From contig NZ_CP109131.1 of assembly GCF_035917995.1 (NCBI RefSeq), forward strand, positions 6,882,001 to 6,946,000: a DNA stretch of 64,000 nt, read 5' to 3'. Numbering within the stretch: position 1 is the stretch's first letter; every line of letters begins with the position of its first letter. Shown one piece after another: positions 1-64,000 of the stretch. The position numbers and the translations under genes were made by a program. The stretch is from Streptosporangium sp. NBC_01755 (lineage in GTDB: Bacteria > Actinomycetota > Actinomycetes > Streptosporangiales > Streptosporangiaceae). The notes beneath the pieces were generated by a model. That model saw only the letters and a list, made by a program, of their open reading frames with translations. It ran no database searches and was not told the origin of the DNA.

Positions 1-222
1 CTCTCACGAGGGCGGGCGCGGGCCGTCTTGCCGAGATCCCGGCGCCGTTACGGTCTCCAGGCGCCCCCCGCCCGGTCAGCACCCGGGCGGCCAGTCCCTC
101 GCCCTCGCGGATCAGACCGAGCAGGATGTGCTCGGTGCCGATGTAGCCGTGGTGCAGGCCGAGTGCCTCCCGCAGCGACAGTTCGAGCATCTTCTTGGCG
201 CGCGGGGTGAAGGGGAGGTGGC
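1..222 (-). pseudogene. Clp N-terminal domain fragment (truncated)
   Basis: Read on the minus strand from about 220 leftward, the sequence encodes a Clp N-domain repeat: [18 protein letters not shown], then a [17 protein letters not shown]-type core. This is the substrate/adaptor-binding domain at the N-terminus of ClpC and of stand-alone Clp_N proteins. No start codon or upstream coding sequence accompanies it. The similarity stops at about 220-240, where an unrelated gene end on the other strand begins. The leftward continuation is open to the window edge but no longer resembles the family after VLTGRG. I read it as a recombination remnant; a functional gene continuing beyond the left edge is less likely but cannot be excluded. 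Confidence 0.55.
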
Positions 223-235
223 TGCCGGGGGCGGA

Positions 236-647
236 CGTGCTGGGAGGTCCTCGACCACCTGGGCGCCGAGCGGATCGGCCACGGCATCGCCTGCATGGAC
301 GACCCCGCCTGGTCGCCCACCTGCGCGAGACACAGATCCCGCTGGAGGTCTGCCCCACCTCCAACGTCTGCACCGGCCAGGTCGCCCGCATCGAGGAGCA
401 CCCGCTGCCCCGCATGATCGAGGAGGGCCTGTTCGTCACCCTCAACAGCGACGACCCGCCCATGTTCGACACCACCCTGAGCGGCGAGTACCGCGTCGCC
501 GCCCAGCACCTGGGCCTGGACCGGCAGATGCTGACCACCCTGGCCCGCAACGCCGTGCAGGCCTCCTCCCTCGACCAGGCGGGCAAGAAGAAACTCCTCG
601 ACGAGATCGCCACCATCGCCGACCAGCCCACCGCAACGGCCCCCTGA
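236..647 (+). pseudogene. adenosine deaminase C-terminal remnant
   Basis: The frame from about 240 encodes [20 protein letters not shown], then shifts by one base near position 307 into [19 protein letters not shown] and [16 protein letters not shown], ending at a TGA at 645-647. These are the C-terminal metal- and substrate-binding segments of adenosine/AMP deaminases (GHG, then the SDDP motif). The N-terminal two thirds, including the first HxH metal motif, are absent, and a run of four C replaces the five needed to stay in frame. Truncation plus frameshift marks it as a pseudogene, joined head-on to the Clp_N fragment. Confidence 0.8.
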
Positions 648-680
648 CCTGCCCGGGGTGGTATTCCGCCACGCGAGTGA

Positions 681-1454
681 TCAGGGGGAGGAGATCCGGC
701 CCAGCGAAGAGGGGATCTTGGAGGCGGCGGCCCGGTCCAGCAGGAAGAGGGTTCGCCGGCTACCTCGGGCGCCGGCCGCGGGGACCTGCATCGTTCCCGA
801 GTCCGACAGCGCCAGCCGCACCGCTCCGGCCTTCTCCTCACCGGCGGCGATCACCCACACGTCGCGGGCGCCCTGGATGACCGGCATCGTCAGCGAGACG
901 CGGGTGGGCGGCGGCTTGGGCGAGCCGTGCACCGCCACCACCGGGCGGGTGTCGTACAGGGCGGGCATGCCGGGAAAGAGCGAGGCCACATGGCCGTCCG
1001 GACCCATGCCGAGCATCATGAGGTCGAACGACGGCGCCGGGCCGTGGTCCTCGGGGCGAGAGGCCCTGCGAAGCTCCTCGGCGTAGGCGTCGGCCGACTC
1101 CTCGGCGGTCATGCCCGAGTCGGGGCCGCGCATCACGTGCACCCGCTCGGGGTCGACGTCCACGTGGTCCAGCAAGGCCTTGCGGGCACCGGTCTCGTTG
1201 CGCTCGGGGTCGCCGGTCGGCAGGAAACGCTCGTCGCCCCACCAGATGTCCACCTTGCGCCAGTCGACGGCGTCCCTGGCCGGGGAGGCGGCGATCTCGG
1301 CGAGGGTGGCGAGGCCGACGGTGCCGCCGGTCAGGACCAGATGGGCCGAGCCCTTGGCGGACTGGGCGTCGATGGCGCGGATGATCACCCGGGCGGCGAC
1401 GGCCTTGGCGAGCACGTCGGCGTCGCGATGGATGATCACAGTGGGAACGCTCAC
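681..1454 (-). CDS. pgl: 6-phosphogluconolactonase
   Basis: 257 aa with a GTG start, last gene of the pentose-phosphate operon. The enzyme hydrolyses 6-phosphogluconolactone to 6-phosphogluconate, the second oxidative pentose-phosphate step, in the cytosol. Family features visible: [13 protein letters not shown] near residue 40 (GG phosphate-binding turn), [12 protein letters not shown] near 68, [11 protein letters not shown], and [20 protein letters not shown] near 145 (the GMGxDGHxAS signature with the catalytic His). The order zwf-opcA-pgl matches substrate flow. It is separated from opcA by 55 bp containing a perfect GC-rich hairpin, so its expression may be set partly independently. Confidence 0.95.
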
Positions 1455-1476
1455 GGAACTTCTCTTTCGAAAGGAG

Positions 1477-1502
1477 GCGCCCCGCGGCAGGCCGCGGGGC
1501 GC
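1477..1502 (-). terminator. perfect GC hairpin between opcA and pgl
   Basis: GCGCCCCGCGGC (1477-1488) is followed after two bases by its exact reverse complement (1491-1502). It lies in the 55-bp gap between the opcA stop and the pgl GTG. There is no U-tract on either strand, so it may be an attenuating or RNA-processing/stabilising stem rather than a full terminator. Confidence 0.55.
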
Positions 1503-1509
1503 TCACGGC

Positions 1510-2421
1510 TCAAGACTTGCGGGTCCGGGCGAGCCGCTGGATCGCGGACGCGTAGATCTCGTCGGGGTCCAGCCGCCGCAGTTCCTCGGCGAGCAGGTCC
1601 GCCGTCGGGCGCCGGGTCAGTGCGACCCGGCGGTCCGGCTGGCCGGGGCGCGCAAGCATGGCCTGACGGCCGTCGCCCCGGGTGATGGCTATGTCGCCCT
1701 CACCCGAGACCAGCTTGACGGCGGTCAGGCCCGGCCCGGGAGAGTCGGAGACCTTCATGGACGCGCTGAGGCGATCCCCGAGCCAGGCCGCCAGCAGCAG
1801 GGCGCTGGCATGGCCGGCCGCGGCCTCCACCGTGCCCCGCTTGACCTTGCCCACCGGCTGGTCGAACGCGGCGGCCAGCAGGCTCCGCCACGTCGTCAGC
1901 CGGGTCCAGGCCAGGTCGGTGTCGCCGGGCACGTAACCGCGGGCCCGGCTGATGATCGCCTTGACCGAGTCGGGCGCGGACCGCGCGTCGACGATGCGGC
2001 GCTGGGCCAGCATGCCGATCGGATCCGCGGCCGGGACCTCGGGGCACTCGCTGGGCCACCAGGCGACCACCGGGGTGTCGGTGAGCAGCAGCGGGCTGAC
2101 CACCGAGTCGGCGTGCCTGGTCAGCTCCCCGTACAGGCGGAGCAGTATCACCTCGCCCGGGGTCGACTCGCCGAACCGGATCTCGGCGTCGAGCCGGTTG
2201 GGCTCGTGCGGGTCGCGAGGAATGACGACCAGTATCCGGGAGGGATGCTCCCTGGCCGCCTCGGTCGCCGCCCGGAGCGCGTCGTACTGGTCGCTCTCGC
2301 CACAGACCACCACCAGGGTCAGCACCATGCCGACCGCCGGGGTGCCCATCTGGTGGCGCAGGTGGGTGAGCTGGGAGGAGATCTTCGAGGCGGTCGTGCC
2401 GCTGAGCATGAAGCTGGTCAT
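1510..2421 (-). CDS. opcA: glucose-6-phosphate dehydrogenase assembly protein OpcA
   Basis: 303 aa, ATG start directly abutting the zwf stop codon (no gap), implying translational coupling. OpcA binds and activates or stabilises Zwf in actinobacteria and cyanobacteria. Family landmarks: an N-terminal TVVVCGE-type strand, RILVVIPRDP near 85, LLLTDTPVVAWWPSECPEVPAADPIG near 140-160 (the most conserved OpcA segment) and DTDLAWTRLTTWRSLLAAAFD near 190. Its position between zwf and pgl is the standard actinobacterial arrangement. Confidence 0.95.
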   Translation of the reverse strand: MTSFMLSGTTASKISSQLTHLRHQMGTPAVGMVLTLVVVCGESDQYDALRAATEAAREHPSRILVVIPRDPHEPNRLDAEIRFGESTPGEVILLRLYGELTRHADSVVSPLLLTDTPVVAWWPSECPEVPAADPIGMLAQRRIVDARSAPDSVKAIISRARGYVPGDTDLAWTRLTTWRSLLAAAFDQPVGKVKRGTVEAAAGHASALLLAAWLGDRLSASMKVSDSPGPGLTAVKLVSGEGDIAITRGDGRQAMLARPGQPDRRVALTRRPTADLLAEELRRLDPDEIYASAIQRLARTRKS

Positions 2422-4083
2422 CTACAGCCGCCTCCAGGCGCGCCCGTCGCGGGCCATCATCTCGTCGGCCGAGGCCGGCCCCCAGGTGCCCGCGGGATAC
2501 TCCTCCGGCGGGCCCTGGCGGCTCCAGAAGTCCTCGATCGGATCGAGGATCCTCCAGGACAACTCGACCTCGCGTTGGTGCGGGAAGAGCGGCGGGTCGC
2601 CGATCAGCACGTCAAGCAGCAGCCGCTCGTAGGCCTCGGGAGAGGACTCCATGAACGACTCGCCGTAGGCGAAGTCCATCGAGACGTCCCTGACCTCCAT
2701 CGCGGTGCCCGGCACCTTGGAGCCGAACCGAACCGTGATGCCCTCGTCCGGCTGCACCCGGATGACCAGGGCGTTCTGCCCCAGGATCTCGGTGTCGTCC
2801 TTGCTGAACGGCAGGTGCGGCGCGCGCTGGAACACCACGGCCACCTCGGTGACCCGGCGGCTGAGCCTTTTGCCGGTGCGCAGGTAGAACGGCACCCCCG
2901 CCCAGCGCCGGTTGGCGATCTCCAGCTTGATGGCGGCGTAGGTCTCGGTGATCGAGTCGGGCGGGATGCCCTCCTCCTGCGTGTAGCCGATGACCGGCTC
3001 GCCGCCCTGCCAGCCGGCCCCGTAGCGGCCGCGCGCGGTGGCCGGCGACAGGTCGGAAGGCAGCCGCACCGCCTTGAGGACCTTCTCCTTCTCCCTGCGC
3101 AGCGAGTCGGCTCCGAACGACGTCGGATCCTCCATGCCGACCAGGGCCAGCAACTGCAGCAGGTGGTTCTGGATCACGTCGCGCGCCGCGCCGATGCCGT
3201 CGTAGTAGCCGGCCCGGCCGCCGATGCCGATGTCCTCGGCCATCGTGATCTGCACGTGGTCGACGTAACCCCGGTTCCAGATCGGCTCGAACAGGTTGTT
3301 GGCGAACCGCAGCGCCAGGATGTTCTGGACGGTCTCCTTGCCCAGGTAGTGGTCTATGCGGAACACCGAGCTCTCCGGGAAGACCGCGCTGGTGATCGCG
3401 TTGAGCTCCTGGGCGCTCCGCAGATCGTGCCCGAAGGGCTTCTCGATCACCACCCGGCGCCAGGAACCCTTGGGGCCGTCCGCCAGGTTGGTCCGCTTCA
3501 GCTGCTGGACCACGACGGGGAAGAACTTCGGCGGCACCGACAGGTAGAAGCCGTAGTTGCCGCCGGTGCCCCGGGTCTCGTCGATCTCCTTGAGCATCAT
3601 CGCCAGCGCGTCGAAGGCGCCGTCGTCGGTGAACTCGCCGCGGCAGAAGAAGATGCCCTCCGACAGCTGCTTCCAGACCTCCTCGCGGAACGGCGTGCGC
3701 GCGTGTTCCTTGACGGCGTCGTGGGCCAGCTGCGCGAAGTCCTGGTCCTCCCAGTCACGGCGGGCGAAACCCACCAGGGAGAAGCCCGGGGGCAGCAGCC
3801 CCCGGTTCGCCAGGTCGTAGATCGCCGGCAGCAGCTTCTTACGTGCCAGGTCGCCGGTCACGCCGAACAGCACCAGCACGCACGGCCCCGCCACGCGCGG
3901 CAGGCGCTTGTCGCGCGGGTCGCGCAGCGGGTTGGACTCGATCAGGGCCTCGGTGATGCCGGCGGTCGAGGCGGCGGTGGCCGTGGTGGCCATGTCCACC
4001 GCCCCCTCGTGCGCGATGCCCGTCGTGGTGAGCTCTCCCGCCTGGGCCTGGTCGGCCTGTGGCGGGGAGTTCTCCCTGCTCAT
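2422..4083 (-). CDS. zwf: glucose-6-phosphate 1-dehydrogenase
   Basis: 553 aa. It oxidises glucose-6-phosphate to 6-phosphogluconolactone with NAD(P)+, the entry to the oxidative pentose-phosphate pathway. Seen: nucleotide-binding LFGVTGDLARKKLLPAIYDL, the catalytic RIDHYLGKETVQNILALRF motif, VIEKPFGHDL and a C-terminal VELSWRILDPI. The start at 4083 (MSRENSPP) is chosen because GGAGG lies 6-7 nt upstream and the pgi stop is at 4103. The frame remains open a further 57 nt to 4140, but that would overlap pgi. The 50-60 residue N-terminal extension before the Rossmann strand is low complexity and common in actinobacterial Zwf. Confidence 0.95.
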   Translation of the reverse strand: MSRENSPPQADQAQAGELTTTGIAHEGAVDMATTATAASTAGITEALIESNPLRDPRDKRLPRVAGPCVLVLFGVTGDLARKKLLPAIYDLANRGLLPPGFSLVGFARRDWEDQDFAQLAHDAVKEHARTPFREEVWKQLSEGIFFCRGEFTDDGAFDALAMMLKEIDETRGTGGNYGFYLSVPPKFFPVVVQQLKRTNLADGPKGSWRRVVIEKPFGHDLRSAQELNAITSAVFPESSVFRIDHYLGKETVQNILALRFANNLFEPIWNRGYVDHVQITMAEDIGIGGRAGYYDGIGAARDVIQNHLLQLLALVGMEDPTSFGADSLRREKEKVLKAVRLPSDLSPATARGRYGAGWQGGEPVIGYTQEEGIPPDSITETYAAIKLEIANRRWAGVPFYLRTGKRLSRRVTEVAVVFQRAPHLPFSKDDTEILGQNALVIRVQPDEGITVRFGSKVPGTAMEVRDVSMDFAYGESFMESSPEAYERLLLDVLIGDPPLFPHQREVELSWRILDPIEDFWSRQGPPEEYPAGTWGPASADEMMARDGRAWRRL

Positions 4084-4102
4084 TCGAACCTCCGGCGGCA
4101 CA

Positions 4103-5734
4103 TCAGACCTCCCGTGAGGCGGCGAGCAGGTGAGCGACACCGGCGACGCGGTCGGTCAGGTGCAGCCGCACGGCGGGGCGCCCTCGGCTGGTCAGGGCGC
4201 CCAGGTCGCCCAGCGCCTGGGCGAGCTGGAGGCGGCCCAGGGTGTAGGGCTTGCCGGGAACCTCCAGGTCGTTCTCGACGACCCCGGTGATCTGCAGGAA
4301 CACCCCGTTCTGCGGGCCTCCCTTGTGGTACTGGCCGGTGGAGTGCAGGAAACGGGGGGCCCACCCGAAGGTGACCGGTCGCTCGGTGCGGACCGCGAGC
4401 CTCCCGCGGAGCGTGGCCGGATCGGCCTCGCTCCACACGTCCGTCATCTCCTCGAACGAGGCGCCCTCGGGGTACGGGGCGTCGAAGGCCGCCTCCCGGT
4501 CGAGGTAGGCCATCACCGCGAGGTAGCCGTCGGAGGGGACCGCCTCCAGCAGCCCGGTGAGCACGTCGGACAGGTCCTTGGGAGCCTCCGCGCCCGGCGG
4601 CAGTTCGCCGTAGACCTCCACCGGGCCGTCGACGAGGATCGGCGTGCCGACCGGCAGCTCGCTCCGGTCGAGCAGCTTGGCGGTGTTCTCCTTGGACTCG
4701 GCCACGTTCGGCTGGTTGAACGGGTCGATGCCCAGGACGCGCCCGGCGACGGCCGTGGCGTACTCCCAGACGAGGAACTGCGCGCCCAGCGGGCCGGCGA
4801 CGGTCACCACGCCGTCGGTGTCGATCCCGACGAGCAGCTCGTCGTCGGCGTCGCCGGGGTCGGCGCCCACGACGGGCAGGATGCCCTTGCCGGACTTACC
4901 GGTGGACTCGGCGACCAGCTGCTCGATCCAGTCGGGCAGACCGTTGATCTCCGACAGGCCGTCCTCGATCACGAGCTTGTCGCGCCCGGCGACCGCCGCC
5001 GCCCCCAGGGCGGCGCCCAGGTCGAGACCGGGGTTGCCCTCCGAGCGCGACAGCAGCGGCAGCACCTCGGCGGCGTCGTCGAGCAGCCGCTCGACGTCGG
5101 CGCCGGCCAGCGCGCTGGGCACCAGCCCGAACGCCGTCAGGGCGCTGTAGCGGCCGCCCACGGTCGGGTCGGCCAGGACCACCCGGTAACCCGCCTCGCG
5201 GGCGCTGAGCTCCAGCGGCGAGCCCGGGTCGGTGATGACGACGATCCTTGTCGCCGGGTCGACTCCGGCGTCGCGGAAGGCCTTCTCGTAGATCCGCCGG
5301 TGGCTGTCGGTCTCGACGGTGCCGCCGCTCTTGCTGGCGACGACCAGGAGCGTGCTCTCCAGCCGGTCCTCCAGCGCGCGGCGCACCTGGCCGGGATCGG
5401 TGGTGTCGAGCACGGTCAGCGGTACGTCGGCGGAGCCGGTGATGACCTCGGGAGCGAGGGAGGAGCCGCCCATGCCCGCCAGGACCACGTGGTCCAGGCC
5501 CTCGGCGCGGGCCCACTCCACCAGCTCGCCGATCTCACCGAGCAGCTGCCTGCTCGTCAGCGGGAGGTTGAGCCAGCCGAGGCGGACGGCCGCCTCGGGC
5601 TCGGCCTCCGGGCCCCACAGCGTGGGGTCGCCGGCGGCCAGGGACTGGGGGACCCCCTCGGAGGCGAGCCGGCCGATCGTTTCGGAGGCCTGCTCGGTGA
5701 GGTCGTCCCCGCCGAATGTTACGGACATTGACAT
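4103..5734 (-). CDS. pgi: glucose-6-phosphate isomerase
   Basis: About 543 aa. It interconverts glucose-6-phosphate and fructose-6-phosphate, returning pentose-phosphate carbon to the hexose pool and feeding Zwf downstream. Seen: DHVVLAGMGGSSLAPEV, VASKSGGTVET (sugar-phosphate SIS loop), GRYSALTAFGLVP, and a C-terminal HSTGQYHKGGPQNG with the catalytic region. It is the divergent actinobacterial type found beside tal and tkt. An upstream ATG at 5746 overlaps the tal stop (ATGA). I favour the ATG at 5734 because GAGGGA sits 4-5 nt upstream of it; a third ATG lies at 5728. Confidence 0.93.
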   Translation of the reverse strand: MSMSVTFGGDDLTEQASETIGRLASEGVPQSLAAGDPTLWGPEAEPEAAVRLGWLNLPLTSRQLLGEIGELVEWARAEGLDHVVLAGMGGSSLAPEVITGSADVPLTVLDTTDPGQVRRALEDRLESTLLVVASKSGGTVETDSHRRIYEKAFRDAGVDPATRIVVITDPGSPLELSAREAGYRVVLADPTVGGRYSALTAFGLVPSALAGADVERLLDDAAEVLPLLSRSEGNPGLDLGAALGAAAVAGRDKLVIEDGLSEINGLPDWIEQLVAESTGKSGKGILPVVGADPGDADDELLVGIDTDGVVTVAGPLGAQFLVWEYATAVAGRVLGIDPFNQPNVAESKENTAKLLDRSELPVGTPILVDGPVEVYGELPPGAEAPKDLSDVLTGLLEAVPSDGYLAVMAYLDREAAFDAPYPEGASFEEMTDVWSEADPATLRGRLAVRTERPVTFGWAPRFLHSTGQYHKGGPQNGVFLQITGVVENDLEVPGKPYTLGRLQLAQALGDLGALTSRGRPAVRLHLTDRVAGVAHLLAASREV

Positions 5735-5742
5735 GTGTTCCC

Positions 5743-6846
5743 TCATGCCTTCTTCAGCTCGGTGGCGACGGTCGCCAGAAGCTCGGTCCAGGAGGCCTCG
5801 AACTTGTCCACGCCGTCCTCCTCCAGGAACCTCACGACGTCGTCGTAGTCGATGCCGATCTCCTTGAGCGCGGCCATGGTGTTCCAGGCGTCCTCGTAGG
5901 AGGGGCGGACCGTGTCACCGGTGATCCTGCCATGGTCGGCCGTCGCCTCGAGGGTCTTCTCCGGCATCGTGTTGACGGTGCCGGAGGTGACCAGCTCATC
6001 GACGTAGAGGGTGTCGGGGTAGTCGGGGTTCTTCGTACCGGTGGAGGCCCACAGGGGGCGCTGCGGCCGGGCTCCGGCCAGGGCCAGCGCCTGCCAGCGC
6101 GGGGACTCGACGACCTCCTCGAAGGCGGCGAAGGCCAGCCGGGCGTTGGCGAGCGCGGCCTTGCCCTTCAGCGCCAGGGCCTCGGGGGTGCCGATCTTGT
6201 CCAGGCGCTTGTCGATCTCGCCGTCCACCCGGCTGACGAAGAACGAGGCCACCGACTCGATGGCCGACAGGTCAAGGCCCTTGGCCTTGGCCTGCTCAAG
6301 GCCGCTCAGCCAGGCGTTCATCACGGCGCGGTAGCGCTCCAGGGAGAAGATCAGCGTGACGTTGACGCTGATGCCCTCGGAGATCGCCTGGGTGATCGCG
6401 GGCAGGCCCTCGGCGGTGGCCGGGATCTTGATGAACAGGTTGGGCCGGTCGACCATCCACCACAGCGCGCGCGCCTCGGCGACGGTCTTCTCCGTCTCCC
6501 TGGCCAGGCGCGGATCGACCTCGATCGACACCCGGCCGTCCACGGTGCCGCTGGCGTCGTAGACCGGCCGCAGCACGTCGGCGGCCCAGCGGATGTCGTA
6601 GGTGGTGATGGCGCGCACCGCCTCCTCGACGTCGACACCGCGGATCTTCAGATCGTGCAGCTGGGTGTCGTAGGCGTCGCCTTTGCTCAGCGCGGAGGCG
6701 AAGATCGTCGGGTTGGAGGTGACCCCGACCACCTGCCGGTCGCGGATCAGCGACTGGAGATTGCCGGTACGCAGGCGCTCGCGGCTGATGTCGTCCAGCC
6801 AGATGGAGACGCCCTGCTCGGAGAGTTTCCTCAGGATCTCACTCAT
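5743..6846 (-). CDS. tal: transaldolase
   Basis: 367 aa. It transfers a dihydroxyacetone unit between sedoheptulose-7-P and glyceraldehyde-3-P in the non-oxidative pentose-phosphate branch. Diagnostic: [17 protein letters not shown] at the N-terminus, [14 protein letters not shown], the Schiff-base lysine in [16 protein letters not shown] near residue 140, and [19 protein letters not shown]. The start overlaps the tkt stop by 4 nt (ATGA), so it is coupled to tkt. Length and motifs match the long actinobacterial TalB-like subfamily. Confidence 0.96.
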
Positions 6847-8960
6847 GATCGGTTTCCTGTCGTCTCGCCCTTGTCGGCTCCGGCCTTGGCGAGGCTCGCC
6901 TTGGCTGCGGCGACCACGCGCTCAGCGGTCAGGCCGAACTGCTCGTAGAGGGTCTTGTAGGGAGCCGAGGCACCGAAGTGCTCCAGGCTGACCACCGCGC
7001 CCTCATCTCCAACGAACTCCCGCCAGCCCATCGCGATTCCCGCCTCCACCGCCACGCGCGCGCGGACCGAGGGGGGCAGCACCGTCTGCCGGTAGGCCGC
7101 GTCCTGGGCGTGGAACCACTCCACGCACGGCATCGAGACGACCCGGGTGGCGATGCCCTCCGCCTCCAGGATCTCGCGGGCCTCGACGGCCGGCTCGACC
7201 TCCGAGCCGGTGCCGATCAGGACCACCGCGGGCTGCCCGTTGGAGGCCTCCCGCAGGATGTAGCCGCCACGGGCGACCTTCGTCGCGTCGCGGGTGCCCT
7301 CGTAGACCGGCAGGTTCTGGCGGGTCAGCGCCAGCGCGGCCGGGCGGTCGTTGTGCTCCAGCACGACCTGCCATGCGGCGGCGGTCTCGTTGGCGTCGGC
7401 GGGGCGGACCACGTCGAGACCGGGGATGGCGCGCAGCGCCCACAGGTGCTCGACGGGCTGGTGCGTCGGGCCGTCCTCGCCCAGGCCGATGGAGTCGTGC
7501 GTCCACACGTAGGTGACCGGCAGCTTCATCAGCGCCGCCAGCCGCACGGCCGGGCGCATGTAGTCGCTGAAGACCAGGAACGTGCCGCCGTAGGGGCGGG
7601 TGCCGTTGTGCAGCGCGATGCCGTTGAGGATCGCCCCCATGCCGTGCTCGCGGATGCCGAAGTGCAGCGTGCGGCCGTAGGGGTTGCCGGGGAAGTCCTT
7701 GGTCTGGAACTCCTCGGGGATGAAGGACGGCTCGCCCTTCATCGTGGTGTTGTTGGACTCGGCCAGGTCGGCCGAGCCGCCCCACAGCTCGGGCAGCACC
7801 GGCGCGAGGCTGTTGAGCACCTCACCGGAGGCCTTGCGGGTGGCGATGGAGGCACCGGCCTCGAAGACCGGCAGCGCCTCGGTCCAGCCCGCGGGAAGCC
7901 GCCGCGCGGAGATGCGGTCGAACTCGGCGGCCCGCTCGGGGTTGGCCTCGCGCCAGCTCTGGTAGAGCTTGTCCCACTCGGCCCGCACGGCGTGGCCGCG
8001 CTCGACGACCTTGCGGGAGTGCTCCAGGACCTCGGCGGGGACGTCGAAGTTCTTGGCCGGGTCAAGACCCAGGACCTTCTTGGTGGCGGCGACCTCGTCG
8101 GCGCCCAGCGCCGAACCGTGGATCTTGCCGGTGTTCTTCTTGTTGGGGGCGGGCCACCCGATGATCGTGCGCAGCCGGATGAACGACGGCCTGCCGGTCT
8201 CGGCGCGGGCGGCCTCCAGCGCCTGGTGCAGCGCCTCGACGTCCTCGACGTAGTCGCCGCCTCGCGTCCAGTCGACGGTCTGGGTGTGCCAGCCGTACGC
8301 CTCGTAGCGCTTGACGACGTCCTCGCTCAGCGCGATCTGGGTGTCGTCCTCGATCGAGATGTGGTTGCTGTCGAAGATGACGGTCAGGTTGCCCAGCCTC
8401 TGGTGGCCCGCGAGGGCGCTGACCTCGTGGCTGACGCCCTCCTCGATGTCCCCCTCGGAGGCGATGCACCAGATGTTGTGGTCGAACGGGCTCGCGCCCT
8501 GCGCCGCGTCCGGGTCGAACAGGCCGCGCTCGCGGCGGGCGGCCATGGCCATGCCGACCGCGTTGCCCAGGCCCTGGCCCAGTGGCCCCGTGGTGGTCTC
8601 GACGCCCACGGTGTGGCCGTGCTCGGGGTGGCCGGGGGTCAGGCTCTCCCACTGGCGCAGAGCCTTGAGATCGTCCAGGCTCAGGCCGTAGCCCGACAGG
8701 TAGAGCTGAATGTAGAGGGTCAGACTGGTGTGGCCGGCCGAAAGGACGAACCGGTCACGGCCCACCCAGGAGGGGTCTGACGGATCGTGCCGCATCACCT
8801 GCTGGAACAGCAGGTACGCGGCGGGCGCCAGGCTCATCGCGGTGCCCGGGTGACCCGAGCCCGCCTTCTCGACCGCATCCATGGCCAGGGCTCGTACGAC
8901 ATCGACCGCGCGGCGGTCCAGGTCGCTCCATTCAAGGGCTGGCACGAGTTCGCTGCTCAA
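6843..8960 (-). CDS. tkt: transketolase
   Basis: About 705 aa, first gene of the pentose-phosphate operon and thiamine-diphosphate dependent. Seen: [42 protein letters not shown], ThDP-binding [12 protein letters not shown] followed by a diverged [11 protein letters not shown], and the pyrimidine domain [19 protein letters not shown]. The frame stays open to 9248, but that extension looks non-coding. I place the start at the TTG at 8960 ([20 protein letters not shown]), with GGAGA 8 nt upstream, because the protein then matches the usual N-terminus of the family. A GTG at about 8948 is the alternative. Confidence 0.92.
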
Positions 8961-9328
8961 CTGCTCGGTCTCCGGATCTAATAGTGTGATGGTGGCGCCG
9001 GTCTGGTATTTCCCGCCCACATTGGACCCTAACGGTTTCGGCCGCGTTAGCTGAGTACAGGCCAGCGCTCCGGGCTTCGGGGCGGGGAAGGTTTGCGCGA
9101 AAGTGCCTGCCAGGGTGCAAGCGTGCCTTAACCGTCCGCGTTCCGCTCGGCGGTCGGCGCGTTTCCGCGGCACGGCGGGTGTCGCCTCGTGAGGCTTCCG
9201 CACCCCGTGCCGGGACCGGCCCCCCCTGCAACTACAGTGAGTCCTCAAGACTGGCTGGTGCCCGCATCCATGGATCCGCTCTAATCAGAGGTTACGCGTT
9301 GACCCCGCACGTGCTGGAAGCGCCTTAG
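8961..9328. promoter_or_regulatory. divergent intergenic region tkt / ctaB
   Basis: 368 bp between divergent operons, so promoters for both the pentose-phosphate operon and ctaB must lie here. I see no clear -35/-10 pair or strong operator. A short ATG ORF of 14 codons (MWAGNTRPAPPSHY) on the minus strand starts near 9023, ahead of tkt; it has no clear ribosome binding site and may be chance. Confidence 0.4.
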
Positions 9329-10282
9329 ATGGTGCTCACCGACAACCAATCGACGGTCCCGCCCGAGGCGGGCACGGCCGCAGGCGCCGTGCCTCGCTCC
9401 TTCGGTGACGTCGTGAAGGCGTACGTCGCCCTCACGAAGCCGCGGATCATCGAACTGCTGCTGATCACGACGCTCCCGGTGATGTTCCTGGCGGCCAAGG
9501 GCCTGCCGCCGCTGTGGATCGCCGTCAACACCCTGGTGTTCGGCACCCTGTCGGCCGGCAGCGCGAACGCCCTGAACTGCTACATCGACCGTGACATCGA
9601 CGCGGCCATGCGCCGCACCCGGCGCCGCCCGCTCGCCCGCGACCTGGTGCCGCCGACCAACGCGCTGATCTTCGGGATCATCCTCGGGGTGCTGTCGACC
9701 CTTGGCCTCGGGCTGACCGTGAACTGGCTCGCCGCCGGACTGTCGCTGGCCGCGAACCTGTTCTACGTGCTCGTCTACTCGATGATCCTCAAGCGGCGGA
9801 CCTCGCAGAACGTGGTGTGGGGGGGCCTCGCGGGCTGCATGCCGGTGCTGATCGGCTGGGCGGGTGTCACCGGCAGCCTCGCCTGGGCTCCCGTGGTGCT
9901 CTTCGGCGTGGTGTTCTTCTGGACGCCTCCGCACACCTGGACCCTGGCCATGCGCTACAAGGAGGACTACGCCGCGGCGAAGGTCCCCATGCTCCCGGTG
10001 GTGGCCACCGAGCGCCGGGTGGTGCTGGAGAGCATCGTCTACACCTGGGCCACGGTGCTCTGCTCGCTGCTGCTGTGGCCGGTGGCCGGAACCACCCTTC
10101 TCTACCCCGCCGTCGCCGTCGTCCTCGGCGCCGCCTGCCTGTGGGAGGTTCACCGCCTCCTCGGCCGGGTCAACGCGGGCAAGACCGGTGTCGACCTGCG
10201 CCCGATGCGCTTCTTCCACTGGTCCAACGCCTACCTGGCACTGCTGTTCCTGGCCGTCGCGATCGACTCGATGTTCGTCTGA
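9329..10282 (+). CDS. ctaB: protoheme IX farnesyltransferase (heme O synthase)
   Basis: 317 aa, polytopic UbiA-family prenyltransferase. It farnesylates heme B to heme O for cytochrome c oxidase, in the cytoplasmic membrane. Seen: the first Asp-rich motif in [20 protein letters not shown] near residues 88-107, [19 protein letters not shown], the second motif region [22 protein letters not shown], and about nine hydrophobic segments. The ATG at 9329 has GGAAG about 9 nt upstream. ctaA, the next enzyme of heme A synthesis, lies 2 kb downstream in the opposite direction, the usual actinobacterial neighbourhood beside tkt. Confidence 0.96.
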
Positions 10283-10594
10283 GTCCTCCCGCGAATACGC
10301 TCTCCTGCCACATGCCCGTTTCCGCGTCTCCTGTGAGGGGGAGACGTCTCCCGGGTGGGGAACACGTTTTCTTTGCCGGCCCGGGCCGGGCCTGGTCGTG
10401 GGGAGGGTAGCTCATGGTCGTCGGAAAACCTCAGGAGCCGGATCACGGCTCCGGTTCCGTGACCGTTCCAGCACTCGGTATGGTCTCCGGATCCGGGGCG
10501 TGCAGGTCTGGCCGCCAGGCGCGGATCGCAGACCCTCGCGCTGGAATATCCCGGTTTGATTCGTGGGGTGGAAGTCAGCGGTTACGGTTGCCTC
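10283..10594. other. 312-bp intergenic region, no gene seen
   Basis: Between ctaB and the PrsW gene. It contains small inverted repeats, including GTCTCC...GGAGAC near 10327-10346, a CCGGCCCGGGCCGG palindrome near 10377-10390 that could help terminate ctaB, and GGAGCC...GGCTCC near 10434-10452. No convincing ORF is present; a short plus-strand frame at 10414-10608 overlaps the next start and lacks coding character. Confidence 0.4.
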
Positions 10595-11860
10595 ATGGCC
10601 AGCCGTGACCCCCGGTGGGTGCTCAAGGACCGTCCGTCGCTCGCGCTGATCACCGGGCTCGTCCTGACGGGGCTGTGCGGCCTGGTGTCGCTCTCCTTCG
10701 ACGTGCTGAACGGCGACCCGGTCTACTTCTTCATCGCCCTGATCCTCGCGCTGGCGCCTGTCCCCGTGCTGCTGGCCGCGGTGCTGGCCCTCGATCGGAT
10801 CGAGCCGGAGCCGCGCGGCAACCTGATCTTCGCGTTCGCCTGGGGAGCCGGCGTGGCGGTCCTGGTCGCCGGGGTGATCAACTCCTTCAACCTCGTCTAC
10901 ATCGAGAACGCCGCCGGGCTCGGCTACGACTACGCGCGCAACATCGCCGCCACGTTCGGTGCCCCCGTGGTCGAGGAGACGATGAAGGGCCTGGTCCTGC
11001 TGGGCCTGCTCAAATTCAGGCGCGCGGAACTCGACGGGCCCACCGACGGCATCATCTACGCCTGCATGGTCGGCCTCGGCTTCGCCATGAGCGAGAACGT
11101 CAGCTACTACGTGGCCGCGCTCGACGACATGGGCGCGCAGGGCCTGGCGGTGACCGTCGTGCTGCGCGGGATCCTCTCACCGTTCGCCCACCCGCTTTTC
11201 ACCTCCATGATCGGCGTCGCGGTGGCCTACGCGGCGCAGCGCCGGGGGCCTGGCCGGATCTTCGTCATCGCCGCCGGATGGATCGGCGCGATGCTGCTGC
11301 ACGGCATCTGGAACGGCTTCGCCTCCTATGTCGGCATCGCCGGCCTGGCCATCGCCTACCTGCTGCTGATGATCGTGCTGTTCGTGCTGATCTGGATCAT
11401 CTTCCGCGACCGCAAGCGGATCATCGGGCTCATCCAGACCTACCTGCCCGCCTACTGGGCGACGGGGCTGGTGTCCTCGTACGACATCGCGATGCTCTCC
11501 TCCCTGCCGGGGCGCCGCCATGCCCGGCAGTGGGCCAGGACCAACGGAGGCAGGATGGGACTGCGGGCGATGAGTGACTACCAGCTCGCGGCCACCGAGC
11601 TGGGCCTGCTCCACGAGCGGGCCAGGGGCCACGTGATCGACGAGCGCACGTTCAACGAGGAGCAGCGGGCGTTGCTGGAGTGCATGGCCGCCTCCCGCGC
11701 CCAGTTCCCCCCGCAGCCACCGCCGCCGCTGCCGTCTCCCGGCGGAGGCGACCTCCCGCCGGGGTACGGATCCGGTGCCCGGCCACCGGGCGGCTCGCCG
11801 TACCCGCAGGGGGGCGCCTCCTCGCGGCCGTTCCCCGGGCACGGCATCCGCCCTGACTGA
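10595..11860 (+). CDS. PrsW-family intramembrane metalloprotease
   Basis: 421 aa from the ATG at 10595 (MASRDPRWVLKDRPS); an in-frame ATG at 10556 is less likely. At least eight hydrophobic helices occupy residues 20-280. The PrsW zinc/catalytic signature is present: VEETMKG (EExxK-like) near 130, SENVSYYV (E in TM), HPLFTSMIGVAVAYA and LLHGIWNGFAS with the two His residues. The last 150 residues are a cytoplasmic tail ending in a Pro/Gly-rich segment. B. subtilis PrsW cleaves an anti-sigma factor; the target here is unknown, and no anti-sigma gene lies next to it. Confidence 0.85.
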   Translation: MASRDPRWVLKDRPSLALITGLVLTGLCGLVSLSFDVLNGDPVYFFIALILALAPVPVLLAAVLALDRIEPEPRGNLIFAFAWGAGVAVLVAGVINSFNLVYIENAAGLGYDYARNIAATFGAPVVEETMKGLVLLGLLKFRRAELDGPTDGIIYACMVGLGFAMSENVSYYVAALDDMGAQGLAVTVVLRGILSPFAHPLFTSMIGVAVAYAAQRRGPGRIFVIAAGWIGAMLLHGIWNGFASYVGIAGLAIAYLLLMIVLFVLIWIIFRDRKRIIGLIQTYLPAYWATGLVSSYDIAMLSSLPGRRHARQWARTNGGRMGLRAMSDYQLAATELGLLHERARGHVIDERTFNEEQRALLECMAASRAQFPPQPPPPLPSPGGGDLPPGYGSGARPPGGSPYPQGGASSRPFPGHGIRPD

Positions 11861-11869
11861 GCGCGACCC

Positions 11870-12030
11870 GAACGCGGCGTGTTCCCTCCGGGGCAGTGAA
11901 CGCGGCGTTCCCTCCGGGGCAGTGAACGCGGCGTTCCCTCCGGGGCAGTGAACGCGGCGTTCCCTCCGGGGCAGTGAACGCGGTGCGTTCCCTTCGGGGG
12001 TCAGTGAACGCGGCGTTCCCGCCGGGGTCA
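11870..12030. repeat. 26-bp tandem repeat between convergent genes
   Basis: Three identical 26-bp units (11896-11921, 11922-11947, 11948-11973), flanked by one imperfect copy before and two diverged copies after. Each begins GTGAACGCGGCGTTCCC, so each contains the near-palindrome GAACGCGGCGTTC. The array fills the space between the prsW stop and the ctaA stop and runs over the ctaA stop codon. It has no spacers, so it is not a CRISPR. Confidence 0.95.
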
Positions 12031-13020
12031 GGCCGGGACCCGGTCGAGCTCGTTCGCGTTCCCGACGGCCGTAGTGCCCGCCGGGCCGCGCGAGCGTGTC
12101 GCGAACACCAGCCGCAGCGTGTAGACCCAGACCAGGGCCGAGCCGAGCACGTGGAGGTTGACCAGGGTCGCGGGCACGCCCAGGAAGTACTGGACGTATC
12201 CGATTCCCCCCTGCGCCACCTCCACGCCGAGCAGCGTCCAGGCGGCGCGCCGGGCGTGCCCGGGCGCGTCGGTGATATGCAGCGCGAACGCCAGTGCGAA
12301 GGTGAGGCCGACCACCACGTAGGCGACGTCGGCGTGGATCCTCGCCACGGTCTCGATGTCGAAGTCGAACCTGGAGGCCATCGCGTCCCCGGAGTGCGGC
12401 CCGGTGCCGGTCACCACCACGCCCATGACGAGCAGGACGAACACGGCGGCGGTGAGCACGAAACCGAGCGTGCGGACGTGGCGGTGGACCAGGCGCAGCG
12501 GTGGGCCCGCGCCCTCGCCGGAGCGGGCGTACAGCGCGTACGCCGCGGCGATCATGCCGATGGAGACCAGGAAGTGCACGCTCACGGTGACCGGGTTGAG
12601 CGCGGTGCGCACGACCAGGCCGCCCCAGAGACCCTGCACGGCCACGCCGATCGGCTGCAGCCAGGCCAGCCTGACCAGATCGGGGCGGCGGGGCAGCAGC
12701 CGCAGGGCGGCGAACAGGCAGGCCAGGCCGACGGCGAGGACCAGGAAGGTCAGCAGCCGGTTGCCGAACTCGATCGCCATGTTGATCGGCGAGATGTCGT
12801 CGTGGACCACCGGGATGAAGCTGTCCGGCGTGCACCTGGGCCAGGTGGGGCAGCCCAGGCCGGAGCCGGTGACCCGCACCGCGGCGCCCGTCACCGTGAT
12901 GCCGATGTTGACCGCCACCGACGCCAGCGCCCAGCGGCGCAGCGTGAGGGAGGTCGGCGGCCCCACGATCCACGTCAGTCTCGCGGCCTGCCGGCGGGTC
13001 TGGTCAAGGAGGTGCTTCAC
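12028..13020 (-). CDS. ctaA: heme A synthase (COX15/CtaA family)
   Basis: 330 aa, eight predicted TM helices. It oxidises heme O to heme A for aa3 oxidase. Seen: GAAVRVTGSGLGCPTWPRC with the extracytoplasmic Cys pair (CX5C), IEFGNRLLTF, the heme-ligand region NPVTVSVHFLVSIG, and the second-half repeats TGTGPHSGD and VNLHVLGSALVW. This is the two-repeat CtaA architecture. It converges on the PrsW gene, and the stop codon lies inside the tandem repeat array, so the last codons are encoded by the diverged final unit. Confidence 0.95.
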   Translation of the reverse strand: MKHLLDQTRRQAARLTWIVGPPTSLTLRRWALASVAVNIGITVTGAAVRVTGSGLGCPTWPRCTPDSFIPVVHDDISPINMAIEFGNRLLTFLVLAVGLACLFAALRLLPRRPDLVRLAWLQPIGVAVQGLWGGLVVRTALNPVTVSVHFLVSIGMIAAAYALYARSGEGAGPPLRLVHRHVRTLGFVLTAAVFVLLVMGVVVTGTGPHSGDAMASRFDFDIETVARIHADVAYVVVGLTFALAFALHITDAPGHARRAAWTLLGVEVAQGGIGYVQYFLGVPATLVNLHVLGSALVWVYTLRLVFATRSRGPAGTTAVGNANELDRVPA

Positions 13021-13099
13021 GGCTCACATGCTAGGTGGCGAGGGCTGCGGTCCCGTCGCGGACCCCTGGTGCCGACGCCGGTACGGAGGCTCGGGCTCC

Positions 13100-13402
13100 G
13101 ACGCCCGGCACTCGCGGCACGCGATGGCGATCCACCCGGGCTGGTTCGACCGCTCGCCCTGCGGCACCGGCACCAGCGCCAGGATGGCCCAGCCGCACGC
13201 CAGGGACGAGCTCGGCCTGGACACCGATTTCGTGAACGAGTCGTTCATCGGCACCCGGTTCGTCGGGCGGCTCGTCGGGGAGACGGAGGTGGCGGGTCTG
13301 CCCGCGGTGGTCCCCGCCGTCACCGGGCGGGCGTGGATCACCGGCACCGCCCAGTATTTTCTCGACCCCCGCGACCCGTTTCCCGCGGGTTTCCTCCTCT
13401 GA
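13100..13402 (+). pseudogene. proline racemase / hydroxyproline epimerase C-terminal remnant
   Basis: The frame encodes HPGWFDRSPCGTGTSARMA, DFVNESFIGTRFVGRL, then AWITGTAQYFLDPRDPFPAGF and a stop. The DRSPCGTGTSA segment carries the second catalytic Cys of the proline racemase family, and ITGTAQYxLDPxDPFPxGF is its C-terminus. The first catalytic Cys and the N-terminal domain are missing. Upstream sequence loses resemblance before about 13110. A truncated remnant upstream of ctaA. Confidence 0.8.
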
Positions 13403-13477
13403 ACCGCTGACACGCCGACCTGACCTGACCGGCGGCCCTGACCGGCGGCCCTGACCTGCCGGTCTCCGACCGGCCGG

Positions 13478-13560
13478 CCTGAGGTCGGCCGCGCCGGGCC
13501 TGAAGGTCGGCTGCACCAGGCCTGAGGTCGGTTGTATCCGGCCTGAGGCCGGCCGCGCCG
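13478..13560. repeat. imperfect ~21-bp tandem repeat
   Basis: Four degenerate copies of a unit starting GGCCTGAGGTCGG (near 13478, 13498, 13519 and 13540), preceded by two copies of CGGCGGCCCTGACC-type sequence (about 13429-13455). The array lies in the non-coding gap between the racemase remnant and the Liv operon. Confidence 0.7.
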
Positions 13561-13671
13561 GGCCCGAACAGCGAGGATGCCGCCCTCTCCGACTCCGATG
13601 GCGATTCGTTTACCGATGGGCCGCGGCTTGCGGAAGAAGCGATGTCCTAACGCCAACGATCTTTTTGGGTC

Positions 13672-13726
13672 TTGACGTGTCCTCCGAACTACACGTGCAA
13701 TGTCACACGTCGCCAGATGTGAGGAG
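13672..13726 (+). promoter_or_regulatory. probable promoter and RBS of the liv operon
   Basis: TTGACG at 13672-13677 is a good -35. A weak -10 (TGCAAT, 13696-13701) follows after 18 bp. ACACGT occurs twice (13691 and 13705). GAGGAG near 13721-13726 is the RBS for the ATG at 13733. Confidence 0.45.
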
Positions 13727-13732
13727 CAGCAC

Positions 13733-14908
13733 ATGCGTGCCATCCCCCTGAAATCCTTCACGTCGCTGGCCGTTCTCGGCCTCCTGGTCACCGGGTGTGG
13801 CCAGGGACTGCTCGGTGGTGGTGACGGCGCCGGGCAGACCGCCGCCGGAAAGGACGAGCCGATCGTCCTCGGCATGCTGATCCCGCAGTCGGGCAGCGAG
13901 GCCGCCACCGGTCCCTATATGAGCAACGCGGCGCAGCTCGCGATCGACGAGATCAACGCCAAGGGCGGCGTGCTCGGCCGCAAGCTGGAGCTGAAGACCG
14001 CCGACGACGCCTGTGACGCCCAGTCGGCCGCCGCCGGCGCCAACAAGCTGGTCACCGAGGGAATCGACGTCTCGGTGGGCGGCTACTGCTCCGGTGCGAC
14101 GCTCCCCACCCTGCCGATCTTCGGAAAGGCCGGCATTCCCATGATCATTCCGGCTGCCAACTCCCAGGAACTGGTCGACCAGAAGCTCAAGCACGTCTTC
14201 CTGATCAACGGCACCGGCTCCCAGCAGGCCGCGGCCGCGGAGAAGTGGATCACCAAGCAGGGGTCCAGGAGCGTCGCGCTGATGCACGACAACACCAGCT
14301 ACTCCAAGGACATCGCGCTGCGCACCCAGGCCCTGCTGGAGGCCCCGGGCGGGGCCGAGGCGGCGATCACCGAGGCGGTCACCCCGAAGGAGAGCGACTA
14401 CAGCGCCAACATCACCAACGTGCTGGCCAAGAAGCCCGACTTCGTCTACTGGACCGGTTACTTCCAGGAGGGCGGCCTGATCGCGCGCCAGCTCCGGCAG
14501 GCCGGGTACAAGGGTTCCATCATGGTCGGCGACGGCTCGGTCTCTCCCAAGCTGGTCGAGATCGCCGGAGCCGAGGCCGCCGAGGGCCTCTACGCCACGA
14601 TGACCCAGACCCCCGACACCCTGGAGGGCGCCGAGGGCTGGATCGACGCCTACAAGAAGAAGTACGGCGCCGAGCCGGGCCCGTACTCCAACCAGGCCTA
14701 CGACGCGGTGCGACTGGCCGCGGAGGCGGTCACCAAGGCGGGCGCCACCGACGGAACCAAGGTCATCGCGGCGCTTGAGGCGATCGACGGCTTCCCGATG
14801 TTCTCCGGGCCGCTGAAGTTCACCCCCGAACACACCCTGGCCAACGGCGGCTTCCAGATCCTCGTCGTCAAGGGCGACAGGTTCGCCCTGCAGGACTCCC
14901 TGAAGTGA
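13733..14908 (+). CDS. livJ: branched-chain amino acid ABC transporter, substrate-binding lipoprotein
   Basis: 391 aa. The start at 13733 is chosen for its RBS (GAGGAG) and because it begins a classic lipoprotein signal: MRAIPLKSFTSL..., then LLVTGC with the lipidated Cys at about residue 22. The mature protein is a type I periplasmic-binding fold (Peripla_BP_6): PIVLGMLIPQSGSEAATGPY, INAKGGVLGRKLELKTADDACD, VGGYCSGATLPTLPIF, KGSIMVGDGSVSPKL. It captures amino acids (Leu/Ile/Val or related) outside the membrane for LivHMGF encoded directly downstream with 4-nt overlaps. The exact ligand cannot be told from sequence. Confidence 0.93.
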   Translation: MRAIPLKSFTSLAVLGLLVTGCGQGLLGGGDGAGQTAAGKDEPIVLGMLIPQSGSEAATGPYMSNAAQLAIDEINAKGGVLGRKLELKTADDACDAQSAAAGANKLVTEGIDVSVGGYCSGATLPTLPIFGKAGIPMIIPAANSQELVDQKLKHVFLINGTGSQQAAAAEKWITKQGSRSVALMHDNTSYSKDIALRTQALLEAPGGAEAAITEAVTPKESDYSANITNVLAKKPDFVYWTGYFQEGGLIARQLRQAGYKGSIMVGDGSVSPKLVEIAGAEAAEGLYATMTQTPDTLEGAEGWIDAYKKKYGAEPGPYSNQAYDAVRLAAEAVTKAGATDGTKVIAALEAIDGFPMFSGPLKFTPEHTLANGGFQILVVKGDRFALQDSLK

Positions 14909-15798
14909 CGCAACTCATCTGGAACGGGCTTTTCGTCGGCTCGTTCTACGCCCTGGTGGCCCTGGGTTACAGCATGGTCTACGGGATCATCAAGCTGCTC
15001 AACTTCGCCCACGGCGACCTGTACATGCTCGGCGCGTTCGCCGGCTTCGCCATCCTCGGCGCGGTCGGCGGCGTGTCCTCCGCCATGGCCCTGCCGCTGC
15101 TGCTCGCGGTGCTCCTGGCGACCATGGTCGTCACCGGCCTGGCCGGGGTGGCGCTGGAGCGGATCGCCTACCGGCCGCTACGCCGCGCCCCGCGGCTGTC
15201 CCTGCTGATCACCGCCGTCGGCGCCTCCTTCGCACTGGAGTACGGGATGCGCGCGATGGCCGGGGCCGACCCCCGGGTCTACCCGGTGCGGCTGGGCGGT
15301 ACCTCGCTGGAGGTCCTCGGTGCCAGGATCACCCTGCAGCAGCTCGTCCTGATCGGCGTGGCGGTGCTCCTCATGGCCGGGCTCAACCTGCTGGTCACCC
15401 GGACCCGTGAGGGCAGGGCGATGCGGGCCATCGCGCTGGACCCGCGCACCAGCGCGCTGATGGGCATCGACGTCAACGCGGTGATCTCCCGCGCCTTCTT
15501 CGTCGGCTCGGCTCTGGCGGGGGCCGCGGGCGTGATGGCGGGGGCCTACTACGGGAAGATCGACTTCATGATGGGCTTCCTGATCGGCCTCAAGGCCTTC
15601 ACGGCGGCGGTCATCGGCGGCATCGGCAACATCCCCGGCACCATGCTCGGTGGCCTGCTCCTCGGGCTGCTGGAGTCGTTCGGCACGTTCTGGCTGGGTG
15701 GCGAGTGGCGCGACGTGTTCGCCTTCGGGGTGCTGATCCTGTTCCTGACGGTGCGGCCCACCGGCCTGCTCGGCGAGCGCGTGACGGAGCGCGTGTGA
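14905..15798 (+). CDS. livH: branched-chain amino acid ABC transporter permease
   Basis: 297 aa with a GTG start overlapping the livJ stop (GTGA). LivH-type inner-membrane permease with about eight hydrophobic helices. Seen: MVYGIIKLLNFAHGDLYMLGAF near residue 25, YRPLRRAPRLSLLITAVG, GRAMRAIALDPRTSALMGIDV (the EAA-like cytoplasmic loop contacting the ATPases), and FTAAVIGGIGNIPGTMLGGLLLG. It forms a heterodimeric pore with LivM. Confidence 0.95.
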   Translation: MTQLIWNGLFVGSFYALVALGYSMVYGIIKLLNFAHGDLYMLGAFAGFAILGAVGGVSSAMALPLLLAVLLATMVVTGLAGVALERIAYRPLRRAPRLSLLITAVGASFALEYGMRAMAGADPRVYPVRLGGTSLEVLGARITLQQLVLIGVAVLLMAGLNLLVTRTREGRAMRAIALDPRTSALMGIDVNAVISRAFFVGSALAGAAGVMAGAYYGKIDFMMGFLIGLKAFTAAVIGGIGNIPGTMLGGLLLGLLESFGTFWLGGEWRDVFAFGVLILFLTVRPTGLLGERVTERV

Positions 15799-16757
15799 CC
15801 GAGACCAAGGTCCGCCGTCTCGGCACGGACCGGCCGCCCAGCAGAATGTCGAGGCTGCTGCAGAACCGCTGGGCCGGGCTGGCCGGACTGCTGGTCGCGC
15901 TGCTCGCACCCTTCGTCGACGCCACGCCGTACGCGCTGTCGGTCATGACCAGCGCGGCCATCGCGGTGATGCTCGCCGCCGGTCTGAACATCGTGGTCGG
16001 CTACTGCGGCCTGCTCGACCTGGGCTACGTCGCCTTCTTCGCGGTCGGCGCCTACACCAGCGGGGTGCTGGCCACCCACCTGGAGTTGCCGCTGCTCGCC
16101 ACGGTGCCCGCCGTGATCGTGGTCACCGTCGTAGCCGGGATCGTCATCGGCGCGCCGACGCTGCGGCTGCGCAGTGACTACCTCGCCATCGTGACGCTCG
16201 GCTTCGGTGAGATCATCCGGATCACCGCCAACAACCTGGACGTCACCGGCGGACCCTCGGGCATCTACGGCATCCCGCACCTGGTCGAGGGCCCGGTGGC
16301 CTTCTACTACCTTACGGTGGCCGTCGTCTCGCTGGCCGTCCTCGGCGCGGCCAGGCTGGGCCGCTCCCGCCTGGGCCGGGCCTGGCGCTTCGTCCGCGAG
16401 GACGAGGACGCGGCCGAGGCGATGGGCGTGCACACCTACCGGGTCAAGCTCGCCGCCTACGTCGCGGGGGCGGTCTGGGGCGGCCTGGCCGGGGTGCTGT
16501 TCGCCGCGCACCTGTCGGCCGTCTCGCCGGGCAGCTTCACCTTCCTGTCGTCGGCGCTGGTACTGATGGCCGTGGTCCTCGGCGGCATGGGCTCGGTGCC
16601 CGGCGTCGTCGTCGGAGCCGTCGTGATCAGCATCCTGCCGGAGATCCTGCGCGACCTCGCCGACTACCGGTTCTTCCTTTTCGGTGTCCTGCTCATCGCC
16701 TTCATGCTCCTGCGCCCGCAGGGGCTCTGGCCGGCCCGTTCCAAGGAGGTCCCTTGA
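15795..16757 (+). CDS. livM: branched-chain amino acid ABC transporter permease
   Basis: 320 aa. The start is taken at the GTG at 15795, which overlaps the livH stop (GTGA); the longer open frame upstream is inside livH. LivM-type permease: YCGLLDLGYVAFFAVGAYTSGVL, RSDYLAIVTLGFGEIIRI, NNLDVTGGPSGIYGI, WRFVREDEDAAEAMGVHTYRVKL (coupling loop) and LGGMGSVPGVVVGAVV. Polytopic membrane protein pairing with LivH. Confidence 0.95.
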   Translation: MTETKVRRLGTDRPPSRMSRLLQNRWAGLAGLLVALLAPFVDATPYALSVMTSAAIAVMLAAGLNIVVGYCGLLDLGYVAFFAVGAYTSGVLATHLELPLLATVPAVIVVTVVAGIVIGAPTLRLRSDYLAIVTLGFGEIIRITANNLDVTGGPSGIYGIPHLVEGPVAFYYLTVAVVSLAVLGAARLGRSRLGRAWRFVREDEDAAEAMGVHTYRVKLAAYVAGAVWGGLAGVLFAAHLSAVSPGSFTFLSSALVLMAVVLGGMGSVPGVVVGAVVISILPEILRDLADYRFFLFGVLLIAFMLLRPQGLWPARSKEVP

Positions 16758-17677
16758 GCCTGCTGACCGTGGCCGACCTGCGCCTGTCCTTCGGCGGGCT
16801 GGTGGCCATCGACGGCCTGTCGTTCTCGGTGGGCGAGGCGGAGATCGTCTCCGTGATCGGGCCCAACGGGGCGGGCAAGACATCGGCCTTCAACTGCGTC
16901 ACCGGCTTCTACCGGCCCACCTCGGGCCGGATCACCCTGCGCGGAAGGGACCTGCCCGGGCTGCGGCCCTCGGCCATCGCGGGCCTGGGCGTCGCGCGGA
17001 CCTTCCAGAACCTGCGCCTGTTCGGCGAGCTGTCGGTCCTGGACAACGTGCGCGCCGGATCGCACCTGTGGTTGCGCCAGAGCGTCCTGGACGCCCTGCT
17101 GCACACCCCGCGCTACCGGCGCTCCGAGCGCGAGTGCACCGAGCAGGCACACCACTGGCTGGACTTCGTCGGCCTGCGCGGCGACCGGTACGGGCAGGCC
17201 AGAGCCCTGCCCTACGGCGAGCAGCGTCGCACCGAGATCGCCCGCGCCCTGGCCCGCCGGCCCGACCTGCTGCTGCTGGACGAGCCCGCGGCCGGGCTCA
17301 ACCACGGGGAGAAGGCCGAGATGCTCGACCTGATCCGGCGCGTCCAGGCGCTCGGCGTGGCCATCGTGCTCATCGAGCACGACATGGGCCTGGTCATGGA
17401 GGTCTCCGAGCGCGTGGTCGTGCTCAACTTCGGCAGGGAGATCGCCGACGGCCGCCCCGAGGACGTCCGGCGCGACCCGGCGGTCATCGAGGCGTACCTC
17501 GGCGGCGACCCCGCCGCCTCGCCGGGGAAGACCGCAGGGAAGACCGCAGGGAAGACTGTGGGAAAGACTGTGGGGAAGACCGCGGGGAAGGACGCAGGGA
17601 AGACCGCGGGGAAGGACGCCCTCGGGAAAGACAGTGCGGGGACAGAGGACCCGGCCGGGAGTGACGCGAATGCTTGA
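16754..17677 (+). CDS. livG: branched-chain amino acid ABC transporter ATP-binding protein
   Basis: 307 aa with a TTG start overlapping the livM stop (TTGA). Cytosolic ATPase: Walker A GPNGAGKTSAF, LivG-type LGVARTFQNLRLFGELSV, signature LPYGEQRRTEIARAL, Walker B LLLLDEPAAGLNHGEK, switch His in IEHDMG, and the BCA_ABC C-terminal VRRDPAVIEAYLGG. The normal protein ends there, near residue 255. About 50 further residues form a lysine-rich repeat tail (GKTAGKTAGKTVGKTVG and similar), then an acidic end. The tail is odd for the family and appears to come from expansion of a 12-nt DNA repeat. Confidence 0.94.
   Translation: MSLLTVADLRLSFGGLVAIDGLSFSVGEAEIVSVIGPNGAGKTSAFNCVTGFYRPTSGRITLRGRDLPGLRPSAIAGLGVARTFQNLRLFGELSVLDNVRAGSHLWLRQSVLDALLHTPRYRRSERECTEQAHHWLDFVGLRGDRYGQARALPYGEQRRTEIARALARRPDLLLLDEPAAGLNHGEKAEMLDLIRRVQALGVAIVLIEHDMGLVMEVSERVVVLNFGREIADGRPEDVRRDPAVIEAYLGGDPAASPGKTAGKTAGKTVGKTVGKTAGKDAGKTAGKDALGKDSAGTEDPAGSDANA
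17525..17630 (+). repeat. 12-nt coding repeat in the livG C-terminal tail
   Basis: Tandem imperfect copies of GGGAAGACCGCA and variants (GGGAAAGACTGT, GGGGAAGGACGC) encode (G-K-T/D-A/V) units. About eight copies, all preserving the frame. Confidence 0.9.
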
Positions 17678-18377
17678 CATCGACGGGCTGGACGTCCACT
17701 ACGGCGGCGTGCACGCCCTGCGCGGCCTGTCCCTGGGCGTCGCCGAGGGCGAGATCGTCGCCCTGCTGGGCAACAACGGCGCGGGCAAGACCACCACGCT
17801 GGCCGCGGTCTCGGGGCTGCTGCGGCCCAGCGGCGGCAGGGTGGTCTTCGACGGCAGGGAGATCACCGGCCGGAAGCCGCACAGGATCACCGCCCGCGGC
17901 CTGGTGCACGTCCCCGAGGGCCGCAGGATCTTCAGCACGCTCAGCGTCCACGAGAACCTCCAACTGGGCGGTTACCTGGTCCGTGACCAGGCGGAGATCC
18001 GCAGGCGGATCGAGCACGTGTACGAGCTGCTGCCCCACCTGGCCGAGCGGCGCGCCCAGCAGGGGGGCACGCTGTCGGGCGGCGAGCAGCAGATGCTCGC
18101 CATCGGCAGGGCGCTGGTCACCGGGCCCCGGCTGCTGCTGCTGGACGAGCCGTCCATGGGCCTGGCGCCGCTGGTGGTCGCCTCGGTCATGAAGCTCATC
18201 GCGGGTATCAACGCCGAGGGCACCTCGGTGCTGCTCGTCGAGCAGAACGCCGTCGCCGCCCTCGGAATCGCCCACCGCGGATACGTGATCGAGAACGGCG
18301 AGTGCGCCCTCGACGGGCCCGCCGCCGAGCTCCGCCGGGACCCCCGGGTGGTCGAGGCCTACCTCGGCGGGGTCTGA
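17670..18377 (+). CDS. livF: branched-chain amino acid ABC transporter ATP-binding protein
   Basis: 235 aa from the ATG at 17670, which has GGGAG 8 nt upstream; the frame overlaps the end of livG by 8 nt. ATPase partner of LivG: Walker A GNNGAGKTTTLAAVSG, LivF-type LVHVPEGRRIFSTLSVHENL, signature LSGGEQQMLAIGRAL, Walker B LLLLDEPSMGLAPLVV, and VLLVEQNAVAALGIAHRGYV. Last gene of the five-gene livJHMGF operon; a convergent gene follows after 44 bp. Confidence 0.95.
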   Translation: MLDIDGLDVHYGGVHALRGLSLGVAEGEIVALLGNNGAGKTTTLAAVSGLLRPSGGRVVFDGREITGRKPHRITARGLVHVPEGRRIFSTLSVHENLQLGGYLVRDQAEIRRRIEHVYELLPHLAERRAQQGGTLSGGEQQMLAIGRALVTGPRLLLLDEPSMGLAPLVVASVMKLIAGINAEGTSVLLVEQNAVAALGIAHRGYVIENGECALDGPAAELRRDPRVVEAYLGGV

Positions 18378-18421
18378 GGAGGCGGGAGGGCCGATCGACG
18401 TAGTGGCGCGGCCGGCGGAGG

Positions 18422-19324
18422 TCAGCGCGAGCCGCGGGTGGCGCCGACGCTGGCGATGACCACGCAGCCGATGGCGGCCCACTCGCGCACCTGGAGCACC
18501 TCGCCCAGCACCAGCAGGCCGACCAGCGCGGCCGCCGCGGGCTCCATGCTCATCAGGATGCCGAAGACCCGCTTGGGCATCCTGCGCAGGGCCTCCAGCT
18601 CTATCGAGTAGGGGATGACCGACGACAGCAGGCCCACCCCGACGCCGATCAGCAGCAGTTCGGGCCGGAGCAGGTCGGCGCCGCCCGAAGCGATCCCGAA
18701 GGGGGCGATCAGCACGAAGGAGAGGATCATCGCCAGGGAGAGGCCGGTCGCCCCGGGGAAGCGCCGGCCGACCGAGGCCGCCAGCAGGATGTAGCCGGCC
18801 CAGCAGACCCCCGCGACCAGGGCGAAGGCGATTCCGGCCCAGCTGATCCTGGACGCCGACGTGCCCCACGGGGCCAGCAGCAGCACACCGGAGGCTGCGA
18901 GCACGACCCAGAGCAGGTCGAGGCGGCGGCGTGATGCCGCCACCGCGACACCGAGCGGCCCGAGGAACTCGATCGCCACCGCGATGCCCATGGGCAGCCG
19001 GGCCAGCGCCTCGTAGAACGACAGATTCATCACGCCCAGCGTCAGGCCGAAGGCCGCGCCCACCGCGAGGTCCTTCCGGGTCAGCCCTTTCAGCCGGGGC
19101 CTGGCGATCACTCCCATGATCAGCGCACCCGTCGCGATCCGCAGGAACACCACGGCACTCGGCGGCAACTGGGAGAACAGGTCCTTGGCGAAACCCGCGC
19201 CCACCTGTACCGACAGGATGGCCAGCAGCACCAGCCCGGATGGCGGGATGGCATCGGAGGCGGCCCTCAGCAGCGCTCCCGGTCTGCGGGGCTCAGCGGG
19301 CCCGTGCAGGGCTTCGGCGGTCAC
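18422..19324 (-). CDS. EamA/RhtA-family drug/metabolite exporter
   Basis: About 300 aa, ten hydrophobic helices in two EamA halves. Seen: VFLRIATGALIMGVIARPRLKG in the first half, SFYEALARLPMGIAVAIEFLGPLGVAVA (the RhtA-type signature), GYILLAASVGRRF and IPYSIELEALRRMPKRVFGILMSMEPAAAALVGLLVLGE in the second. RhtA relatives export threonine/homoserine and related metabolites; the substrate here is unknown. Two GTG starts are possible, 19345 and 19324. The latter has AAGGAG 4 nt upstream and is preferred. Confidence 0.88.
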   Translation of the reverse strand: MTAEALHGPAEPRRPGALLRAASDAIPPSGLVLLAILSVQVGAGFAKDLFSQLPPSAVVFLRIATGALIMGVIARPRLKGLTRKDLAVGAAFGLTLGVMNLSFYEALARLPMGIAVAIEFLGPLGVAVAASRRRLDLLWVVLAASGVLLLAPWGTSASRISWAGIAFALVAGVCWAGYILLAASVGRRFPGATGLSLAMILSFVLIAPFGIASGGADLLRPELLLIGVGVGLLSSVIPYSIELEALRRMPKRVFGILMSMEPAAAALVGLLVLGEVLQVREWAAIGCVVIASVGATRGSR

Positions 19325-19434
19325 GACACTCCTTGTGCCAGGCACGAAATAGTTAATGGCACCTTACTGATCGGGGCTCCCGCTTTCAGTGATGTCCGCG
19401 GTATGAGACGGGCTCGCGAAAGAGGAGGCACTAT

Positions 19435-19734
19435 GTGACAGGCCGTTATGAGACGGGCCGTTATGAGATGGGCCGTTATGAGATGGGCCGTTACGAACCG
19501 GAAAAGTCAGTTCATTCCCAGCGGAAGGTCCGCGAGGTCAGGAAGAGCGACACCGCCGCCCACGCCGCGAGGACCGCCAGGGCGGTGAGCGGCGGCCCCG
19601 CCCCCTCGCTCAGGACCGCGCGGAGCCCCCCGCTCAGCGCGGAGATCGGCAGCGACTCCAGCACCGGCCGTACCGACTCGGGGAACCTCGCCAGCGGGAA
19701 GGCGATCCCGCCGCAGGCGAGCAGGACCAGGTAG
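19435..19734 (+). CDS. possible small ORF with a GRYE-repeat N-terminus
   Basis: A GTG at 19435 is preceded by AGGAGG with 7-nt spacing. It opens a 99-codon frame beginning MTGRYETGRYEMGRYEMGRY. After about residue 30 it runs antisense through the ABC-2 permease gene and has the biased composition of a shadow frame. A 12-codon ATG ORF (19403-19438) ends in TGA overlapping this GTG. Either the repeat and good RBS mark a short leader peptide, or the match is accidental. I would not assert a protein without expression data. Confidence 0.2.
   Translation: MTGRYETGRYEMGRYEMGRYEPEKSVHSQRKVREVRKSDTAAHAARTARAVSGGPAPSLRTARSPPLSAEIGSDSSTGRTDSGNLASGKAIPPQASRTR
19441..19500. repeat. four 15-bp tandem repeats
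   Basis: GGCCGTTATGAGACG followed by three further 15-bp units (two reading ...GAGATG, the last ...TTACGAACCG), exactly contiguous. They lie 12 bp beyond the stop codon of the ABC-2 permease gene. A similar TATGAGACGGGC occurs once more at 19402-19413. Confidence 0.95.
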
Positions 19735-20279
19735 ACGAGGTTCGCCGCGGCGAGCGTCGCCTCGGCACGCAGCGTGCCGGCCATCAGCAGGCCGAGCCCG
19801 CTGAACGCGGCGGTGCCCAGCACGACCAGCAGCAGCACCGCGAGCGGCGAGCCCGCCGGGCGCCAGCCCAGGGCGAGCGCCACCCCGCAGATGACCGTGA
19901 CCTGGATGACCTCCACGGCGATCACCGCGAGCGTCTTGGCCAGCATCAGACCGGTCCGCGACAGCGGGGTCGCGCCCAGCCGCTTCAGCACGCCGTAGCG
20001 GCGCTCGAAGCCCGTCGCGATGGCCTGCCCGGTGAAGGCGGTGGACATCACGGCCAGCGCGAGCACCCCGGGGGCGACGAAGCCGATCCGGGAACCGCCG
20101 CCCACGTCGATGATCGGGGCGACCGAGAGGCCGACGAGCAGCAGCACCGGGATGATCATCGTGAGCAGCAGCTGCTCGCCGTTGCGGAGCATCGCCTGGA
20201 TCTCCGCGCCCGCTTGGGCCGCCACCATCCGGTGCAGCGGCGCGGCTCCGGGGGCCGGGGTGAGGTCCAGGGTGGTCAA
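19512..20279 (-). CDS. ABC-2 type transporter permease
   Basis: 255 aa from the TTG at 20279, which has AGGAG 6 nt upstream; the longer open frame to 20447 overlaps the ATPase gene and is discarded. Six hydrophobic segments with ABC2_membrane features: LLLTMIIPVLLLVGLSVAP, VLALAVMSTAFTGQAIATGFERRYGVLKRLGATPLSRTGLMLAK and NLVYLVLLACGGIAFPLARFPE. It forms an export system with the ATPase encoded immediately upstream in the same direction. Such DrrA/DrrB-like pairs export drugs, lipids or polyketides; the substrate is unknown. Confidence 0.9.
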   Translation of the reverse strand: MTTLDLTPAPGAAPLHRMVAAQAGAEIQAMLRNGEQLLLTMIIPVLLLVGLSVAPIIDVGGGSRIGFVAPGVLALAVMSTAFTGQAIATGFERRYGVLKRLGATPLSRTGLMLAKTLAVIAVEVIQVTVICGVALALGWRPAGSPLAVLLLVVLGTAAFSGLGLLMAGTLRAEATLAAANLVYLVLLACGGIAFPLARFPESVRPVLESLPISALSGGLRAVLSEGAGPPLTALAVLAAWAAVSLFLTSRTFRWE

Positions 20280-20350
20280 ACGGCTCTCCTGTGCTCTGGC
20301 TCGGGCCGCGCCCGGATCCGTGCGTGGTGAAGGGGTGGGGGCCGGGGGCG

Positions 20351-21259
20351 TCAACGGAGCTCGCGCCCGGTCAGCTCCAGGAAGACGTCTTCCAGGGTAC
20401 GCCGCTCGATGCTGAGATCGTCGGTGCTCACACCCTCGGCGGCGCACCAGGTCGTCACGGTGGCCAGCAGGCCGGGCGCTACCTGACCCTCGATGATGTA
20501 GTGCCCCGCCGGCGACTCCTTGGCCGAGCTGCCGTCGGGCAGCGCGGCGAGCAACTCGTCCAGGCAGAGCCCGGGGCGGGCGCGGAAGCGCAGCTGCCGC
20601 TCGGCGCCGGTGAGGGAGGAGGGCGTGCCCTCGGCGACCACCCTGCCACGGTCGATGATCACGATCTGGTCGGAGAGTTTCTCCGCCTCGTCCATGTGGT
20701 GGGTGGTGAGCACCACCGAGACCCCGCTCGCGCGCAGGTCACGCACCAGCTCCCAGCAGGCGTGCCTGGCCTGCGGGTCCAGGCCCGCGGTCGGCTCGTC
20801 GAGAAAGACCAGTTCGGGCCGGCCGATGACCGCTCCGGCCAGCGACACGCGCTGCTGCTGGCCGCCGGAGAGCCTCCGGTACGGGGTGCGGGCGTGCTCG
20901 GTCAGCCCCAGCCGTTCCAGCAGCGCCGCGGGGTCGAGCGGGTGGGCGTGGAAGCGGGCCATCAGCCGCAGCCACCGCCCGCAGCGGGTCGCCGGGGGAA
21001 CGCCGCCCGCCTGGAGCATCACGCCGACCCTGGCCCGCAGTTCCGGCCTGGACGGATCGAGCCCGAGCACCTTCACACTGCCGCCGTCGGCCCGGCGGAA
21101 TCCCTCGCAGATCTCCAGGGTGGAGGTCTTGCCGGCCCCGTTGGGGCCCAGCACGGCGGTGACCGCGCCTCGGGCGGCGTTGAAGGTCAGGCCGTCGATC
21201 GCGGTCGTTCCGCCGTATCTCTTGACCAGATCGACGATCTCGACGGCTGGGGATTCCAT
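20351..21259 (-). CDS. ABC transporter ATP-binding protein (ABC-2/DrrA type)
   Basis: 302 aa from the ATG at 21259 (MESPAVEIVDLVKRYGG). No clear RBS precedes it, so it may be leaderless. Walker A LGPNGAGKTSTLEICEGF, GVMLQAGGVPPATRCGRWLRLMARFH (Q-loop), signature LSGGQQQRVSLAGAVIG, Walker B LVFLDEPTAGLDPQARHACW, and the switch region VLTTHHMDEAEKLSDQIVII. The roughly 80-residue C-terminal extension is usual for DrrA-like ATPases. It precedes its permease by 71 bp. Confidence 0.92.
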   Translation of the reverse strand: MESPAVEIVDLVKRYGGTTAIDGLTFNAARGAVTAVLGPNGAGKTSTLEICEGFRRADGGSVKVLGLDPSRPELRARVGVMLQAGGVPPATRCGRWLRLMARFHAHPLDPAALLERLGLTEHARTPYRRLSGGQQQRVSLAGAVIGRPELVFLDEPTAGLDPQARHACWELVRDLRASGVSVVLTTHHMDEAEKLSDQIVIIDRGRVVAEGTPSSLTGAERQLRFRARPGLCLDELLAALPDGSSAKESPAGHYIIEGQVAPGLLATVTTWCAAEGVSTDDLSIERRTLEDVFLELTGRELR

Positions 21260-21374
21260 GGCCACGAGTTTAGGGACTGCGGTCACCGGTCACGTTCTCG
21301 GATCACGCGTCCGGGTCGCTCAGCACCGGCCCGGAGTTCCGGCCCCGGCCCGCCGGACGCTCCCAACGGTCTTT

Positions 21375-21414
21375 CGCTGATCAGCGCTTTGGGATTCTTT
21401 CCCGGAAATTTCCG
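21375..21414. promoter_or_regulatory. two perfect 12-bp palindromes upstream of the MFS gene
   Basis: CGCTGATCAGCG (21375-21386) and CGGAAATTTCCG (21403-21414) are both exact palindromes. They lie in the intergenic region between the divergent ABC ATPase and MFS genes, about 95-130 bp before the MFS start. The spacing suits operator sites, but no regulator is assigned. Confidence 0.4.
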
Positions 21415-21506
21415 TAATCAAGGAATTCGGATGACCTGTCGATGGTTGGGACGCTTCGGCCCCTGTGGGCCCATCGTGGCCTGCGATCAAAAGGGGAGTA
21501 ACGGGT

Positions 21507-22745
21507 ATGACCGCGGTCGTCGGCGAGTCGTCGGAGGTGGCGCCGAGCACGCGGCGCAGGGGGCTGCTGCTGATCATACTGGGCGCGCTTTCCGCGATCG
21601 GCCCCCTGTCGATCGACATGTATCTGCCGGCCTTCCCCGCCATCGCCGCCGACCTGGGCAGCGGGCAGGCGCAGGTGCAGCTCACCCTCACCGCCTGCCT
21701 CATCGGGGTCTCCGTCGGGCAGGTCATCGCCGGCCCGCTCAGCGACATGCGCGGCCGACGGGGGCCGCTGCTGTTCGGCATCTCCGCCTACGCCGTCGCC
21801 TCACTGCTGTGCGCCTTCTCGCCCTCGGTGTACGGGCTGGTCGGGTTACGCCTGCTCCAGGGCATCGCGGGCGGCGCCGCGCTGGTGATCGTCCGCGCGG
21901 TCGTCCGGGACCTGTACGAGGGGGCGGCCATCGCCCGCATCTTCGCCACCCTCATGCTCGTGACCGGCCTCGCGCCGATCCTGGCCCCGATCGCGGGCGC
22001 GCAACTGCTCAACCACACCTCCTGGCGGGGCGTCTTCGTCGCGCTGAGCGTCTCCGGCCTGCTGCTGCTGGCCGCCGCGCTGTCCGGGGTGCGCGAGACG
22101 CTCCCCGTGGACCAGCGCGAGGGCGGGGGGCTGCGGCACACCCTCGTCACCTTCTGGCACCTGCTCGGCGACCGGTCCTTCATGGCCTCCGCCCTGGCGG
22201 GAGGCCTGGGCTTCGCGGGCATGTTCGCCTACATCTCCGGGTCGCCCTTCGTGCTCCAGGAGGTCTACGGCACCTCGGCGCAGACCTTCTCCCTGGTGTT
22301 CGGCCTGAACGCCCTGGGCCTGACCATCACCGCGCAGATCGGCGGGCGCCTCGCCGGGCGCCGGGTGGACCCCGCCCGGCTGGTCCTCATCGGGCTGTTC
22401 ACCAGTCTGGCCGGGGGCGTGACGCTGCTCGTCACGGCGCTGCTCCAGCTGCCCCTGCCGGTGCTGGTCGCCGCCCTGTTCGTGATCATGTGCGGTGCGG
22501 GCTTCGTCATGCCCGGCAGTGCCGCGCTCGCCCTGGCCGGCCAGCCCCCGCAGATCGCCGGGAGTGCCGCCGCGCTGACAGGCGTGCTGCAGTTCGCGCT
22601 CGGCGCGCTCGCCGCACCGCTGGTGGGTCTGGGGGGCGAGGGCTCGGCCCTGCCGATGGCCGTCGTCCTGGCCGCCTTCACCCTTGCCTCGCTTGTCGCC
22701 TTCACCGGGCTGCGAAGGGGCGCGCGGAATGTTTCCGCAGGTTAG
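21507..22745 (+). CDS. Bcr/CflA-family multidrug efflux MFS transporter
   Basis: 412 aa from the ATG at 21507, with AAGGGGAG 8 nt upstream. Twelve-TM major facilitator, drug:H+ antiporter-1 family: LGALSAIGPLSIDMYLPAFP (Bcr/CflA N-terminus), GQVIAGPLSDMRGRRGPLLFG (motif A), LRLLQGIAGGAALVIVRAVVRDLY (motif C region) and LAPILAPIAGAQLL. Probably exports drugs or small metabolites. The Leu codon at 21846-21848 is TTA, the rare codon that in Streptomyces makes translation depend on the bldA tRNA. Confidence 0.92.
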   Translation: MTAVVGESSEVAPSTRRRGLLLIILGALSAIGPLSIDMYLPAFPAIAADLGSGQAQVQLTLTACLIGVSVGQVIAGPLSDMRGRRGPLLFGISAYAVASLLCAFSPSVYGLVGLRLLQGIAGGAALVIVRAVVRDLYEGAAIARIFATLMLVTGLAPILAPIAGAQLLNHTSWRGVFVALSVSGLLLLAAALSGVRETLPVDQREGGGLRHTLVTFWHLLGDRSFMASALAGGLGFAGMFAYISGSPFVLQEVYGTSAQTFSLVFGLNALGLTITAQIGGRLAGRRVDPARLVLIGLFTSLAGGVTLLVTALLQLPLPVLVAALFVIMCGAGFVMPGSAALALAGQPPQIAGSAAALTGVLQFALGALAAPLVGLGGEGSALPMAVVLAAFTLASLVAFTGLRRGARNVSAG

Positions 22746-22760
22746 GTAAGGCTTGCCTGC
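22742..22760. promoter_or_regulatory. iron-box-like (IdeR/DmdR) site upstream of suf
   Basis: TTAGGTAAGGCTTGCCTGC matches the 19-bp DtxR/IdeR consensus at 14 positions, including the whole left half-site. It begins at the last base of the MFS stop region and lies 72 bp before the sufR start, where it could control the suf operon by iron. Confidence 0.5.
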
Positions 22761-22820
22761 GTGACAAATCGCATTTGGGGCGACTGAGCATTCGTTTGTA
22801 ACTCGGGAAGCAATTACGGC

Positions 22821-22835
22821 ACACTGATGTTGTGA
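22821..22835. promoter_or_regulatory. SufR-type operator overlapping the sufR start codon
   Basis: ACACT-GATGT-TGTGA is an ACACT-N5-TGTGA palindrome, the form I recall for mycobacterial SufR sites. The right half-site covers the sufR GTG (22832-22834), which suits direct autorepression of a leaderless transcript. Confidence 0.6.
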
Positions 22836-23641
22836 AATACGTGACCGGGATGCAGGGCACCGAGGGAGCCGCCGACGCGCGGCCCTCCGTCGTGTCCGCC
22901 GAGCGCAGCACGCGAGCGCGTGTCGCCCGGCTCATCCTGGAGCACGGGCCCGTCACCGCCGCCGCTCTCGGCGAGCGGCTGGGTCTCACTCCCGCCGCGG
23001 TCCGCAGGCACCTGGACGCGCTGCTGGCCGAGGGAATGGCCGAGACGCGCACCGCCAGGCCGCGGGGCCAGCGCGGGCGTGGCCGACCGGCCAAGCTGTT
23101 CGCCATAACGGACGCCGGCCGGAGCGCCTTCGAGCACGCCTACGACGGTCTCGCCGGGAGCGCGCTGCGTTTCCTGGCCGAGCGCGTGGGTGAGGAGGCC
23201 GTCGCGGAGTTCGCCCGATCACAGGTGGCCGGCCTGGTCGCCCGCCTGCGGCCGGAGATGCGCGAGGTCCCCGCCGACCAGCGGGTGCGCGTCCTGGCCG
23301 AGGCGCTGTCGGCCGACGGCTACGCCGCCTCGGCGAGCAAGGCCAGCCTCGGCGGCGAGCAGCTGTGCCAGCACCACTGCCCGGTGGCGCACGTGGCCGC
23401 GGAGTTCCCGCAGCTGTGCGAGGCCGAGACGGAGGCGTTCGCGCGCATCCTCGACACCCCCGTGCAGCGGCTCGCGACCATCGCCCACGGCGATGGCGTG
23501 TGCACCACACATGTGAGTCCCCACCGGGATTCCGGGCCGGGCGCGAGGGAGCGCGCGACGAACTCCCCGGCATCCGCGCCGGTGCAATCACCAGCAACCC
23601 ACGAAACGATCGACATATCGAGCAAGGAGACCGGAAGGTGA
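22832..23641 (+). CDS. sufR: Fe-S-sensing transcriptional repressor SufR
   Basis: 269 aa, GTG start. The N-terminal winged helix (residues about 27-95) has [37 protein letters not shown]. The C-terminal Fe-S ligand region [20 protein letters not shown] (near residues 172-191), followed by [16 protein letters not shown], carries the conserved Cys set of SufR. In actinobacteria cluster-loaded SufR represses its own suf operon and releases DNA when clusters are lost. It is the first gene of the operon; its stop overlaps the sufB start (GTGA). A 45-residue disordered tail follows the Cys domain. Confidence 0.93.
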
Positions 23642-25050
23642 CTGTCACCGACCGCCCGGAGCTGGAAGGCCTCGGGAATTACAAGTTCGGCTGGGCCGAC
23701 TCGGACGCCGCGGGAGCGACGGCCCGACGCGGCCTGTCCGAAGAGGTCGTCCGCAATATCTCCGCGCTGAAGAACGAGCCGGAGTGGATGCTGGACCTTC
23801 GCCTGAAGGGGCTGCGCCTGTTCGGCAAGAAGCCCATGCCGAACTGGGGCTCCGACCTCAGCGGGATCGACTTCGACAACATCAAGTACTTCGTGCGCTC
23901 GACCGAGAAGCAGGCCGCCTCCTGGGAGGACCTGCCCGACGACATCAAGAGCACCTACGACAGGCTCGGCATCCCCGAGGCGGAGAAGCAGCGCCTGGTC
24001 GCCGGCGTCGCCGCCCAGTACGAGTCCGAGGTGGTCTACCACAAGATCCGTGAGGACCTTGAGGAGAAGGGTGTCATCTTCGTCGACACCGACACCGCCC
24101 TCAAGGAGCACGAGGAGATCTTCAAGGAGTACTTCGGGACCGTGATCCCCGTCGGCGACAACAAGTTCGCCGCGCTGAACACGGCGACCTGGAGCGGCGG
24201 CAGCTTCATCTACGTGCCGCCGAACGTCAACGTGGAGATTCCGCTCCAGGCCTACTTCCGGATCAACACCGAGAACATGGGCCAGTTCGAGCGGACCCTG
24301 ATCATCGTGGACGAGAACTCCTACGTCCACTACGTCGAGGGCTGCACCGCGCCGATCTACTCCTCGGACTCGCTGCACAGCGCGGTCGTGGAGATCATCG
24401 TGAAGAAGGGCGCGCGCTGCCGCTACACGACCATCCAGAACTGGTCGAACAACGTCTACAACCTGGTCACCAAGCGCGCCGTGGCGTACGAGGGCGCGAC
24501 CATGGAGTGGGTCGACGGCAACATCGGTTCCAAGGTCACCATGAAGTACCCGGCCATCTACCTGATGGGCGAGCACGCCAAGGGCGAGACCCTCAGCGTG
24601 GCCTTCGCCGGTGAGGGCCAGCACCAGGACGCCGGCTCCAAGATGGTGCACCTCGCGCCGAACACCAGCTCCTCGGTGATCTCCAAGTCCGTCGCCAGGG
24701 GCGGCGGCCGCACCTCCTACCGCGGTCTGGTCCAGATCGAGGAGGGCGCGTACGGCAGTGCCAGCACCGTCAAGTGCGACGCGCTGCTCGTCGACCAGAT
24801 CAGCCGCTCCGACACCTACCCCTACGTGGACGTGCGTGAGGACGACGTCTCCATGGGGCACGAGGCCACCGTCTCCAAGGTCTCCGACGACCAGCTCTTC
24901 TATCTGATGAGCCGCGGCATGGGCGAGGACGAGGCCATGGCGATGATCGTCCGGGGCTTCGTCGAGCCGATCGCCCGCGAGCTCCCGATGGAGTACGCCC
25001 TGGAGCTGAACCGCCTGATCGAACTGCAGATGGAAGGAGCCGTCGGCTGA
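23638..25050 (+). CDS. sufB: Fe-S cluster assembly scaffold protein SufB
   Basis: 470 aa. The GTG at 23638 overlaps the sufR stop and has AAGGAG 8 nt upstream; the longer frame starting at 23365 is inside sufR. Core SufB motifs: [35 protein letters not shown], the parallel beta-helix with [24 protein letters not shown] (conserved Cys), [14 protein letters not shown], and C-terminal [36 protein letters not shown]. With SufC and SufD it forms the BC2D scaffold on which Fe-S clusters are built. No intein is present, unlike some mycobacterial SufB. Confidence 0.97.
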
Positions 25051-26171
25051 TGGGTCTCGACACCGCAAAACCCTTGTCGACGCTCCACGAGAAGGCCTCG
25101 TACGACGTGGCGGACTTCGCGGTACCGACCGGCCGGGAGGAGGAGTGGCGCTTCACCCCGCTCTCCCGGCTCAAGGGGCTGCACGAGGGCGTCGCGGCCT
25201 CCGCGAACGTGGTCGTGCACGTCGACGCCGCCCCCGAGGTCACCGTGGAGACCGTCGGCCGCGACGACGCGCGGCTCGGCCGGGCCTACGTGCCCGCCGA
25301 CCGGGTCAGCGCCCAGGCCTACGCCTCCTTCGAGAAGGCCACCGTGATCACGGTGGCGCGCGAGGTCGTCGTCTCCACCCCGACGGTGGTCACCCTCACC
25401 GGGTCCGGCCGGGGCGCAGCCTACGGCCACACGGTCGTGAAGCTGGAGCCGATGGCCGAGGCCGTGGTCGTCCTCGACCACCAGGGCAGCGCGCTCTACG
25501 CCGACAACGTCGAGTTCGTCGTGGGCGAGGGCGCCACGCTCAAGGTCATCAGCCTGCAGGACTGGGCGGACGGCGCCGTGCACGTCTCCCACCACCACGC
25601 CCTGCTCTCCAAGGACGCGACCTTCCGCAGCTTCGTGGTCACCCTCGGAGGCGACCTGGTCCGGCTCTCCCCGTCGGTCTCCTACGACGGTCCCGGCGGC
25701 GACGCCGAGCTGAACGGCCTCTACTTCGTCGACGCCGGCCAGCACCTGGAGCACCGCCTGCTCGTCGACCACTCCCGGCCCGGCTGCCGGAGCAACGTCG
25801 ACTACCGCGGCGCGCTGCAGGGCCAGGACGCCCACGCGGTCTGGATCGGCGACGTCATCATCCGGGTCGAGGCCGAGGGCACCGACACCTACGAGCTCAA
25901 CCGCAACCTGCTGCTCACCGACGGCGCCCGCGCCGACTCGGTGCCCAACCTGGAGATCCTCACCGGAGAGGTCGCCGGTGCCGGCCACGCCAGCACCTCC
26001 GGCCGCCTCGACGACGAGCACCTCTTCTACCTGCAGGCCCGCGGGATCCCCTACGAGGACGCGCGTCGCCTCGTCATCAGGGGCTTCTTCGCGCAACTGG
26101 TGGAGAAGATCGAGGTCTCCGAGCTTCGCGAGCGAGTGCTCGCCCGGGTCGAGGCGGAGCTTGAGAAGTGA
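25050..26171 (+). CDS. sufD: Fe-S cluster assembly protein SufD
   Basis: 373 aa; the ATG overlaps the sufB stop by one base. SufB paralogue in the BC2D complex. Seen: GREEEWRFTPLSRLKGL at the N-terminus, then the beta-helix core ending DHSRPGCRSNVDYRGALQGQDAHAVWIGDVII, the SufD/SufB C-terminal NRNLLLTDGARADSVPNLEI and ARGIPYEDARRLVIRGFFAQLVEKI. The conserved His required in SufD is likely in LEHRLLVDHSRPG. Translationally coupled to the next gene by GTGA. Confidence 0.96.
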   Translation: MGLDTAKPLSTLHEKASYDVADFAVPTGREEEWRFTPLSRLKGLHEGVAASANVVVHVDAAPEVTVETVGRDDARLGRAYVPADRVSAQAYASFEKATVITVAREVVVSTPTVVTLTGSGRGAAYGHTVVKLEPMAEAVVVLDHQGSALYADNVEFVVGEGATLKVISLQDWADGAVHVSHHHALLSKDATFRSFVVTLGGDLVRLSPSVSYDGPGGDAELNGLYFVDAGQHLEHRLLVDHSRPGCRSNVDYRGALQGQDAHAVWIGDVIIRVEAEGTDTYELNRNLLLTDGARADSVPNLEILTGEVAGAGHASTSGRLDDEHLFYLQARGIPYEDARRLVIRGFFAQLVEKIEVSELRERVLARVEAELEK

Positions 26172-26485
26172 CGTTCGAGAAGGTCTGCAAGCTCGCCGAC
26201 ATCCCCGACGAGGGCGTGATCGGCATCGAGGTGGGCGAGACTCCCGTCGCCCTGGTCCGCCGGGGCGATGAGGTCTACGCGCTACACGACGTGTGCTCCC
26301 ACGCGGAGGTGAAACTCAGCGAGGGGGAGGTCTACGACGGCACCCTGGAGTGCTGGCTGCACGGTTCGTGCTTCGACCTGCGTTCGGGCAAGCCCACCGG
26401 TCCGCCCGCCATCAAGCCCGTCCCCGTCTACCGAGTCAAGATCGACGGCGATGACGTCCTCGTCTCGCTCTCGAAGGAGTCATAA
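26168..26485 (+). CDS. Rieske [2Fe-2S] ferredoxin of the suf operon
   Basis: 105 aa, GTG start overlapping the sufD stop. Small soluble Rieske domain: CSHAEVKLSEGEVYDGTLEC then WLHG gives the CxH-X16-CxxH cluster ligands. No membrane segment or oxygenase domain. A bacterioferredoxin/NirD-like Rieske gene between sufD and sufC is a standard feature of actinobacterial suf operons. An electron-transfer role in cluster assembly is inferred, not established. Confidence 0.93.
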   Translation: MTFEKVCKLADIPDEGVIGIEVGETPVALVRRGDEVYALHDVCSHAEVKLSEGEVYDGTLECWLHGSCFDLRSGKPTGPPAIKPVPVYRVKIDGDDVLVSLSKES

Positions 26486-26487
26486 AA

Positions 26488-27260
<773 letters not shown>

Positions 27261-27261
<1 letters not shown>

Positions 27262-28523
27262 TGGTGGACACCGGCTTTGACGTGGAGAGGATCAGGAAGG
27301 ACTTCCCGGTCCTCTCCCGAGAGCTTCCCGGCGGCAGGCCGCTGATCTATCTCGACTCGGGGAACTCCGCGCAGAAGCCCACCCAGGTGGTCGAGGCGAT
27401 GCGCGAGCACATGGCGATGCACTACAGCAACGTCGGCCGCGCCATGCACGCGCTGGGCGCCGAGTCCACCGAGGCGTACGAGAACGCCCGCGACAAGGTC
27501 GCCGCCTTCATCGGCGCGCCCGACCGTGACGAGGTGGTCTTCACCAAGAACGCCTCCGAGGCGCTCAACCTGGTGGCGTACGCCTTCGGCAACCCCATCG
27601 GCGAGGACCCGCGCTTCCGGCTCGGCCCCGGCGACGAGATCGTCATCTCCGAGATGGAGCACCACTCCAACATCGTGCCGTGGCAGATGCTCGCGCAGCG
27701 CACGGGCGCGACGCTGCGCTGGTTCTCCGTCACCGACTCCGGCCGGCTGGACCTGTCGAACCTCGACGAACTCGTCACCGAGCGCACGAAGATCGTCTCG
27801 ATCGTGCACCAGTCGAACGTGCTGGGCACGGTCAACCCGGTCGCCCCGGTGCTCGCCAGGGTCCGCGAGGTCGGCGCGCTGATGATGCTCGACGCCTCGC
27901 AGTCGGTGCCCCACCAGAAGGTGGACGTGGCCGCGCTGGGTGTCGACTTCCTGGCCTTCACCGGCCACAAGGTCGTCGGCCCCTCGGGGATCGGCGTGCT
28001 GTGGGCCCGCGGTGAGCTGCTTTCGGCCATGCCCCCGTTCCTGGGCGGCGGCGAGATGATCGAGGCGGTCTGGATGGATCACTCGACCTACGCGCCCGCG
28101 CCGCACAAGTTCGAGGCGGGCACGCCGCCGATCGTCGAGGCCATCGGTCTCGGCGCCGCGGTCGACTACCTGTCCGAGATCGGGATGGACGCCGTCGTCC
28201 GGCACGAGCACGAGCTCACCGCCTACGCGCTCGGGTCGCTGGGGGAGATCCCGGGTCTGAAGGTGATCGGCCCGCTGGACCTCGCCGACCGCGGCGGCAC
28301 CGTCTCGTTCACGCTGGAGGGGATTCACCCGCACGATGTCGGGCAGATCCTGGATGACAACTTCGGCGTGGCGGTACGCGTGGGGCATCACTGCGCTCGT
28401 CCGCTCCACCTGAGATTCGGGATTCCCGCGACCACGCGGGCGTCCTTCTACCTGTACAACACACCGGCCGAGATCGACGCTCTGGTCCGCGGCCTCCACC
28501 ACGTGCGGAAGGTGTTCGCCTAG
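27261..28523 (+). CDS. sufS: cysteine desulfurase SufS
   Basis: 420 aa, ATG overlapping the sufC stop. PLP-dependent group II desulfurase that supplies persulfide sulfur from cysteine. Seen: IYLDSGNSAQKPTQVVEAM, FTKNASEALNLVAYAFG, EMEHHSNIVPWQ, MLDASQSVPHQKVDV, the PLP lysine in DFLAFTGHKVVGPSGIGVLW, and the active-site Cys loop RVGHHCARPLHLRFG. It hands sulfur to SufU, encoded next. Confidence 0.97.
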
Positions 28524-28641
28524 TCATGCCCGAGCAGTCGAGCCGGCGGGCGAGCGAACGGCGGGCGCCACACGCCCACGGCACGGCGTCCGGCGACGCG
28601 CGAGCGTACGGCGCAGCGAACGAGAAGGTGAGCACGACCCT

Positions 28642-29079
28642 ATGATCGCCGAGTCCATGTACCAGGAGCTGATCCTGGAGCACTACAAACACCCGCAGGG
28701 GAGGGGTCTTCGCGACCCGTACGACGCCGAGGTCCACCATGTGAACCCGACGTGCGGCGACGAGATCACCATGCGGGTGAAGCTGGGCGACGGCGGCAAG
28801 GTCGAGGACGTCTCCTACGACGGGCAGGGCTGTTCCATCAGCCAGGCCGCGGCCTCGGTGCTGCACGAGCTGGCCACCGGCTCGACCGTCGACGACTCGC
28901 TCGGCGTCGTGGAGGAGTTCACCCGGCTCATGCAGGGCCGGGGGAAGGTCGAGGCGGACGAGGACGTGCTGGGCGACGCCGTGGCCTTCGCGGGGGTCGC
29001 GAAGTTTCCCGCTCGGGTGAAGTGCGCGCTACTGGCCTGGATGGCCTACAAGGACGCGGTCGTGAGGAGCATGAAATGA
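28642..29079 (+). CDS. sufU: zinc-dependent sulfurtransferase SufU
   Basis: 145 aa. SufU accepts persulfide from SufS in organisms lacking SufE. The three Zn/sulfur ligating cysteines are visible: NPTCGDEI near 38-45, DGQGCSISQAAAS near 61-73 (with the SufU-type insertion before the third Cys) and PARVKCALLAWMA near 127. The start at 28642 follows a GAAGGTGAG-like RBS. The 118 bp after sufS contain no gene. Its end overlaps sufT (ATGA). Confidence 0.95.
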   Translation: MIAESMYQELILEHYKHPQGRGLRDPYDAEVHHVNPTCGDEITMRVKLGDGGKVEDVSYDGQGCSISQAAASVLHELATGSTVDDSLGVVEEFTRLMQGRGKVEADEDVLGDAVAFAGVAKFPARVKCALLAWMAYKDAVVRSMK

Positions 29080-29450
29080 GCAAGGCTGTTGAGACGCCGA
29101 CCACGGCGTACGACGGGGACACCACCCATGACGAGGTCATGGAGGCCCTCAAGGACGTCGTGGACCCCGAACTCGGCATCAACGTGGTCGACCTGGGCCT
29201 GATCTACGGGCTCCACCTGGACCCCGCCGAAGGGGGCGAGGGGGACGCGTTGCCGGTCGCCACCATCGACATGACGCTGACCAGCGCGGCCTGCCCGCTG
29301 ACCGACGTCATCGAGGACCAGGCGCACTCGGCCCTGAACGGCATGGTCTCCAATGTGAAGATCAACTGGGTCTGGCTCCCGCCGTGGGGCCCGGACAAGA
29401 TCACTGACGAGGGTCGCGAGCAGCTCAGGATGCTCGGTTTCAACGTCTGA
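29076..29450 (+). CDS. sufT: Fe-S assembly factor SufT (MIP18/DUF59 family)
   Basis: 124 aa; the ATG overlaps the sufU stop. DUF59 domain: VMEALKDVVDPELGINVVDLGLIYGL, DMTLTSAACPLTDVIEDQ with the conserved Cys, and VNWVWLPPW-type C-terminus (INWVWLPPWGPDKITDEGREQL). These proteins help maturation of Fe-S target proteins. Last gene of the suf operon, followed by a hairpin terminator. Confidence 0.95.
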   Translation: MSKAVETPTTAYDGDTTHDEVMEALKDVVDPELGINVVDLGLIYGLHLDPAEGGEGDALPVATIDMTLTSAACPLTDVIEDQAHSALNGMVSNVKINWVWLPPWGPDKITDEGREQLRMLGFNV

Positions 29451-29462
29451 GACGCGGTTTTC

Positions 29463-29497
29463 GGTACGGCTCGCACCCCCCGGGTTCGGGCCGTACC
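29463..29497 (+). terminator. terminator after the suf operon
   Basis: GGTACGGC (29463-29470) pairs exactly with GCCGTACC (29490-29497) around a GC-rich loop that contains a further small stem. It lies 13 nt after the sufT stop. Confidence 0.55.
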
Positions 29498-29509
29498 CGA
29501 TTGTGTGAG

Positions 29510-29811
29510 AGGATCTCCGAGGCCGGGAAGAAAAGCCCGGCTGGGAGTGTTAACTCCAACCGACGGACAAGCGGCCGGCTGATGCCGGACGCCCCGACCG
29601 AACTCGGCACTGCGAACGCCGGGTATGCTTGATCGTGGTTTGACTGCGTGCGGGTAATGCTAGACCCGCCCCGTGCGGTGCGCCTCGACTTGCACCGCAC
29701 TACCACCCCCATGTGGGTGTTGATCAAGCGCGGCCTCAGGCCGCGCGTTCCAGGCTCGTCCTTTCGCAGAAGTGACGTGCCCCGTTCTTCTATCGAAAGG
29801 CACGAGTCTTC
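29510..29811 (+). promoter_or_regulatory. highly structured 5' leader of the DEAD-box helicase gene
   Basis: About 300 nt without a gene hold a series of separate perfect hairpins on the plus strand: GCCGGG/CCCGGC near 29522-29541, GGAGT/ACTCC near 29544-29557, CCGG/CCGG near 29575, GCGGGT/ACCCGC near 29650-29670, GTGCGGTG/CACCGCAC near 29674-29700, CACCC/GGGTG near 29704-29719, and GCGCGGCC-TCA-GGCCGCGC near 29728-29746. The spacing and number suggest a folded RNA leader, possibly for cold-shock or self-regulated expression. I cannot match it to a named RNA family. Confidence 0.55.
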
Positions 29812-31536
29812 GTGACCATGCTTGACGCTGTTCTGCCCGAAATCACCGAAATCTCCCAGGTCTCCGCAGGCACGTCCGAGTTCACCCTCCTCGGTCTGCC
29901 GAAGCCGCTGGTGACCGGTCTCTCCCGTGCGGGCATCGACAGTCCCTTCCCCATCCAGCGGGCCACGATCCCCGACATCCTCGCCGGCCACGACGTCCTC
30001 GGCCGCGGCCAGACCGGCTCGGGTAAGACGCTCGCCTTCGGCCTGCCCATGATGACTCGCATCGCCGGAGCCAAGGCCCGCCCCGGCCACCCGCTGGCCG
30101 TCGTGCTGGTGCCGACCCGCGAGCTCGCCATGCAGGTGACCGACGCGCTGGAGCCCCTCGGCCGTGGCCTGTCGCTGCGGATGAAGACCGTTGTCGGCGG
30201 CATGTCCATGGGTCGTCAGATCGAGGCGCTGCGCCGCGGCGTCGAGGTCGTGGTGGCCACCCCCGGCCGCCTGACCGACCTCATGCAGCAGGGTGAGTGC
30301 ATGCTGGACGAGGTCCAGGTGACGATCCTCGACGAGGCCGACCACATGTGCGACCTCGGCTTCTTCCCGGTCGTCAGCGCGATCCTGCAGCAGACCCCGG
30401 CCGACAGCCAGCGCCTGCTGTTCTCCGCGACCCTTGACGGTGACGTGGACAAGCTCGTCCGCCGCTTCCTCACCAACCCGGTGACCCACTCCATGGCCCC
30501 GGCCGCCTCCTCGGTCGACACCATGGAGCACCACGTGCTGGAGGTGCACCGCGACGACAAGTTCCCGGTGACCGCCGAGATCGCCAACCGCGAGGGCCGG
30601 ACCATCATCTTCGTGCGCACCCAGCACGGCGTGGACCGGCTGTGCAAGCAGCTCGCCCAGGTCGGCATCAAGGCCGGCGGCCTGCACGGCGGCAAGCGCC
30701 AGAACCAGCGCACCCGCATCCTGGCCGAGTTCAAGGAAGGCACGATCAACGTCCTGGTCTGCACGGACGTCGCGGCCCGTGGCATCCACGTCGACAACAT
30801 CAGCCTTGTGCTGCACGTCGACCCGCCCCAGGACCACAAGAGCTACCTGCACCGCGGCGGCCGCACCGCCCGCGCCGGGGAGAAGGGCACCGTCATGACG
30901 CTGGTGCTCCCCAACGAGCGCCGCTCCACCGACGCGATGACCCGCCGCGCGGGCATCAAGCCGTTCCGCGTCAAGGTCACCCCGGGCCACCCGCGCCTGG
31001 AGGAGGTCGCCGGTGCGCGTACCCCCAGCGGCGAGCCGATCCCGGTCTGGGAGCCCTCGGCTCCGGCCGCCAAGCAGCGCCAGGGGCGCGGCGGTTTCGG
31101 CGGCAACGGCGGCGGGCGTGGCCCGCGCCGCTTCCGCTCCGAGCGTCCCGCCCACGGCGAGGGCCAGCAGCCCCGTGAGCGTGCCTTCGGCGACGACTCC
31201 CGCGGCGGCCAGTACCGTTCCGAGCGCCCGGCCGGCGGCGGTTTCCGCTCCGACCGTCCCGCGGGCGGCGGCTACCGCTCCGACCGCGGCGAGCGCCCGG
31301 CCGGTGGCGGCTTCCGTTCCGAGCGTCCGGCGGGCGGTTACCGCGGTGGCGAGCGGCGCGAGCCGTTCCGCGCAGACCGTCCGGCCCCGGCCGGCGGCGG
31401 TTTCCGCTCCGAGCGTCCCGCGGGCGAGCGCGAGCCCTTCCGCGGTGACCGTCAGGGCGGCGGCTTCCGCGGCGGCGAGTTCCGCGCCGACGGCCGCGGC
31501 TCCGCCCCGCGCGGCGGCAGCCGCTACGGCCGCTGA
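29812..31536 (+). CDS. DEAD-box ATP-dependent RNA helicase
   Basis: 574 aa, GTG start with GAAAGG about 10 nt upstream (ATG at 29818 is the alternative). All helicase motifs are present: Q motif region GIDSPFPIQRATIPDIL, I GQTGSGKT, Ia PTRELA, Ib TPGRL, II DEADHM, III SAT, IV IIFVRTQHGVDRL, V TDVAARGIHV, VI HRGGRTARAGEKG. The last 130 residues are an RGG-like low-complexity tail built of repeated GGFRSERPAGG/FRADRPA units, typical of actinobacterial RhlE/DeaD-type enzymes and probably RNA-binding. Likely unwinds structured RNA in ribosome assembly or cold adaptation. Monocistronic, between a structured leader and a strong terminator. Confidence 0.95.
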   Translation: MTMLDAVLPEITEISQVSAGTSEFTLLGLPKPLVTGLSRAGIDSPFPIQRATIPDILAGHDVLGRGQTGSGKTLAFGLPMMTRIAGAKARPGHPLAVVLVPTRELAMQVTDALEPLGRGLSLRMKTVVGGMSMGRQIEALRRGVEVVVATPGRLTDLMQQGECMLDEVQVTILDEADHMCDLGFFPVVSAILQQTPADSQRLLFSATLDGDVDKLVRRFLTNPVTHSMAPAASSVDTMEHHVLEVHRDDKFPVTAEIANREGRTIIFVRTQHGVDRLCKQLAQVGIKAGGLHGGKRQNQRTRILAEFKEGTINVLVCTDVAARGIHVDNISLVLHVDPPQDHKSYLHRGGRTARAGEKGTVMTLVLPNERRSTDAMTRRAGIKPFRVKVTPGHPRLEEVAGARTPSGEPIPVWEPSAPAAKQRQGRGGFGGNGGGRGPRRFRSERPAHGEGQQPRERAFGDDSRGGQYRSERPAGGGFRSDRPAGGGYRSDRGERPAGGGFRSERPAGGYRGGERREPFRADRPAPAGGGFRSERPAGEREPFRGDRQGGGFRGGEFRADGRGSAPRGGSRYGR

Positions 31537-31569
31537 TCACCTCGTAGGGCCTCCAAGAGATAACCCGGT

Positions 31570-31625
31570 GAGAACCCCGAAGGGGCCGGTACGGCGCACG
31601 CCGTACCGGCCCCTTCGGGGTTCTC
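31570..31625 (+). terminator. perfect 26-bp stem terminator
   Basis: GAGAACCCCGAAGGGGCCGG... (31570-31595) is the exact reverse complement of 31600-31625 around the 4-nt loop GCAC. It lies 33 nt after the helicase stop. No U-tract follows, but the stem is exceptionally stable and symmetric, so it could act on both strands. Confidence 0.85.
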
Positions 31626-31786
31626 CGGCCGGAGTCGTCACCGACTCGGTCGCGGGACGGTCGACCGGAGTGGTGATCTCCGGAGAGCAGCCGGCGGCTC
31701 GCGGCACGCGCGGGTGGACCCGCACACGTTTGGGTCGGCGAGCCCGTTAGGCTTGACGCGCACATCCGACGACGCCGAGAGAGATC

Positions 31787-32050
31787 ATGAAGACCTTCGA
31801 AGAGCTGTACGCCGAGCTGTCCGACAAGGCGCGCACCCGGCCCGAGGGCTCGGGCACCGTGGCCGCGCTGGACGCCGGGGTCCATGCCATCGGCAAGAAG
31901 GTCGTGGAGGAGGCCGCCGAGAGCTGGATGGCGGCCGAGCACGAGTCGAACGAACGGGCGGCCGAGGAGATCTCCCAGCTCCTCTACCACGTGCAGGTCC
32001 TCATGATCGCCAAGGGGATCGGGCTGGACGAGGTCTACAAGCATCTGTGA
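31787..32050 (+). CDS. hisE: phosphoribosyl-ATP diphosphatase
   Basis: 87 aa, stand-alone HisE (not fused to HisI). It converts phosphoribosyl-ATP to phosphoribosyl-AMP, the second step of histidine synthesis. Seen: [48 protein letters not shown] with the MazG-like acidic EExxE metal site, and [18 protein letters not shown]. It sits 60 bp ahead of hisG, the usual actinobacterial pair. ATG start. Confidence 0.96.
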
Positions 32051-32110
32051 GCCGGTGCGCCCGGCTTCCGGTCCGTAGGCAGATCCCGTCCACACATAAG
32101 GAACCCAGCC

Positions 32111-32956
32111 ATGCTTCGCATCGCCGTACCGAACAAGGGCGCCCTCACCGAGGCCGCCCAGACGATACTCAAGGAAGCCGGATACCGCGCCCGCAAGGAC
32201 AGCAAGGAGCTCGTGGTCGTCGACCCGGAGAACTCCTGCGAGCTGTTCTTCCTGCGGCCCAAGGACATCGCCGTCTATGTCGGCGAGGGCACCCTGGAGG
32301 CCGGGATCACCGGCCGCGACATGCTCCACGACTCCGGGGCACAGGTCGAGGAGATCATCCCGCTCGGTTTCGGCCGCTCCACCTTCCGCTTCGCCGCGAA
32401 CCCGGGTGACTTCGACTCCGCCGCCGACCTCAAGGGCAGGCGCATCGCCACCTCCTACAAGGGCCTGCTGGAGTCCTACCTGGCCGAGCAGGGCGTCGAC
32501 GCCCGGGTGATCAAGCTGGACGGCGCCGTCGAGACCGCCATCCGGCTGGGCGTGGCCGATGCCGTGGCCGACGTCGTGGAGACCGGCACCACGCTGCGCA
32601 ACATCGGCCTGGAGGTGTTCGGCGAGCCGATCGCCCACTCCGAGGGTGTGCTGATCAAGCGGATCGGCGCCGTGCAGACCCCGGGCCTGCAGCAGCTCGT
32701 CCGCCGCCTGCAGGGCGTGCTGATGGCGCGTGACTACGTGATGATGGACTACGACATCCGCGCCGAGCGGATCGAGGAGGCCATCGCCCTCACCCCCGGG
32801 ATGGAGGGTCCCACGGTCTCCCCGCTGCACCGGGAGGGCTGGGTCGCGGTCCGGGCCATGGTCCCGCGCAAGGGGCACCAGCAGGTCATGGACCAGCTCT
32901 GGGAGATCGGCGCCAAGGCCATCCTGGTGACCGCCATCTTCGCCTGCCGGATCTGA
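32111..32956 (+). CDS. hisG: ATP phosphoribosyltransferase (long form)
   Basis: 281 aa. It catalyses the first committed step of histidine synthesis, ATP + PRPP to phosphoribosyl-ATP. Seen: MLRIAVPNKGALTEAAQTIL, FLRPKDIAVYVGEGTLEAGITGRDML, ATSYKGLLESYLAEQGV, the PRPP loop DAVADVVETGTTLRNIGLEV, and a C-terminal ACT-like domain (about 205-281) for histidine feedback inhibition. It is the HisZ-independent long form. A possible hairpin with GGCGCGCCG/CGGCGCGCC arms (32960-32994) follows the stop. Confidence 0.96.
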   Translation: MLRIAVPNKGALTEAAQTILKEAGYRARKDSKELVVVDPENSCELFFLRPKDIAVYVGEGTLEAGITGRDMLHDSGAQVEEIIPLGFGRSTFRFAANPGDFDSAADLKGRRIATSYKGLLESYLAEQGVDARVIKLDGAVETAIRLGVADAVADVVETGTTLRNIGLEVFGEPIAHSEGVLIKRIGAVQTPGLQQLVRRLQGVLMARDYVMMDYDIRAERIEEAIALTPGMEGPTVSPLHREGWVAVRAMVPRKGHQQVMDQLWEIGAKAILVTAIFACRI

Positions 32957-32959
32957 CCC

Positions 32960-32994
32960 GGCGCGCCGCGGGGACGCCCGCCTCACGGCGCGCC
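32960..32994 (+). terminator. possible terminator after hisG
   Basis: GGCGCGCCG and CGGCGCGCC are inverted arms around 17 nt that can also pair internally (GCGGG/CCCGC). No U-tract. Confidence 0.35.
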
Positions 32995-33055
32995 TGACCG
33001 CTGTCCCTGCGGTGCCTGTCGGTCCGGGTCTGCGGCGGTGTCCCGGATCTGACAA

Positions 33056-33330
33056 ATGTCACTTCCAACGGCGGGACGGACGAGCGTCCGTCCCGCCTCC
33101 GGCGGCTGTCGGGGATCTCCATCGGCCTGGTCTACCGGTGCTTCCCGATGCTTCCCGATGCTTCCCGGTGCTTCCCGGTGCTTCCCGGTGCTGGAGATCG
33201 TCGCCGGCGAGCTGGACGGCGCCCGTGCCGCCCTGGAGGCGGCGGGGACGCGGCTGACGATTCCGTAAGACGCACGCCCGCAACCGCATCGAGGCGGTCG
33301 AGCGCGCCCGGACCCAGGGCCGGCTCTGAG
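33056..33330 (+). pseudogene. degenerate coding remnant, family not recognised
   Basis: Within the 380-bp gap after hisG, one frame ends LEIVAGELDGARAALEAAG, then TRLTIP and a stop. The next frame continues KTHARNRIEAVERARTQGRL and a stop at 33330, as if one base were lost near 33267. The amphipathic helical composition looks like a real protein C-terminus broken by a frameshift. I cannot name the family, and the start side dissolves into a 10-bp repeat. Confidence 0.3.
33141..33190. repeat. five 10-bp tandem repeats
   Basis: Two copies of CTTCCCGATG then three of CTTCCCGGTG, exactly contiguous. Confidence 0.97.
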
Positions 33331-33336
33331 GCGGGT

Positions 33337-34179
33337 TCACGAGGAGAGTGCCGCGGCCTCCTCGGCCTCGATCTGCTCGTTCCACTCGCGCTTGGAGGAG
33401 CGCCATGCCTCGTCGTCGCGGCCCAGGCGCCAGTAGCCCGAGATGGACAGCTGGGACAGCGGGATGCCGCGCTCGGTGCGCAGGTGGCGCCTGAGCTCGC
33501 GGACGAAGCCCGCCTCGCCGTGGACGAAGGCGTGCACGGTGCCGTCGGGGAAGTCCAGTTCACGGACCGCCCTGACCAGCCGCTCACCGAACGGGGCACC
33601 CATGCGGTGTAGCCAGACGATCTTCACGTCGCCAGGGGAGTCGAGTCGCTGCTCCTCCCCGGGGTCCTCGATCTCGATGAAGGCCCAGGCCCGAGCCCCG
33701 GCGGGAAGGTGCCCCAGGGAGGCGGCGATGGCCGGCAGCGCGCTCTCGTCTCCCGCGAACAGGTGCCAGCCGGCTTCCGGATCGGGGGTGTAGGCCCCAC
33801 CCGGGCCGAAGAAACAGATCTCCTCACCCGGTTGGACCCGGTCGGCCCACGGCCCCGCGAGGCCGCTGTCGCCGTGGTGGACGAAGTCGATCGTCAGCTC
33901 GCCCGCGTCGGCGTCCCAGTGGCGGACGGTGTAGGTGCGGGTGGTGGGCCACTGCTCGCGGGGCAGGTCACGGCGGATCGCCTCCAGATCGAACGGCTGC
34001 GGGTAGCTCACCCCCGCCGGGGCGAACAGCAGCTTCACGTAGTGGTCCGTGTACTCGTCCGCGTGGAAACCGGCAAGCCCCTGGCCGCCGAGCACCACCC
34101 GGATCATGTGCGGGGTGAGCCGTTCGACCCGCTGGACCCGGACGCTCGTCACCTTGCGCGCGGGTTTCTCGTCTGCCAT
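33337..34179 (-). CDS. siderophore-interacting protein (FAD-dependent ferric-siderophore reductase)
   Basis: 280 aa from the ATG at 34179 (MADEKPARKVTSV) with GGAG 6-8 nt upstream. ViuB/YqjH family: VQRVERLTPHMIRVVLGG, the FAD-binding RTYTVRHWDADAGELTIDFVHHGDSGLAGPWADRVQPG, the nucleotide-binding GGAYTPDPEAGWHLFAGDESALPAI, and C-terminal ISGYWRLGRDDEAWRSSKREW. It releases iron from imported ferric siderophores by reduction in the cytosol. A perfect iron box lies 21 bp upstream, so iron repression is likely. No siderophore uptake genes are adjacent. Confidence 0.95.
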   Translation of the reverse strand: MADEKPARKVTSVRVQRVERLTPHMIRVVLGGQGLAGFHADEYTDHYVKLLFAPAGVSYPQPFDLEAIRRDLPREQWPTTRTYTVRHWDADAGELTIDFVHHGDSGLAGPWADRVQPGEEICFFGPGGAYTPDPEAGWHLFAGDESALPAIAASLGHLPAGARAWAFIEIEDPGEEQRLDSPGDVKIVWLHRMGAPFGERLVRAVRELDFPDGTVHAFVHGEAGFVRELRRHLRTERGIPLSQLSISGYWRLGRDDEAWRSSKREWNEQIEAEEAAALSS

Positions 34180-34200
34180 ACGCCACTCCGGGGGAGTCAA

Positions 34201-34218
34201 AGTTAGGTGAACCTAACT
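34201..34218. promoter_or_regulatory. DtxR/IdeR-type iron box
   Basis: AGTTAGGT-GA-ACCTAACT is a perfect 8+8 palindrome containing the TTAGG...CCTAA core of actinobacterial iron boxes. It ends 22 bp before the siderophore-interacting protein start. Confidence 0.8.
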
Positions 34219-34370
34219 CGTACCATACGTCACCGAAGTGCGGTGATGGTGTCCGCCGCCCGGCCTGTCCGCTCCGGGGCGGTGATCGCTGCTGTGAATC
34301 TACTTTGTAAAGGCGTCGGGGCCGGTGCGGAAACCCCACGATCCCGGATGCCGGCGAGCCGGGCCGTGCC

Positions 34371-35471
34371 TCAGTGGCGCATGGACGCGACCTGGCGGAT
34401 CAGGTCGGAGACCCGCACGATGCCCATGCAGCGGCCGACCTCGTCGGTGACCACCAGGTCGTCGTAGACGCGCTCGGCGTCGCGCCCCGCGACCTGCATG
34501 GCCGCGATGGCGGAGGTCGTCTTGGGAACCGCGCGGGCGGGGTCGGCCAGCCGTCCGGCGGGTTTCCTGCCGTGCAGGGCGTGGCCGAACCGGCCGGAGA
34601 TCGACAGCAGGAAGCGGCTACGGTCGAGGCTGCCCCTGGGACGCTGGTACTCGTCGACGAGGACCACGCTGGTGATGGACGGCTCGCCGCCGAAGGCGTT
34701 GATCACGGCCTCGGCGGTGGCCTCGTAGGGCAGGGTCACCGCGGGTAGCAGGAACTCCTGGACGCGTGGACCGAGCGTGAACCGAGACGGCTCCTGCTCG
34801 ACGACCGGGAGCGGCACGTGCACCCGGCCGGACGGTCCGGGGGTCAGCAGCGGGCCCTGTGCGAGCCGTACCCCCCAGCCGCGGAGTGCGGAGAGCTGGG
34901 CCTCGTCGCTCACGCCGGAGGCCAGCACGTGCGCGCCCGCCTCCCTGGCGAGCCGGGCCAGACCCTCGCCGATCGCGGTGCGGCGCGGGTCGCGGGGCAC
35001 CTGGGCGATCAGGTCCGGGGAGATCACCGCCAGGTACGGTGCGGCGTCGGCGAGAAGGTCCAGCGGGATGTGCCCGGTGCCCAGGTCGCCCACCGCGATG
35101 AGGTAGCCGATGGCGCGCAGGCCGTCCAGGCCGACGATCAGGGAGCGGCGCTCGAACTGGGCGAAGTCGCCCCGTACGGTGAGGATCACCTCGCGGGGTC
35201 GCCGCCCGGACGCGCGGAGGGCCTCGTGGAGCGGTGCCAGTGCGGCCGTGCCGCCGATCACCGCGACCGTCGGCAGGGTCAGCACCAGCGGGAGCAGGGT
35301 CTCGCCGGCGGCGGCGTCGTGCACCGTCTGGATCGTGGTGGAGATGTTCCCGCGGCCCTCGCCTCCCGCCTGGAGTGCGATGACGCCTCCGGTGTCGAGG
35401 TCGACGACAGGCGTGAGGCTCGCGGGGGCCGCTGCGGAGGCCTGCGGGTTGACGTGCGCTCTGGTCGTCAC
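34371..35471 (-). CDS. degenerate EAL-domain protein with C-terminal CBS-like region
   Basis: About 366 aa from the GTG at 35471; no RBS is visible, so the start is uncertain, and the open frame to 35945 is antisense to the next gene. Residues 15-240 follow the EAL TIM-barrel pattern (PVVDLDTGGVIALQAGGEGR, YLIAVGDLGTGHIPLDLL, ARLAREAGAHVLASGVSDEAQL, GVRLAQGPLLTPG). The catalytic E-A-L is replaced by ALQAGG, the DDFG is GDLG and the lysine is not evident. It is therefore probably not a c-di-GMP phosphodiesterase, but a binding or scaffold protein. The C-terminus (DDLVVTDEVGRCMGIVRVSDLIRQV) looks like a CBS motif. Confidence 0.75.
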   Translation of the reverse strand: MTTRAHVNPQASAAAPASLTPVVDLDTGGVIALQAGGEGRGNISTTIQTVHDAAAGETLLPLVLTLPTVAVIGGTAALAPLHEALRASGRRPREVILTVRGDFAQFERRSLIVGLDGLRAIGYLIAVGDLGTGHIPLDLLADAAPYLAVISPDLIAQVPRDPRRTAIGEGLARLAREAGAHVLASGVSDEAQLSALRGWGVRLAQGPLLTPGPSGRVHVPLPVVEQEPSRFTLGPRVQEFLLPAVTLPYEATAEAVINAFGGEPSITSVVLVDEYQRPRGSLDRSRFLLSISGRFGHALHGRKPAGRLADPARAVPKTTSAIAAMQVAGRDAERVYDDLVVTDEVGRCMGIVRVSDLIRQVASMRH

Positions 35472-35603
35472 ATTCAGAAGGATGGGGGTTGCTGTGGCAT
35501 CACAGAAGCAACGTGCAGCGATGTTCACTGATATTTCGCTGTTCGTTGGATTTGGTCGGCGAGATCGTGTGTTCCGCGAGGTCAGCCGGTAGTGTCGCGT
35601 TTC

Positions 35604-36260
35604 ATGACGTCGCGACCGGCCAAGGGGGGAGGCCGCTGGGTCTCGGTGGCGCCCGACCGCCTGAACCGCTGGATCGACGGTTTCGTCGACAGGCACGGCC
35701 CGCCGGGGGTGACGGCCTCGGTCTCGGTCGTACGCCTCGAAGGCGCGGACGGCGCGGTCGCCGAGTGCCAGGTGCCGTTCCCGCCGCTGACCCCGTCCGG
35801 GGGCGGTCCGCTGGCGCGTCTGGTCACCCACGTGCGCACCGAGCGCAGGGTCGGGGTGCTGCTCGTCCGGCTGGGCGGCCACGCGGCGGGGATCTTCCAG
35901 GGTGAGGAGCTGCTCTCCTCCAAGGTCGGTTCGCGGCCGGTTCACGGGCGCAGCGCGGCGGGTGGCTGGTCACAGCGGCGTTTCGCCCGGCGCAGGGAGA
36001 AGCAGGTGGACCAGGCGCACGAGGCGGCGGCCGAGGTGGCGCTGCGCGTCCTGGGGCCGTGGGTGGGCGAGCTGGAGGCTGTCGTGCTTGGCGGAGACCG
36101 GCGCGCGGTCGACGCGTTGCGCTCCGACCGCAGGCTCGCCCCGGTCTTCGCGCTGGAGGCCGAGCCCTTCCTGACGGTCCCCGATCCGAGGCTGGTGGTC
36201 CTCAAGGACACCCCCGCCGGGTTTCGCGCGGTCCGCATCAGGGTGAGCGATCCCACGTAA
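35604..36260 (+). CDS. acVLRF1-family peptidyl-tRNA hydrolase (Vms1-like release factor)
   Basis: 218 aa from the ATG at 35604; a GTG at 35592 is the alternative. The diagnostic HGRSAAGGWSQRRFARRREK segment (near residue 113) carries the GGxxQ-type catalytic Gln of the VLRF1 family, which in eukaryotes (Vms1/ANKZF1) cleaves peptidyl-tRNA on stalled, split ribosomes. The N-terminal part (VAPDRLNRWIDGFVDRHG) and the C-terminal LVVLKDTPAGFRAVRIRV complete the release-factor-like fold. Actinobacterial members are predicted ribosome rescue enzymes; that role is inferred here. It lies next to an ABC-F ribosome-associated ATPase gene. Confidence 0.8.
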   Translation: MTSRPAKGGGRWVSVAPDRLNRWIDGFVDRHGPPGVTASVSVVRLEGADGAVAECQVPFPPLTPSGGGPLARLVTHVRTERRVGVLLVRLGGHAAGIFQGEELLSSKVGSRPVHGRSAAGGWSQRRFARRREKQVDQAHEAAAEVALRVLGPWVGELEAVVLGGDRRAVDALRSDRRLAPVFALEAEPFLTVPDPRLVVLKDTPAGFRAVRIRVSDPT

Positions 36261-36436
36261 TCGAGGAGAGCCCAGGTGTTGCCGCGCCGTACACTGATCG
36301 GTATGCGCACTCCCGATTGACCGTCGTCCCGATGAAGGCGAGACGGCCGAGCCGAGAGCCGGGAGACACAGGGCGCGGCGGGTTCGGCCACAGTGAAGTG
36401 AGCCTGTGTATTTCCTGCTGGGAGTGTTCTCCAACC
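36261..36436 (+). promoter_or_regulatory. leader of the ABC-F gene
   Basis: 176 nt between the VLRF1 stop and the ABC-F ATG. It holds a five-codon ORF (ATG 36303, MRTPD, stop 36320) and an in-frame ATG at 36332 that would extend the ABC-F protein by 35 unlikely residues. No RBS precedes the mini-ORF. The RBS for 36437 is weak (GGGAG, about 12 nt upstream). Confidence 0.3.
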
Positions 36437-38035
36437 ATGATCGTAGCTTCTGACATCGAACTGCGGGCCGGGGCCCGCCTGCTCATCGAGGGCGCGTCGT
36501 TCCGGGTGAACCCCGGTGACAAGATCGGGCTCGTCGGCCGTAACGGGGCCGGAAAGACCACGCTGACCCGGGTGCTCGCGGGGGAGGGGGCGGCGGCCTC
36601 GGGCACGGTCTCCATCAGTGGCGAGGTCGGCTATCTGCCGCAGGACCCGCGCACCGGTGATCTGCACGTGCTGGCCCGCGACCGCATCCTGTCGGCCCGC
36701 GGGCTGGATGAGGTGCTGCGCGAGCTGCGCGAGGCCGAGCTGGGCATGTCCTCGGCCGACGATCGCACCAGAGACCGCGCCGTGCGCGCCTACGGGCGCC
36801 TGGAGGACCGTCTGCACGTGCTGGGCGGGTACGCCGCGGAGTCGGAGGCCGCCTCGATCGCCTCCAGCCTGGGGCTGCCGGACCGGGTGCTCGGCCAGCC
36901 GTTGGAGACCCTCTCCGGAGGGCAGCGCAGGCGGGTGGAGTTGGCTCGGATCCTCTTCAGCGGGGCAGAGACTCTCCTTCTTGACGAGCCGACAAACCAC
37001 CTAGATGCGGACTCAATCGGGTGGCTTCGTGATTTTTTACGATCTCACCAGGGCGGCTTGATCATTATCAGCCACGACGTGGGTCTTCTTGAAGCGACGG
37101 TAAACCGCGTCCTGCACCTCGACGCCAACCGTTCGGTGATCGACACCTACAACGTCGGCTGGAAGTCCTATCTGGCCCAGCGGGAGACCGACGAGAAGCG
37201 CAGGAGGCGCGAGCGCGCCAACGCCGAGAAGCAGGCCTCCGCCCTGATGTCGCAGGCCGACAAGATGCGTGCCAAGGCCACCAAGGCCAAGGCCGCGCAG
37301 GACATGCAGCGCCGCGCCGAGCGCCTGCTTTCCGGCCTGGAGGTGGAGCGGCGCAGCGACAAGGTCGCCAAGCTGCGCTTCCCCCAGCCCGCTCCGTGCG
37401 GGCGCACCCCGATCATGGCGGAGGGGCTGTCGAAGTCGTATGGCTCCCTGGAGGTCTTCACGGACGTCGACGCCGCGGTCGACAGGGGCAGCAGGGTCGT
37501 GATCCTGGGTCTGAACGGCGCGGGAAAGACCACTCTCCTGCGCATCCTGGGTGGCGTCGAGGAGCCCGACACCGGGGCGGTCAAGGCCGGTCACGGGCTC
37601 AAGCTGGGCTACTACGCGCAGGAGCATGAGACGATCGACCCCGGCCGCAGCGTGCTGGAGAACATGCGCTCGGCCGGGGGAGAGCTTCCCGACGTGGAGT
37701 TGCGCAAGGTTCTGGGCTCGTTCCTGTTCACCGGCGACGACGTGGACAAGCCTGCGGGGGTGCTGTCGGGAGGGGAGAAGACGCGGCTGGCACTGGCCAC
37801 GCTGGTGCTGTCGGCGGCCAACGTCCTCCTCCTCGACGAGCCCACGAACAACCTCGATCCGGCCAGTCGAGAGCAGGTTCTTTCGGCGCTAACGTCCTAT
37901 TCTGGGGCGATTGTGCTTGTCACGCATGATGAGGGTGCTGTGGAGGCTCTACGACCCGATAGGGTGATCTTGCTGCCTGACGGAGTTGAAGACGCATGGA
38001 GCGACGAATTTTCCGATCTTGTGGCACTTGCGTGA
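36437..38035 (+). CDS. ABC-F family ATP-binding protein (translation factor)
   Basis: 532 aa, two ABC domains on one chain and no TM segment. ABC1: GRNGAGKTTL, LSGGQRRRVEL, LLLDEPTNHLDADS. A linker rich in Lys/Arg/Ala lies around residues 240-320 (the P-site tRNA interaction motif). ABC2: GLNGAGKTTLL, LSGGEKTRLAL, LLLDEPTNNLDPAS. The C-terminus is LPDGVEDAWSDEFSDLVALA. It resembles a broadly conserved actinobacterial housekeeping ABC-F rather than a resistance gene; it probably acts on stalled ribosomes. Two stretches (about 36955-37100 and 37850-38035) use A/T-ending codons, including a TTA Leu codon at 37037-37039. Confidence 0.93.
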   Translation: MIVASDIELRAGARLLIEGASFRVNPGDKIGLVGRNGAGKTTLTRVLAGEGAAASGTVSISGEVGYLPQDPRTGDLHVLARDRILSARGLDEVLRELREAELGMSSADDRTRDRAVRAYGRLEDRLHVLGGYAAESEAASIASSLGLPDRVLGQPLETLSGGQRRRVELARILFSGAETLLLDEPTNHLDADSIGWLRDFLRSHQGGLIIISHDVGLLEATVNRVLHLDANRSVIDTYNVGWKSYLAQRETDEKRRRRERANAEKQASALMSQADKMRAKATKAKAAQDMQRRAERLLSGLEVERRSDKVAKLRFPQPAPCGRTPIMAEGLSKSYGSLEVFTDVDAAVDRGSRVVILGLNGAGKTTLLRILGGVEEPDTGAVKAGHGLKLGYYAQEHETIDPGRSVLENMRSAGGELPDVELRKVLGSFLFTGDDVDKPAGVLSGGEKTRLALATLVLSAANVLLLDEPTNNLDPASREQVLSALTSYSGAIVLVTHDEGAVEALRPDRVILLPDGVEDAWSDEFSDLVALA

Positions 38036-38149
38036 TCTTAATTTGAGCGGGTACGGATCTTTTCCCGTGGAGTAGGTAGCCGATCTCGCTGAAATGACTG
38101 ATCATGGCGTGTGTAACGCTGCGGAAGTCTGGCACTACAGGAGGTACTC

Positions 38150-38365
38150 GTGGCCGAGACTCTCAAGAAGGGCACCCGGGTTACCGGGGCCGACCGTGAA
38201 AAACTGGCCTCCGATCTCAAGAAGCGCTACAGCGCGGGTGAAAGCATCCGTGCTCTGGCCGCTTCGACCGGCAGGTCGTACGGGTTCATCCACCGCATCC
38301 TGAGCGAGTCCGGTGTGACTCTGCGCGGGCGTGGTGGCGCCACCCGAGGCAAGTCCAAGCGCTGA
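38150..38365 (+). CDS. small helix-turn-helix protein
   Basis: 71 aa, GTG start with a perfect AGGAGG 5 nt upstream. One HTH (SIRALAASTGRSYGFIHRILSESGV, residues about 31-55) is followed by a basic RGRGGATRGKSKR tail, which looks DNA- or RNA-binding. Short proteins with this HTH and tail are conserved across actinobacteria; I know of no assigned function. It is expressed alone, 114 bp after the ABC-F gene in a lower-GC patch. Confidence 0.85.
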   Translation: MAETLKKGTRVTGADREKLASDLKKRYSAGESIRALAASTGRSYGFIHRILSESGVTLRGRGGATRGKSKR

Positions 38366-38500
38366 CTCCACCTCGGAACGCGCGACCGCAGCCGCTCGTC
38401 CCCCACACGCCGCAGCCGTTCCCGCCCGAGCCTATAGAACCTCATTCTGGAGAGTCGATAGGGTCGGGCGAGGCGGAAACGGAAGGTGGGAGAACGGGCG

Positions 38501-39304
38501 ATGGTGGAAGCGGTGTTCGGGGGGAGTGCGGAGGAGATCTCTCTCAAGGAGGTCGGTCTGCGCTACGAGGTGGACGGCGAGATCGCGACGATCACGCTGG
38601 ACCGTCCGGAGAAGCGAAACGCTCAGACGTTCGCCACCTGGTCGGCTCTGGCTCATATCGGTAACAACCTGCCGCAGCAGGTGAGGGTCGTCGTGATCAG
38701 AGGTGAGGGGCCGTCCTTCTCGGCGGGGATCGATCTGAGGATGTTCACACCGGAGGGGGTACCAGGGCAGGGGACGTTCACGTCCCTGGCGACACTCGAG
38801 GAGACGGCTTTCGTCGACCGGGTGGCGTCGGCCCAGCGGGGTTTTCTCTGGCTGAGGCGTCCCGACATCGTCTCCGTGGCAGCTGTGCAGGGCCACGCGG
38901 TAGGCGCGGGGTTTCAGCTGGCGCTCGCCTGTGACCTGCGGGTCCTGGCGGACGACGCCAAGCTGTGCATGAAGGAGCCGGCTCTCGGGCTGGTCCCCGA
39001 CCTGACCGGCACCAAGCCGCTGGTCGATCTGGTGGGCCTGTCCCGGGCCATCGAGATCTGCCTGACCGCCCGCGTCGTGGGGGCGCAGGAGGCGGCCAGG
39101 ATCGGCCTGGCCGAGCTGGTCGTCGCACCGGGAGAGCTGACGGAGGCCGTGCGCGACCTGACCGCCGCGCTGCTGGCGACCAACCGCGACGCCGCGACGG
39201 CGACCAAGCGGCTGCTCCAGGGTGCTTCGGGGCGCACACTGGAGGAACAGGCCGCGGCCGAGGCACGCGAGCAGGAGGCACGTATCAAGGCGCTTTTCGG
39301 GTAG
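38501..39304 (+). CDS. enoyl-CoA hydratase/isomerase family protein
   Basis: 267 aa from the ATG at 38501, with GGGAG 9 nt upstream; a GTG at 38486 is possible. Crotonase fold: ITLDRPEKRNAQT, the oxyanion loop VVVIRGEGPSFSAGIDLRMF, and AVQGHAVGAGFQLALACDLRVLADDAKLCMKEPALGLVPDL. The second Glu of the classic hydratase pair lies in the KEPALGLVPDLTGT region, so hydratase or isomerase activity is plausible. The substrate cannot be told. It carries an insertion around MFTPEGVPGQGTFTSLATLEE. Confidence 0.88.
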   Translation: MVEAVFGGSAEEISLKEVGLRYEVDGEIATITLDRPEKRNAQTFATWSALAHIGNNLPQQVRVVVIRGEGPSFSAGIDLRMFTPEGVPGQGTFTSLATLEETAFVDRVASAQRGFLWLRRPDIVSVAAVQGHAVGAGFQLALACDLRVLADDAKLCMKEPALGLVPDLTGTKPLVDLVGLSRAIEICLTARVVGAQEAARIGLAELVVAPGELTEAVRDLTAALLATNRDAATATKRLLQGASGRTLEEQAAAEAREQEARIKALFG

Positions 39305-39438
39305 CCCGTCTGGCTTTCACGCGAGAGACCCGACCCGAGACGGTCGCGACCTCCGGGGCTCAGCCGTGGGGAGAGGTCAAGCGGCCCATTCGGGCGAGCC
39401 GCGGGTGTTCGCCTCAAGCTGATGAGGGAATGAGTGTG

Positions 39439-39466
39439 CCTCTCCCGGTGCTCGCACCGGGAGAGG
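39439..39466 (+). promoter_or_regulatory. perfect hairpin covering the Shine-Dalgarno of the ABC exporter
   Basis: CCTCTCCCGGTG (39439-39450), loop CTCG, CACCGGGAGAGG (39455-39466). The RBS AGGAGG (39464-39469) begins in the last three paired bases, 4 nt before the ATG at 39474, so the folded stem would occlude ribosome binding. Confidence 0.65.
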
Positions 39467-39473
39467 AGGCCAG

Positions 39474-41348
39474 ATGGCAATGATGGGTGGGGGCTTCGGC
39501 CCCCAGATGATGCACTCGCTCCGGCGTGACAGCTCGGTGACCAAGGAGCGTCTGGCGCCGGGCACGGTCAGGCGCATCGCCCGCTACGCCAGGCCGTTCT
39601 CGCGGCATATCGCGGCCTTCCTCGCGCTGGTGGTGGTCGGCTCGGTCATCGTGATCGCCAACCCGCTGCTGATGAAGGCGATCATCGATGACGGCATCGT
39701 CGCGAGGCGCCAGGGGGTGGTGATCGCCCTCGCGCTGGTCATCGCGGGCCTGGCGGTCGCGGACGCGGTGCTCACCCTGGCCCAGCGCTGGTTCTCCGCG
39801 CGGATCGGTGAGGGCCTCATCTACAACCTGCGCACCGAGGTCTTCGACCACGTCCAGCGCATGCCCGTGGCCTTCTTCACCCGCACCCAGACCGGCGCCC
39901 TGGTCTCCCGGCTCAACACCGACGTCATCGGAGCCCAGCGCGCCCTGACCAGCACGCTGTCATCGGTCGTGGCCAACGTGGTCATGCTGGTGCTGGTCCT
40001 GGGCGCCATGCTGGTGCTCTCGTGGCAGATCACCCTCGTCGCCCTCGTACTGCTGCCGATCTTCGTCTTCCCCGCCAAGTGGGTCGGCAGGAAGATGTCC
40101 GGGCTCACCCGCGAGCAGATGGAGCTCGACGCCGAGATGAGCTCCATGATGACCGAGCGGTTCAACGTAGCCGGTGCGATGGTCGCCAAGCTGTACGGCC
40201 GCCCGGACGACGAGGCCGACGCCTTCGGCGGCAAGGCGGGGCGGGTTCGCGACGTCGGCGTCACCGTGGGCATGTACGGGACGGTCTTCCGGGTCGCGCT
40301 CGGCCTGGTGGCGGCGCTGGCCACCGCCCTGGTGTACGGCCTGGGCGGCGTGCTGGCCGTCTCCGGCGTCTTCGAGCTCGGAACCCTGGTGGCCCTCGCC
40401 GCCCTCCTGATGCGCCTGTACGGCCCGCTGACGAGCCTGTCGAACGTGCACGTGGACGTGATGACCGCGCTGGTCAGCTTCGACAGGGTCTTCGAGGTGC
40501 TCGACCTGCGGCCCATGGTCGCCGAGCGGTCCGATGCCAGGCCTCTTCCCGAGGGGCCGGTCTCCGTCGAGTTCGACGACGTCCGGTTCAGGTATCCCTT
40601 GGCCTCGGAGGTGTCGCTGGCCTCACTGGAGGCGGTGGCCCGCCCCGACACCGGGCCCGGCCACGAGGTGCTGCGCGGCGTCACCTACACCGCCCGCCCC
40701 GGCCAGATGGTCGCCCTGGTCGGCCCCTCCGGAGCGGGAAAGACGACGATCACCGGCCTGCTCTCACGCCTCTACGACGTCAGCGGGGGTGCGGTCCGGA
40801 TCAACGGCCTGGATGTGCGCGACGCCACCCTGGCCTCCCTGCGCGACACCGTGGGGGTCGTCATGCAGGACGCTCACCTGTTCCACGACACCATCGGGGC
40901 CAACCTCCGCTACGCCAGGCCCGAGGCGAGTGAGGAGGAGATCTGGGAGGCGCTGCGGGCCGCCCAGATCGCCGAGTTGGTCATGGACATGCCCGAGGGG
41001 CTGGAGACCGTGGTGGGCGACCGGGGCCACCGGCTGTCCGGCGGGGAGAAGCAGCGGCTGGCCCTGGCGAGACTGCTGCTCAAGGCGCCTCGCGTGGTCA
41101 TCCTCGACGAGGCCACCGCGCATCTGGACTCCGAGTCCGAGGCCGCCGTCCAGCAGGCGCTGAAGGTCGCGCTGGCCGGACGCACCTCGCTGGTCATCGC
41201 CCACCGGCTGTCCACGATCCGCGAGGCCGACCAGATCCTGGTGGTGCAGGACGGCCGCATCGTCGAGCGGGGCCGGCACGAGGAGCTGCTGAGCAGGGGG
41301 GCGGTCTACGCCGAGCTCTACCGGACTCAGTTCAGTCAGGCGTCCTGA
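39474..41348 (+). CDS. ABC exporter, fused membrane and ATPase domains
   Basis: 624 aa half-transporter that should work as a dimer. N-terminal six-TM domain (residues about 40-330: FLALVVVGSVIVIANPLLMKAIID, VFDHVQRMPVAFFTRTQTGALVSRLNTDV). ATPase from about 365: GPSGAGKTTITGLLSRLYD, Q-loop VMQDAHLF, signature LSGGEKQRLALARLLL, Walker B VVILDEATAHLDSES, and H-loop IAHRLSTIREAD. MsbA/BmrA-like multidrug or lipid exporter type; the substrate is unknown. A second in-frame ATG lies at 39480. Confidence 0.93.
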   Translation: MAMMGGGFGPQMMHSLRRDSSVTKERLAPGTVRRIARYARPFSRHIAAFLALVVVGSVIVIANPLLMKAIIDDGIVARRQGVVIALALVIAGLAVADAVLTLAQRWFSARIGEGLIYNLRTEVFDHVQRMPVAFFTRTQTGALVSRLNTDVIGAQRALTSTLSSVVANVVMLVLVLGAMLVLSWQITLVALVLLPIFVFPAKWVGRKMSGLTREQMELDAEMSSMMTERFNVAGAMVAKLYGRPDDEADAFGGKAGRVRDVGVTVGMYGTVFRVALGLVAALATALVYGLGGVLAVSGVFELGTLVALAALLMRLYGPLTSLSNVHVDVMTALVSFDRVFEVLDLRPMVAERSDARPLPEGPVSVEFDDVRFRYPLASEVSLASLEAVARPDTGPGHEVLRGVTYTARPGQMVALVGPSGAGKTTITGLLSRLYDVSGGAVRINGLDVRDATLASLRDTVGVVMQDAHLFHDTIGANLRYARPEASEEEIWEALRAAQIAELVMDMPEGLETVVGDRGHRLSGGEKQRLALARLLLKAPRVVILDEATAHLDSESEAAVQQALKVALAGRTSLVIAHRLSTIREADQILVVQDGRIVERGRHEELLSRGAVYAELYRTQFSQAS

Positions 41349-41418
41349 CCGTGTCCACGGCGCCGGCGGCACGCCTTCGAGTGGCTCTTCCAGCGCGGAT
41401 GGTGTAGATCATGGTGGC

Positions 41419-41787
41419 GTGGAAGACCGGCTTAGACGTGATGACCTGACCGACGACGAGTGGGCACGGCTGGCGCCGTTACTGCCCGCTCACGCCAGGC
41501 AGGGGAACCGGTGGGCCGATCACCGCACGATCATCGACGGGGTGTTCTTCCGTACCAGGACCGGCTGCCCCTGGCGGAAGCTGCCCGAGGTCTACGGCAA
41601 GTGGAAGACCGTCTACAACCGGCACCGCCGCTGGTGCCTGGACGGCACTTGGGAGATGATCCTGGACACGCTGCCGAGCGGCGGTGACAGGGCGGCGGGC
41701 GGCGGTGCCGAGAGTGCCCCGGCCCTGAGGCCCGCCCCGTCCGGGGACATCCGTCCAGGTGCGATGTTCGAGGTCGCGAACTGGTGA
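41419..41787 (+). pseudogene. IS5-family transposase N-terminal remnant
   Basis: DLTDDEWARLAPLLPAHAR, NRWADHRTIIDGVFFRTRTG, CPWRKLPEVYGKWKTVYNRHRRWCLDGTWEMILDTL is the N-terminal domain (DUF4096) of IS5/IS427-group transposases. Similarity stops near 41685. The catalytic DDE portion and the second ORF are missing, and the remaining codons are unrelated sequence. I see no terminal inverted repeats. Confidence 0.85.
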
Positions 41788-41802
41788 CCGGCGGGCCGGC
41801 CG

Positions 41803-42693
41803 TCAGGGTGAGGGGACGTAGCCCAGGCGGGTGAGCTCCTCGCGGGCGACCTTGGCCACCAGTTCGGCGTCCTGGCCGCGCAGGCGGGTGTGCCAGACGC
41901 CGACCCTCGGCATGTTCCCGCCCAACAGGGCGATCTTGGGGACCCGCGTCTCCAGGAAGTCGGAGAGCTCGCCTGTGGCCTTGGCCGGGGAGGCGACCAG
42001 GTCCTCGTAGCGCAGGGTCAGCAGCTGCGCGCGGGGTAGCTCCTGGTGGAGCGAGGCCGCGAGCCGGACCGCGCTGCGCCAGCGCAGCGCGCACTTCCCC
42101 GCTGTGGGCATCGCCTTCCAGCGTTCGCGGTGCTCGCCGGAGCTGACGCCGAGGAAGGGGTTGGGGAACTCCGTCTCGTCGCTCAGCATGGCCGGTTTGA
42201 ACCACGTCAGGGCGGCGGGGTCGGCCAGCATGTCGGCGGCCACGTCACGGCCGTCCCTGATCAACTGGACGAAACGGGCGTCGGGAAAGGCCTGTAACAG
42301 CACCGAGGCGCTGTAGAGCAGGTCGGGGCTGGCGTCGCCGAAGCGGGCCACCGAACCCGAGGCCACGCAGGGACCCGCCCCGGTCACGCCGCCCGCTTCC
42401 CGGCACGGGGCCGGGCACTCCTCGCAGGCGCCGGAGACGATCTGCCAGGACTCGGCCATGGCGTCGCGGAGCACACGGGTCGCGCCCATGCCCCGCCCCG
42501 CGATCGAGGGCCGCCGGGCGAAGGCGTAGACGACGTGCGCCACCGCCGCCCGTCCCATGGTGACGTGGAAGCCCGGGGAGCGTTTCAGGGCACGGGCCAG
42601 CAGGTCCGCGCCGGAATGCGGGGCGGCGAGCACGAACACCGGGCGGCGGACCTTGATGCCGTTGACCACCAGGATGTGAGGCGGAGGTCGCAT
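41803..42693 (-). CDS. sulfotransferase family protein
   Basis: 296 aa. PAPS-dependent sulfotransferase fold: FVLAAPHSGADLLARALKRSP (5'-phosphosulfate loop, here without the usual Lys), FVQLIRDGRDVAADML (3'-phosphate-binding RDGRD) and LLTLRYEDLVASPAKAT. A Cys-rich insertion CEECPAPCREAGGVTGAGPC (near residue 85) is unusual and may bind a metal. The ATG at 42693 is head to head with the ATG of the next gene (CATATG), with no bases between. No RBS is visible on this strand. Acceptor unknown. Confidence 0.8.
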   Translation of the reverse strand: MRPPPHILVVNGIKVRRPVFVLAAPHSGADLLARALKRSPGFHVTMGRAAVAHVVYAFARRPSIAGRGMGATRVLRDAMAESWQIVSGACEECPAPCREAGGVTGAGPCVASGSVARFGDASPDLLYSASVLLQAFPDARFVQLIRDGRDVAADMLADPAALTWFKPAMLSDETEFPNPFLGVSSGEHRERWKAMPTAGKCALRWRSAVRLAASLHQELPRAQLLTLRYEDLVASPAKATGELSDFLETRVPKIALLGGNMPRVGVWHTRLRGQDAELVAKVAREELTRLGYVPSP

Positions 42694-43650
42694 ATGAAAG
42701 CCCAGTGTGGCACCGTTTGGGGAGTGAAAGAACCGGCTGCCGGCATACCGGTCCCGCCCCCGCCGCGCTCGGGTGACACGGTGGCGGTGGTCGCACCGTC
42801 GGGACCCCCCGATTTCGAGAGGCTGGCGCGCGGCGTCCGTGTTCTGGAAGGGCTCGGTCTGAAGGTCGTCATCGGTGCTCATGTCCTCGACAGGGACCGC
42901 TACCTGGCGGGCTCCGACGCCGACCGCGCCCGCGATCTGCAGGACGCCTGGTGCGACCCCGCGGTGAGCGCGGTGTTCTGCGCTCGCGGCGGCTACGGGG
43001 CCACCCGGCTCCTCGGCCTGCTGGACTGGGACGCGATGCGGGCCGCCGACCCCAAGGCTCTGGTCGGCTCCAGCGACGTCACCGCGCTGCACAGCGCGTT
43101 CGCCGTGGAACTGGGCGTCGCCTCCTGGTTCGGTCCGATGCCGGCCTCTGCCACGATCAGCGACCCCGCCGGACCCGAGCCGCGCACCTTCGAGAGCCTC
43201 ACGGCCGCCCTGGCCGGAGCGCCGCCGCCGATCACCGGTGACCGGGTGATCGTTCCAGGTGAGGTCACGGCACCGGTCACCGGCGGTAACCTCAGTCTGC
43301 TGGCCGCGCTCTGCGGCACGCCGTACGCGCTGTCGGCACGGGGGCGGATCGTCCTGCTCGAGGACGTCGGCGAGGCGCCGTACCGGATCGACAGGATGCT
43401 CACCCAGCTGCTGCAGGCGGGGGCGCTCGACGGAGCCGCCGGGTTCGTCCTGGGCTCCTGGATCGACTGCGGCGACCCCTACCCCGTGCTGGAGGAGCTG
43501 CTCACGCCGCTCGGAGTGCCCGTCATCGCGGGGCTGCCGATAGGGCATGGAGAGCCACAATTTTCAGTATTGCTTGGGACACTTGGTGCTATTGATGCAA
43601 AATCGTGCTCTCTTGCCTACTCAACAGGGGGCGCCGACGAGGCACTCTAG
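42694..43650 (+). CDS. LD-carboxypeptidase (peptidase S66 / MccF family)
   Basis: 318 aa from the ATG at 42694, with GGAGG 6 nt upstream; a GTG at 42724 is an alternative. S66 serine peptidase: VAVVAPSGPPD, AVFCARGGYGATRLLGLLDWD, VGSSDVTALHSAF (nucleophile Ser region), GNLSLLAALCGTPY, LLEDVGEAPYRIDRMLTQL (catalytic Glu) and GLPIGHGEPQFSVLLG (catalytic His). It trims D-Ala from tetrapeptide murein precursors or cleaves microcin C-like peptide-nucleotides. The last 30 codons (43546-43650) switch to A/T-ending codons in sharp contrast to the rest. Confidence 0.92.
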   Translation: MKAQCGTVWGVKEPAAGIPVPPPPRSGDTVAVVAPSGPPDFERLARGVRVLEGLGLKVVIGAHVLDRDRYLAGSDADRARDLQDAWCDPAVSAVFCARGGYGATRLLGLLDWDAMRAADPKALVGSSDVTALHSAFAVELGVASWFGPMPASATISDPAGPEPRTFESLTAALAGAPPPITGDRVIVPGEVTAPVTGGNLSLLAALCGTPYALSARGRIVLLEDVGEAPYRIDRMLTQLLQAGALDGAAGFVLGSWIDCGDPYPVLEELLTPLGVPVIAGLPIGHGEPQFSVLLGTLGAIDAKSCSLAYSTGGADEAL

Positions 43651-43689
43651 GTGCGAACCTAGGAGGAAACCGGCAGAGGGGACGCACGC

Positions 43690-44634
43690 GTGAGATTGTT
43701 CCGGCGGCACCGTCACCGGCGAACCGAGGCGCTGCCGCGCCCGATCGAAGAGGTCGATCTCGACTCCCTGCTCGCCCTGGTCGCGGACAGTCTCGGTTAT
43801 GCCTGCGCGTTCGACCCCGGCGGCGGCGTCCTGACGCTCACCGGCCCGCGCCGGGTCGTGGTGCGGCTGGCGGGGCTGCGCGCCGAGGCCCTGAGGCGCT
43901 CCCGCGAGGACTGGCCGATGCTCGTCTCCGAGCACCTGTCCCACGTCCTGGCCACGCTGGACGAGCCGCTCGACGCCTGTGACCTGGATCAGATACGCCC
44001 GATGCTGCGGACCCGCATCCAACTCGACGACGACCTCGACTCGACCCGCGTGGTCGGCCGTCACCTCACCGCCGACCTGGTCGAGGTGCTCACCATCGGC
44101 TACGGCCCCGCCGGTCGCCCGGTCCGCCCCGAGGAGGTCGGCTGCTGGCCGATCACCGCGGCCCAGGCGCTCGACGTGGCCCTGGAGAACGCCCGCCAGG
44201 ACGAGCGGCTCTCGGTGACGGAGGGCGATCTCGGTGGGGTGGCGGTCCGCAGGCTGACCGGGCCCACCGCCGGCGCCGCCGCCCACCTGCGCAGGCTGGG
44301 CGACTACCTGCCGGTCCCCTCCGACGGGGTTCTCGTCGCGCTGCCCGACCCGGCGACGCTGATCGTCCACCCGGTCGAGGGCATCGGCGTGGTCCGCGCG
44401 ATCGAGCGGCTCCGGCTGTTCGCCCAGCGGGAGTTCGACATGCGCGCCGAGGCACTCAGCCCGCAGGTCTACTGGTGGCACGGTGGCCGCCTCTCCCTGA
44501 TCAGGGCCGATCTGGTCAGCCAGGGCGGGCAGACCCGGCTGGTGGTCGCACCCCCACCGGACTTCGCGCGTGTCCTGGCGGCCATGGCCGTCCGCCCGGA
44601 GGCCCATTCCGACGGCGAGTCCGGCGTCGGCTGA
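43690..44634 (+). CDS. conserved actinobacterial protein of unknown function
   Basis: 314 aa, GTG start with GAGGGG about 9 nt upstream. I do not recognise a named domain. The protein is soluble. It begins with a basic RRHRHRR patch, then IEEVDLDSLLALVADSLGYACAFDPGGGVLTL and alternating strands and helices (RVVVRLAGLRAEALRRSREDWPMLVSEHLSHVLATL). The arrangement resembles the DUF1444/YtpQ pattern of phage- or chaperone-like unknowns, but the match is too weak to name. It starts 39 bp after the LD-carboxypeptidase gene and may be co-transcribed. Confidence 0.75.
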   Translation: MRLFRRHRHRRTEALPRPIEEVDLDSLLALVADSLGYACAFDPGGGVLTLTGPRRVVVRLAGLRAEALRRSREDWPMLVSEHLSHVLATLDEPLDACDLDQIRPMLRTRIQLDDDLDSTRVVGRHLTADLVEVLTIGYGPAGRPVRPEEVGCWPITAAQALDVALENARQDERLSVTEGDLGGVAVRRLTGPTAGAAAHLRRLGDYLPVPSDGVLVALPDPATLIVHPVEGIGVVRAIERLRLFAQREFDMRAEALSPQVYWWHGGRLSLIRADLVSQGGQTRLVVAPPPDFARVLAAMAVRPEAHSDGESGVG

Positions 44635-44799
44635 CGCGCCGATCACCCGAAGCGGAGGAGGTCCCTCGCCCCGAAGGACTCCGTCGGCCGATTCTCGGAT
44701 CGGTCCCGGCGCTCCCGCCCGCGCCCTGGCAGTGGTCGCGGGATGGGGCATGATGGGGTCTGGATCTACCGAACTGTGGGCCAGTGCCCCGGTGTTCAC
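44635..44799 (+). promoter_or_regulatory. probable original upstream region of the hsp70-like gene
   Basis: 165 bp ending in TTCAC, the likely IS target site. Before the insertion this would have joined directly to GAGGAGTGGGAC and the hsp70-like ATG, so any native promoter would lie here. CATGAT near 44749 is a possible -10. Nothing firmer is visible. Confidence 0.35.
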
Positions 44800-44879
44800 G
44801 CCGGAGGTGAAGACCCACGCGGGAGTGCCCGCCAGGGCGCGAGCGTGCCCTGGCCTTCCGTGCCCGTGAGCAGGTCGGC

Positions 44880-45290
44880 TCACGCGGGTCGTTTCCGCTG
44901 TTCGATGTACTGCTTGAGGACCGCGAGCGGTGCGCCGCCCACGCTTGCGGCGAAGTAGGAGCCGGACCAGAAACGCCCGCCGCACAGGTATTGGCGGACG
45001 TGAGCGCCGTATTCCTTGCGCAGCATCCGCGCCGAGACGCCCTTCGGTTGAGTTGACGAGCTTGGACAGGGCGACCTTTGGCGGGTAGTGGACCAGCAGG
45101 TGAACGTGGTCGTGGTCGCTGTTGAACTCGCGAGGTTCGACCTCGAAGTCGGCGCGGACCTCGCGCATGAGTTCCTCGCAGCCGACCGGCATCGGGCCGG
45201 TGAACACCCCATGCCGGTACTTCGTCACGAACACCACGTGTGCGTGAAGGCCGCGGACAACATGGCGTCCGGTGCGTACCTCGGGGTTTG
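44880..45290 (-). pseudogene. tnpA: IS200/IS605 TnpA (Y1 HUH transposase), frameshifted
   Basis: Frame 1 reads NPEVRTGRHVVRGLHAHVVF, VTKYRHGVF and SDHDHVHLLVHYPPKVALSKLVNS, including the HUH motif (HVH). A one-base insertion near 45055 then shifts the frame; frame 2 continues KGVSARMLRKEYGAHVRQYL and AVLKQYIEQRKRPA, including the catalytic Tyr. No ATG/GTG/TTG starts the N-terminal part before 45240. Both catalytic motifs survive but not in one reading frame. Confidence 0.85.
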
Positions 45291-45332
45291 GATTCCACCG
45301 CGGTGACGTAAACCAAACGATACGATCACGGT

Positions 45333-46600
45333 GTGGAATCGGTGAGGCAGACTCGTGCGCACGTGGCGCGACTCGACCTCGGCGCGGACCAGGTGGCCGT
45401 GCTGGACGCTCAGGCGCACACCGCCCGCGCGCTGTGGAACCTGCTGCATGAGTACTTCACCTTCCGCCAAGGCCGGTTCGCGACGGTGAAGGACTGCGAC
45501 GCGGCGATCCGCACAGCCCGCCGCGAGATCGACTGGATGGGACAACTACCCGCCCAGGCCGCGCAAGCGGTGCTGAAAACGTACCGGCAGGCGTGGGCGA
45601 ACTTCTTCAACCCCGACCATCCCGCCAAGCGGCCCACGTTCAAGGGCCGCCTACGGACCCGGTTGGCCGTGGACGTCCCCCAAGCCCGCGATCTGCAGAT
45701 CAAGCGGGTCAACCGGCGGTGGGGCGCGATCAATCTCCCCAAGGTCGGGCGGGTGCGGTTTCGATGGACCAAGGACCTGCCCGGCCTCACCAGGGGCGGT
45801 GCTGCCGGGCGGATCACGGGAGCGCGGCTGGTCAAGGACGCCCACGGCTGGCAGGTCGTGTTCCGTACCCAAACCCTCACCGCGCCGGCCCCTGCCGCCC
45901 GCCCGGGCCCCACGGTGGGGATCGACCGGGGGATCACCGTCGCCCTGGCCCTGTCGGACGGCACCATGCGTGAGCACGCACCCTGGCTTCGCAACGGCGA
46001 GAGGGAACACCTGCGCCGGCTGGAGAAGAAGGCGGCCCGTCAGCGGCGCACCCGCCAGCGCGCGGAGCCGACCTCGCATCGGCTGGCCCGCACCTACGAC
46101 CAGATCGCCCGGCTGCGCGCGAGAGCCAAGCGCCGAGCCGTCGACTGGCAGCACCAGACCACCACCGAACTCGCCGCCACCTTCGGCGTGGTCGTGGTGG
46201 AGGACCTGAAGATCACGAACATGGTCCGTTCGGCCACGGGCACGGTCGCAAACCCCGGCGTGAACGTCGCGCAGAAGGCCGGGCTGAACCGCTCGATCGC
46301 CGGGGAGGCGTGGGGGCGGACGGTCACCCTGTTGGAGTACAAGACCTCCGACCGGGGCGGCCAGGTCGTGAGAGTCCCCGCGCGGGGACCTCGCAGACCT
46401 GTCACCGGTGCGGCCGTCGTGACCCGGCGGCCCGGGACGGGATAAGGTACGCCTGCGCCAACCCCGTGTGCGGTTGGGTCGGGCATGCCGACACCAACGC
46501 CGCGATCAATATCAAGAACGCCGTCGGAATGCCGGTGTCAGGACGTGGAGACCTCGGGATTACCCGGTCTGCGAAGCGTCAACCCCCGCGCGCCGCTTAA
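45333..46600 (+). pseudogene. tnpB: TnpB RNA-guided nuclease (IS605), frameshifted near the C-terminus
   Basis: GTG start. The first 350 codons contain the N-terminal helical domain, RuvC-I GIDRGITVALALSDG (Asp) and RuvC-II VVVVEDLKITNM (Glu). Near 46386 a missing base throws the frame into a stop at 46445. The correct continuation in another frame reads TSQTCHRCGRRD, YACANPVCGWVGHADTNAAINI (four-Cys zinc finger and RuvC-III Asp), ending at 46600. Without a frameshift correction the zinc finger and third catalytic acid are lost, so nuclease activity is unlikely. Confidence 0.88.
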
Positions 46601-46650
46601 CCGCGACGCGACGGGAGAATCTCCGGCCTTCAGGCCGGGGAGGAGTTCAA
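46500..46650 (+). ncRNA. probable omega (reRNA) guide RNA at the IS605 right end
   Basis: In IS605 elements the tnpB 3' end and right end are transcribed as the guide RNA scaffold, ending exactly at the element border. Here the border is 46650 with the terminal hairpin 46620-46641. The guide would start at 46651 (GAGGAGTGGGACATGGCGCA). The boundary at the 5' side is approximate. Confidence 0.5.
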
Positions 46651-46662
46651 GAGGAGTGGGAC

Positions 46663-49356
46663 ATGGCGCAGTGGTGCCTCGGTGTCGATCTGGGGACGAG
46701 TTTCTCCGCCGGGGTGATAGCGGCCGAAGGGCGCTTCGACGTCCTGGAGGTCGAGGGAGAGCGGCGCATCCCCTCCGCCGTCATGCTGGACGAGCGGGGG
46801 ACGCTCGTGGCGGGCAGGATCGCCCAGCGGGGCATCGCGATCAGCCCCGAGCGGGTCGAGCGCAACCCCAAGCGTTACGTCGGCCGGGGGCGGATGCTGC
46901 TCGGCGGTGTCCCGGTGGACGTGGCCGACGCCATGGCGGCACTGCTGGAGCTGTTCGTCAGCGAGGGGCGGCGACGGTTCGACGGCGCCGATCCCGACTG
47001 CATCGCGCTGACCCACCCGGTGGCCTGGGACGCCGGCCGTAAGGCGGTGCTGCTGGCGGCGGCCAGGAAGATCGTCAGCGGCGTGCGGATCGCGCTCATC
47101 GACGAGCCCGTCGCCTCGGCCCGCTACTTCGCCTCCGCCGGGCGGGCGGACGGCGGGTCGCGGCTGGCCGTCTACGACCTTGGCGGCGGCACGTTCGACG
47201 CCGCGGTGCTCACCGTGGACGGCGGTGACTTCGCGGTCGTCGGCGAACCGGGCGGCAGCGACGAGATCGGCGGCGAGGGGTTCGACGAGCAGGTCTTCGC
47301 GTTCCTCGGCGCCCAGATCGAGCGGCTCGACGCCGACTGGTGGCAGCAGGTGACCACCAACCCCGAGCGCCGTTACGTCAGCTACGCCGCCGACCTGCTC
47401 AAGATGGCCAGGGAGGCCAAGGAGACGCTGTCGAAGTTCGAAACCTCCTCCCACTACGTGGTCGGCATCAACGAGGACGTGCACATCACCAGGGCCGACC
47501 TGGAGGATCTCATCGGCGAGGAGATCGTCAGGACGGTCGACATCCTGGACGAGACGATCCGCGGCGCGGGGGTCGAGTCCGGCGAGCTGGCCGCGGTGTT
47601 CATGACCGGTGGCCCCAGCCGGATGCCGCTGGTCCAGAAGGCCGTGCGCGAGCGTTTCGGCGACCGGGTGCGGACCTACGACGACCCGAAGATCGTGGTC
47701 GCCTACGGTGCCGCGCAGCTGGCCTGGAAGCTCAAGGTCGAGCACCGCGGGCCCGGCGCGGACTCCGCCACCGCCGGCGGCCACCGGGCCGCCGGCGGTG
47801 CGGCGGGCATTCCCGGCGCGGGGCAGGTTCCACCCGCCTCCGGTACCTCCGGCGCTCCAGGTACGGGGCAGCGGGCCTTCACCGGCCCGGTGCCCGGCCA
47901 GGCCGCGGGCCACCAGATGCCCAATGCGGCCAACGCGGCCGGTGCGGCCGGTGCGCCGGTGGCGGTTCCGACCGGCGGTCACCGGGCCTTCACCGGTCCC
48001 GAGGGAGGTGCCACCGGTGGCCATCGGGTGCTCACCGGTCCCGGCGACGGCGCCACCGGCGGGCACCGAGGGCTCAGTGGCCGGCCCGCGGGCCGCGGGG
48101 GCACGGCGGGCGGGGACGGACCCGGCGTCCAGGGGATCGAGAAGGTGATGGACGGCGTGCTGGAGGCGCGTGCCGAGGCGGGCCGGGTCTTCGTCCACCA
48201 GGCCTTCGAGCACGGCCACCTGCTGCGCAGGCTCGACGGGATCGAGGGCCGGCACGACCGGGAGCTCGGCTTCGGCAGGCTCGTGGAGTGGGCCGCCTCC
48301 AGCGAGGGCGTCGTGGCGGTGGAGCAGGTCGGGCCCGCGCAGGTGCTGGTCCGCGCCCTCACCCGCGACCTCGCCATCCGCGCCACTCACCCGCTGCAGA
48401 TGTGGGGCAACCCCACCGCGATCGCCCACGGCCGTACGGCGTGGGTCTTCTTCCACTCCCGCCAGGCCGCCGGTGTCGACACCTCGATGGGGCTGCCCTG
48501 GGGGGAGACCGGGCAGCTGGCCATGATCGAGCTCGATCTGGGCGGGGGCTTCGCCTTCCAGGCCCCCCAGCCGCGCGAGCTGGGCCCCTACGCCCAGTGG
48601 TTCCTGAACGAGGACAACAGGTCGCGCCGGCTGCTCGACCAGGAGGCGCCCAGCGGCAGCGAGCCGTCGTCCTCGGTGGGCGCGCCGGGCTGCACCGTGG
48701 TGCTCGGGCAGTTCAGCAGCAACAAGCCGATGTTCCAGAACCGGCACCAGGATTTTCGGCCGTGGCAGGTTCTGTGCCTGGTCGATCCCGGCGGCGTGGT
48801 GCGCCCGACGGTGCGCGAGCCGGGGCGCGGCTGGCTGCACCAGGTGGTCCTGCACCGGGGCAGGTGGTTCACCTCCGGCTCGGCGGGGCTGGAGGCCGAC
48901 ACCGCGGACGGCAGGACCAGGCTGGTCATGCCGCGTCCCCGGGGCGGCGCGCTGCGCTGGTTCTCCGCGGGCAACGAGATCTACGCGGTCGGCACCGACC
49001 AGGTGAGCCCGGCCAGGGGCTGGTCGGTCGGGATCTTCGACCAGCGTTCCCAGACGCTGGAGTTCCTGATGGGCAAGCAGTCGGCGACTCTGGCCGGTCA
49101 CCTCACCTCCCGCCACCGCTGGGAGCGGCCGAGGCTGGTCGCCGACGGCGACTCGATGTGGATGACCATGCAGGACGCGGGCCGTAGCAGGCTGCTGCAC
49201 GTCACCCCCGGCGGGGCGCGGGAGGTGCACCGCACCCCGGGGATGTTCGAGCCGGTCGCCCGGGTCGCCACGGGCCTGCTGTGCCTGCACCGCCCCGCCG
49301 ACGCGACCGGCGCCACCCGTGACCGGCCCGCCACCCTGGTGCACCTGCCGCTCTGA
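46663..49356 (+). CDS. Hsp70-like ATPase with non-DnaK C-terminal domain
   Basis: 897 aa, ATG with AGGAG 6 nt upstream. Residues 1-355 are a complete Hsp70 nucleotide-binding domain: GVDLGTSFSAG (phosphate 1), VYDLGGGTFDAAVL (phosphate 2), IDEPVASARYF (connect 1) and VFMTGGPSRMPLVQKAV (adenosine). Residues about 360-490 are a Gly/Ala/Pro-rich linker with repeated GGHRxxTGP. Residues about 490-897 have repeated beta-strand pairs with Trp (AWVFFHSRQ, GWLHQVVLHRGRWFTSGSAG, LRWFSAGNEIYAVG), looking like a beta-propeller rather than a DnaK substrate domain. No J-protein is adjacent. It converges on the dynamin/GrpE-like operon. Role unknown; a dedicated chaperone or ATP sensor is inferred. Confidence 0.85.
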   Translation: MAQWCLGVDLGTSFSAGVIAAEGRFDVLEVEGERRIPSAVMLDERGTLVAGRIAQRGIAISPERVERNPKRYVGRGRMLLGGVPVDVADAMAALLELFVSEGRRRFDGADPDCIALTHPVAWDAGRKAVLLAAARKIVSGVRIALIDEPVASARYFASAGRADGGSRLAVYDLGGGTFDAAVLTVDGGDFAVVGEPGGSDEIGGEGFDEQVFAFLGAQIERLDADWWQQVTTNPERRYVSYAADLLKMAREAKETLSKFETSSHYVVGINEDVHITRADLEDLIGEEIVRTVDILDETIRGAGVESGELAAVFMTGGPSRMPLVQKAVRERFGDRVRTYDDPKIVVAYGAAQLAWKLKVEHRGPGADSATAGGHRAAGGAAGIPGAGQVPPASGTSGAPGTGQRAFTGPVPGQAAGHQMPNAANAAGAAGAPVAVPTGGHRAFTGPEGGATGGHRVLTGPGDGATGGHRGLSGRPAGRGGTAGGDGPGVQGIEKVMDGVLEARAEAGRVFVHQAFEHGHLLRRLDGIEGRHDRELGFGRLVEWAASSEGVVAVEQVGPAQVLVRALTRDLAIRATHPLQMWGNPTAIAHGRTAWVFFHSRQAAGVDTSMGLPWGETGQLAMIELDLGGGFAFQAPQPRELGPYAQWFLNEDNRSRRLLDQEAPSGSEPSSSVGAPGCTVVLGQFSSNKPMFQNRHQDFRPWQVLCLVDPGGVVRPTVREPGRGWLHQVVLHRGRWFTSGSAGLEADTADGRTRLVMPRPRGGALRWFSAGNEIYAVGTDQVSPARGWSVGIFDQRSQTLEFLMGKQSATLAGHLTSRHRWERPRLVADGDSMWMTMQDAGRSRLLHVTPGGAREVHRTPGMFEPVARVATGLLCLHRPADATGATRDRPATLVHLPL

Positions 49357-49358
49357 CC

Positions 49359-49431
49359 GTTCCCGCCCCTGACCCCGGCCAGGGGCGGGAACGGCCGTCG
49401 TTCCGGCACTCTCAAGGCCGGAACGACGGCC
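49359..49431. terminator. double bidirectional terminator between convergent genes
   Basis: Hairpin 1: GTTCCCGCCCCTG (49359-49371) with CAGGGGCGGGAAC (49380-49392), 13 perfect pairs. Hairpin 2: GGCCGTCGTTCCGGC (49393-49407) with GCCGGAACGACGGCC (49417-49431), 15 perfect pairs. GGCACTCTC/GAGAGTGCC (49405-49442) offers an alternative pairing with hairpin 2. Confidence 0.8.
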
Positions 49432-49474
49432 ATGAGAGTGCCGGACCCGGGTGACCGGCGGAGCGGCCGCCCGG

Positions 49475-51400
49475 TCAGGTTCCGGCGGGGACCGGCTGCT
49501 CGGCGCCCAGGGCGGCCACCGCTCCGGCCAGTTCCCTGCGGAGTTCGTGGCCGCGCCGGGTGAGGGCGCCGATCGCCGCGATGCGCTCCTGGCCCGACTT
49601 GCGGGCCTTGAGGCGGTCGGCGGCCGAGCGGGCGGAGGCGGACTTCAGCTCGGCGCGCCTGGTCTCCAGTTCCCTGCGCCGCCGGGCCAGGGTGTCGTCG
49701 GCGGCCTGCTCGACGCTCACCCGCCAGGTGGCCACCATCCGCTCCAGGTCGAGTGTCATCTCCCTGGTGATCACGGCGAACTGGTCGCGCAGTGCTCCTC
49801 TGATCGCCGCCTGGCTGCGCTGCACCTTCTCCATCGAGCGCCGCCCCATGAAGATGGCCGCGCCGATGGCCGGGGCGACCAGGATGAAGCCCACCGGGCC
49901 GAGCAGGGCCGTGGCGAAGCCGCCCAGGGACAGCCCGATCGAGGCCGAGGGCAGCACGTCCCGGATGAGGTCCACGCTTTCCGGGGCTTCGGCGGCCGTG
50001 TCGCCCCTGACCTGCACCTGCGACAGGCTGGGCATCGCCTGTCTGTCGGTGGTCAGCTCGACCGGGTCGAGGCCGAGATCGCGGGCGAAGGCGTCCAGCG
50101 TGGTCCTGGCCAGCTTCTCCACGTCGTAGACGATCTGCGACCAGGCGGCCTCCAGGGAACGCTGGACGCTGACCGGCAGCTCCGCCATGTACTGGTCGAT
50201 CTGGGCCTGCTTCTTCAGCGTGGCGATCGTGTTCTCGTACGGCTGGCGGATCTCGGCCACCCGTGCGCCCACGATGCCCCCCACCTCCCGGCCGATGAAG
50301 GTGTTGGCCACCATGCCCGCCCTGCGCCGCGCGGACAGCTCGGCCAGGCCGGCCAGGTCGGCGTCCACCTCGGCGAGCCTGGCGGTGACGTCGCCGTCGT
50401 CGTCGGAGCCCGCGGCGACGTCGTCCTTGGCGCCGGTCGTCAGCGAGCCCAGCACCGACAGGGCGGCGGCGACCACCGTGGCGCCCCGCGCCGAGTCCCG
50501 GCCCTCGGCGAAGGCGCGCAGGTGCCGCTCCAGCGCGTCCATGCCGCTGCGCGCCCGCAGCGTGTTCGCCCGCTCCTCGCGCCCCTCGCGCCGCTTGACC
50601 TCGGCTGCCTCGGCGAGCTTGGCGCTCACCGGGATCCAGGGTGCCTCCAGGAGCGGGGCCAGTGTCGCCGCCCTGGCGGGGTCGGCGGCGATCGCCTCGG
50701 TGACGAACGTCCTCAGGCGGGTCTTGTTCTCCTCCTGGAGGTTTCGCCAGTTGGTCGAATCCTCCACCTTGGTCAGCACGAACACGATCGCCTGGACCCG
50801 CTCGGCGGCCTCCGCGAGGAACTCCAGCTCGTGCCTGAGTACCGGCTGGTCCTGCGCGCTGAGCGCGAACAGCAGCGCGTCGGCCCGCTGGAGCATGGCC
50901 ACGGTCACCTGCCGGTGCCCCACCGTCAGGCTGTCCACGCCGGGGGTGTCGAGCAGCCGCAATCCGTCGAGCAGGGGGTTGTCGAGGGTGATGTCCACGC
51001 TGACGACGTCACGACGCTTGCCCGCGTCACCGCGCATCGAGGCGTAGTCGGGGATCGACTCGATGGTGATCGGCGTCTGGAGCGGCCCCGAGTCGGTGCT
51101 GCGGTGGACGACGGCGGCCAGACGCGGGCCGCGCCGTAGCGACAGGAAGCAGTTGGTGGCGACGTCGGCGTCGACCGGGAGCAGGTCGGGGTGGCCCACC
51201 AGCGTGTTGAGCAGCCGGCTCTTGCCGCGTTTCTGCGCCCCGGCGACCACGATGTCGGTGCACTCGTCCTTCCAGCGGCCCGCGCACGCGGCCAGCACCT
51301 CAGCGAGGTCCTGCCTGCCGCACTGCCCGGCCAGCGCGTGGACCTCGTTGGCGTAGCGCAGCAGCCTGGCCACGGGGCCGGTCGGGTCGGAGGTCGTCAT
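49475..51400 (-). CDS. dynamin-family GTPase (IniA-like), membrane-associated
   Basis: 641 aa. G1 P-loop VVAGAQKRGKSRLLNTLVG, switch Thr in DADVATNCF, G3 LLDTPGVDSLTVG, and G4 VFVLTKVEDS. A long helical stalk follows. Near residues 465-515 a Gly/Ala-rich hydrophobic segment (SIGLSLGGFATALLGPVGFI, LVAPAIGAAIFMG) could form the membrane-inserting paddle typical of bacterial dynamin-like proteins. C-terminal coiled coil. It is the last gene of the minus-strand operon, 65 bp after the second GTPase gene. Bacterial tandem dynamin pairs (DynA/DynB, IniA/IniC, LeoA-type) remodel or fuse membranes; that function here is inferred. Confidence 0.87.
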   Translation of the reverse strand: MTTSDPTGPVARLLRYANEVHALAGQCGRQDLAEVLAACAGRWKDECTDIVVAGAQKRGKSRLLNTLVGHPDLLPVDADVATNCFLSLRRGPRLAAVVHRSTDSGPLQTPITIESIPDYASMRGDAGKRRDVVSVDITLDNPLLDGLRLLDTPGVDSLTVGHRQVTVAMLQRADALLFALSAQDQPVLRHELEFLAEAAERVQAIVFVLTKVEDSTNWRNLQEENKTRLRTFVTEAIAADPARAATLAPLLEAPWIPVSAKLAEAAEVKRREGREERANTLRARSGMDALERHLRAFAEGRDSARGATVVAAALSVLGSLTTGAKDDVAAGSDDDGDVTARLAEVDADLAGLAELSARRRAGMVANTFIGREVGGIVGARVAEIRQPYENTIATLKKQAQIDQYMAELPVSVQRSLEAAWSQIVYDVEKLARTTLDAFARDLGLDPVELTTDRQAMPSLSQVQVRGDTAAEAPESVDLIRDVLPSASIGLSLGGFATALLGPVGFILVAPAIGAAIFMGRRSMEKVQRSQAAIRGALRDQFAVITREMTLDLERMVATWRVSVEQAADDTLARRRRELETRRAELKSASARSAADRLKARKSGQERIAAIGALTRRGHELRRELAGAVAALGAEQPVPAGT

Positions 51401-51465
51401 GATCCTTTTCTCCTGTCGGGGATGGATGGGGATGGGCCGGTGCCGTCTTCCGGCGGCGTCCCCTC

Positions 51466-53298
51466 TCAGGAAGCGCCGGCGTGGTGCGACCAGATGGTCT
51501 CGTACGCCTCGCAGAGGGTCTCGGCCGCCCGCCGCTGCCGCAGGGAGAGCGGCCGGTGGGTGAGGGAGCGGAACCGGGCGCTCAGGGCGGCGGCGTAACC
51601 GGCGATCTCGGCGCTCGGGGCACCGGGCGGCGCCCCGAGCTGGGTGGCCAGCTCGGCACCGGAGAGCAGGAGTTCCAGCGCCCGCCGGTCGTCGAGCGGG
51701 ACCATGGGGGAGGCCCGCAGCGCCTCGATCGCGGCGGGGTCCACCCGGATCGGCGGGAGCCTCCCGCCGCCGCCCCCGGTGTCGGTGGGGGCCGCCTGCT
51801 CCTCCAGCGCCGCTGAGACGAGGTCCTCCAGGACGGTCAGCACGTCCCTGGCCCGGTGCCCGCCGGCGCGGCCCTCGCTCATCATGGCGAGCGTGCGCCA
51901 GCGCATCGACGCCGCGGTGGCGGCGGCGGCGACCTGTTCGGGGGAGGCCCCCGCGGGCAGGCCGAGCTGCTCGGCGGGCTCGTCGTGGCGGGCCAGTCGC
52001 AGCAGCTCGGCGGTCATCTCCTCGTTCAGGACCAGCGCTCCGCGGCCGAGCGCCTCGGCGGCGGTGAAGATCCGCAGGCCGCCCAGGGAGGTGGCGATCG
52101 GCCGGTTCTCGTCGAGCTGGGCCGCCAGCGCGTCCAGGGTGGCGCGGTCGGCACCCATCGCCGGCGTCCTGGCGAGTGCGCGGAGCCGGGTCAGCGCGTC
52201 GAGCGCCTTCAGCTGGTCGGCGCGGCGGGCGAAGTGGGCGATGCCCGCGGCCACCGAGCCGGTCGCGGCCCGCCCCGCGGAGGAGTAGCCGGAGCGTTCC
52301 AGCAGGTGGGAGGTGAGCGCCTCGGGGGAGGCGGTGCCGGCCGCGCGCACCGCCTCGACCGCGCTGGTGATGCCGTAGCGGTGCAGCCGCTCCACCAGCC
52401 GGTGGCGCACCTCGGCCGGCACGGGCAGCTCGGGCGCGGAGCGGAAGTCGTCCAGGTCCAGGAGGTAGTCCTCCAGGTCGTCCTCGTCGAGCCCGGCCAG
52501 CGTCGCCAGGGCCGCCACCTCCTCACCGTCCAGCGGGCGGGCCCGCGCGGTCTCGGCCAGCAGGCCGATCACCGGGACCACGTCGAAGACGGAGGTGCGC
52601 AGGTCCTCGTACCCCTTGGCGGCCAGCCGCCTGGCGGTCGGCCACGGGTCGCCCTCGTCGCCGCGCCGGTCGACCTGGCCGAGTACGGCGAGGGTGTTGA
52701 CGCAGCTCATCCCGCAGGCGTCGGTCAGCCCGCGAAACTCCGCGAGGGTGGTGTCGTCGAACTTCTGGACGTAGCGCAGCACGTAGATCATCGCTTGTGC
52801 GCGGTCGTCCTCGTCGCCGGAGCCGAACAGCATGCTCCTGGCCGCCCGCTCGTTGGCGGCCGTCACCGTGTTCATGCCGGGGGTGTCGACGATGGTGATC
52901 GTGCGCAGCGACGGCAGGTCCAGGGCGACCCGCAGACGCCGGATCCGGGCCACGTCGACGCCGAGTTCGGAGGGGAGCCGGTGGCCTGGCAGCAGCCGGG
53001 AGTGGGCCACGCCGCCGTCGAGGAGCTCGATCGTGATGCGGCCGTCGTCCTCGCCGTACTCGTACTGGGTGACGACAAAGGTGCACTCGCCGGCGTCCAC
53101 CGGGGCGACGGGCAGTCCGAGCAGCGCGTTGACCAGTGTCGACTTGCCGCTGCTGACCGCGCCCGCCACCGCGACCCGCAGCGGCGCGTCGAGGTCGGCG
53201 CGTACCTGCGCCACCCGCTCGCGCAGCTCCGCGCCGGAAAGCCTGGCCGAGGTGGTGTCGCACAGGCGGCGCAGCAGGTCCGCGGGTCCGGTGCTCAC
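51466..53298 (-). CDS. dynamin-family GTPase (IniC-like)
   Basis: 610 aa, GTG start overlapping the small upstream ORF (GTGA). G1 VAVAGAVSSGKSTLVNALLG near residue 42, switch Thr in DAGECTFVVTQYEYG, G3 TIVDTPGMNTV, G4 region AVLGQVDRRGDEGDPW. The rest is helical with no TM segment, so it is probably cytosolic and partners the longer, paddle-bearing GTPase encoded downstream. The architecture is like mycobacterial IniC next to IniA. Catalysis residues look intact; the G4 motif is QVDR instead of N/TKxD. Confidence 0.87.
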   Translation of the reverse strand: MSTGPADLLRRLCDTTSARLSGAELRERVAQVRADLDAPLRVAVAGAVSSGKSTLVNALLGLPVAPVDAGECTFVVTQYEYGEDDGRITIELLDGGVAHSRLLPGHRLPSELGVDVARIRRLRVALDLPSLRTITIVDTPGMNTVTAANERAARSMLFGSGDEDDRAQAMIYVLRYVQKFDDTTLAEFRGLTDACGMSCVNTLAVLGQVDRRGDEGDPWPTARRLAAKGYEDLRTSVFDVVPVIGLLAETARARPLDGEEVAALATLAGLDEDDLEDYLLDLDDFRSAPELPVPAEVRHRLVERLHRYGITSAVEAVRAAGTASPEALTSHLLERSGYSSAGRAATGSVAAGIAHFARRADQLKALDALTRLRALARTPAMGADRATLDALAAQLDENRPIATSLGGLRIFTAAEALGRGALVLNEEMTAELLRLARHDEPAEQLGLPAGASPEQVAAAATAASMRWRTLAMMSEGRAGGHRARDVLTVLEDLVSAALEEQAAPTDTGGGGGRLPPIRVDPAAIEALRASPMVPLDDRRALELLLSGAELATQLGAPPGAPSAEIAGYAAALSARFRSLTHRPLSLRQRRAAETLCEAYETIWSHHAGAS

Positions 53299-53444
53299 GC
53301 GTCACCGCCCTGGCCGTCCGATGTGTTCCCGTGTTCCGCCGCGCGGGCCGGGAGAGGTCGCGGAGCCGGCTGAGGGGCGGGATCGAACCGTGCGCCTGTC
53401 GTGAGGTCCGGCGCGCTGTTCTCGCGGGGAGCCGAGCCGCTCAC
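53295..53444 (-). CDS. small Pro/Ala-rich ORF coupled on both sides
   Basis: 49 aa. The GTG overlaps the upstream GrpE-like gene stop (GTGA at 53441-53444), and its own stop overlaps the start of the dynamin gene (GTGA at 53295-53298). The product (VSGSAPRENSAPDLTTGARF... ending SDGQGGDA) is predicted disordered, with no TM. The double 4-nt overlap suggests it is translated, either as a peptide or as a ribosome bridge to the dynamin gene. No homologue recognised. Confidence 0.45.
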   Translation of the reverse strand: MSGSAPRENSAPDLTTGARFDPAPQPAPRPLPARAAEHGNTSDGQGGDA

Positions 53445-54316
53445 CGTTCCGCCCCGGGGCCCGGTGAGACGTGGCGGTAGACGACGACCTGCGGTACGCG
53501 GATCACGTGTCCACCGTCGGCGTACCCCCGCCTGACCGTCTCGGCGACGATGTCGTGCAGCTCGGGGCTCCCGGCCGGCGCGGTGCCGAACGCCTCGTGC
53601 AGGCGCGGGTCGAAGCGCTGCCCGTCCGCGACGATCTCCTGGACGCCGGCCCGGTTCAGTGCCTCCAGCAGCGTTCCCGCCAGCCGGGGGTGGCGCTCGG
53701 CGAGCTGGTCCCGGTAACCGACGCAGGCCCCCACCAGGGCCTCCCGCCCGGGGTGACCCTCGGAGAAGAGCCTTTCCACCTGCTGGGTGAGCGCCGGACT
53801 GATCCCGCTTCCGGAGACCTGAGCCAGTGCCTCGGACAGCGGATCGGCGGGTGGTCCGGCGGGTGGTCCGGTGGGTGGTTCGGCCGGTGGGCCGGTGCGG
53901 CCGGCGACGGGCCGGACCGGCGTCGAGCCCGCCTCGCCCACCGGGAACGGCACCGTCCCCTGCGGTGCCGTCCCCGGTCGAGGTGTCCCGTACGGGGCCG
54001 CCTGCCAGGTGCCCGGCACGGGTGCCTGGGCGGGGGCGGGGCGGCGGTTGCGGTGCCACAGGTACAGGCCCGCGGCCGCCGCGGCCAGGGTGCCCGCCGC
54101 CACCGCGAGCACCAGGGGCAGCGGGAGGAGTCCGATCGGTGTTCCCACCGTGACGGATCCGGCCTCCCCGGGGCGCAGGGAGCCGACACCGTCACCTCGC
54201 AGGGGGGCCGAGGACGCGGTGGCGGTCTCCCCGCGAAGTCCCGCCACCGCGCCGCAGCCGGTCAGTGCCGGCCAGGCCAGCAACAGCAGGGGAAGGAACA
54301 CGCGTCGGTCCCTCAT
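53441..54316 (-). CDS. membrane-anchored GrpE-like protein
   Basis: 291 aa. Residues 1-20 form a lipoprotein-type signal (FLPLLLLAWPALTGC, lipobox LTGC). A TM helix follows (IGLLPLPLVLAVAAGTLAAA..., about residues 61-85), then RNRR and a Pro/Gly-rich spacer. The C-terminal 110 residues resemble the GrpE nucleotide-exchange domain: LLEALNRAGVQEIVADGQRFDPRLHEAFG, then DIVAETVRRGYADGGHVIRVPQVVVY. The predicted topology puts the GrpE part in the cytosol, tethered to the membrane. This could recruit the Hsp70-like partner to the membrane. GrpE similarity is by eye and should be confirmed by structure prediction. Confidence 0.78.
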   Translation of the reverse strand: MRDRRVFLPLLLLAWPALTGCGAVAGLRGETATASSAPLRGDGVGSLRPGEAGSVTVGTPIGLLPLPLVLAVAAGTLAAAAAGLYLWHRNRRPAPAQAPVPGTWQAAPYGTPRPGTAPQGTVPFPVGEAGSTPVRPVAGRTGPPAEPPTGPPAGPPADPLSEALAQVSGSGISPALTQQVERLFSEGHPGREALVGACVGYRDQLAERHPRLAGTLLEALNRAGVQEIVADGQRFDPRLHEAFGTAPAGSPELHDIVAETVRRGYADGGHVIRVPQVVVYRHVSPGPGAER

Positions 54317-54404
54317 CGGTCGCCTTTCTCGTCGGCGGCCCTTGTGACCCGGATCCGAGTCCCCCTCTCGGTGAGGTCACGCGGGCTCACGCCGGTTCTT
54401 TCCG

Positions 54405-54659
54405 TCAGACGGTCGGGAAGGGGCCCGCGACCTCGGTGTAGTCGGCGACCCCGTCGCCGTTCAGGTCGACCAGGGTCTCGTCGATGTAGCCGTCGCCGTC
54501 GTTGTCGAGGTAGACGACGTCGGTGACGCCGTCGCCGTCGACGTCGTAGCGCTCCTCGTCGGCGAGGCCGTCACCGTCGGTGTCGATCAGCTGGGCGTCG
54601 GTCCCTCCGTCGCCGTCGTAGTCGACCAGGTCGGTGGTGGTCACGTCGAAATCGCTCAT
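54405..54659 (-). CDS. small Asp-rich calcium-motif repeat protein
   Basis: 84 aa, ATG start. Five DxDGDG-type loops (DYDGDGGTD, DTDGDGLAD, DVDGDGVTD, DNDGDGYID, DLNGDGVAD) spaced 12-14 residues, as in EF-hand/dockerin or thrombospondin type-3 calcium sites. No signal peptide is visible, so it is apparently cytosolic. It begins the minus-strand gene set ahead of the GrpE-like gene (88 bp gap). A regulatory calcium-binding role is inferred only. Confidence 0.75.
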   Translation of the reverse strand: MSDFDVTTTDLVDYDGDGGTDAQLIDTDGDGLADEERYDVDGDGVTDVVYLDNDGDGYIDETLVDLNGDGVADYTEVAGPFPTV

Positions 54660-54828
54660 TGGCTGGTTCCTTTCCGATGGTGTTACAGGGGATGAGAGTC
54701 ACGTTCGCACCGGATTGTTGCAGCCGAATCCCAGATTTCTTGATGATTTTTAAGAAATCTCTGAGCTTGGTCGTCTCATCGGGACTAAAGGTCATAAAAA
54801 GGTACAAAAAGGCCAGCTGGGTGCCGTC

Positions 54829-56589
54829 TCAGCTGAGTGCGCGGGCGGTGTGGATCAGCGGCACGTGGCTGAAGGCCTGTGGGAAGTTGCCGACCATCCG
54901 GCCGTAGCGGGGGTCGTACTCCTCGGCGAGCAGGCCGACGTCGTTGCGGAGCGACAGCAGGTGCTCGAACAGCTCGACCGCCTCGTCCTTGCGGCCGATC
55001 ATCGCCAGGACCTCGGCCAGCCAGAAGCTGCACGCCAGGAACGCCCCCTCACCGCCGGGCAGGCCGTCCACCTCGTTGTCGGTCGAGACCGGGTAGCGCA
55101 GCACGAAGCCGTCGACCATCAGCTCGCGCTGGATCGCCTCCACCGTCCCGATCACGCGCGGGTCCTCCGGCGGCAGGAAGCCGACGATCGGGATCAGCAG
55201 CAGGGCCGCGTCCAGCTCGTGCGAGCCGTAGGACTGGGTGAAGGTGCCGCGCACCGGATCGAAGCCCTTGTCACAGACCTCGGCGTGGACGCGGTCGCGC
55301 AGTTCCCTCCAGCGCGCCAGCGGGCCGGGCTTGGCGAAGGTCTCCATGTGCTTGACGGCCCGGTCGAGGGCGACCCAGCACATGACCTTGGAGTGCACGA
55401 AGTGCCGGCGCGGGCCGCGGACCTCCCACAATCCCTCGTCCGGCTCGTCCCAGTGCTCCTCGACGTAGGAGATCAGCTCGAACTGGATGGTCCAGGCCCG
55501 ATGGTCGGACTCCAGACCCGAGACACGAGACAGGTACAGGGAGTTCAGGACCTCGCCGTAGACGTCCAGCTGGAGCTGGTCGACCGCGCCGTTGCCGATC
55601 CTGACCGGCCGGGAGTCCTCGTAGCCGGGCAGCCAGTCGAGCTCAAGCTCGGTGAGCCGGCGCTCCCCGGCGACGCCGTACATGATCTGCAGGTCCTGAC
55701 CGCGGCCCGCGATGGCCCGCAGCAGCCAGGACCGCCACGCGCGGGCCTCGTCCAGGTAGCCGGAGCCGATGAGGGCGTCCAGGGTCATGGTGGCGTCGCG
55801 CAGCCAGCAGTAGCGGTAGTCCCAGTTGCGCACGCCGCCGAGGTCCTCGGGCAGCGAGGTGGTGGGGGCGGCGACGATGCCGCCGGTGGGGGCGTAGGTG
55901 AGCGCCTTGAGCGTGATGAGCGAGCGGACCACGGCCTCGCGCCACGGGCCCTGGTAACTGCACCGCTCGACCCACTCGGCCCACAGCTCCTCGGTCGCGG
56001 TCAGCTGCTCGTACGGGTCGATCTCCTCGGGCCTGGGCTCGTGCGAGGGGTGCCAGGTGAAGACGAACGCCATGCTGTCGCCCTCGGAGACCTCGAACCT
56101 CGCCGTGTGGGCGTAGTCGCCGCCCCGGAGCGGGACGGGGGAGTGCAGCCACACGGAGTCGGGTCCGCCGACGGCCTGCAGGAGGCCGTCGCTGCGGCGC
56201 ACCCAGGGCACGATCCGGCCGTAGTCGAAGCGGATGCGGATCTCGGTGGCCATCTCCACCGTCCCCGACACGCCCTCCACGATCCTCACCAGGTCGGGGT
56301 TGGTGTGCCGGGTGGGCATGTAGTCGGTCACCCGGACCGTGCCGCCGGGGGTGTCCCACTCGCTCTCCAGGATGAGGGTCTCGCCCCGGTAGCGGCGCCG
56401 GGTGGCATGGGGCCGCCCGGCGTCCGCGGGGCCGATCCACCACCGGCCGTTCCGGGCGTCGCCGAGCAGTGCGGCGAAGCACGAGGGCGAGTCGAAGCGT
56501 GGCAGGCAGAGCCAGTCGACGGAGCCGTCCCTGCCGATCAGGGCCGCTGACTGCATGTCGCCGATGAGAGCGTAGTCCTCGATCCACAT
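54829..56589 (-). CDS. glycoside hydrolase family 15 protein (trehalase/glucoamylase-like)
   Basis: 586 aa. N-terminal beta-sandwich MWIEDYALIGDMQSAALIGRDGSVDWLCLPRFDSPSCFAALLG, then the (alpha/alpha)6 catalytic domain beginning LPEDLGGVRNWDYRYCWLRDATMTLDALI (the GH15 WDYRYCWLRDA signature). C-terminal GAFLACSFWLAEVLAMIGR and PLIHTARAL. Actinobacterial relatives include the GH15 trehalase of mycobacteria and Streptomyces, so trehalose or alpha-glucan hydrolysis is likely. Cytosolic, no signal peptide. GAGG lies 1 nt before the ATG, so the message may be leaderless. Confidence 0.93.
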   Translation of the reverse strand: MWIEDYALIGDMQSAALIGRDGSVDWLCLPRFDSPSCFAALLGDARNGRWWIGPADAGRPHATRRRYRGETLILESEWDTPGGTVRVTDYMPTRHTNPDLVRIVEGVSGTVEMATEIRIRFDYGRIVPWVRRSDGLLQAVGGPDSVWLHSPVPLRGGDYAHTARFEVSEGDSMAFVFTWHPSHEPRPEEIDPYEQLTATEELWAEWVERCSYQGPWREAVVRSLITLKALTYAPTGGIVAAPTTSLPEDLGGVRNWDYRYCWLRDATMTLDALIGSGYLDEARAWRSWLLRAIAGRGQDLQIMYGVAGERRLTELELDWLPGYEDSRPVRIGNGAVDQLQLDVYGEVLNSLYLSRVSGLESDHRAWTIQFELISYVEEHWDEPDEGLWEVRGPRRHFVHSKVMCWVALDRAVKHMETFAKPGPLARWRELRDRVHAEVCDKGFDPVRGTFTQSYGSHELDAALLLIPIVGFLPPEDPRVIGTVEAIQRELMVDGFVLRYPVSTDNEVDGLPGGEGAFLACSFWLAEVLAMIGRKDEAVELFEHLLSLRNDVGLLAEEYDPRYGRMVGNFPQAFSHVPLIHTARALS

Positions 56590-56598
56590 GCCTCGAAG

Positions 56599-57243
56599 CT
56601 AACGCCTCGGCGCGCTCCCCGGGGGCCTGGAGCGCAACCGCGCTCCAGGCCGGGTCCGCGGCATGAAGAACTGAGTCAGCGGCCCGATGGCGAGGGCGAA
56701 CACCAGCGTGCCCAATCCCACGGTCCCGCCGAGCAGCCAGCCCGCGGCCAGCACGGTGACCTCGATGACGGTGCGGGCCGAGCGGATGGACAGGCCCAGG
56801 CGGTTCAGGCCGGTCATCAGGCCGTCGCGCGGTCCGGGGCCGAGGCCGGCGCCGATGTAGAGGCCGGTGGCCGCGGCGGTGGCGACGACGCCGAGCAGCA
56901 GGTACGCCCAGCGCGCGGCGAGCGCGTCCGGGGTCGGGGCCAGCCAGATGGCCGCGTCGGCGAACAGTCCGAGCAGGACGACGTTGCTGAGGGTGCCCAG
57001 CCCCGGCTTCTGCCGCAGCGGGATCCACAGCAGCATGACCAGGGCGCCCACGATGATGATCCAGGTGCCGACCGACAGGCCCAGATGGATGGAGAGCCCC
57101 TGGTGGAACACGTCCCAGGGGCTGTTGCCCAGCTGGGACTCGATCTGCAGGCCGATGCCGACGCCGTAGAGCACCAGGCCCGCGTACAGACGGGTGAGCC
57201 GGTTGGGCAGGGAACCGAGGGTGGGCAGGGGGAGTTCGCTCAT
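56599..57243 (-). CDS. YczE/YitT-family membrane protein
   Basis: 214 aa from the ATG at 57243 (MSELPLPTLGSLPN); an in-frame ATG at 57258 is possible. Five hydrophobic segments: RLYAGLVLYGVGIGLQIESQLGNSPWDVFHQGLS, WIIIVGALVMLLWIPL, NVVLLGLFADAAIWL, and the GPGPRDGLMTGLN loop typical of the YczE group. Function is not established; YczE-type genes are commonly paired with divergently transcribed MocR regulators, as here. Confidence 0.88.
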   Translation of the reverse strand: MSELPLPTLGSLPNRLTRLYAGLVLYGVGIGLQIESQLGNSPWDVFHQGLSIHLGLSVGTWIIIVGALVMLLWIPLRQKPGLGTLSNVVLLGLFADAAIWLAPTPDALAARWAYLLLGVVATAAATGLYIGAGLGPGPRDGLMTGLNRLGLSIRSARTVIEVTVLAAGWLLGGTVGLGTLVFALAIGPLTQFFMPRTRPGARLRSRPPGSAPRR

Positions 57244-57250
57244 GATGGCC

Positions 57251-57306
57251 CCAATCATCCAGGCCACCGATTCCGGATAAAAGAGCCAATCATCAAAAGT
57301 GGCCTT
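57251..57306. promoter_or_regulatory. MocR-type direct-repeat operators between yczE-like and mocR genes
   Basis: ATAAAAGAGCC (57277-57287) and ATCAAAAGTGGCC (57292-57304) are direct repeats sharing AAAAG-GCC, the arrangement used by MocR/PdxR regulators. CCAATCATC is repeated at 57251 and 57286. The sites sit in the 75-bp divergent promoter region. Confidence 0.5.
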
Positions 57307-57318
57307 ATGGTGGTTGGT

Positions 57319-58755
57319 ATGGACCGGTATCTCAGTGGCCCCCAGCTCGCCCGTCTCCTGGCGATCGACCCCGGTGCCAGGCCGTACTACCGGGTTCTGG
57401 CCCGGAGCGTGCGATCGCTGGTCCTCGACGGGCGGCTGCCGATGCGGGTGCGGGTGCCCGCCGAGCGCCACCTCGCCGAGGCGCTGGGTGTCAGCCGCAC
57501 CACCGTGACCGCGGCCTACGACCTCCTTCGCGAGCAGGGGTACCTGGAGAGCAGGCAGGGGGCGGGAAGCTGGACGGCGCTGCCCGACGCGGGCTCGCTG
57601 GGCGCGGACAACCCGTGGATCGCCGCCGAGGACGACGGGCTGCTGCCGCTGCACGCCGCGGCCCCGAGCGCGATCTCGACGCTGCCCGAGGCGATCGCCG
57701 CCGCCACCGGCCAGTATCCCCGCTACACGCTCGGGATGGGCTACGACCCGCTCGGGATCGCCCCACTGCGCCAGGCGATCGCCGCCCGCTACAGCGCGCG
57801 AGGGGTGGCCACCCGGCCCGAGCAGATCCTGGTGACCACCGGAGCCCAGCAGGCCATCCACCTGGTGACCACGATGCTGCTCTCGCGCGGGGACCCGGTG
57901 CTGCTGGAGTCGCCCACCTACCCGCACGCCATCGACCTGGCCAGGATGCGCGGCGCCAGGATCGTCGGAGTCGGCATCCCGGACGACGGCTGGCGCCACC
58001 TGGACCTGCTGACCTGCGCGATGCGCCAGTCGGCCGCCCGCCTCGCATATGTGATCCCCGACTTCCAGAACCCGACGGGGCATCTGATGGACGACGCGGC
58101 GCGGGCGGCCCTGGCCGGCGCGGCGCGGCGCTACGGCACGGTCCTGGTGGTCGACGAGAGCTGGTGTGAGCTGGCGCTCGACGAGGAGGCCCGCGCCACG
58201 CCGCTGGCCGCCTTCGACACCGACGGGAGGGTGATCACCATCGGCTCGGCGTCCAAGCTGTGGTGGGGCGGGCTGCGCATCGGCTGGATCCGCACCACCG
58301 CCGCCACGGTCCGGCGCCTGGCCGTGCTCCGCGCCTCCATCGACATCGCCAGCCCGCTCTTCGAGCAGCTGGTGGTGGCCAGGTTGTTCGAGGACATCGA
58401 GCGGGCCAGGGCCGAGCGCGCCCGCCTGCTCGGCGCCTCCAGGGACGTCCTGGCGGCCGAGCTGGCGGCTCGGATGCCCGACTGGAGCTTCATCCCGCCC
58501 AGAGGTGGCGGATCGCTCTGGGTGCGGCTGCCGGAACCTTCGGCCACCTCGCTGGCCGACGCGGCGGTCTGCCAGGGGGTCCGGCTGGCCCCCGGGCAGT
58601 GGTTCGGCGTGGACGGCACGCTGGAGGGGCGGCTGCGCCTGCCCTTCACCCAGCCGCCCAGAGTCCTCGTCGAGGCGGTGCGGCGCATCGCCGAGGCCAG
58701 GCTCAGGGGGGCGTACGGCACCCGGCCCGCCGAGCCCCTCACCCCCGCCCTCTGA
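57319..58755 (+). CDS. MocR-like regulator (GntR HTH fused to PLP aminotransferase fold)
   Basis: 478 aa from the ATG at 57319 (ATG 57307 possible). N-terminal GntR winged helix: VLDGRLPMRVRVPAERHLAEALGVSRTTVTAAYDLLREQGYLE. Class I aminotransferase-like domain from about 110: TTGAQQAIHLVTTMLL, ESPTYPHAIDLARMRG, IPDFQNPTGHLM, and the PLP lysine in ITIGSASKLWWGGLRIGWIR. YczR-type, expected to control the divergent yczE-like membrane protein and itself through the direct repeats at 57277-57304. Effector unknown. Confidence 0.92.
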   Translation: MDRYLSGPQLARLLAIDPGARPYYRVLARSVRSLVLDGRLPMRVRVPAERHLAEALGVSRTTVTAAYDLLREQGYLESRQGAGSWTALPDAGSLGADNPWIAAEDDGLLPLHAAAPSAISTLPEAIAAATGQYPRYTLGMGYDPLGIAPLRQAIAARYSARGVATRPEQILVTTGAQQAIHLVTTMLLSRGDPVLLESPTYPHAIDLARMRGARIVGVGIPDDGWRHLDLLTCAMRQSAARLAYVIPDFQNPTGHLMDDAARAALAGAARRYGTVLVVDESWCELALDEEARATPLAAFDTDGRVITIGSASKLWWGGLRIGWIRTTAATVRRLAVLRASIDIASPLFEQLVVARLFEDIERARAERARLLGASRDVLAAELAARMPDWSFIPPRGGGSLWVRLPEPSATSLADAAVCQGVRLAPGQWFGVDGTLEGRLRLPFTQPPRVLVEAVRRIAEARLRGAYGTRPAEPLTPAL

Positions 58756-58770
58756 CTCGGTCGGGGCGGC

Positions 58771-59421
58771 TCACTCGGAGGTGACGCCCCTGGCCAGCGG
58801 GGCCCGCAGCTTCAGCCGCATGGCCACGATGCGCAGCCCGAAGGCGAGGAAGGCGGCGGCCAGCGTGGCCGGCCAGCCGTGCAGGTTCAGGGTGTAGAGC
58901 AGCGCCATCATCGCCGAGCCGAGCATGGCGGGCACCGCGTACAGCTGGCGGTCGTACAGCAGGGCGGGGATCTGCCCGGCGAGGACGTCGCGCAGGATTC
59001 CGCCGCCGACCGCGGTGATGACCCCGAGCAGGGCCGCGTGCAGGGGGGTGAGGCCGAAGTACATCGCCTTCTCGGTGCCGACCGCGCAGAACAGGCCGAG
59101 GCCCGCGGCGTCCAGCACGTTCACCGCGGGCATCACCCGCTCCACCTGCGGGTGCCAGAAGAACACGATCATCGTGGCCAGCAGCGGCACGACCACGTAG
59201 CCGATGCTGGAGAAGGCGGCGGGCCGTACGTTCAGGATCAGGTCGCGGGCGACTCCGCCGCCCAGTGCGGTCATCTCGGCCAGCACGGCCATGCCCACCA
59301 CGTCGAGCCGTCTGCGTACGCCGACCAGGGCGCCGGAGAGGGCGAAGACGAAGATCCCGACGAGATCGAGCACACTATTCACGGATAAATCATCCCATGA
59401 CCGGATATATGGGATTTCCAT
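58771..59421 (-). CDS. trimeric intracellular cation channel (TRIC/UPF0126) family protein
   Basis: 216 aa from the ATG at 59421, overlapping the POT stop codon (TAATG); a GTG at 59385 is an alternative. Seven-TM protein made of two inverted repeats, each with the GGG...RD motif: EMTALGGGVARDLILNVRP and ITAVGGGILRDVLAGQIP. Prokaryotic TRICs are monovalent cation channels; the older name YadS/YicG reflects unknown physiology. Confidence 0.9.
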   Translation of the reverse strand: MEIPYIRSWDDLSVNSVLDLVGIFVFALSGALVGVRRRLDVVGMAVLAEMTALGGGVARDLILNVRPAAFSSIGYVVVPLLATMIVFFWHPQVERVMPAVNVLDAAGLGLFCAVGTEKAMYFGLTPLHAALLGVITAVGGGILRDVLAGQIPALLYDRQLYAVPAMLGSAMMALLYTLNLHGWPATLAAAFLAFGLRIVAMRLKLRAPLARGVTSE

Positions 59422-60920
59422 TAGCGTGGCGGGGTGGTGCTCGGCGCCCGGTGCTCGCGCATCATCGCATGGAGCCTGCCGGCGAACGCGAGCAGCACCA
59501 GCGACGCCACGACGGCGATCAGCGCGAGGGTCAGGAAGTACGCGGGCTCCGACATGTGGTTCTTCAGCCGCCCGGTCTGCCCGCCCACGGCGTCGCCCAC
59601 CGAGATGGAGATGAACCACAGTCCCAGCATCTGACTCTTGAACGCCTCGGGGGCGAGCTTGGTGGTGACCGAGAGCCCGACCGGGCTCAGTGACAGCTCG
59701 CCGAAGACCTGGACGAGGTAGACCAGCACCAGCCACCAGACCGAGATCCTCCCGCTCTCGGCCAGCCTGGCGGCCAGAGCCATGATCATGAAGCTCAGGC
59801 CGTTGATGAACAGTCCCACCGAGAACTTGTGCGGAGCGGTCACCCGGTTGCCCAGCCTGACCCAGAGCACCGCGAAGACCGGCACGAAGATCATGATGAA
59901 CAGCGGGTTGAACGACTGCGTGGTGGCCGGGGTGATCCGGATGCCGAACAGCGACAGGTCCGTCTTGTTCTGGGCGAAGAACAACAGCACGGTCGGCGCC
60001 AGGTCGTAGATCATCCAGAAGATGGCGGCGGCGATGAACAGCCAGATGTAGGCCTTCATCCGGGAGTGCTCGTCGTCGGTCAGGTTGTGGCTGCCCAGCA
60101 GGATGTAGCCGAAGTAGAACACCGGCACGGCCACGATGAACAGCGTCATCAGGAGTGCGAAGGTGTCGAGGCTGAAGGTGCCCGACGCCACCCAGACGGC
60201 CAGGCCGCCAACGGTCACGAGCGCGGCGACGGCCACCGCGAGGCCGAAGTGCCTGCGCTCGCGCGGGGTCAGCCGGTGTCCCGGCCTCTCGCCCACGCCC
60301 TTCAGGTGCCGCCTGCCCAGCACGTACTGGCCCAGGCCCAGGGCCATGCCGACCGCCGCCGCGCCGAAGCCCAGGTGCCAGCGGTTGCCCGTGGCGAGCC
60401 AGCCGACGACGAGGGGGGCGATGAAGGCGCCGATGTTGATGCTCATGTAGAAGATCGAGAACCCCGCGTCCCTGCGCGCGTCGTCGTCTCGCGGGTAGAG
60501 CTTGCCGACCATCGTGGAGATGTTCGGTTTCATCAGCCCGGTCCCGGCGATGATGAGCAGCAGCCCGAACGCGACGAAGACGCCGGTCTCGGCGGGGATG
60601 GCCATGCTGATGTGGCCGCACATGATGACGGTGGCACCCCACAGCACGGACCTGCGGGCGCCGAGCACCCGGTCGGCGATCCAGCCGCCGGGCAGGGCGA
60701 CGAGATAGATGAGCGCGCCGTAGATGCCGACGACCGCCTGGGCGGTCTGCTCGCTCAGACCCAGGCCGCCGATGGCGGGGGAGGCCGCCATGAAGGTGGC
60801 CAGGATGGCCCGCAGGCCGTACCAGCTGAAGCGCTCCCATATCTCGGTGCCGAACAGCGTCGCCAGGCCGCGTGGGTGCCCGAAGAAGGTCTTCTCGCGG
60901 GCTCGTCTCCCCGATGGCAT
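59421..60920 (-). CDS. POT-family proton-dependent oligopeptide transporter
   Basis: 499 aa, 12-14 TM helices. FFGHPRGLATLFGTEIWERFSWYGLRAIL contains the ExxERFxYYG proton-coupling motif. Also GTGLMKPNISTMVGKLYPRDDDARRDAGFSIFYMSINIGAF (PTR2 signature 2) and the C-terminal ELSLSPVGLSVTTKLAPEAF. It imports di- and tripeptides with H+. Coupled to the downstream TRIC gene by a TAATG overlap. The 180-bp divergent gap before the acyl-CoA ligase contains promoters for both directions. Confidence 0.95.
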   Translation of the reverse strand: MPSGRRAREKTFFGHPRGLATLFGTEIWERFSWYGLRAILATFMAASPAIGGLGLSEQTAQAVVGIYGALIYLVALPGGWIADRVLGARRSVLWGATVIMCGHISMAIPAETGVFVAFGLLLIIAGTGLMKPNISTMVGKLYPRDDDARRDAGFSIFYMSINIGAFIAPLVVGWLATGNRWHLGFGAAAVGMALGLGQYVLGRRHLKGVGERPGHRLTPRERRHFGLAVAVAALVTVGGLAVWVASGTFSLDTFALLMTLFIVAVPVFYFGYILLGSHNLTDDEHSRMKAYIWLFIAAAIFWMIYDLAPTVLLFFAQNKTDLSLFGIRITPATTQSFNPLFIMIFVPVFAVLWVRLGNRVTAPHKFSVGLFINGLSFMIMALAARLAESGRISVWWLVLVYLVQVFGELSLSPVGLSVTTKLAPEAFKSQMLGLWFISISVGDAVGGQTGRLKNHMSEPAYFLTLALIAVVASLVLLAFAGRLHAMMREHRAPSTTPPR

Positions 60921-61100
60921 GCGACCCCCAAGACGTCAAACTGTGATCAACCTGTAACTCTACGTAAGCATCATGTTGAGAGGCCAATGGTGGCCGTGCA
61001 TTGTGACGTTTCTTCTCCCTTTCAGGGGCTTGTCCGGGGGGAACGGCGTGTGGTGCGATGCATGCCACTCGTGCAAGTAAGCACTTTCAGGAGGCTCTGT

Positions 61101-62936
61101 ATGACCGGTGTTCTTGAGGAGCGGGCGGCCATCGAGAGGGAGATCGCGGGCCGTACGGTCTGTGGTCAGCTGAAGGAGGCGGCCGAGGACAACCCCGACG
61201 CCCCGGCGTACTCCGACCCGGTCGAGGGGGGCTGGTCCACCCTGACCTACTCCGAGGCCCGGCGACGAGTTCTGGAGATCGCCGCGGGTTTCGCCGCCCT
61301 TGGACTGGAGCCCGGCGAGGCGGTCGCGCTCATGATGGTGAACCGCAGCGAGCACGTGCTGGCGGACCTGGGCGCGGTGCACGCCGGCGCGGTGTCGTGC
61401 TCGGTCTACTCGACCTTCACCCCCGAGCAGGTGGCCTTCGTCGCCGACGACGTCAAGGCGAGGATCGCGGTGCTCGGTGGACCGGCGGAGCTGGCCAGGT
61501 GGGAGCCGATCCTCGACGACCTTCCCGAGCTGCGCAAGGTCATCATGTTGGAGGGCGCCCCGGCCGGTGACCGGTTCGTCTCCTGGGACGACCTCCTGGC
61601 CCTCGGCCGTGATCGGCTCGCCGCCGATCCCGCCGCCGTCGACGCCCGCTGGCAGGCGGTGACCGCCGACGACGTTCTCACGGTCCTGTACACCTCAGGC
61701 ACCACCGGCAACCCCAAGGGCGTGCCGCTGACCCACTCCAACGTGTGCTTCGAGGTCGTGGCCACCAACAGGATGGCCAACCTGCCCGTCAAGGGCACCC
61801 AGATCTCCTACCTCACCTACGCGCACATCGCCGAGCGGGTGCTCAGCCTCTACCTGCCGCTCTTCAAGCTCTCCCACACCCACTTCTGCACGGACCTCGC
61901 ACAGCTCGGCGCCACCCTCGGCCAGGTCAAGCCGGTGCTGTTCTTCGGCGTCCCGCGGGTGTGGGAGAAGATGATGGCCCGCCTGCAGGCACTGCTGGCC
62001 ACCCAGCCCGAGGAACAGCAGGAGGGCGTGCGCAAGGCCATGGCCGCCGGTCTCGCCTACATCGAGGCCAACCAGCACGGGCGTACCCCCTCGCCCGAGG
62101 TCCTGGCCGCCTACGAGCAGGCCGACGCGGCACTGCTGTCGATCATCCGGTCGATGATCGGCTTCGACAACGCGGGCTGGCTCGCCACCGCGGCCGCGCC
62201 CATGCCGCTGGAGGTCCAGCGCTTCTTCGCCGGTCTCGGCCTGCGGGTCCTGGACGTGTACGGGATGACCGAGACGACCGGCGCGTTCACCGCCAACGCC
62301 CCCGACAGCTTCAAGCTCGGCACGGTCGGCCAGGCGGGTCCCGGCGTCGAGGTCCGCATCGCCGAGGACGGCGAGATCATCACCCGCAGCCCGGCCAACA
62401 CCTGCGGCTACCTGGGACGGCCGGAGGCCAGCGCCGAACTGCTCGACGCCGACGGCTGGCTGCACACCGGTGACGTGGGCTCCATCGACGCCGACGGCTT
62501 CGTCAGCATCCTCGACCGTAAGAAGGAGCTCATCATCACCGCGGGAGGCGAGAACATCTCCCCGGCCAACATCGAGAACCACCTCAAGGAGCACCCGCTC
62601 ATCGGTCAGGCCCTCGCCTACGGCGACCGCAGGCCCTACCCGGTGGCGATTCTCACCCTCGACGGCGAGGTGGCACCCGGCTGGGCGCAGGCCAACGGCA
62701 TCACCTTCACCACCCTGGCGGACCTCGCCGAGCACCCCGACGTCCTCAAGGCCGTCGAGGGTGCCATCGCCGTCGCCAACGAGAAACTGGCCCGTGTCCA
62801 GCAGGTCAAGCGCTGGCGCCTGCTACCGGTGGAATGGACCGCCGAGACCGCGGAGCTCACCCCGAGCCTGAAGCTCAAGCGCCGCATCATCCACGCCAGG
62901 TACGCCGAGATCATCGACGGCATGTACGAGGACTGA
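61101..62936 (+). CDS. long-chain fatty-acyl-CoA ligase (AMP-forming)
   Basis: 611 aa, ATG with AGGAGG 6 nt upstream; the much longer open frame upstream is antisense to the POT gene. ANL superfamily: LYTSGTTGNPKGVPLTHSN (P-loop, near residue 197), SYLTYAHIAERVLSLYLPL, VYGMTETTGAFTANAPD, GWLHTGDVGSIDADGF and the lysine motif DRKKELIITAGGENISPANIENHL. It activates fatty acids to acyl-CoA via acyl-AMP. Length and architecture match FadD15-like bacterial long-chain ligases. Confidence 0.95.
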   Translation: MTGVLEERAAIEREIAGRTVCGQLKEAAEDNPDAPAYSDPVEGGWSTLTYSEARRRVLEIAAGFAALGLEPGEAVALMMVNRSEHVLADLGAVHAGAVSCSVYSTFTPEQVAFVADDVKARIAVLGGPAELARWEPILDDLPELRKVIMLEGAPAGDRFVSWDDLLALGRDRLAADPAAVDARWQAVTADDVLTVLYTSGTTGNPKGVPLTHSNVCFEVVATNRMANLPVKGTQISYLTYAHIAERVLSLYLPLFKLSHTHFCTDLAQLGATLGQVKPVLFFGVPRVWEKMMARLQALLATQPEEQQEGVRKAMAAGLAYIEANQHGRTPSPEVLAAYEQADAALLSIIRSMIGFDNAGWLATAAAPMPLEVQRFFAGLGLRVLDVYGMTETTGAFTANAPDSFKLGTVGQAGPGVEVRIAEDGEIITRSPANTCGYLGRPEASAELLDADGWLHTGDVGSIDADGFVSILDRKKELIITAGGENISPANIENHLKEHPLIGQALAYGDRRPYPVAILTLDGEVAPGWAQANGITFTTLADLAEHPDVLKAVEGAIAVANEKLARVQQVKRWRLLPVEWTAETAELTPSLKLKRRIIHARYAEIIDGMYED

Positions 62937-63066
62937 CCGCGGCCCGCCGGCGCCGGATTCCGACCTCGGTCTCCGGCACCGGCCCCCGGCGGCCGGGCGC
63001 CGCTTTGCCCAACGGGGCGTGTGTCCTCTACCTGCCTGTTACCGGTGGACTCCTAGCCTCCTGATC

Positions 63067-63945
63067 ATGACGTTGAGAGTCCTTCTCGCATCCCTGGCGG
63101 CGGGGACCGTGGTCCTGCCGGTACCGGCAGGAGCTCCGGCGGCCGCCGCCGAGGACCTGACGATCCGCTCGGTGACCCTGCGTCCGGCGAATCCCGTGGT
63201 CGGACCCGCCGACGCCGTACGCATGGTGATAGAGGTGGTGGCCCGAGGCGTCACCGGCCCCGAGGGGGTGACGATCAAGGTCGAACCGGGTGCGACCCCC
63301 GCTTCGAAGGGAACCTCCTTCCCCGTCACCGCGTCCCGCCCGGGCGGCCGTCCGGACAGGGGGCCCGCTCCGGCCACCCGGCCGGGTCCCGGCCCCGCCC
63401 TCGCGCCCGGCCCCGTACCCGGCCCGACCGTGTCCGCCCGCCTCGCCTCGGGCGCGGTGGGCAGGACGGAGGGAACGGCCCCGTTCCGCCCGGGGGAGGG
63501 GTGGGAGACCTGGCGGTTCGCGCCGGAGAAGAGCCTGAGCCGCTGGTATCCGGCGGGACCCTGGACCGTCTCCGTGACCGCCAGGGGCGCGGACGGTGCC
63601 GAGGTCACCGGGCACAGGGGCTTCCTCCTGAAGCGCCTGACCAGGTTCGGTGGAGTCCAGGCGGTCAGGGGAGGCTCGGGGGTGCGCGTGACGGGCGCGC
63701 TGAACCGGGTCGACCCGCAGGGACACCTCGACTACGCCCCCTTCCCCGGCCAGCCCGTCGAGATCATGCACAGGGCCGGTAAGGACGCCGGCTGGACGAA
63801 GGTGGCAGATGCCACGACCGACGCCCACGGACGCTTCACCAGGGCGGTCGCGGGGCGTACGGGCGGTGAGTGGCGGCTCAGGTTCCAGGGCACGACGCAC
63901 TACGCCCCCAGGCTGGGGGTCGTCCACAAGGTCTCGCCACGCTGA
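63067..63945 (+). CDS. secreted protein of unknown function
   Basis: 292 aa from the ATG at 63067. Sec signal peptide MTLRVLLASLAAGTVVLPVP, with AxA sites near PAAAAED. The mature part has an Ig-like/CARDB-style N-terminal beta region (LTIRSVTLRPANPVVGPADA), a Pro/Gly linker (residues about 90-130) and a C-terminal beta-domain (GRFTRAVAGRTGGEWRLRFQGTTHYAPRLG) of the type found as repeats in calcium-dependent or adhesive secreted actinobacterial proteins. No catalytic motif seen. The remaining 55 bases to the window end hold nothing recognisable. Confidence 0.75.
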   Translation: MTLRVLLASLAAGTVVLPVPAGAPAAAAEDLTIRSVTLRPANPVVGPADAVRMVIEVVARGVTGPEGVTIKVEPGATPASKGTSFPVTASRPGGRPDRGPAPATRPGPGPALAPGPVPGPTVSARLASGAVGRTEGTAPFRPGEGWETWRFAPEKSLSRWYPAGPWTVSVTARGADGAEVTGHRGFLLKRLTRFGGVQAVRGGSGVRVTGALNRVDPQGHLDYAPFPGQPVEIMHRAGKDAGWTKVADATTDAHGRFTRAVAGRTGGEWRLRFQGTTHYAPRLGVVHKVSPR

Positions 63946-64000
63946 CGCGAGGTCGCCCACCGGCCCAGGGCGCCGAGGGTGGTGCAAGCCGCCCCGACGA

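Follow-up and report, generated by a model that had tools for sequence, protein, structure and literature searches.

An iniBAC-like dynamin locus of Streptosporangium with linked Hsp70-like, GrpE-like and Asp-rich genes

Introduction

The iniBAC system is the well-known envelope-stress response of mycobacteria. An Hsp70 homolog in its vicinity has surfaced as a single line in print, where a 'dnaK-like gene' is placed beside iniR of M. smegmatis (passage cited of PMC5760070). Two adjacent dynamins also characterize Cj-DLP1/2, LeoABC and Nostoc BDLP1, for which the sections cited of PMC6104087 describe no Hsp70-like ATPase or GrpE-like protein, while the Nostoc dynamin adjoining BDLP1 possesses a DnaJ-like domain, for which DnaK is the proposed binding partner (same sections of PMC6104087). 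This dynamin is an independent link between Hsp70 and dynamins. GTPases, HSP70 and GrpE come together in the GAP1-N2 GTPase systems, mainly of actinobacteria and firmicutes, which include an HSP70 version without the peptide-binding domain (Kaur et al., 2020; sections cited of PMC7159879).

The locus described here spans positions 46663-54659 of a 64,000-nt window, the whole stretch of DNA analysed, from Streptosporangium sp. NBC_01755 (NZ_CP109131.1). With the iniBAC/IniR system it shares an IniA-like dynamin with a partner dynamin, a small accessory gene placed first in the operon and, in relatives of the locus, a linked regulator, but it differs by its GrpE-like and Asp-rich genes, an Hsp70-like protein devoid of a transmembrane (TM) helix and dynamins of another clade. 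Judged from the sequence comparisons, the cluster forms an offshoot of the iniBAC type, and dynamin pairs accompanied by an Hsp70-like gene extend the Ini-type loci in a way that had gone unrecognised. A preceding sequence-only reading had proposed a new system, which is too strong for the whole, although the version with GrpE-like, Asp-rich and ECF genes is a new variant.

Results and discussion

Gene content and layout of the locus

The five genes, read beforehand from the letters and their open reading frames, were all recovered in place by ORF and domain search (Table 1), and both ends of the locus were confirmed, 46663 as the ATG of the Hsp70-like ORF and 54659 as the start of the Asp-rich one. 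The strand layout likewise stands as described, as the Hsp70-like gene, on the plus strand, converges with the other four, which all lie on the minus strand. A scan for sigma-70 promoters and terminators gave nothing above shuffles; in the window, no ECF gene is linked, and neither IniR nor, with a home-made INIB profile, the gene for the IniB N-terminal domain was matched. Pfam assigned no J-domain to the five proteins.

Table 1. Features of the locus (positions within the window)
Feature	Position	Strand	Basis
HSPL, Hsp70-like ATPase gene	46663..49356	+	897 aa; PF00012 E 1.3e-33 (with the ORF taken from 46468), N-half only; Foldseek Hsp70 NBDs E 3e-26
Hsp70 nucleotide-binding domain (NBD; aa 1-361)	46663..47745	+	model blocks pLDDT 84-97; catalytic D, E, D and T positions kept; short IIB hairpin
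HSPL C-terminal 398 aa	48160..49353	+	no known family; beta-rich in low-confidence model
DYN1, IniA-like dynamin	49475..51400	-	641 aa; Dynamin_N E 7.2e-17; IniA structure 6j72 E 2.5e-17
DYN1 hydrophobic membrane loop + GRR (about aa 487-521)	49838..49942	-	layout like IniA lipid-interacting loop
DYN2, partner dynamin (IniC-like)	51466..53298	-	610 aa; Dynamin_N E 1.3e-12; without hydrophobic stretch
GRPEL, membrane GrpE-like protein (predicted)	53441..54316	-	291 aa; PF01025 E 1.3e-10; N-terminal lipobox-like LTGC by eye
GRPEL putative TM helix (aa 66-89), then RNRR	54050..54121	-	hydropathy; model helix pLDDT about 40-53
GRPEL GrpE-like domain, two helices + beta-wing (aa 189-281)	53474..53752	-	AlphaFold2 + Foldseek
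Asp-rich protein	54405..54659	-	84 aa; five DxDGDG-type repeats; first gene of operon

The dynamin pair is of Ini type but of another clade

DYN1 carries the G1 motif GAQKRGKS and the G3 motif DTPG, besides a hydrophobic stretch (aa 499-517) followed by MGRRSMEK, which resembles the lipid-interacting loop of IniA (compared with the passage cited of PMC6715688) and bears out the putative membrane paddle that had been read into one of the two dynamins. Among 75 dynamin pairs, a hydrophobic stretch of this kind is present in 70 DYN1 and 13 DYN2 proteins. The kinship with iniBAC is upheld by the match of DYN1 to the IniA structure and, with DYN2 as query, by the IniB/IniR locus L083 (= G049), whose second dynamin was matched at E 8.9e-31, while no IniC structure was among the PDB matches. 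In a midpoint-rooted tree of 75 rows, calculated with a quick model and showing long branches, the window dynamins fall into a clade of 18 rows (SH-aLRT 99) apart from 57 rows containing all IniR loci; the tree of the Hsp70-like proteins divides in a similar way.

The PADLOC models for LeoA (DYN1 3.5e-18, DYN2 3.7e-13) and LeoBC (DYN1 1.6e-14) match the dynamins, and neighbourhoods of GTPase, Hsp70 and GrpE have been proposed as conflict systems (sections cited of PMC7159879), two points from which an anti-phage or abortive-infection system could be argued. We regard such a function as very improbable: the Leo matches may reflect plain dynamin homology, the other three proteins have no PADLOC match, and Pfam detected no nuclease, protease or toxin domain in the five proteins, although the Asp-rich protein of one relative (L101) carries a C39-like peptidase domain. 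Moreover, synteny is kept across all 10 genus loci that have the module. A phage-type system was also rejected as a candidate, as PADLOC and PHROGs contribute dynamin and Hsp70 homology only. GAP1, zinc-ribbon/TM GTPases and FNIII proteins belong to the GAP1-N2 systems (sections cited of PMC7159879), whereas the GTPases of the window are dynamins, and Pfam and NCBIfam found neither GAP1 nor a zinc-ribbon GTPase or FNIII protein among the five proteins.

The Hsp70-like gene accompanies dynamin pairs far beyond the genus

The comparison set comprised 90 sequences (the window and L065-L153), of which 15 were dropped because they did not yield both dynamins at 100 bits (L097, L129, L141-L153). Hsp70-like genes were counted from 150 bits, which leaves a 96-bit match in L140 below the cut-off, with true DnaKs scoring above 530 bits; the profiles derive from these very loci, so that members match by construction, and genes were called by a home-made codon-bias script, by which some starts look wrong (GrpE-like genes in L239, L240, L242 and L243).

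An Hsp70-like gene was present in 54 of the 75 dynamin-pair loci within the stretch fetched, usually about 20 kb, and in 28 of 42 named loci picked on dynamin-2 alone. A conserved neighbourhood in other genera, the point by which the sequence-only reading wished its proposal to be judged, has thus been found. The 21 dynamin pairs without an Hsp70-like gene are in some cases located on short contigs, and in two genomes, G085 and G142, an additional dynamin pair (L070, L096) lacks the gene. Within the genus, all 10 loci with a full-length dynamin-1 (the window and nine others; 10 of 16 genomes) have the full five-gene set, and in the window against four genus relatives the four larger genes show dN/dS values of 0.13-0.46, which argues for more than a chance assembly. 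That the genes are chance neighbours has a negligible probability: absence of a full-length dynamin-1 from 6 of the 16 genus genomes would fit, but the gene sets are common to many actinobacterial genera, and an Hsp70-like gene near the dynamin pair was observed in 16 of 19 genomes (16 of 20 loci) versus 0.52 expected (P 2e-23; the expected value took the PF00012 match count as gene number, an over-count), by which this explanation was ruled out.

Regulatory genes partition with the branches. An ECF gene occurs in 8 of the 18 loci of the window's branch versus none of 57 others, and IniR in none of 15 loci with a GrpE-like gene versus 32 of 60 others.

An Hsp70 ATPase domain on a variable body

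As the sequence-only reading had it, HSPL joins an Hsp70 ATPase domain to a body unlike that of DnaK. Along the 599 positions of the PF00012 model, the best match reaches only to 372, which corresponds to the ATPase domain, so that a substrate-binding domain of the DnaK type is absent; neither a VLLL-type linker nor, by hydropathy, a TM helix was found. The last 398 residues have no Pfam or PDB match, yet show 79-82% identity in five family relatives. A beta-propeller in this half was considered but could not be demonstrated, with AlphaFold2 mostly below pLDDT 50, no Pfam or PDB match and an hhalign result of 0.4% against PQQ-type C-halves, whereas Pfam recognizes a propeller in five of 10 Hsp70-like proteins scanned and none in the other five. 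An Hsp70 ATPase domain thus occurs joined to varied C-terminal domains, among them several kinds of propeller.

The pair of DnaK and GrpE is matched in the window by an Hsp70 NBD fold and a GrpE fold, but the locus differs by the missing substrate-binding domain and linker, a putative TM helix in place of the coiled coil and a short IIB hairpin. This hairpin segment, which GrpE-dependent DnaKs keep long (passage cited of PMC10825016), has 22 residues in HSPL versus 30-31 in seven DnaKs and in a third Hsp70 of the same genome. It was measurable in 63 of 65 Hsp70-like proteins and has 20-27 residues in these, which makes canonical binding of GrpE to the Hsp70-like NBD doubtful. Each of the 14 Hsp70-like proteins from GrpE-like loci retains the equivalents of D8, E171, D194 and T199; nine of them lack the adenosine-site serine.

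Alternatively, the Hsp70-like protein could be a sensor, with the C-terminal half reading an envelope signal, the NBD switching IniR or an ECF sigma factor and the dynamins as output. The IniR loci provide the ground for such a role, as 30 of 32 have an Hsp70-like gene, which in 13 of the 30 lies on the strand of IniR and ends no more than 30 bp upstream of it. Hsp70-like proteins of Ini-type loci mostly carry a membrane helix of their own and are often encoded next to IniR, and in most IniR loci a TM helix after the NBD should place the C-half outside, with propellers of the Vgb/YNCE and PD40 types beyond the helix in L079 and L124; catalytic positions are altered in about half of the IniR-locus copies, with G at T199 in 17 of 36. 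In the window's branch, though, these catalytic residues are intact, the window and nine other loci with Hsp70-like and GrpE-like genes have no IniR and mostly no TM helix, and the window, L237 and L238 have an Hsp70-like gene without a linked ECF gene. Taken together, a sensor is rather unlikely.

A GrpE fold predicted at the membrane

The membrane-tethered GrpE-like domain proposed from the letters is supported by a modelled GrpE fold and by a TM helix that is putative, as read from hydropathy. The PF01025 match is limited to aa 215-279 (model 100-163 of 165), and the AlphaFold2 model (mean pLDDT 65.8, pTM 0.45) is confident only at about aa 190-280 (block means 90-97). All 12 best Foldseek matches of this model are GrpE chains, 11 of them at E 1e-3 or lower. 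The sequence of the beta-wing is preserved, while the long N-terminal coiled-coil helix of GrpE is absent, its place being taken by the putative TM helix and a low-confidence linker with two short helices. By the positive-inside rule, GRPEL is predicted to be membrane-anchored with the N-terminus out and the C-terminus in, so that the GrpE fold would be cytoplasmic.

GrpE-like matches of at least 91 bits, with a profile (A4) built with the window and L114 included, number 15 in 394 genomes of the class, 14 of them at a dynamin pair. Among dynamin-pair loci the gene occurs in 15 of 75, a share biased upward as L065-L070 and L072 were fetched partly for GrpE-like matches. The gene of L072 reaches only 39 bits with profile A4; L228 gives 98 bits with another GrpE-like profile on an 8.6-kb contig without dynamin, and L214, whose contig equals that of L114 in length, was treated as the same locus as L114.

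That every GrpE-like gene has a linked Hsp70-like gene does not hold, as five of the 15 loci are without one in the stretch fetched, and four of these five encode a GrpE-like protein devoid of a TM helix. The GrpE-like gene adjoins the IniA-like gene in 11 of the 15 loci and shares 1-4 bp with the start of dynamin-1 in nine, while it overlaps the Hsp70-like gene in none of the 10 loci with both, the nearest distance being 161 bp. These arrangements, together with the short hairpin at the place where GrpE contacts DnaK, would fit a GrpE fold co-opted for binding, with the protein as an adaptor of dynamin-1 instead of an exchange factor of the Hsp70-like protein. This role is distinctly improbable, since two thirds (10/15) of the GrpE-like loci do have an Hsp70-like gene, unlinked Hsp70-like genes on the window's side of the tree occur in the genomes behind four of the exceptions (Amycolatopsis L098, L102 and L103, Glycomyces L099), the beta-wing has been retained, and in the window the GRPEL gene precedes dynamin-2, not dynamin-1.

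At least one Hsp70-like protein without a TM helix is encoded by 9 of 10 GrpE-like loci versus 5 of 43 others, a count which leaves out L125 (cut by the contig end) and in which L083 is TM-less by virtue of another copy, truncated where the stretch ends, L100 has its helix at the C-terminal tail, and L069 and L114 each encode a helix-bearing copy as well. The exception is L072, where the Hsp70-like protein carries a helix and the GrpE-like one does not. A helix swap between the two proteins looked strong in an earlier count (9/10 vs 7/44, Fisher p 2e-5), but there was no power on the tree, with two independent pairs and mostly one clade. Recruitment of the Hsp70-like by the GrpE-like protein may nonetheless occur, favoured by the mostly TM-less Hsp70-like proteins and the retained catalytic residues tested, and opposed by the short hairpin, the five unlinked loci and the confinement of the helix pattern mostly to one clade.

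A proposed Ini-type module with an Hsp70-type ATPase

Gene set, conservation and domain anatomy have been directly established here. As a tentative yet quite plausible reading, they would represent an Ini-type envelope-stress dynamin module, in which an Hsp70-type ATPase is dedicated to the GTPase pair and acts together with it. Envelope stress would act on a regulator that switches the genes on and that in many relatives of the branch is an ECF sigma factor, whereupon the IniA-like dynamin would put its hydrophobic loop into the inner leaflet and co-assemble with its partner to bend, tether or cut the membrane. The Hsp70-like protein, with an ATP-driven NBD kept and the DnaK peptide-binding domain lost, might bind clients by its C-terminal half, a beta-propeller in several relatives, and load or dismantle dynamin assemblies in ATP cycles. 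In eukaryotes, Hsc70 resets coats in an analogous way. The membrane GrpE-like protein could tether the Hsp70-like ATPase at the membrane and aid nucleotide release, its anchor substituting for the membrane helix that Ini-type Hsp70-like proteins bear themselves.

A bolder version, which we consider unlikely at present, is a dedicated ATP-driven Hsp70-type machine for assembly and disassembly of dynamin coats at the inner membrane, with the client domain swapped and the ATPase held and recharged by its own TM helix in the Ini branch or by a membrane GrpE in the window's branch. If true, it would be a prokaryotic counterpart of Hsc70-driven uncoating across Actinobacteria, including the mycobacterial ini loci. 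The conserved cluster itself suggests that membrane remodelling in bacteria may be powered or reset by an Hsp70-type motor, and its GrpE-like protein would present a GrpE fold relocated to the membrane. Should the Hsp70-like ATPase be a standing partner of Ini-type dynamins across Actinobacteria, a concrete missing component in the control of IniA/IniC would be at hand, and the Hsp70 cycle would be connected in a testable way to membrane remodelling in bacteria.

The Asp-rich protein

An Asp-rich calcium-motif protein had been read as part of the locus. While its repeats are as described, calcium is a motif reading only, because EF-hand_5 and TSP3_bac match the protein below their cut-offs; no signal peptide was seen by eye. 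Within the proposed module, it would be a probable calcium-binding accessory, first in the operon as iniB is in iniBAC. Versus four genus relatives, its gene shows dN/dS values of 0.33, 0.36, 0.81 and 1.21 over about 80 codons each, a length at which selection on the gene is unclear. A counterpart is present in 10 of 10 genus loci, and proteins with DxDGDG repeats are found in 10 of the 18 loci of the window's branch versus 9 of the 57 others.

Gene content of the locus

The window (C1:6882001-6946000 of an 8.15-Mb single-contig genome, actinobacterial to judge from its relatives) carries five adjacent genes, of which those on the minus strand run 5' to 3' from the Asp-rich gene through the GrpE-like and dynamin-2 genes to dynamin-1. 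Family searches back the Hsp70, dynamin and GrpE identities, confirming the set that the sequence-only reading had described as a minus-strand quartet and a converging Hsp70-like gene. Since the match to the Hsp70 model ends at position 372 of 599, only the ATPase domain of the Hsp70-like protein is Hsp70. The four larger genes are under purifying selection (dN/dS 0.13-0.46), and the signal for the 84-aa Asp-rich gene is equivocal in two of four dN/dS comparisons.

Features of the locus, its flanks and selected loci of other genomes
Feature	Stretch	Position	Strand	Remark
Five-gene locus	window	46663-54659		Hsp70-like gene (+) converging on four (-) genes
312-aa protein	window	43696-44634	+	no Pfam match; adjoins the Hsp70-like gene in genus loci, L065 and L066
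IS200/IS605-type pieces	window	43621-46445		Y1 transposase-like ORF start and TnpB-like ORF just ahead of the Hsp70-like gene
GH15 trehalase-like gene	window	54829-56589	-	PF00723, TREH_N; directly upstream
Small acidic ORF	L065	14313-14687		overlaps dynamin-2 start
Small acidic ORF	L066	7446-7889		overlaps dynamin-2 start
Hsp70-like protein	L104	17361-19049		weak VWA-like match before the ATPase domain (E 0.007, under cut-off)
Hsp70-like protein	L083	14092-15879		IniR-branch example

Conservation of the neighbourhood

In a first survey, 197 genomes of the class were searched for dynamin-1, dynamin-2 and the C-half of the Hsp70-like protein. The dynamins were matched in 42 and 47 genomes respectively, some matches covering only the GTPase domain of other dynamins. 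Matches to the C-half were confined to the window and two family members, apart from a weak one of 57 residues. Stretches around dynamin matches (33) and named loci from a dynamin-2 profile (56) were fetched, making 90 with the window, and their genes were called by script and searched with profiles built in this analysis. Both dynamins occur in 75 of the 90 (window counted), and these dynamin-pair stretches hold an Hsp70-like gene in 54 cases, the mycobacterial regulator IniR in 32, IniB in 32, a GrpE-like gene in 15 and an ECF sigma gene in eight. Carriers of the Hsp70-like gene span many actinobacterial genera, including Mycobacterium, Nocardia, Williamsia, Arthrobacter, Pseudonocardia, Saccharopolyspora, Kribbella, Paractinoplanes, Frankia and Geodermatophilus. 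In the 19 genomes whose number of Hsp70 matches is known, 16 loci had an Hsp70-like gene where 0.52 were expected (P 2e-23), and a further dynamin pair lacking it is present in two of the 19 (L070, L096). The neighbourhood is conserved. The wider finding is that dynamins of this family often have an Hsp70-like ATPase encoded nearby; among Ini-type dynamin loci, the one described here represents a new variant, and a mechanism linking its five proteins is hypothetical.

A contig titled as an Acidobacteria MAG (L105) holds a complete IniB/IniR/Hsp70-like/dynamin set, which may reflect misbinning or transfer. True dnaK-grpE genes share a 16-21 kb stretch with the dynamin pair in L081, L083, L084, L131 and L138.

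Two branches of dynamin-pair loci

In the joined-dynamin tree (75 rows; quick LG model, rooted at the midpoint, with several long branches) the window falls in a clade of 18 rows, and every IniR locus is among the other 57. Within the clade fall 14 of the 15 GrpE-like loci, L072 being the sole one outside, and all eight ECF loci; IniR is found in 0/15 GrpE-like loci vs 32/60 others (p 8e-5, uncorrected for kinship). The tree of Hsp70-like ATPase domains gives a similar split with moderate support, most window-branch copies lying apart from those of the IniR branch. By hydropathy, the ATPase domain is followed by a membrane helix in most IniR-branch Hsp70-like proteins, and the arginines or lysines ahead of the helix suggest that the C-half, a beta-propeller by Pfam in L079 and L124, should be outside. 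Such a helix is absent from 11 of the 14 Hsp70-like proteins of GrpE-like loci in the window branch, where C-halves match WD40 (L067), PQQ-type (L101, L114) or, in the window, no family. The VWA-like match in L104 lies before the ATPase domain.

The GrpE-like protein and the Hsp70-like ATPase

In the structural model of the GrpE-like protein, two helices and a beta-wing (about aa 190-280) are predicted with confidence and the remainder is of low confidence; the top 12 structural matches of the model are to GrpE without exception, and a profile from eight relatives matches GrpE structures (E 8.5e-9). For the proposed membrane-tethered GrpE-like domain the GrpE fold is supported by prediction, and the membrane helix is predicted from hydropathy. 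Against 394 class genomes the eight-relative profile gave 15 matches of at least 91 bits before a drop to 67, 14 of them at a dynamin pair; the exception (L221/L232) is an 18.7-kb contig without a dynamin. Below this gap, nine of ten loci fetched had another Hsp70 gene in the stretch. The GrpE-like gene overlaps the dynamin-1 start by 1-4 bases in nine of 15 loci and lies within 137 bases in two more; at four loci, those of the window, L065, L066 and L101, it lies ahead of dynamin-2, not dynamin-1.

That the GrpE-like protein serves the Hsp70-like ATPase is favoured by a membrane helix in one partner or the other at all ten loci with both genes (hydropathy; L067 marginal). The tested catalytic positions, moreover, are intact in 14/14 Hsp70-like proteins of GrpE-like loci and often altered in IniR loci, where the T199 position is G in 17/36 and the E171 position D in 17/36 (e.g. 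L083), so that the changed proteins may possibly be pseudo-ATPase sensors. Against it, the IIB hairpin, which remains long when GrpE acts as the exchange factor (PMC10825016, excerpted text), spans 20-27 residues in all 63 Hsp70-like proteins, of 65, that allowed measurement (22 in the window; 30-31 in DnaK), and five GrpE-like loci are without a linked Hsp70-like gene; four of those genomes (Amycolatopsis, Glycomyces) have unlinked Hsp70-like genes that fall on the same side of the tree as the window. The distribution of membrane helices is for the most part accounted for by kinship (two independent pairs).

The Asp-rich protein

The calcium-motif protein held up as to its DxDGDG-type motifs, while no family matched it above cut-off and EF-hand and TSP3 models did so only below; calcium binding is predicted from the motif. 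Proteins with at least two such motifs occur in 10 of 18 window-branch loci (window, L065, L066, L087 with 13 motifs, L098, L101, L102, L103, L104, L133) and in L215-L220, a distribution by which the Asp-rich protein very probably belongs to the module. That of L101 is fused to a C39-like peptidase domain, and that of L102 matches DUF6802. In the other branch such proteins are long and found in nine of 57 loci (L073, L074, L089, L096, L121, L124, L125, L134, L137), seven without a linked Hsp70-like gene; the one scanned, from L073, is a cell-wall hydrolase (SLT_3, NlpC/P60, TSP3), and several others start like it.

Genus history and flanking genes

Full-length dynamin-1 is present in ten of 16 genomes of the window's genus, and the gene order is the same at each of these ten loci: trehalase-like, Asp-rich, GrpE-like, dynamin-2, dynamin-1, Hsp70-like (converging), 312-aa gene, sulfotransferase-like. 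The trehalase-like gene is also in L065 and L066; the TnpB-like ORF is in the window only among the ten. An ECF sigma gene lies between the GrpE-like and dynamin-2 genes in seven (L239-L245) and occurs in L065, L066, L216, L218, L219 and L220; it is absent from L237, L238 and the window (interval 53298-53441), which shows no significant remnant of it. The small acidic ORF of L065 and L066 likewise has no counterpart in the window.

Relation to known systems

Hsc70 uncoats clathrin, a comparison for the proposed action of the Hsp70-like ATPase on dynamin assemblies. Among the matches listed in the open-licence literature, no dynamin/Ini module with an Hsp70/GrpE chaperone is described, and the only mention of a link concerns M. 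smegmatis, where a dnaK-like gene is noted downstream of iniR (PMC5760070, excerpted text). The excerpted GTPase systems of Kaur et al. share HSP70 and GrpE with the locus, but their GTPases differ (PMC7159879). A recurring Hsp70-dynamin link is supported by the DnaJ-like domain on the dynamin adjoining BDLP1 in the Cj-DLP paper, as excerpted (PMC6104087). IniA cuts membranes and binds lipid via loop 463-485 with R488/K489 (PMC6715688, excerpted text), and the window's dynamin-1 is laid out alike in this region. Induction of iniBAC proceeds via IniR in response to trehalose (PMC5760070), and a trehalase-like gene stands beside the locus.
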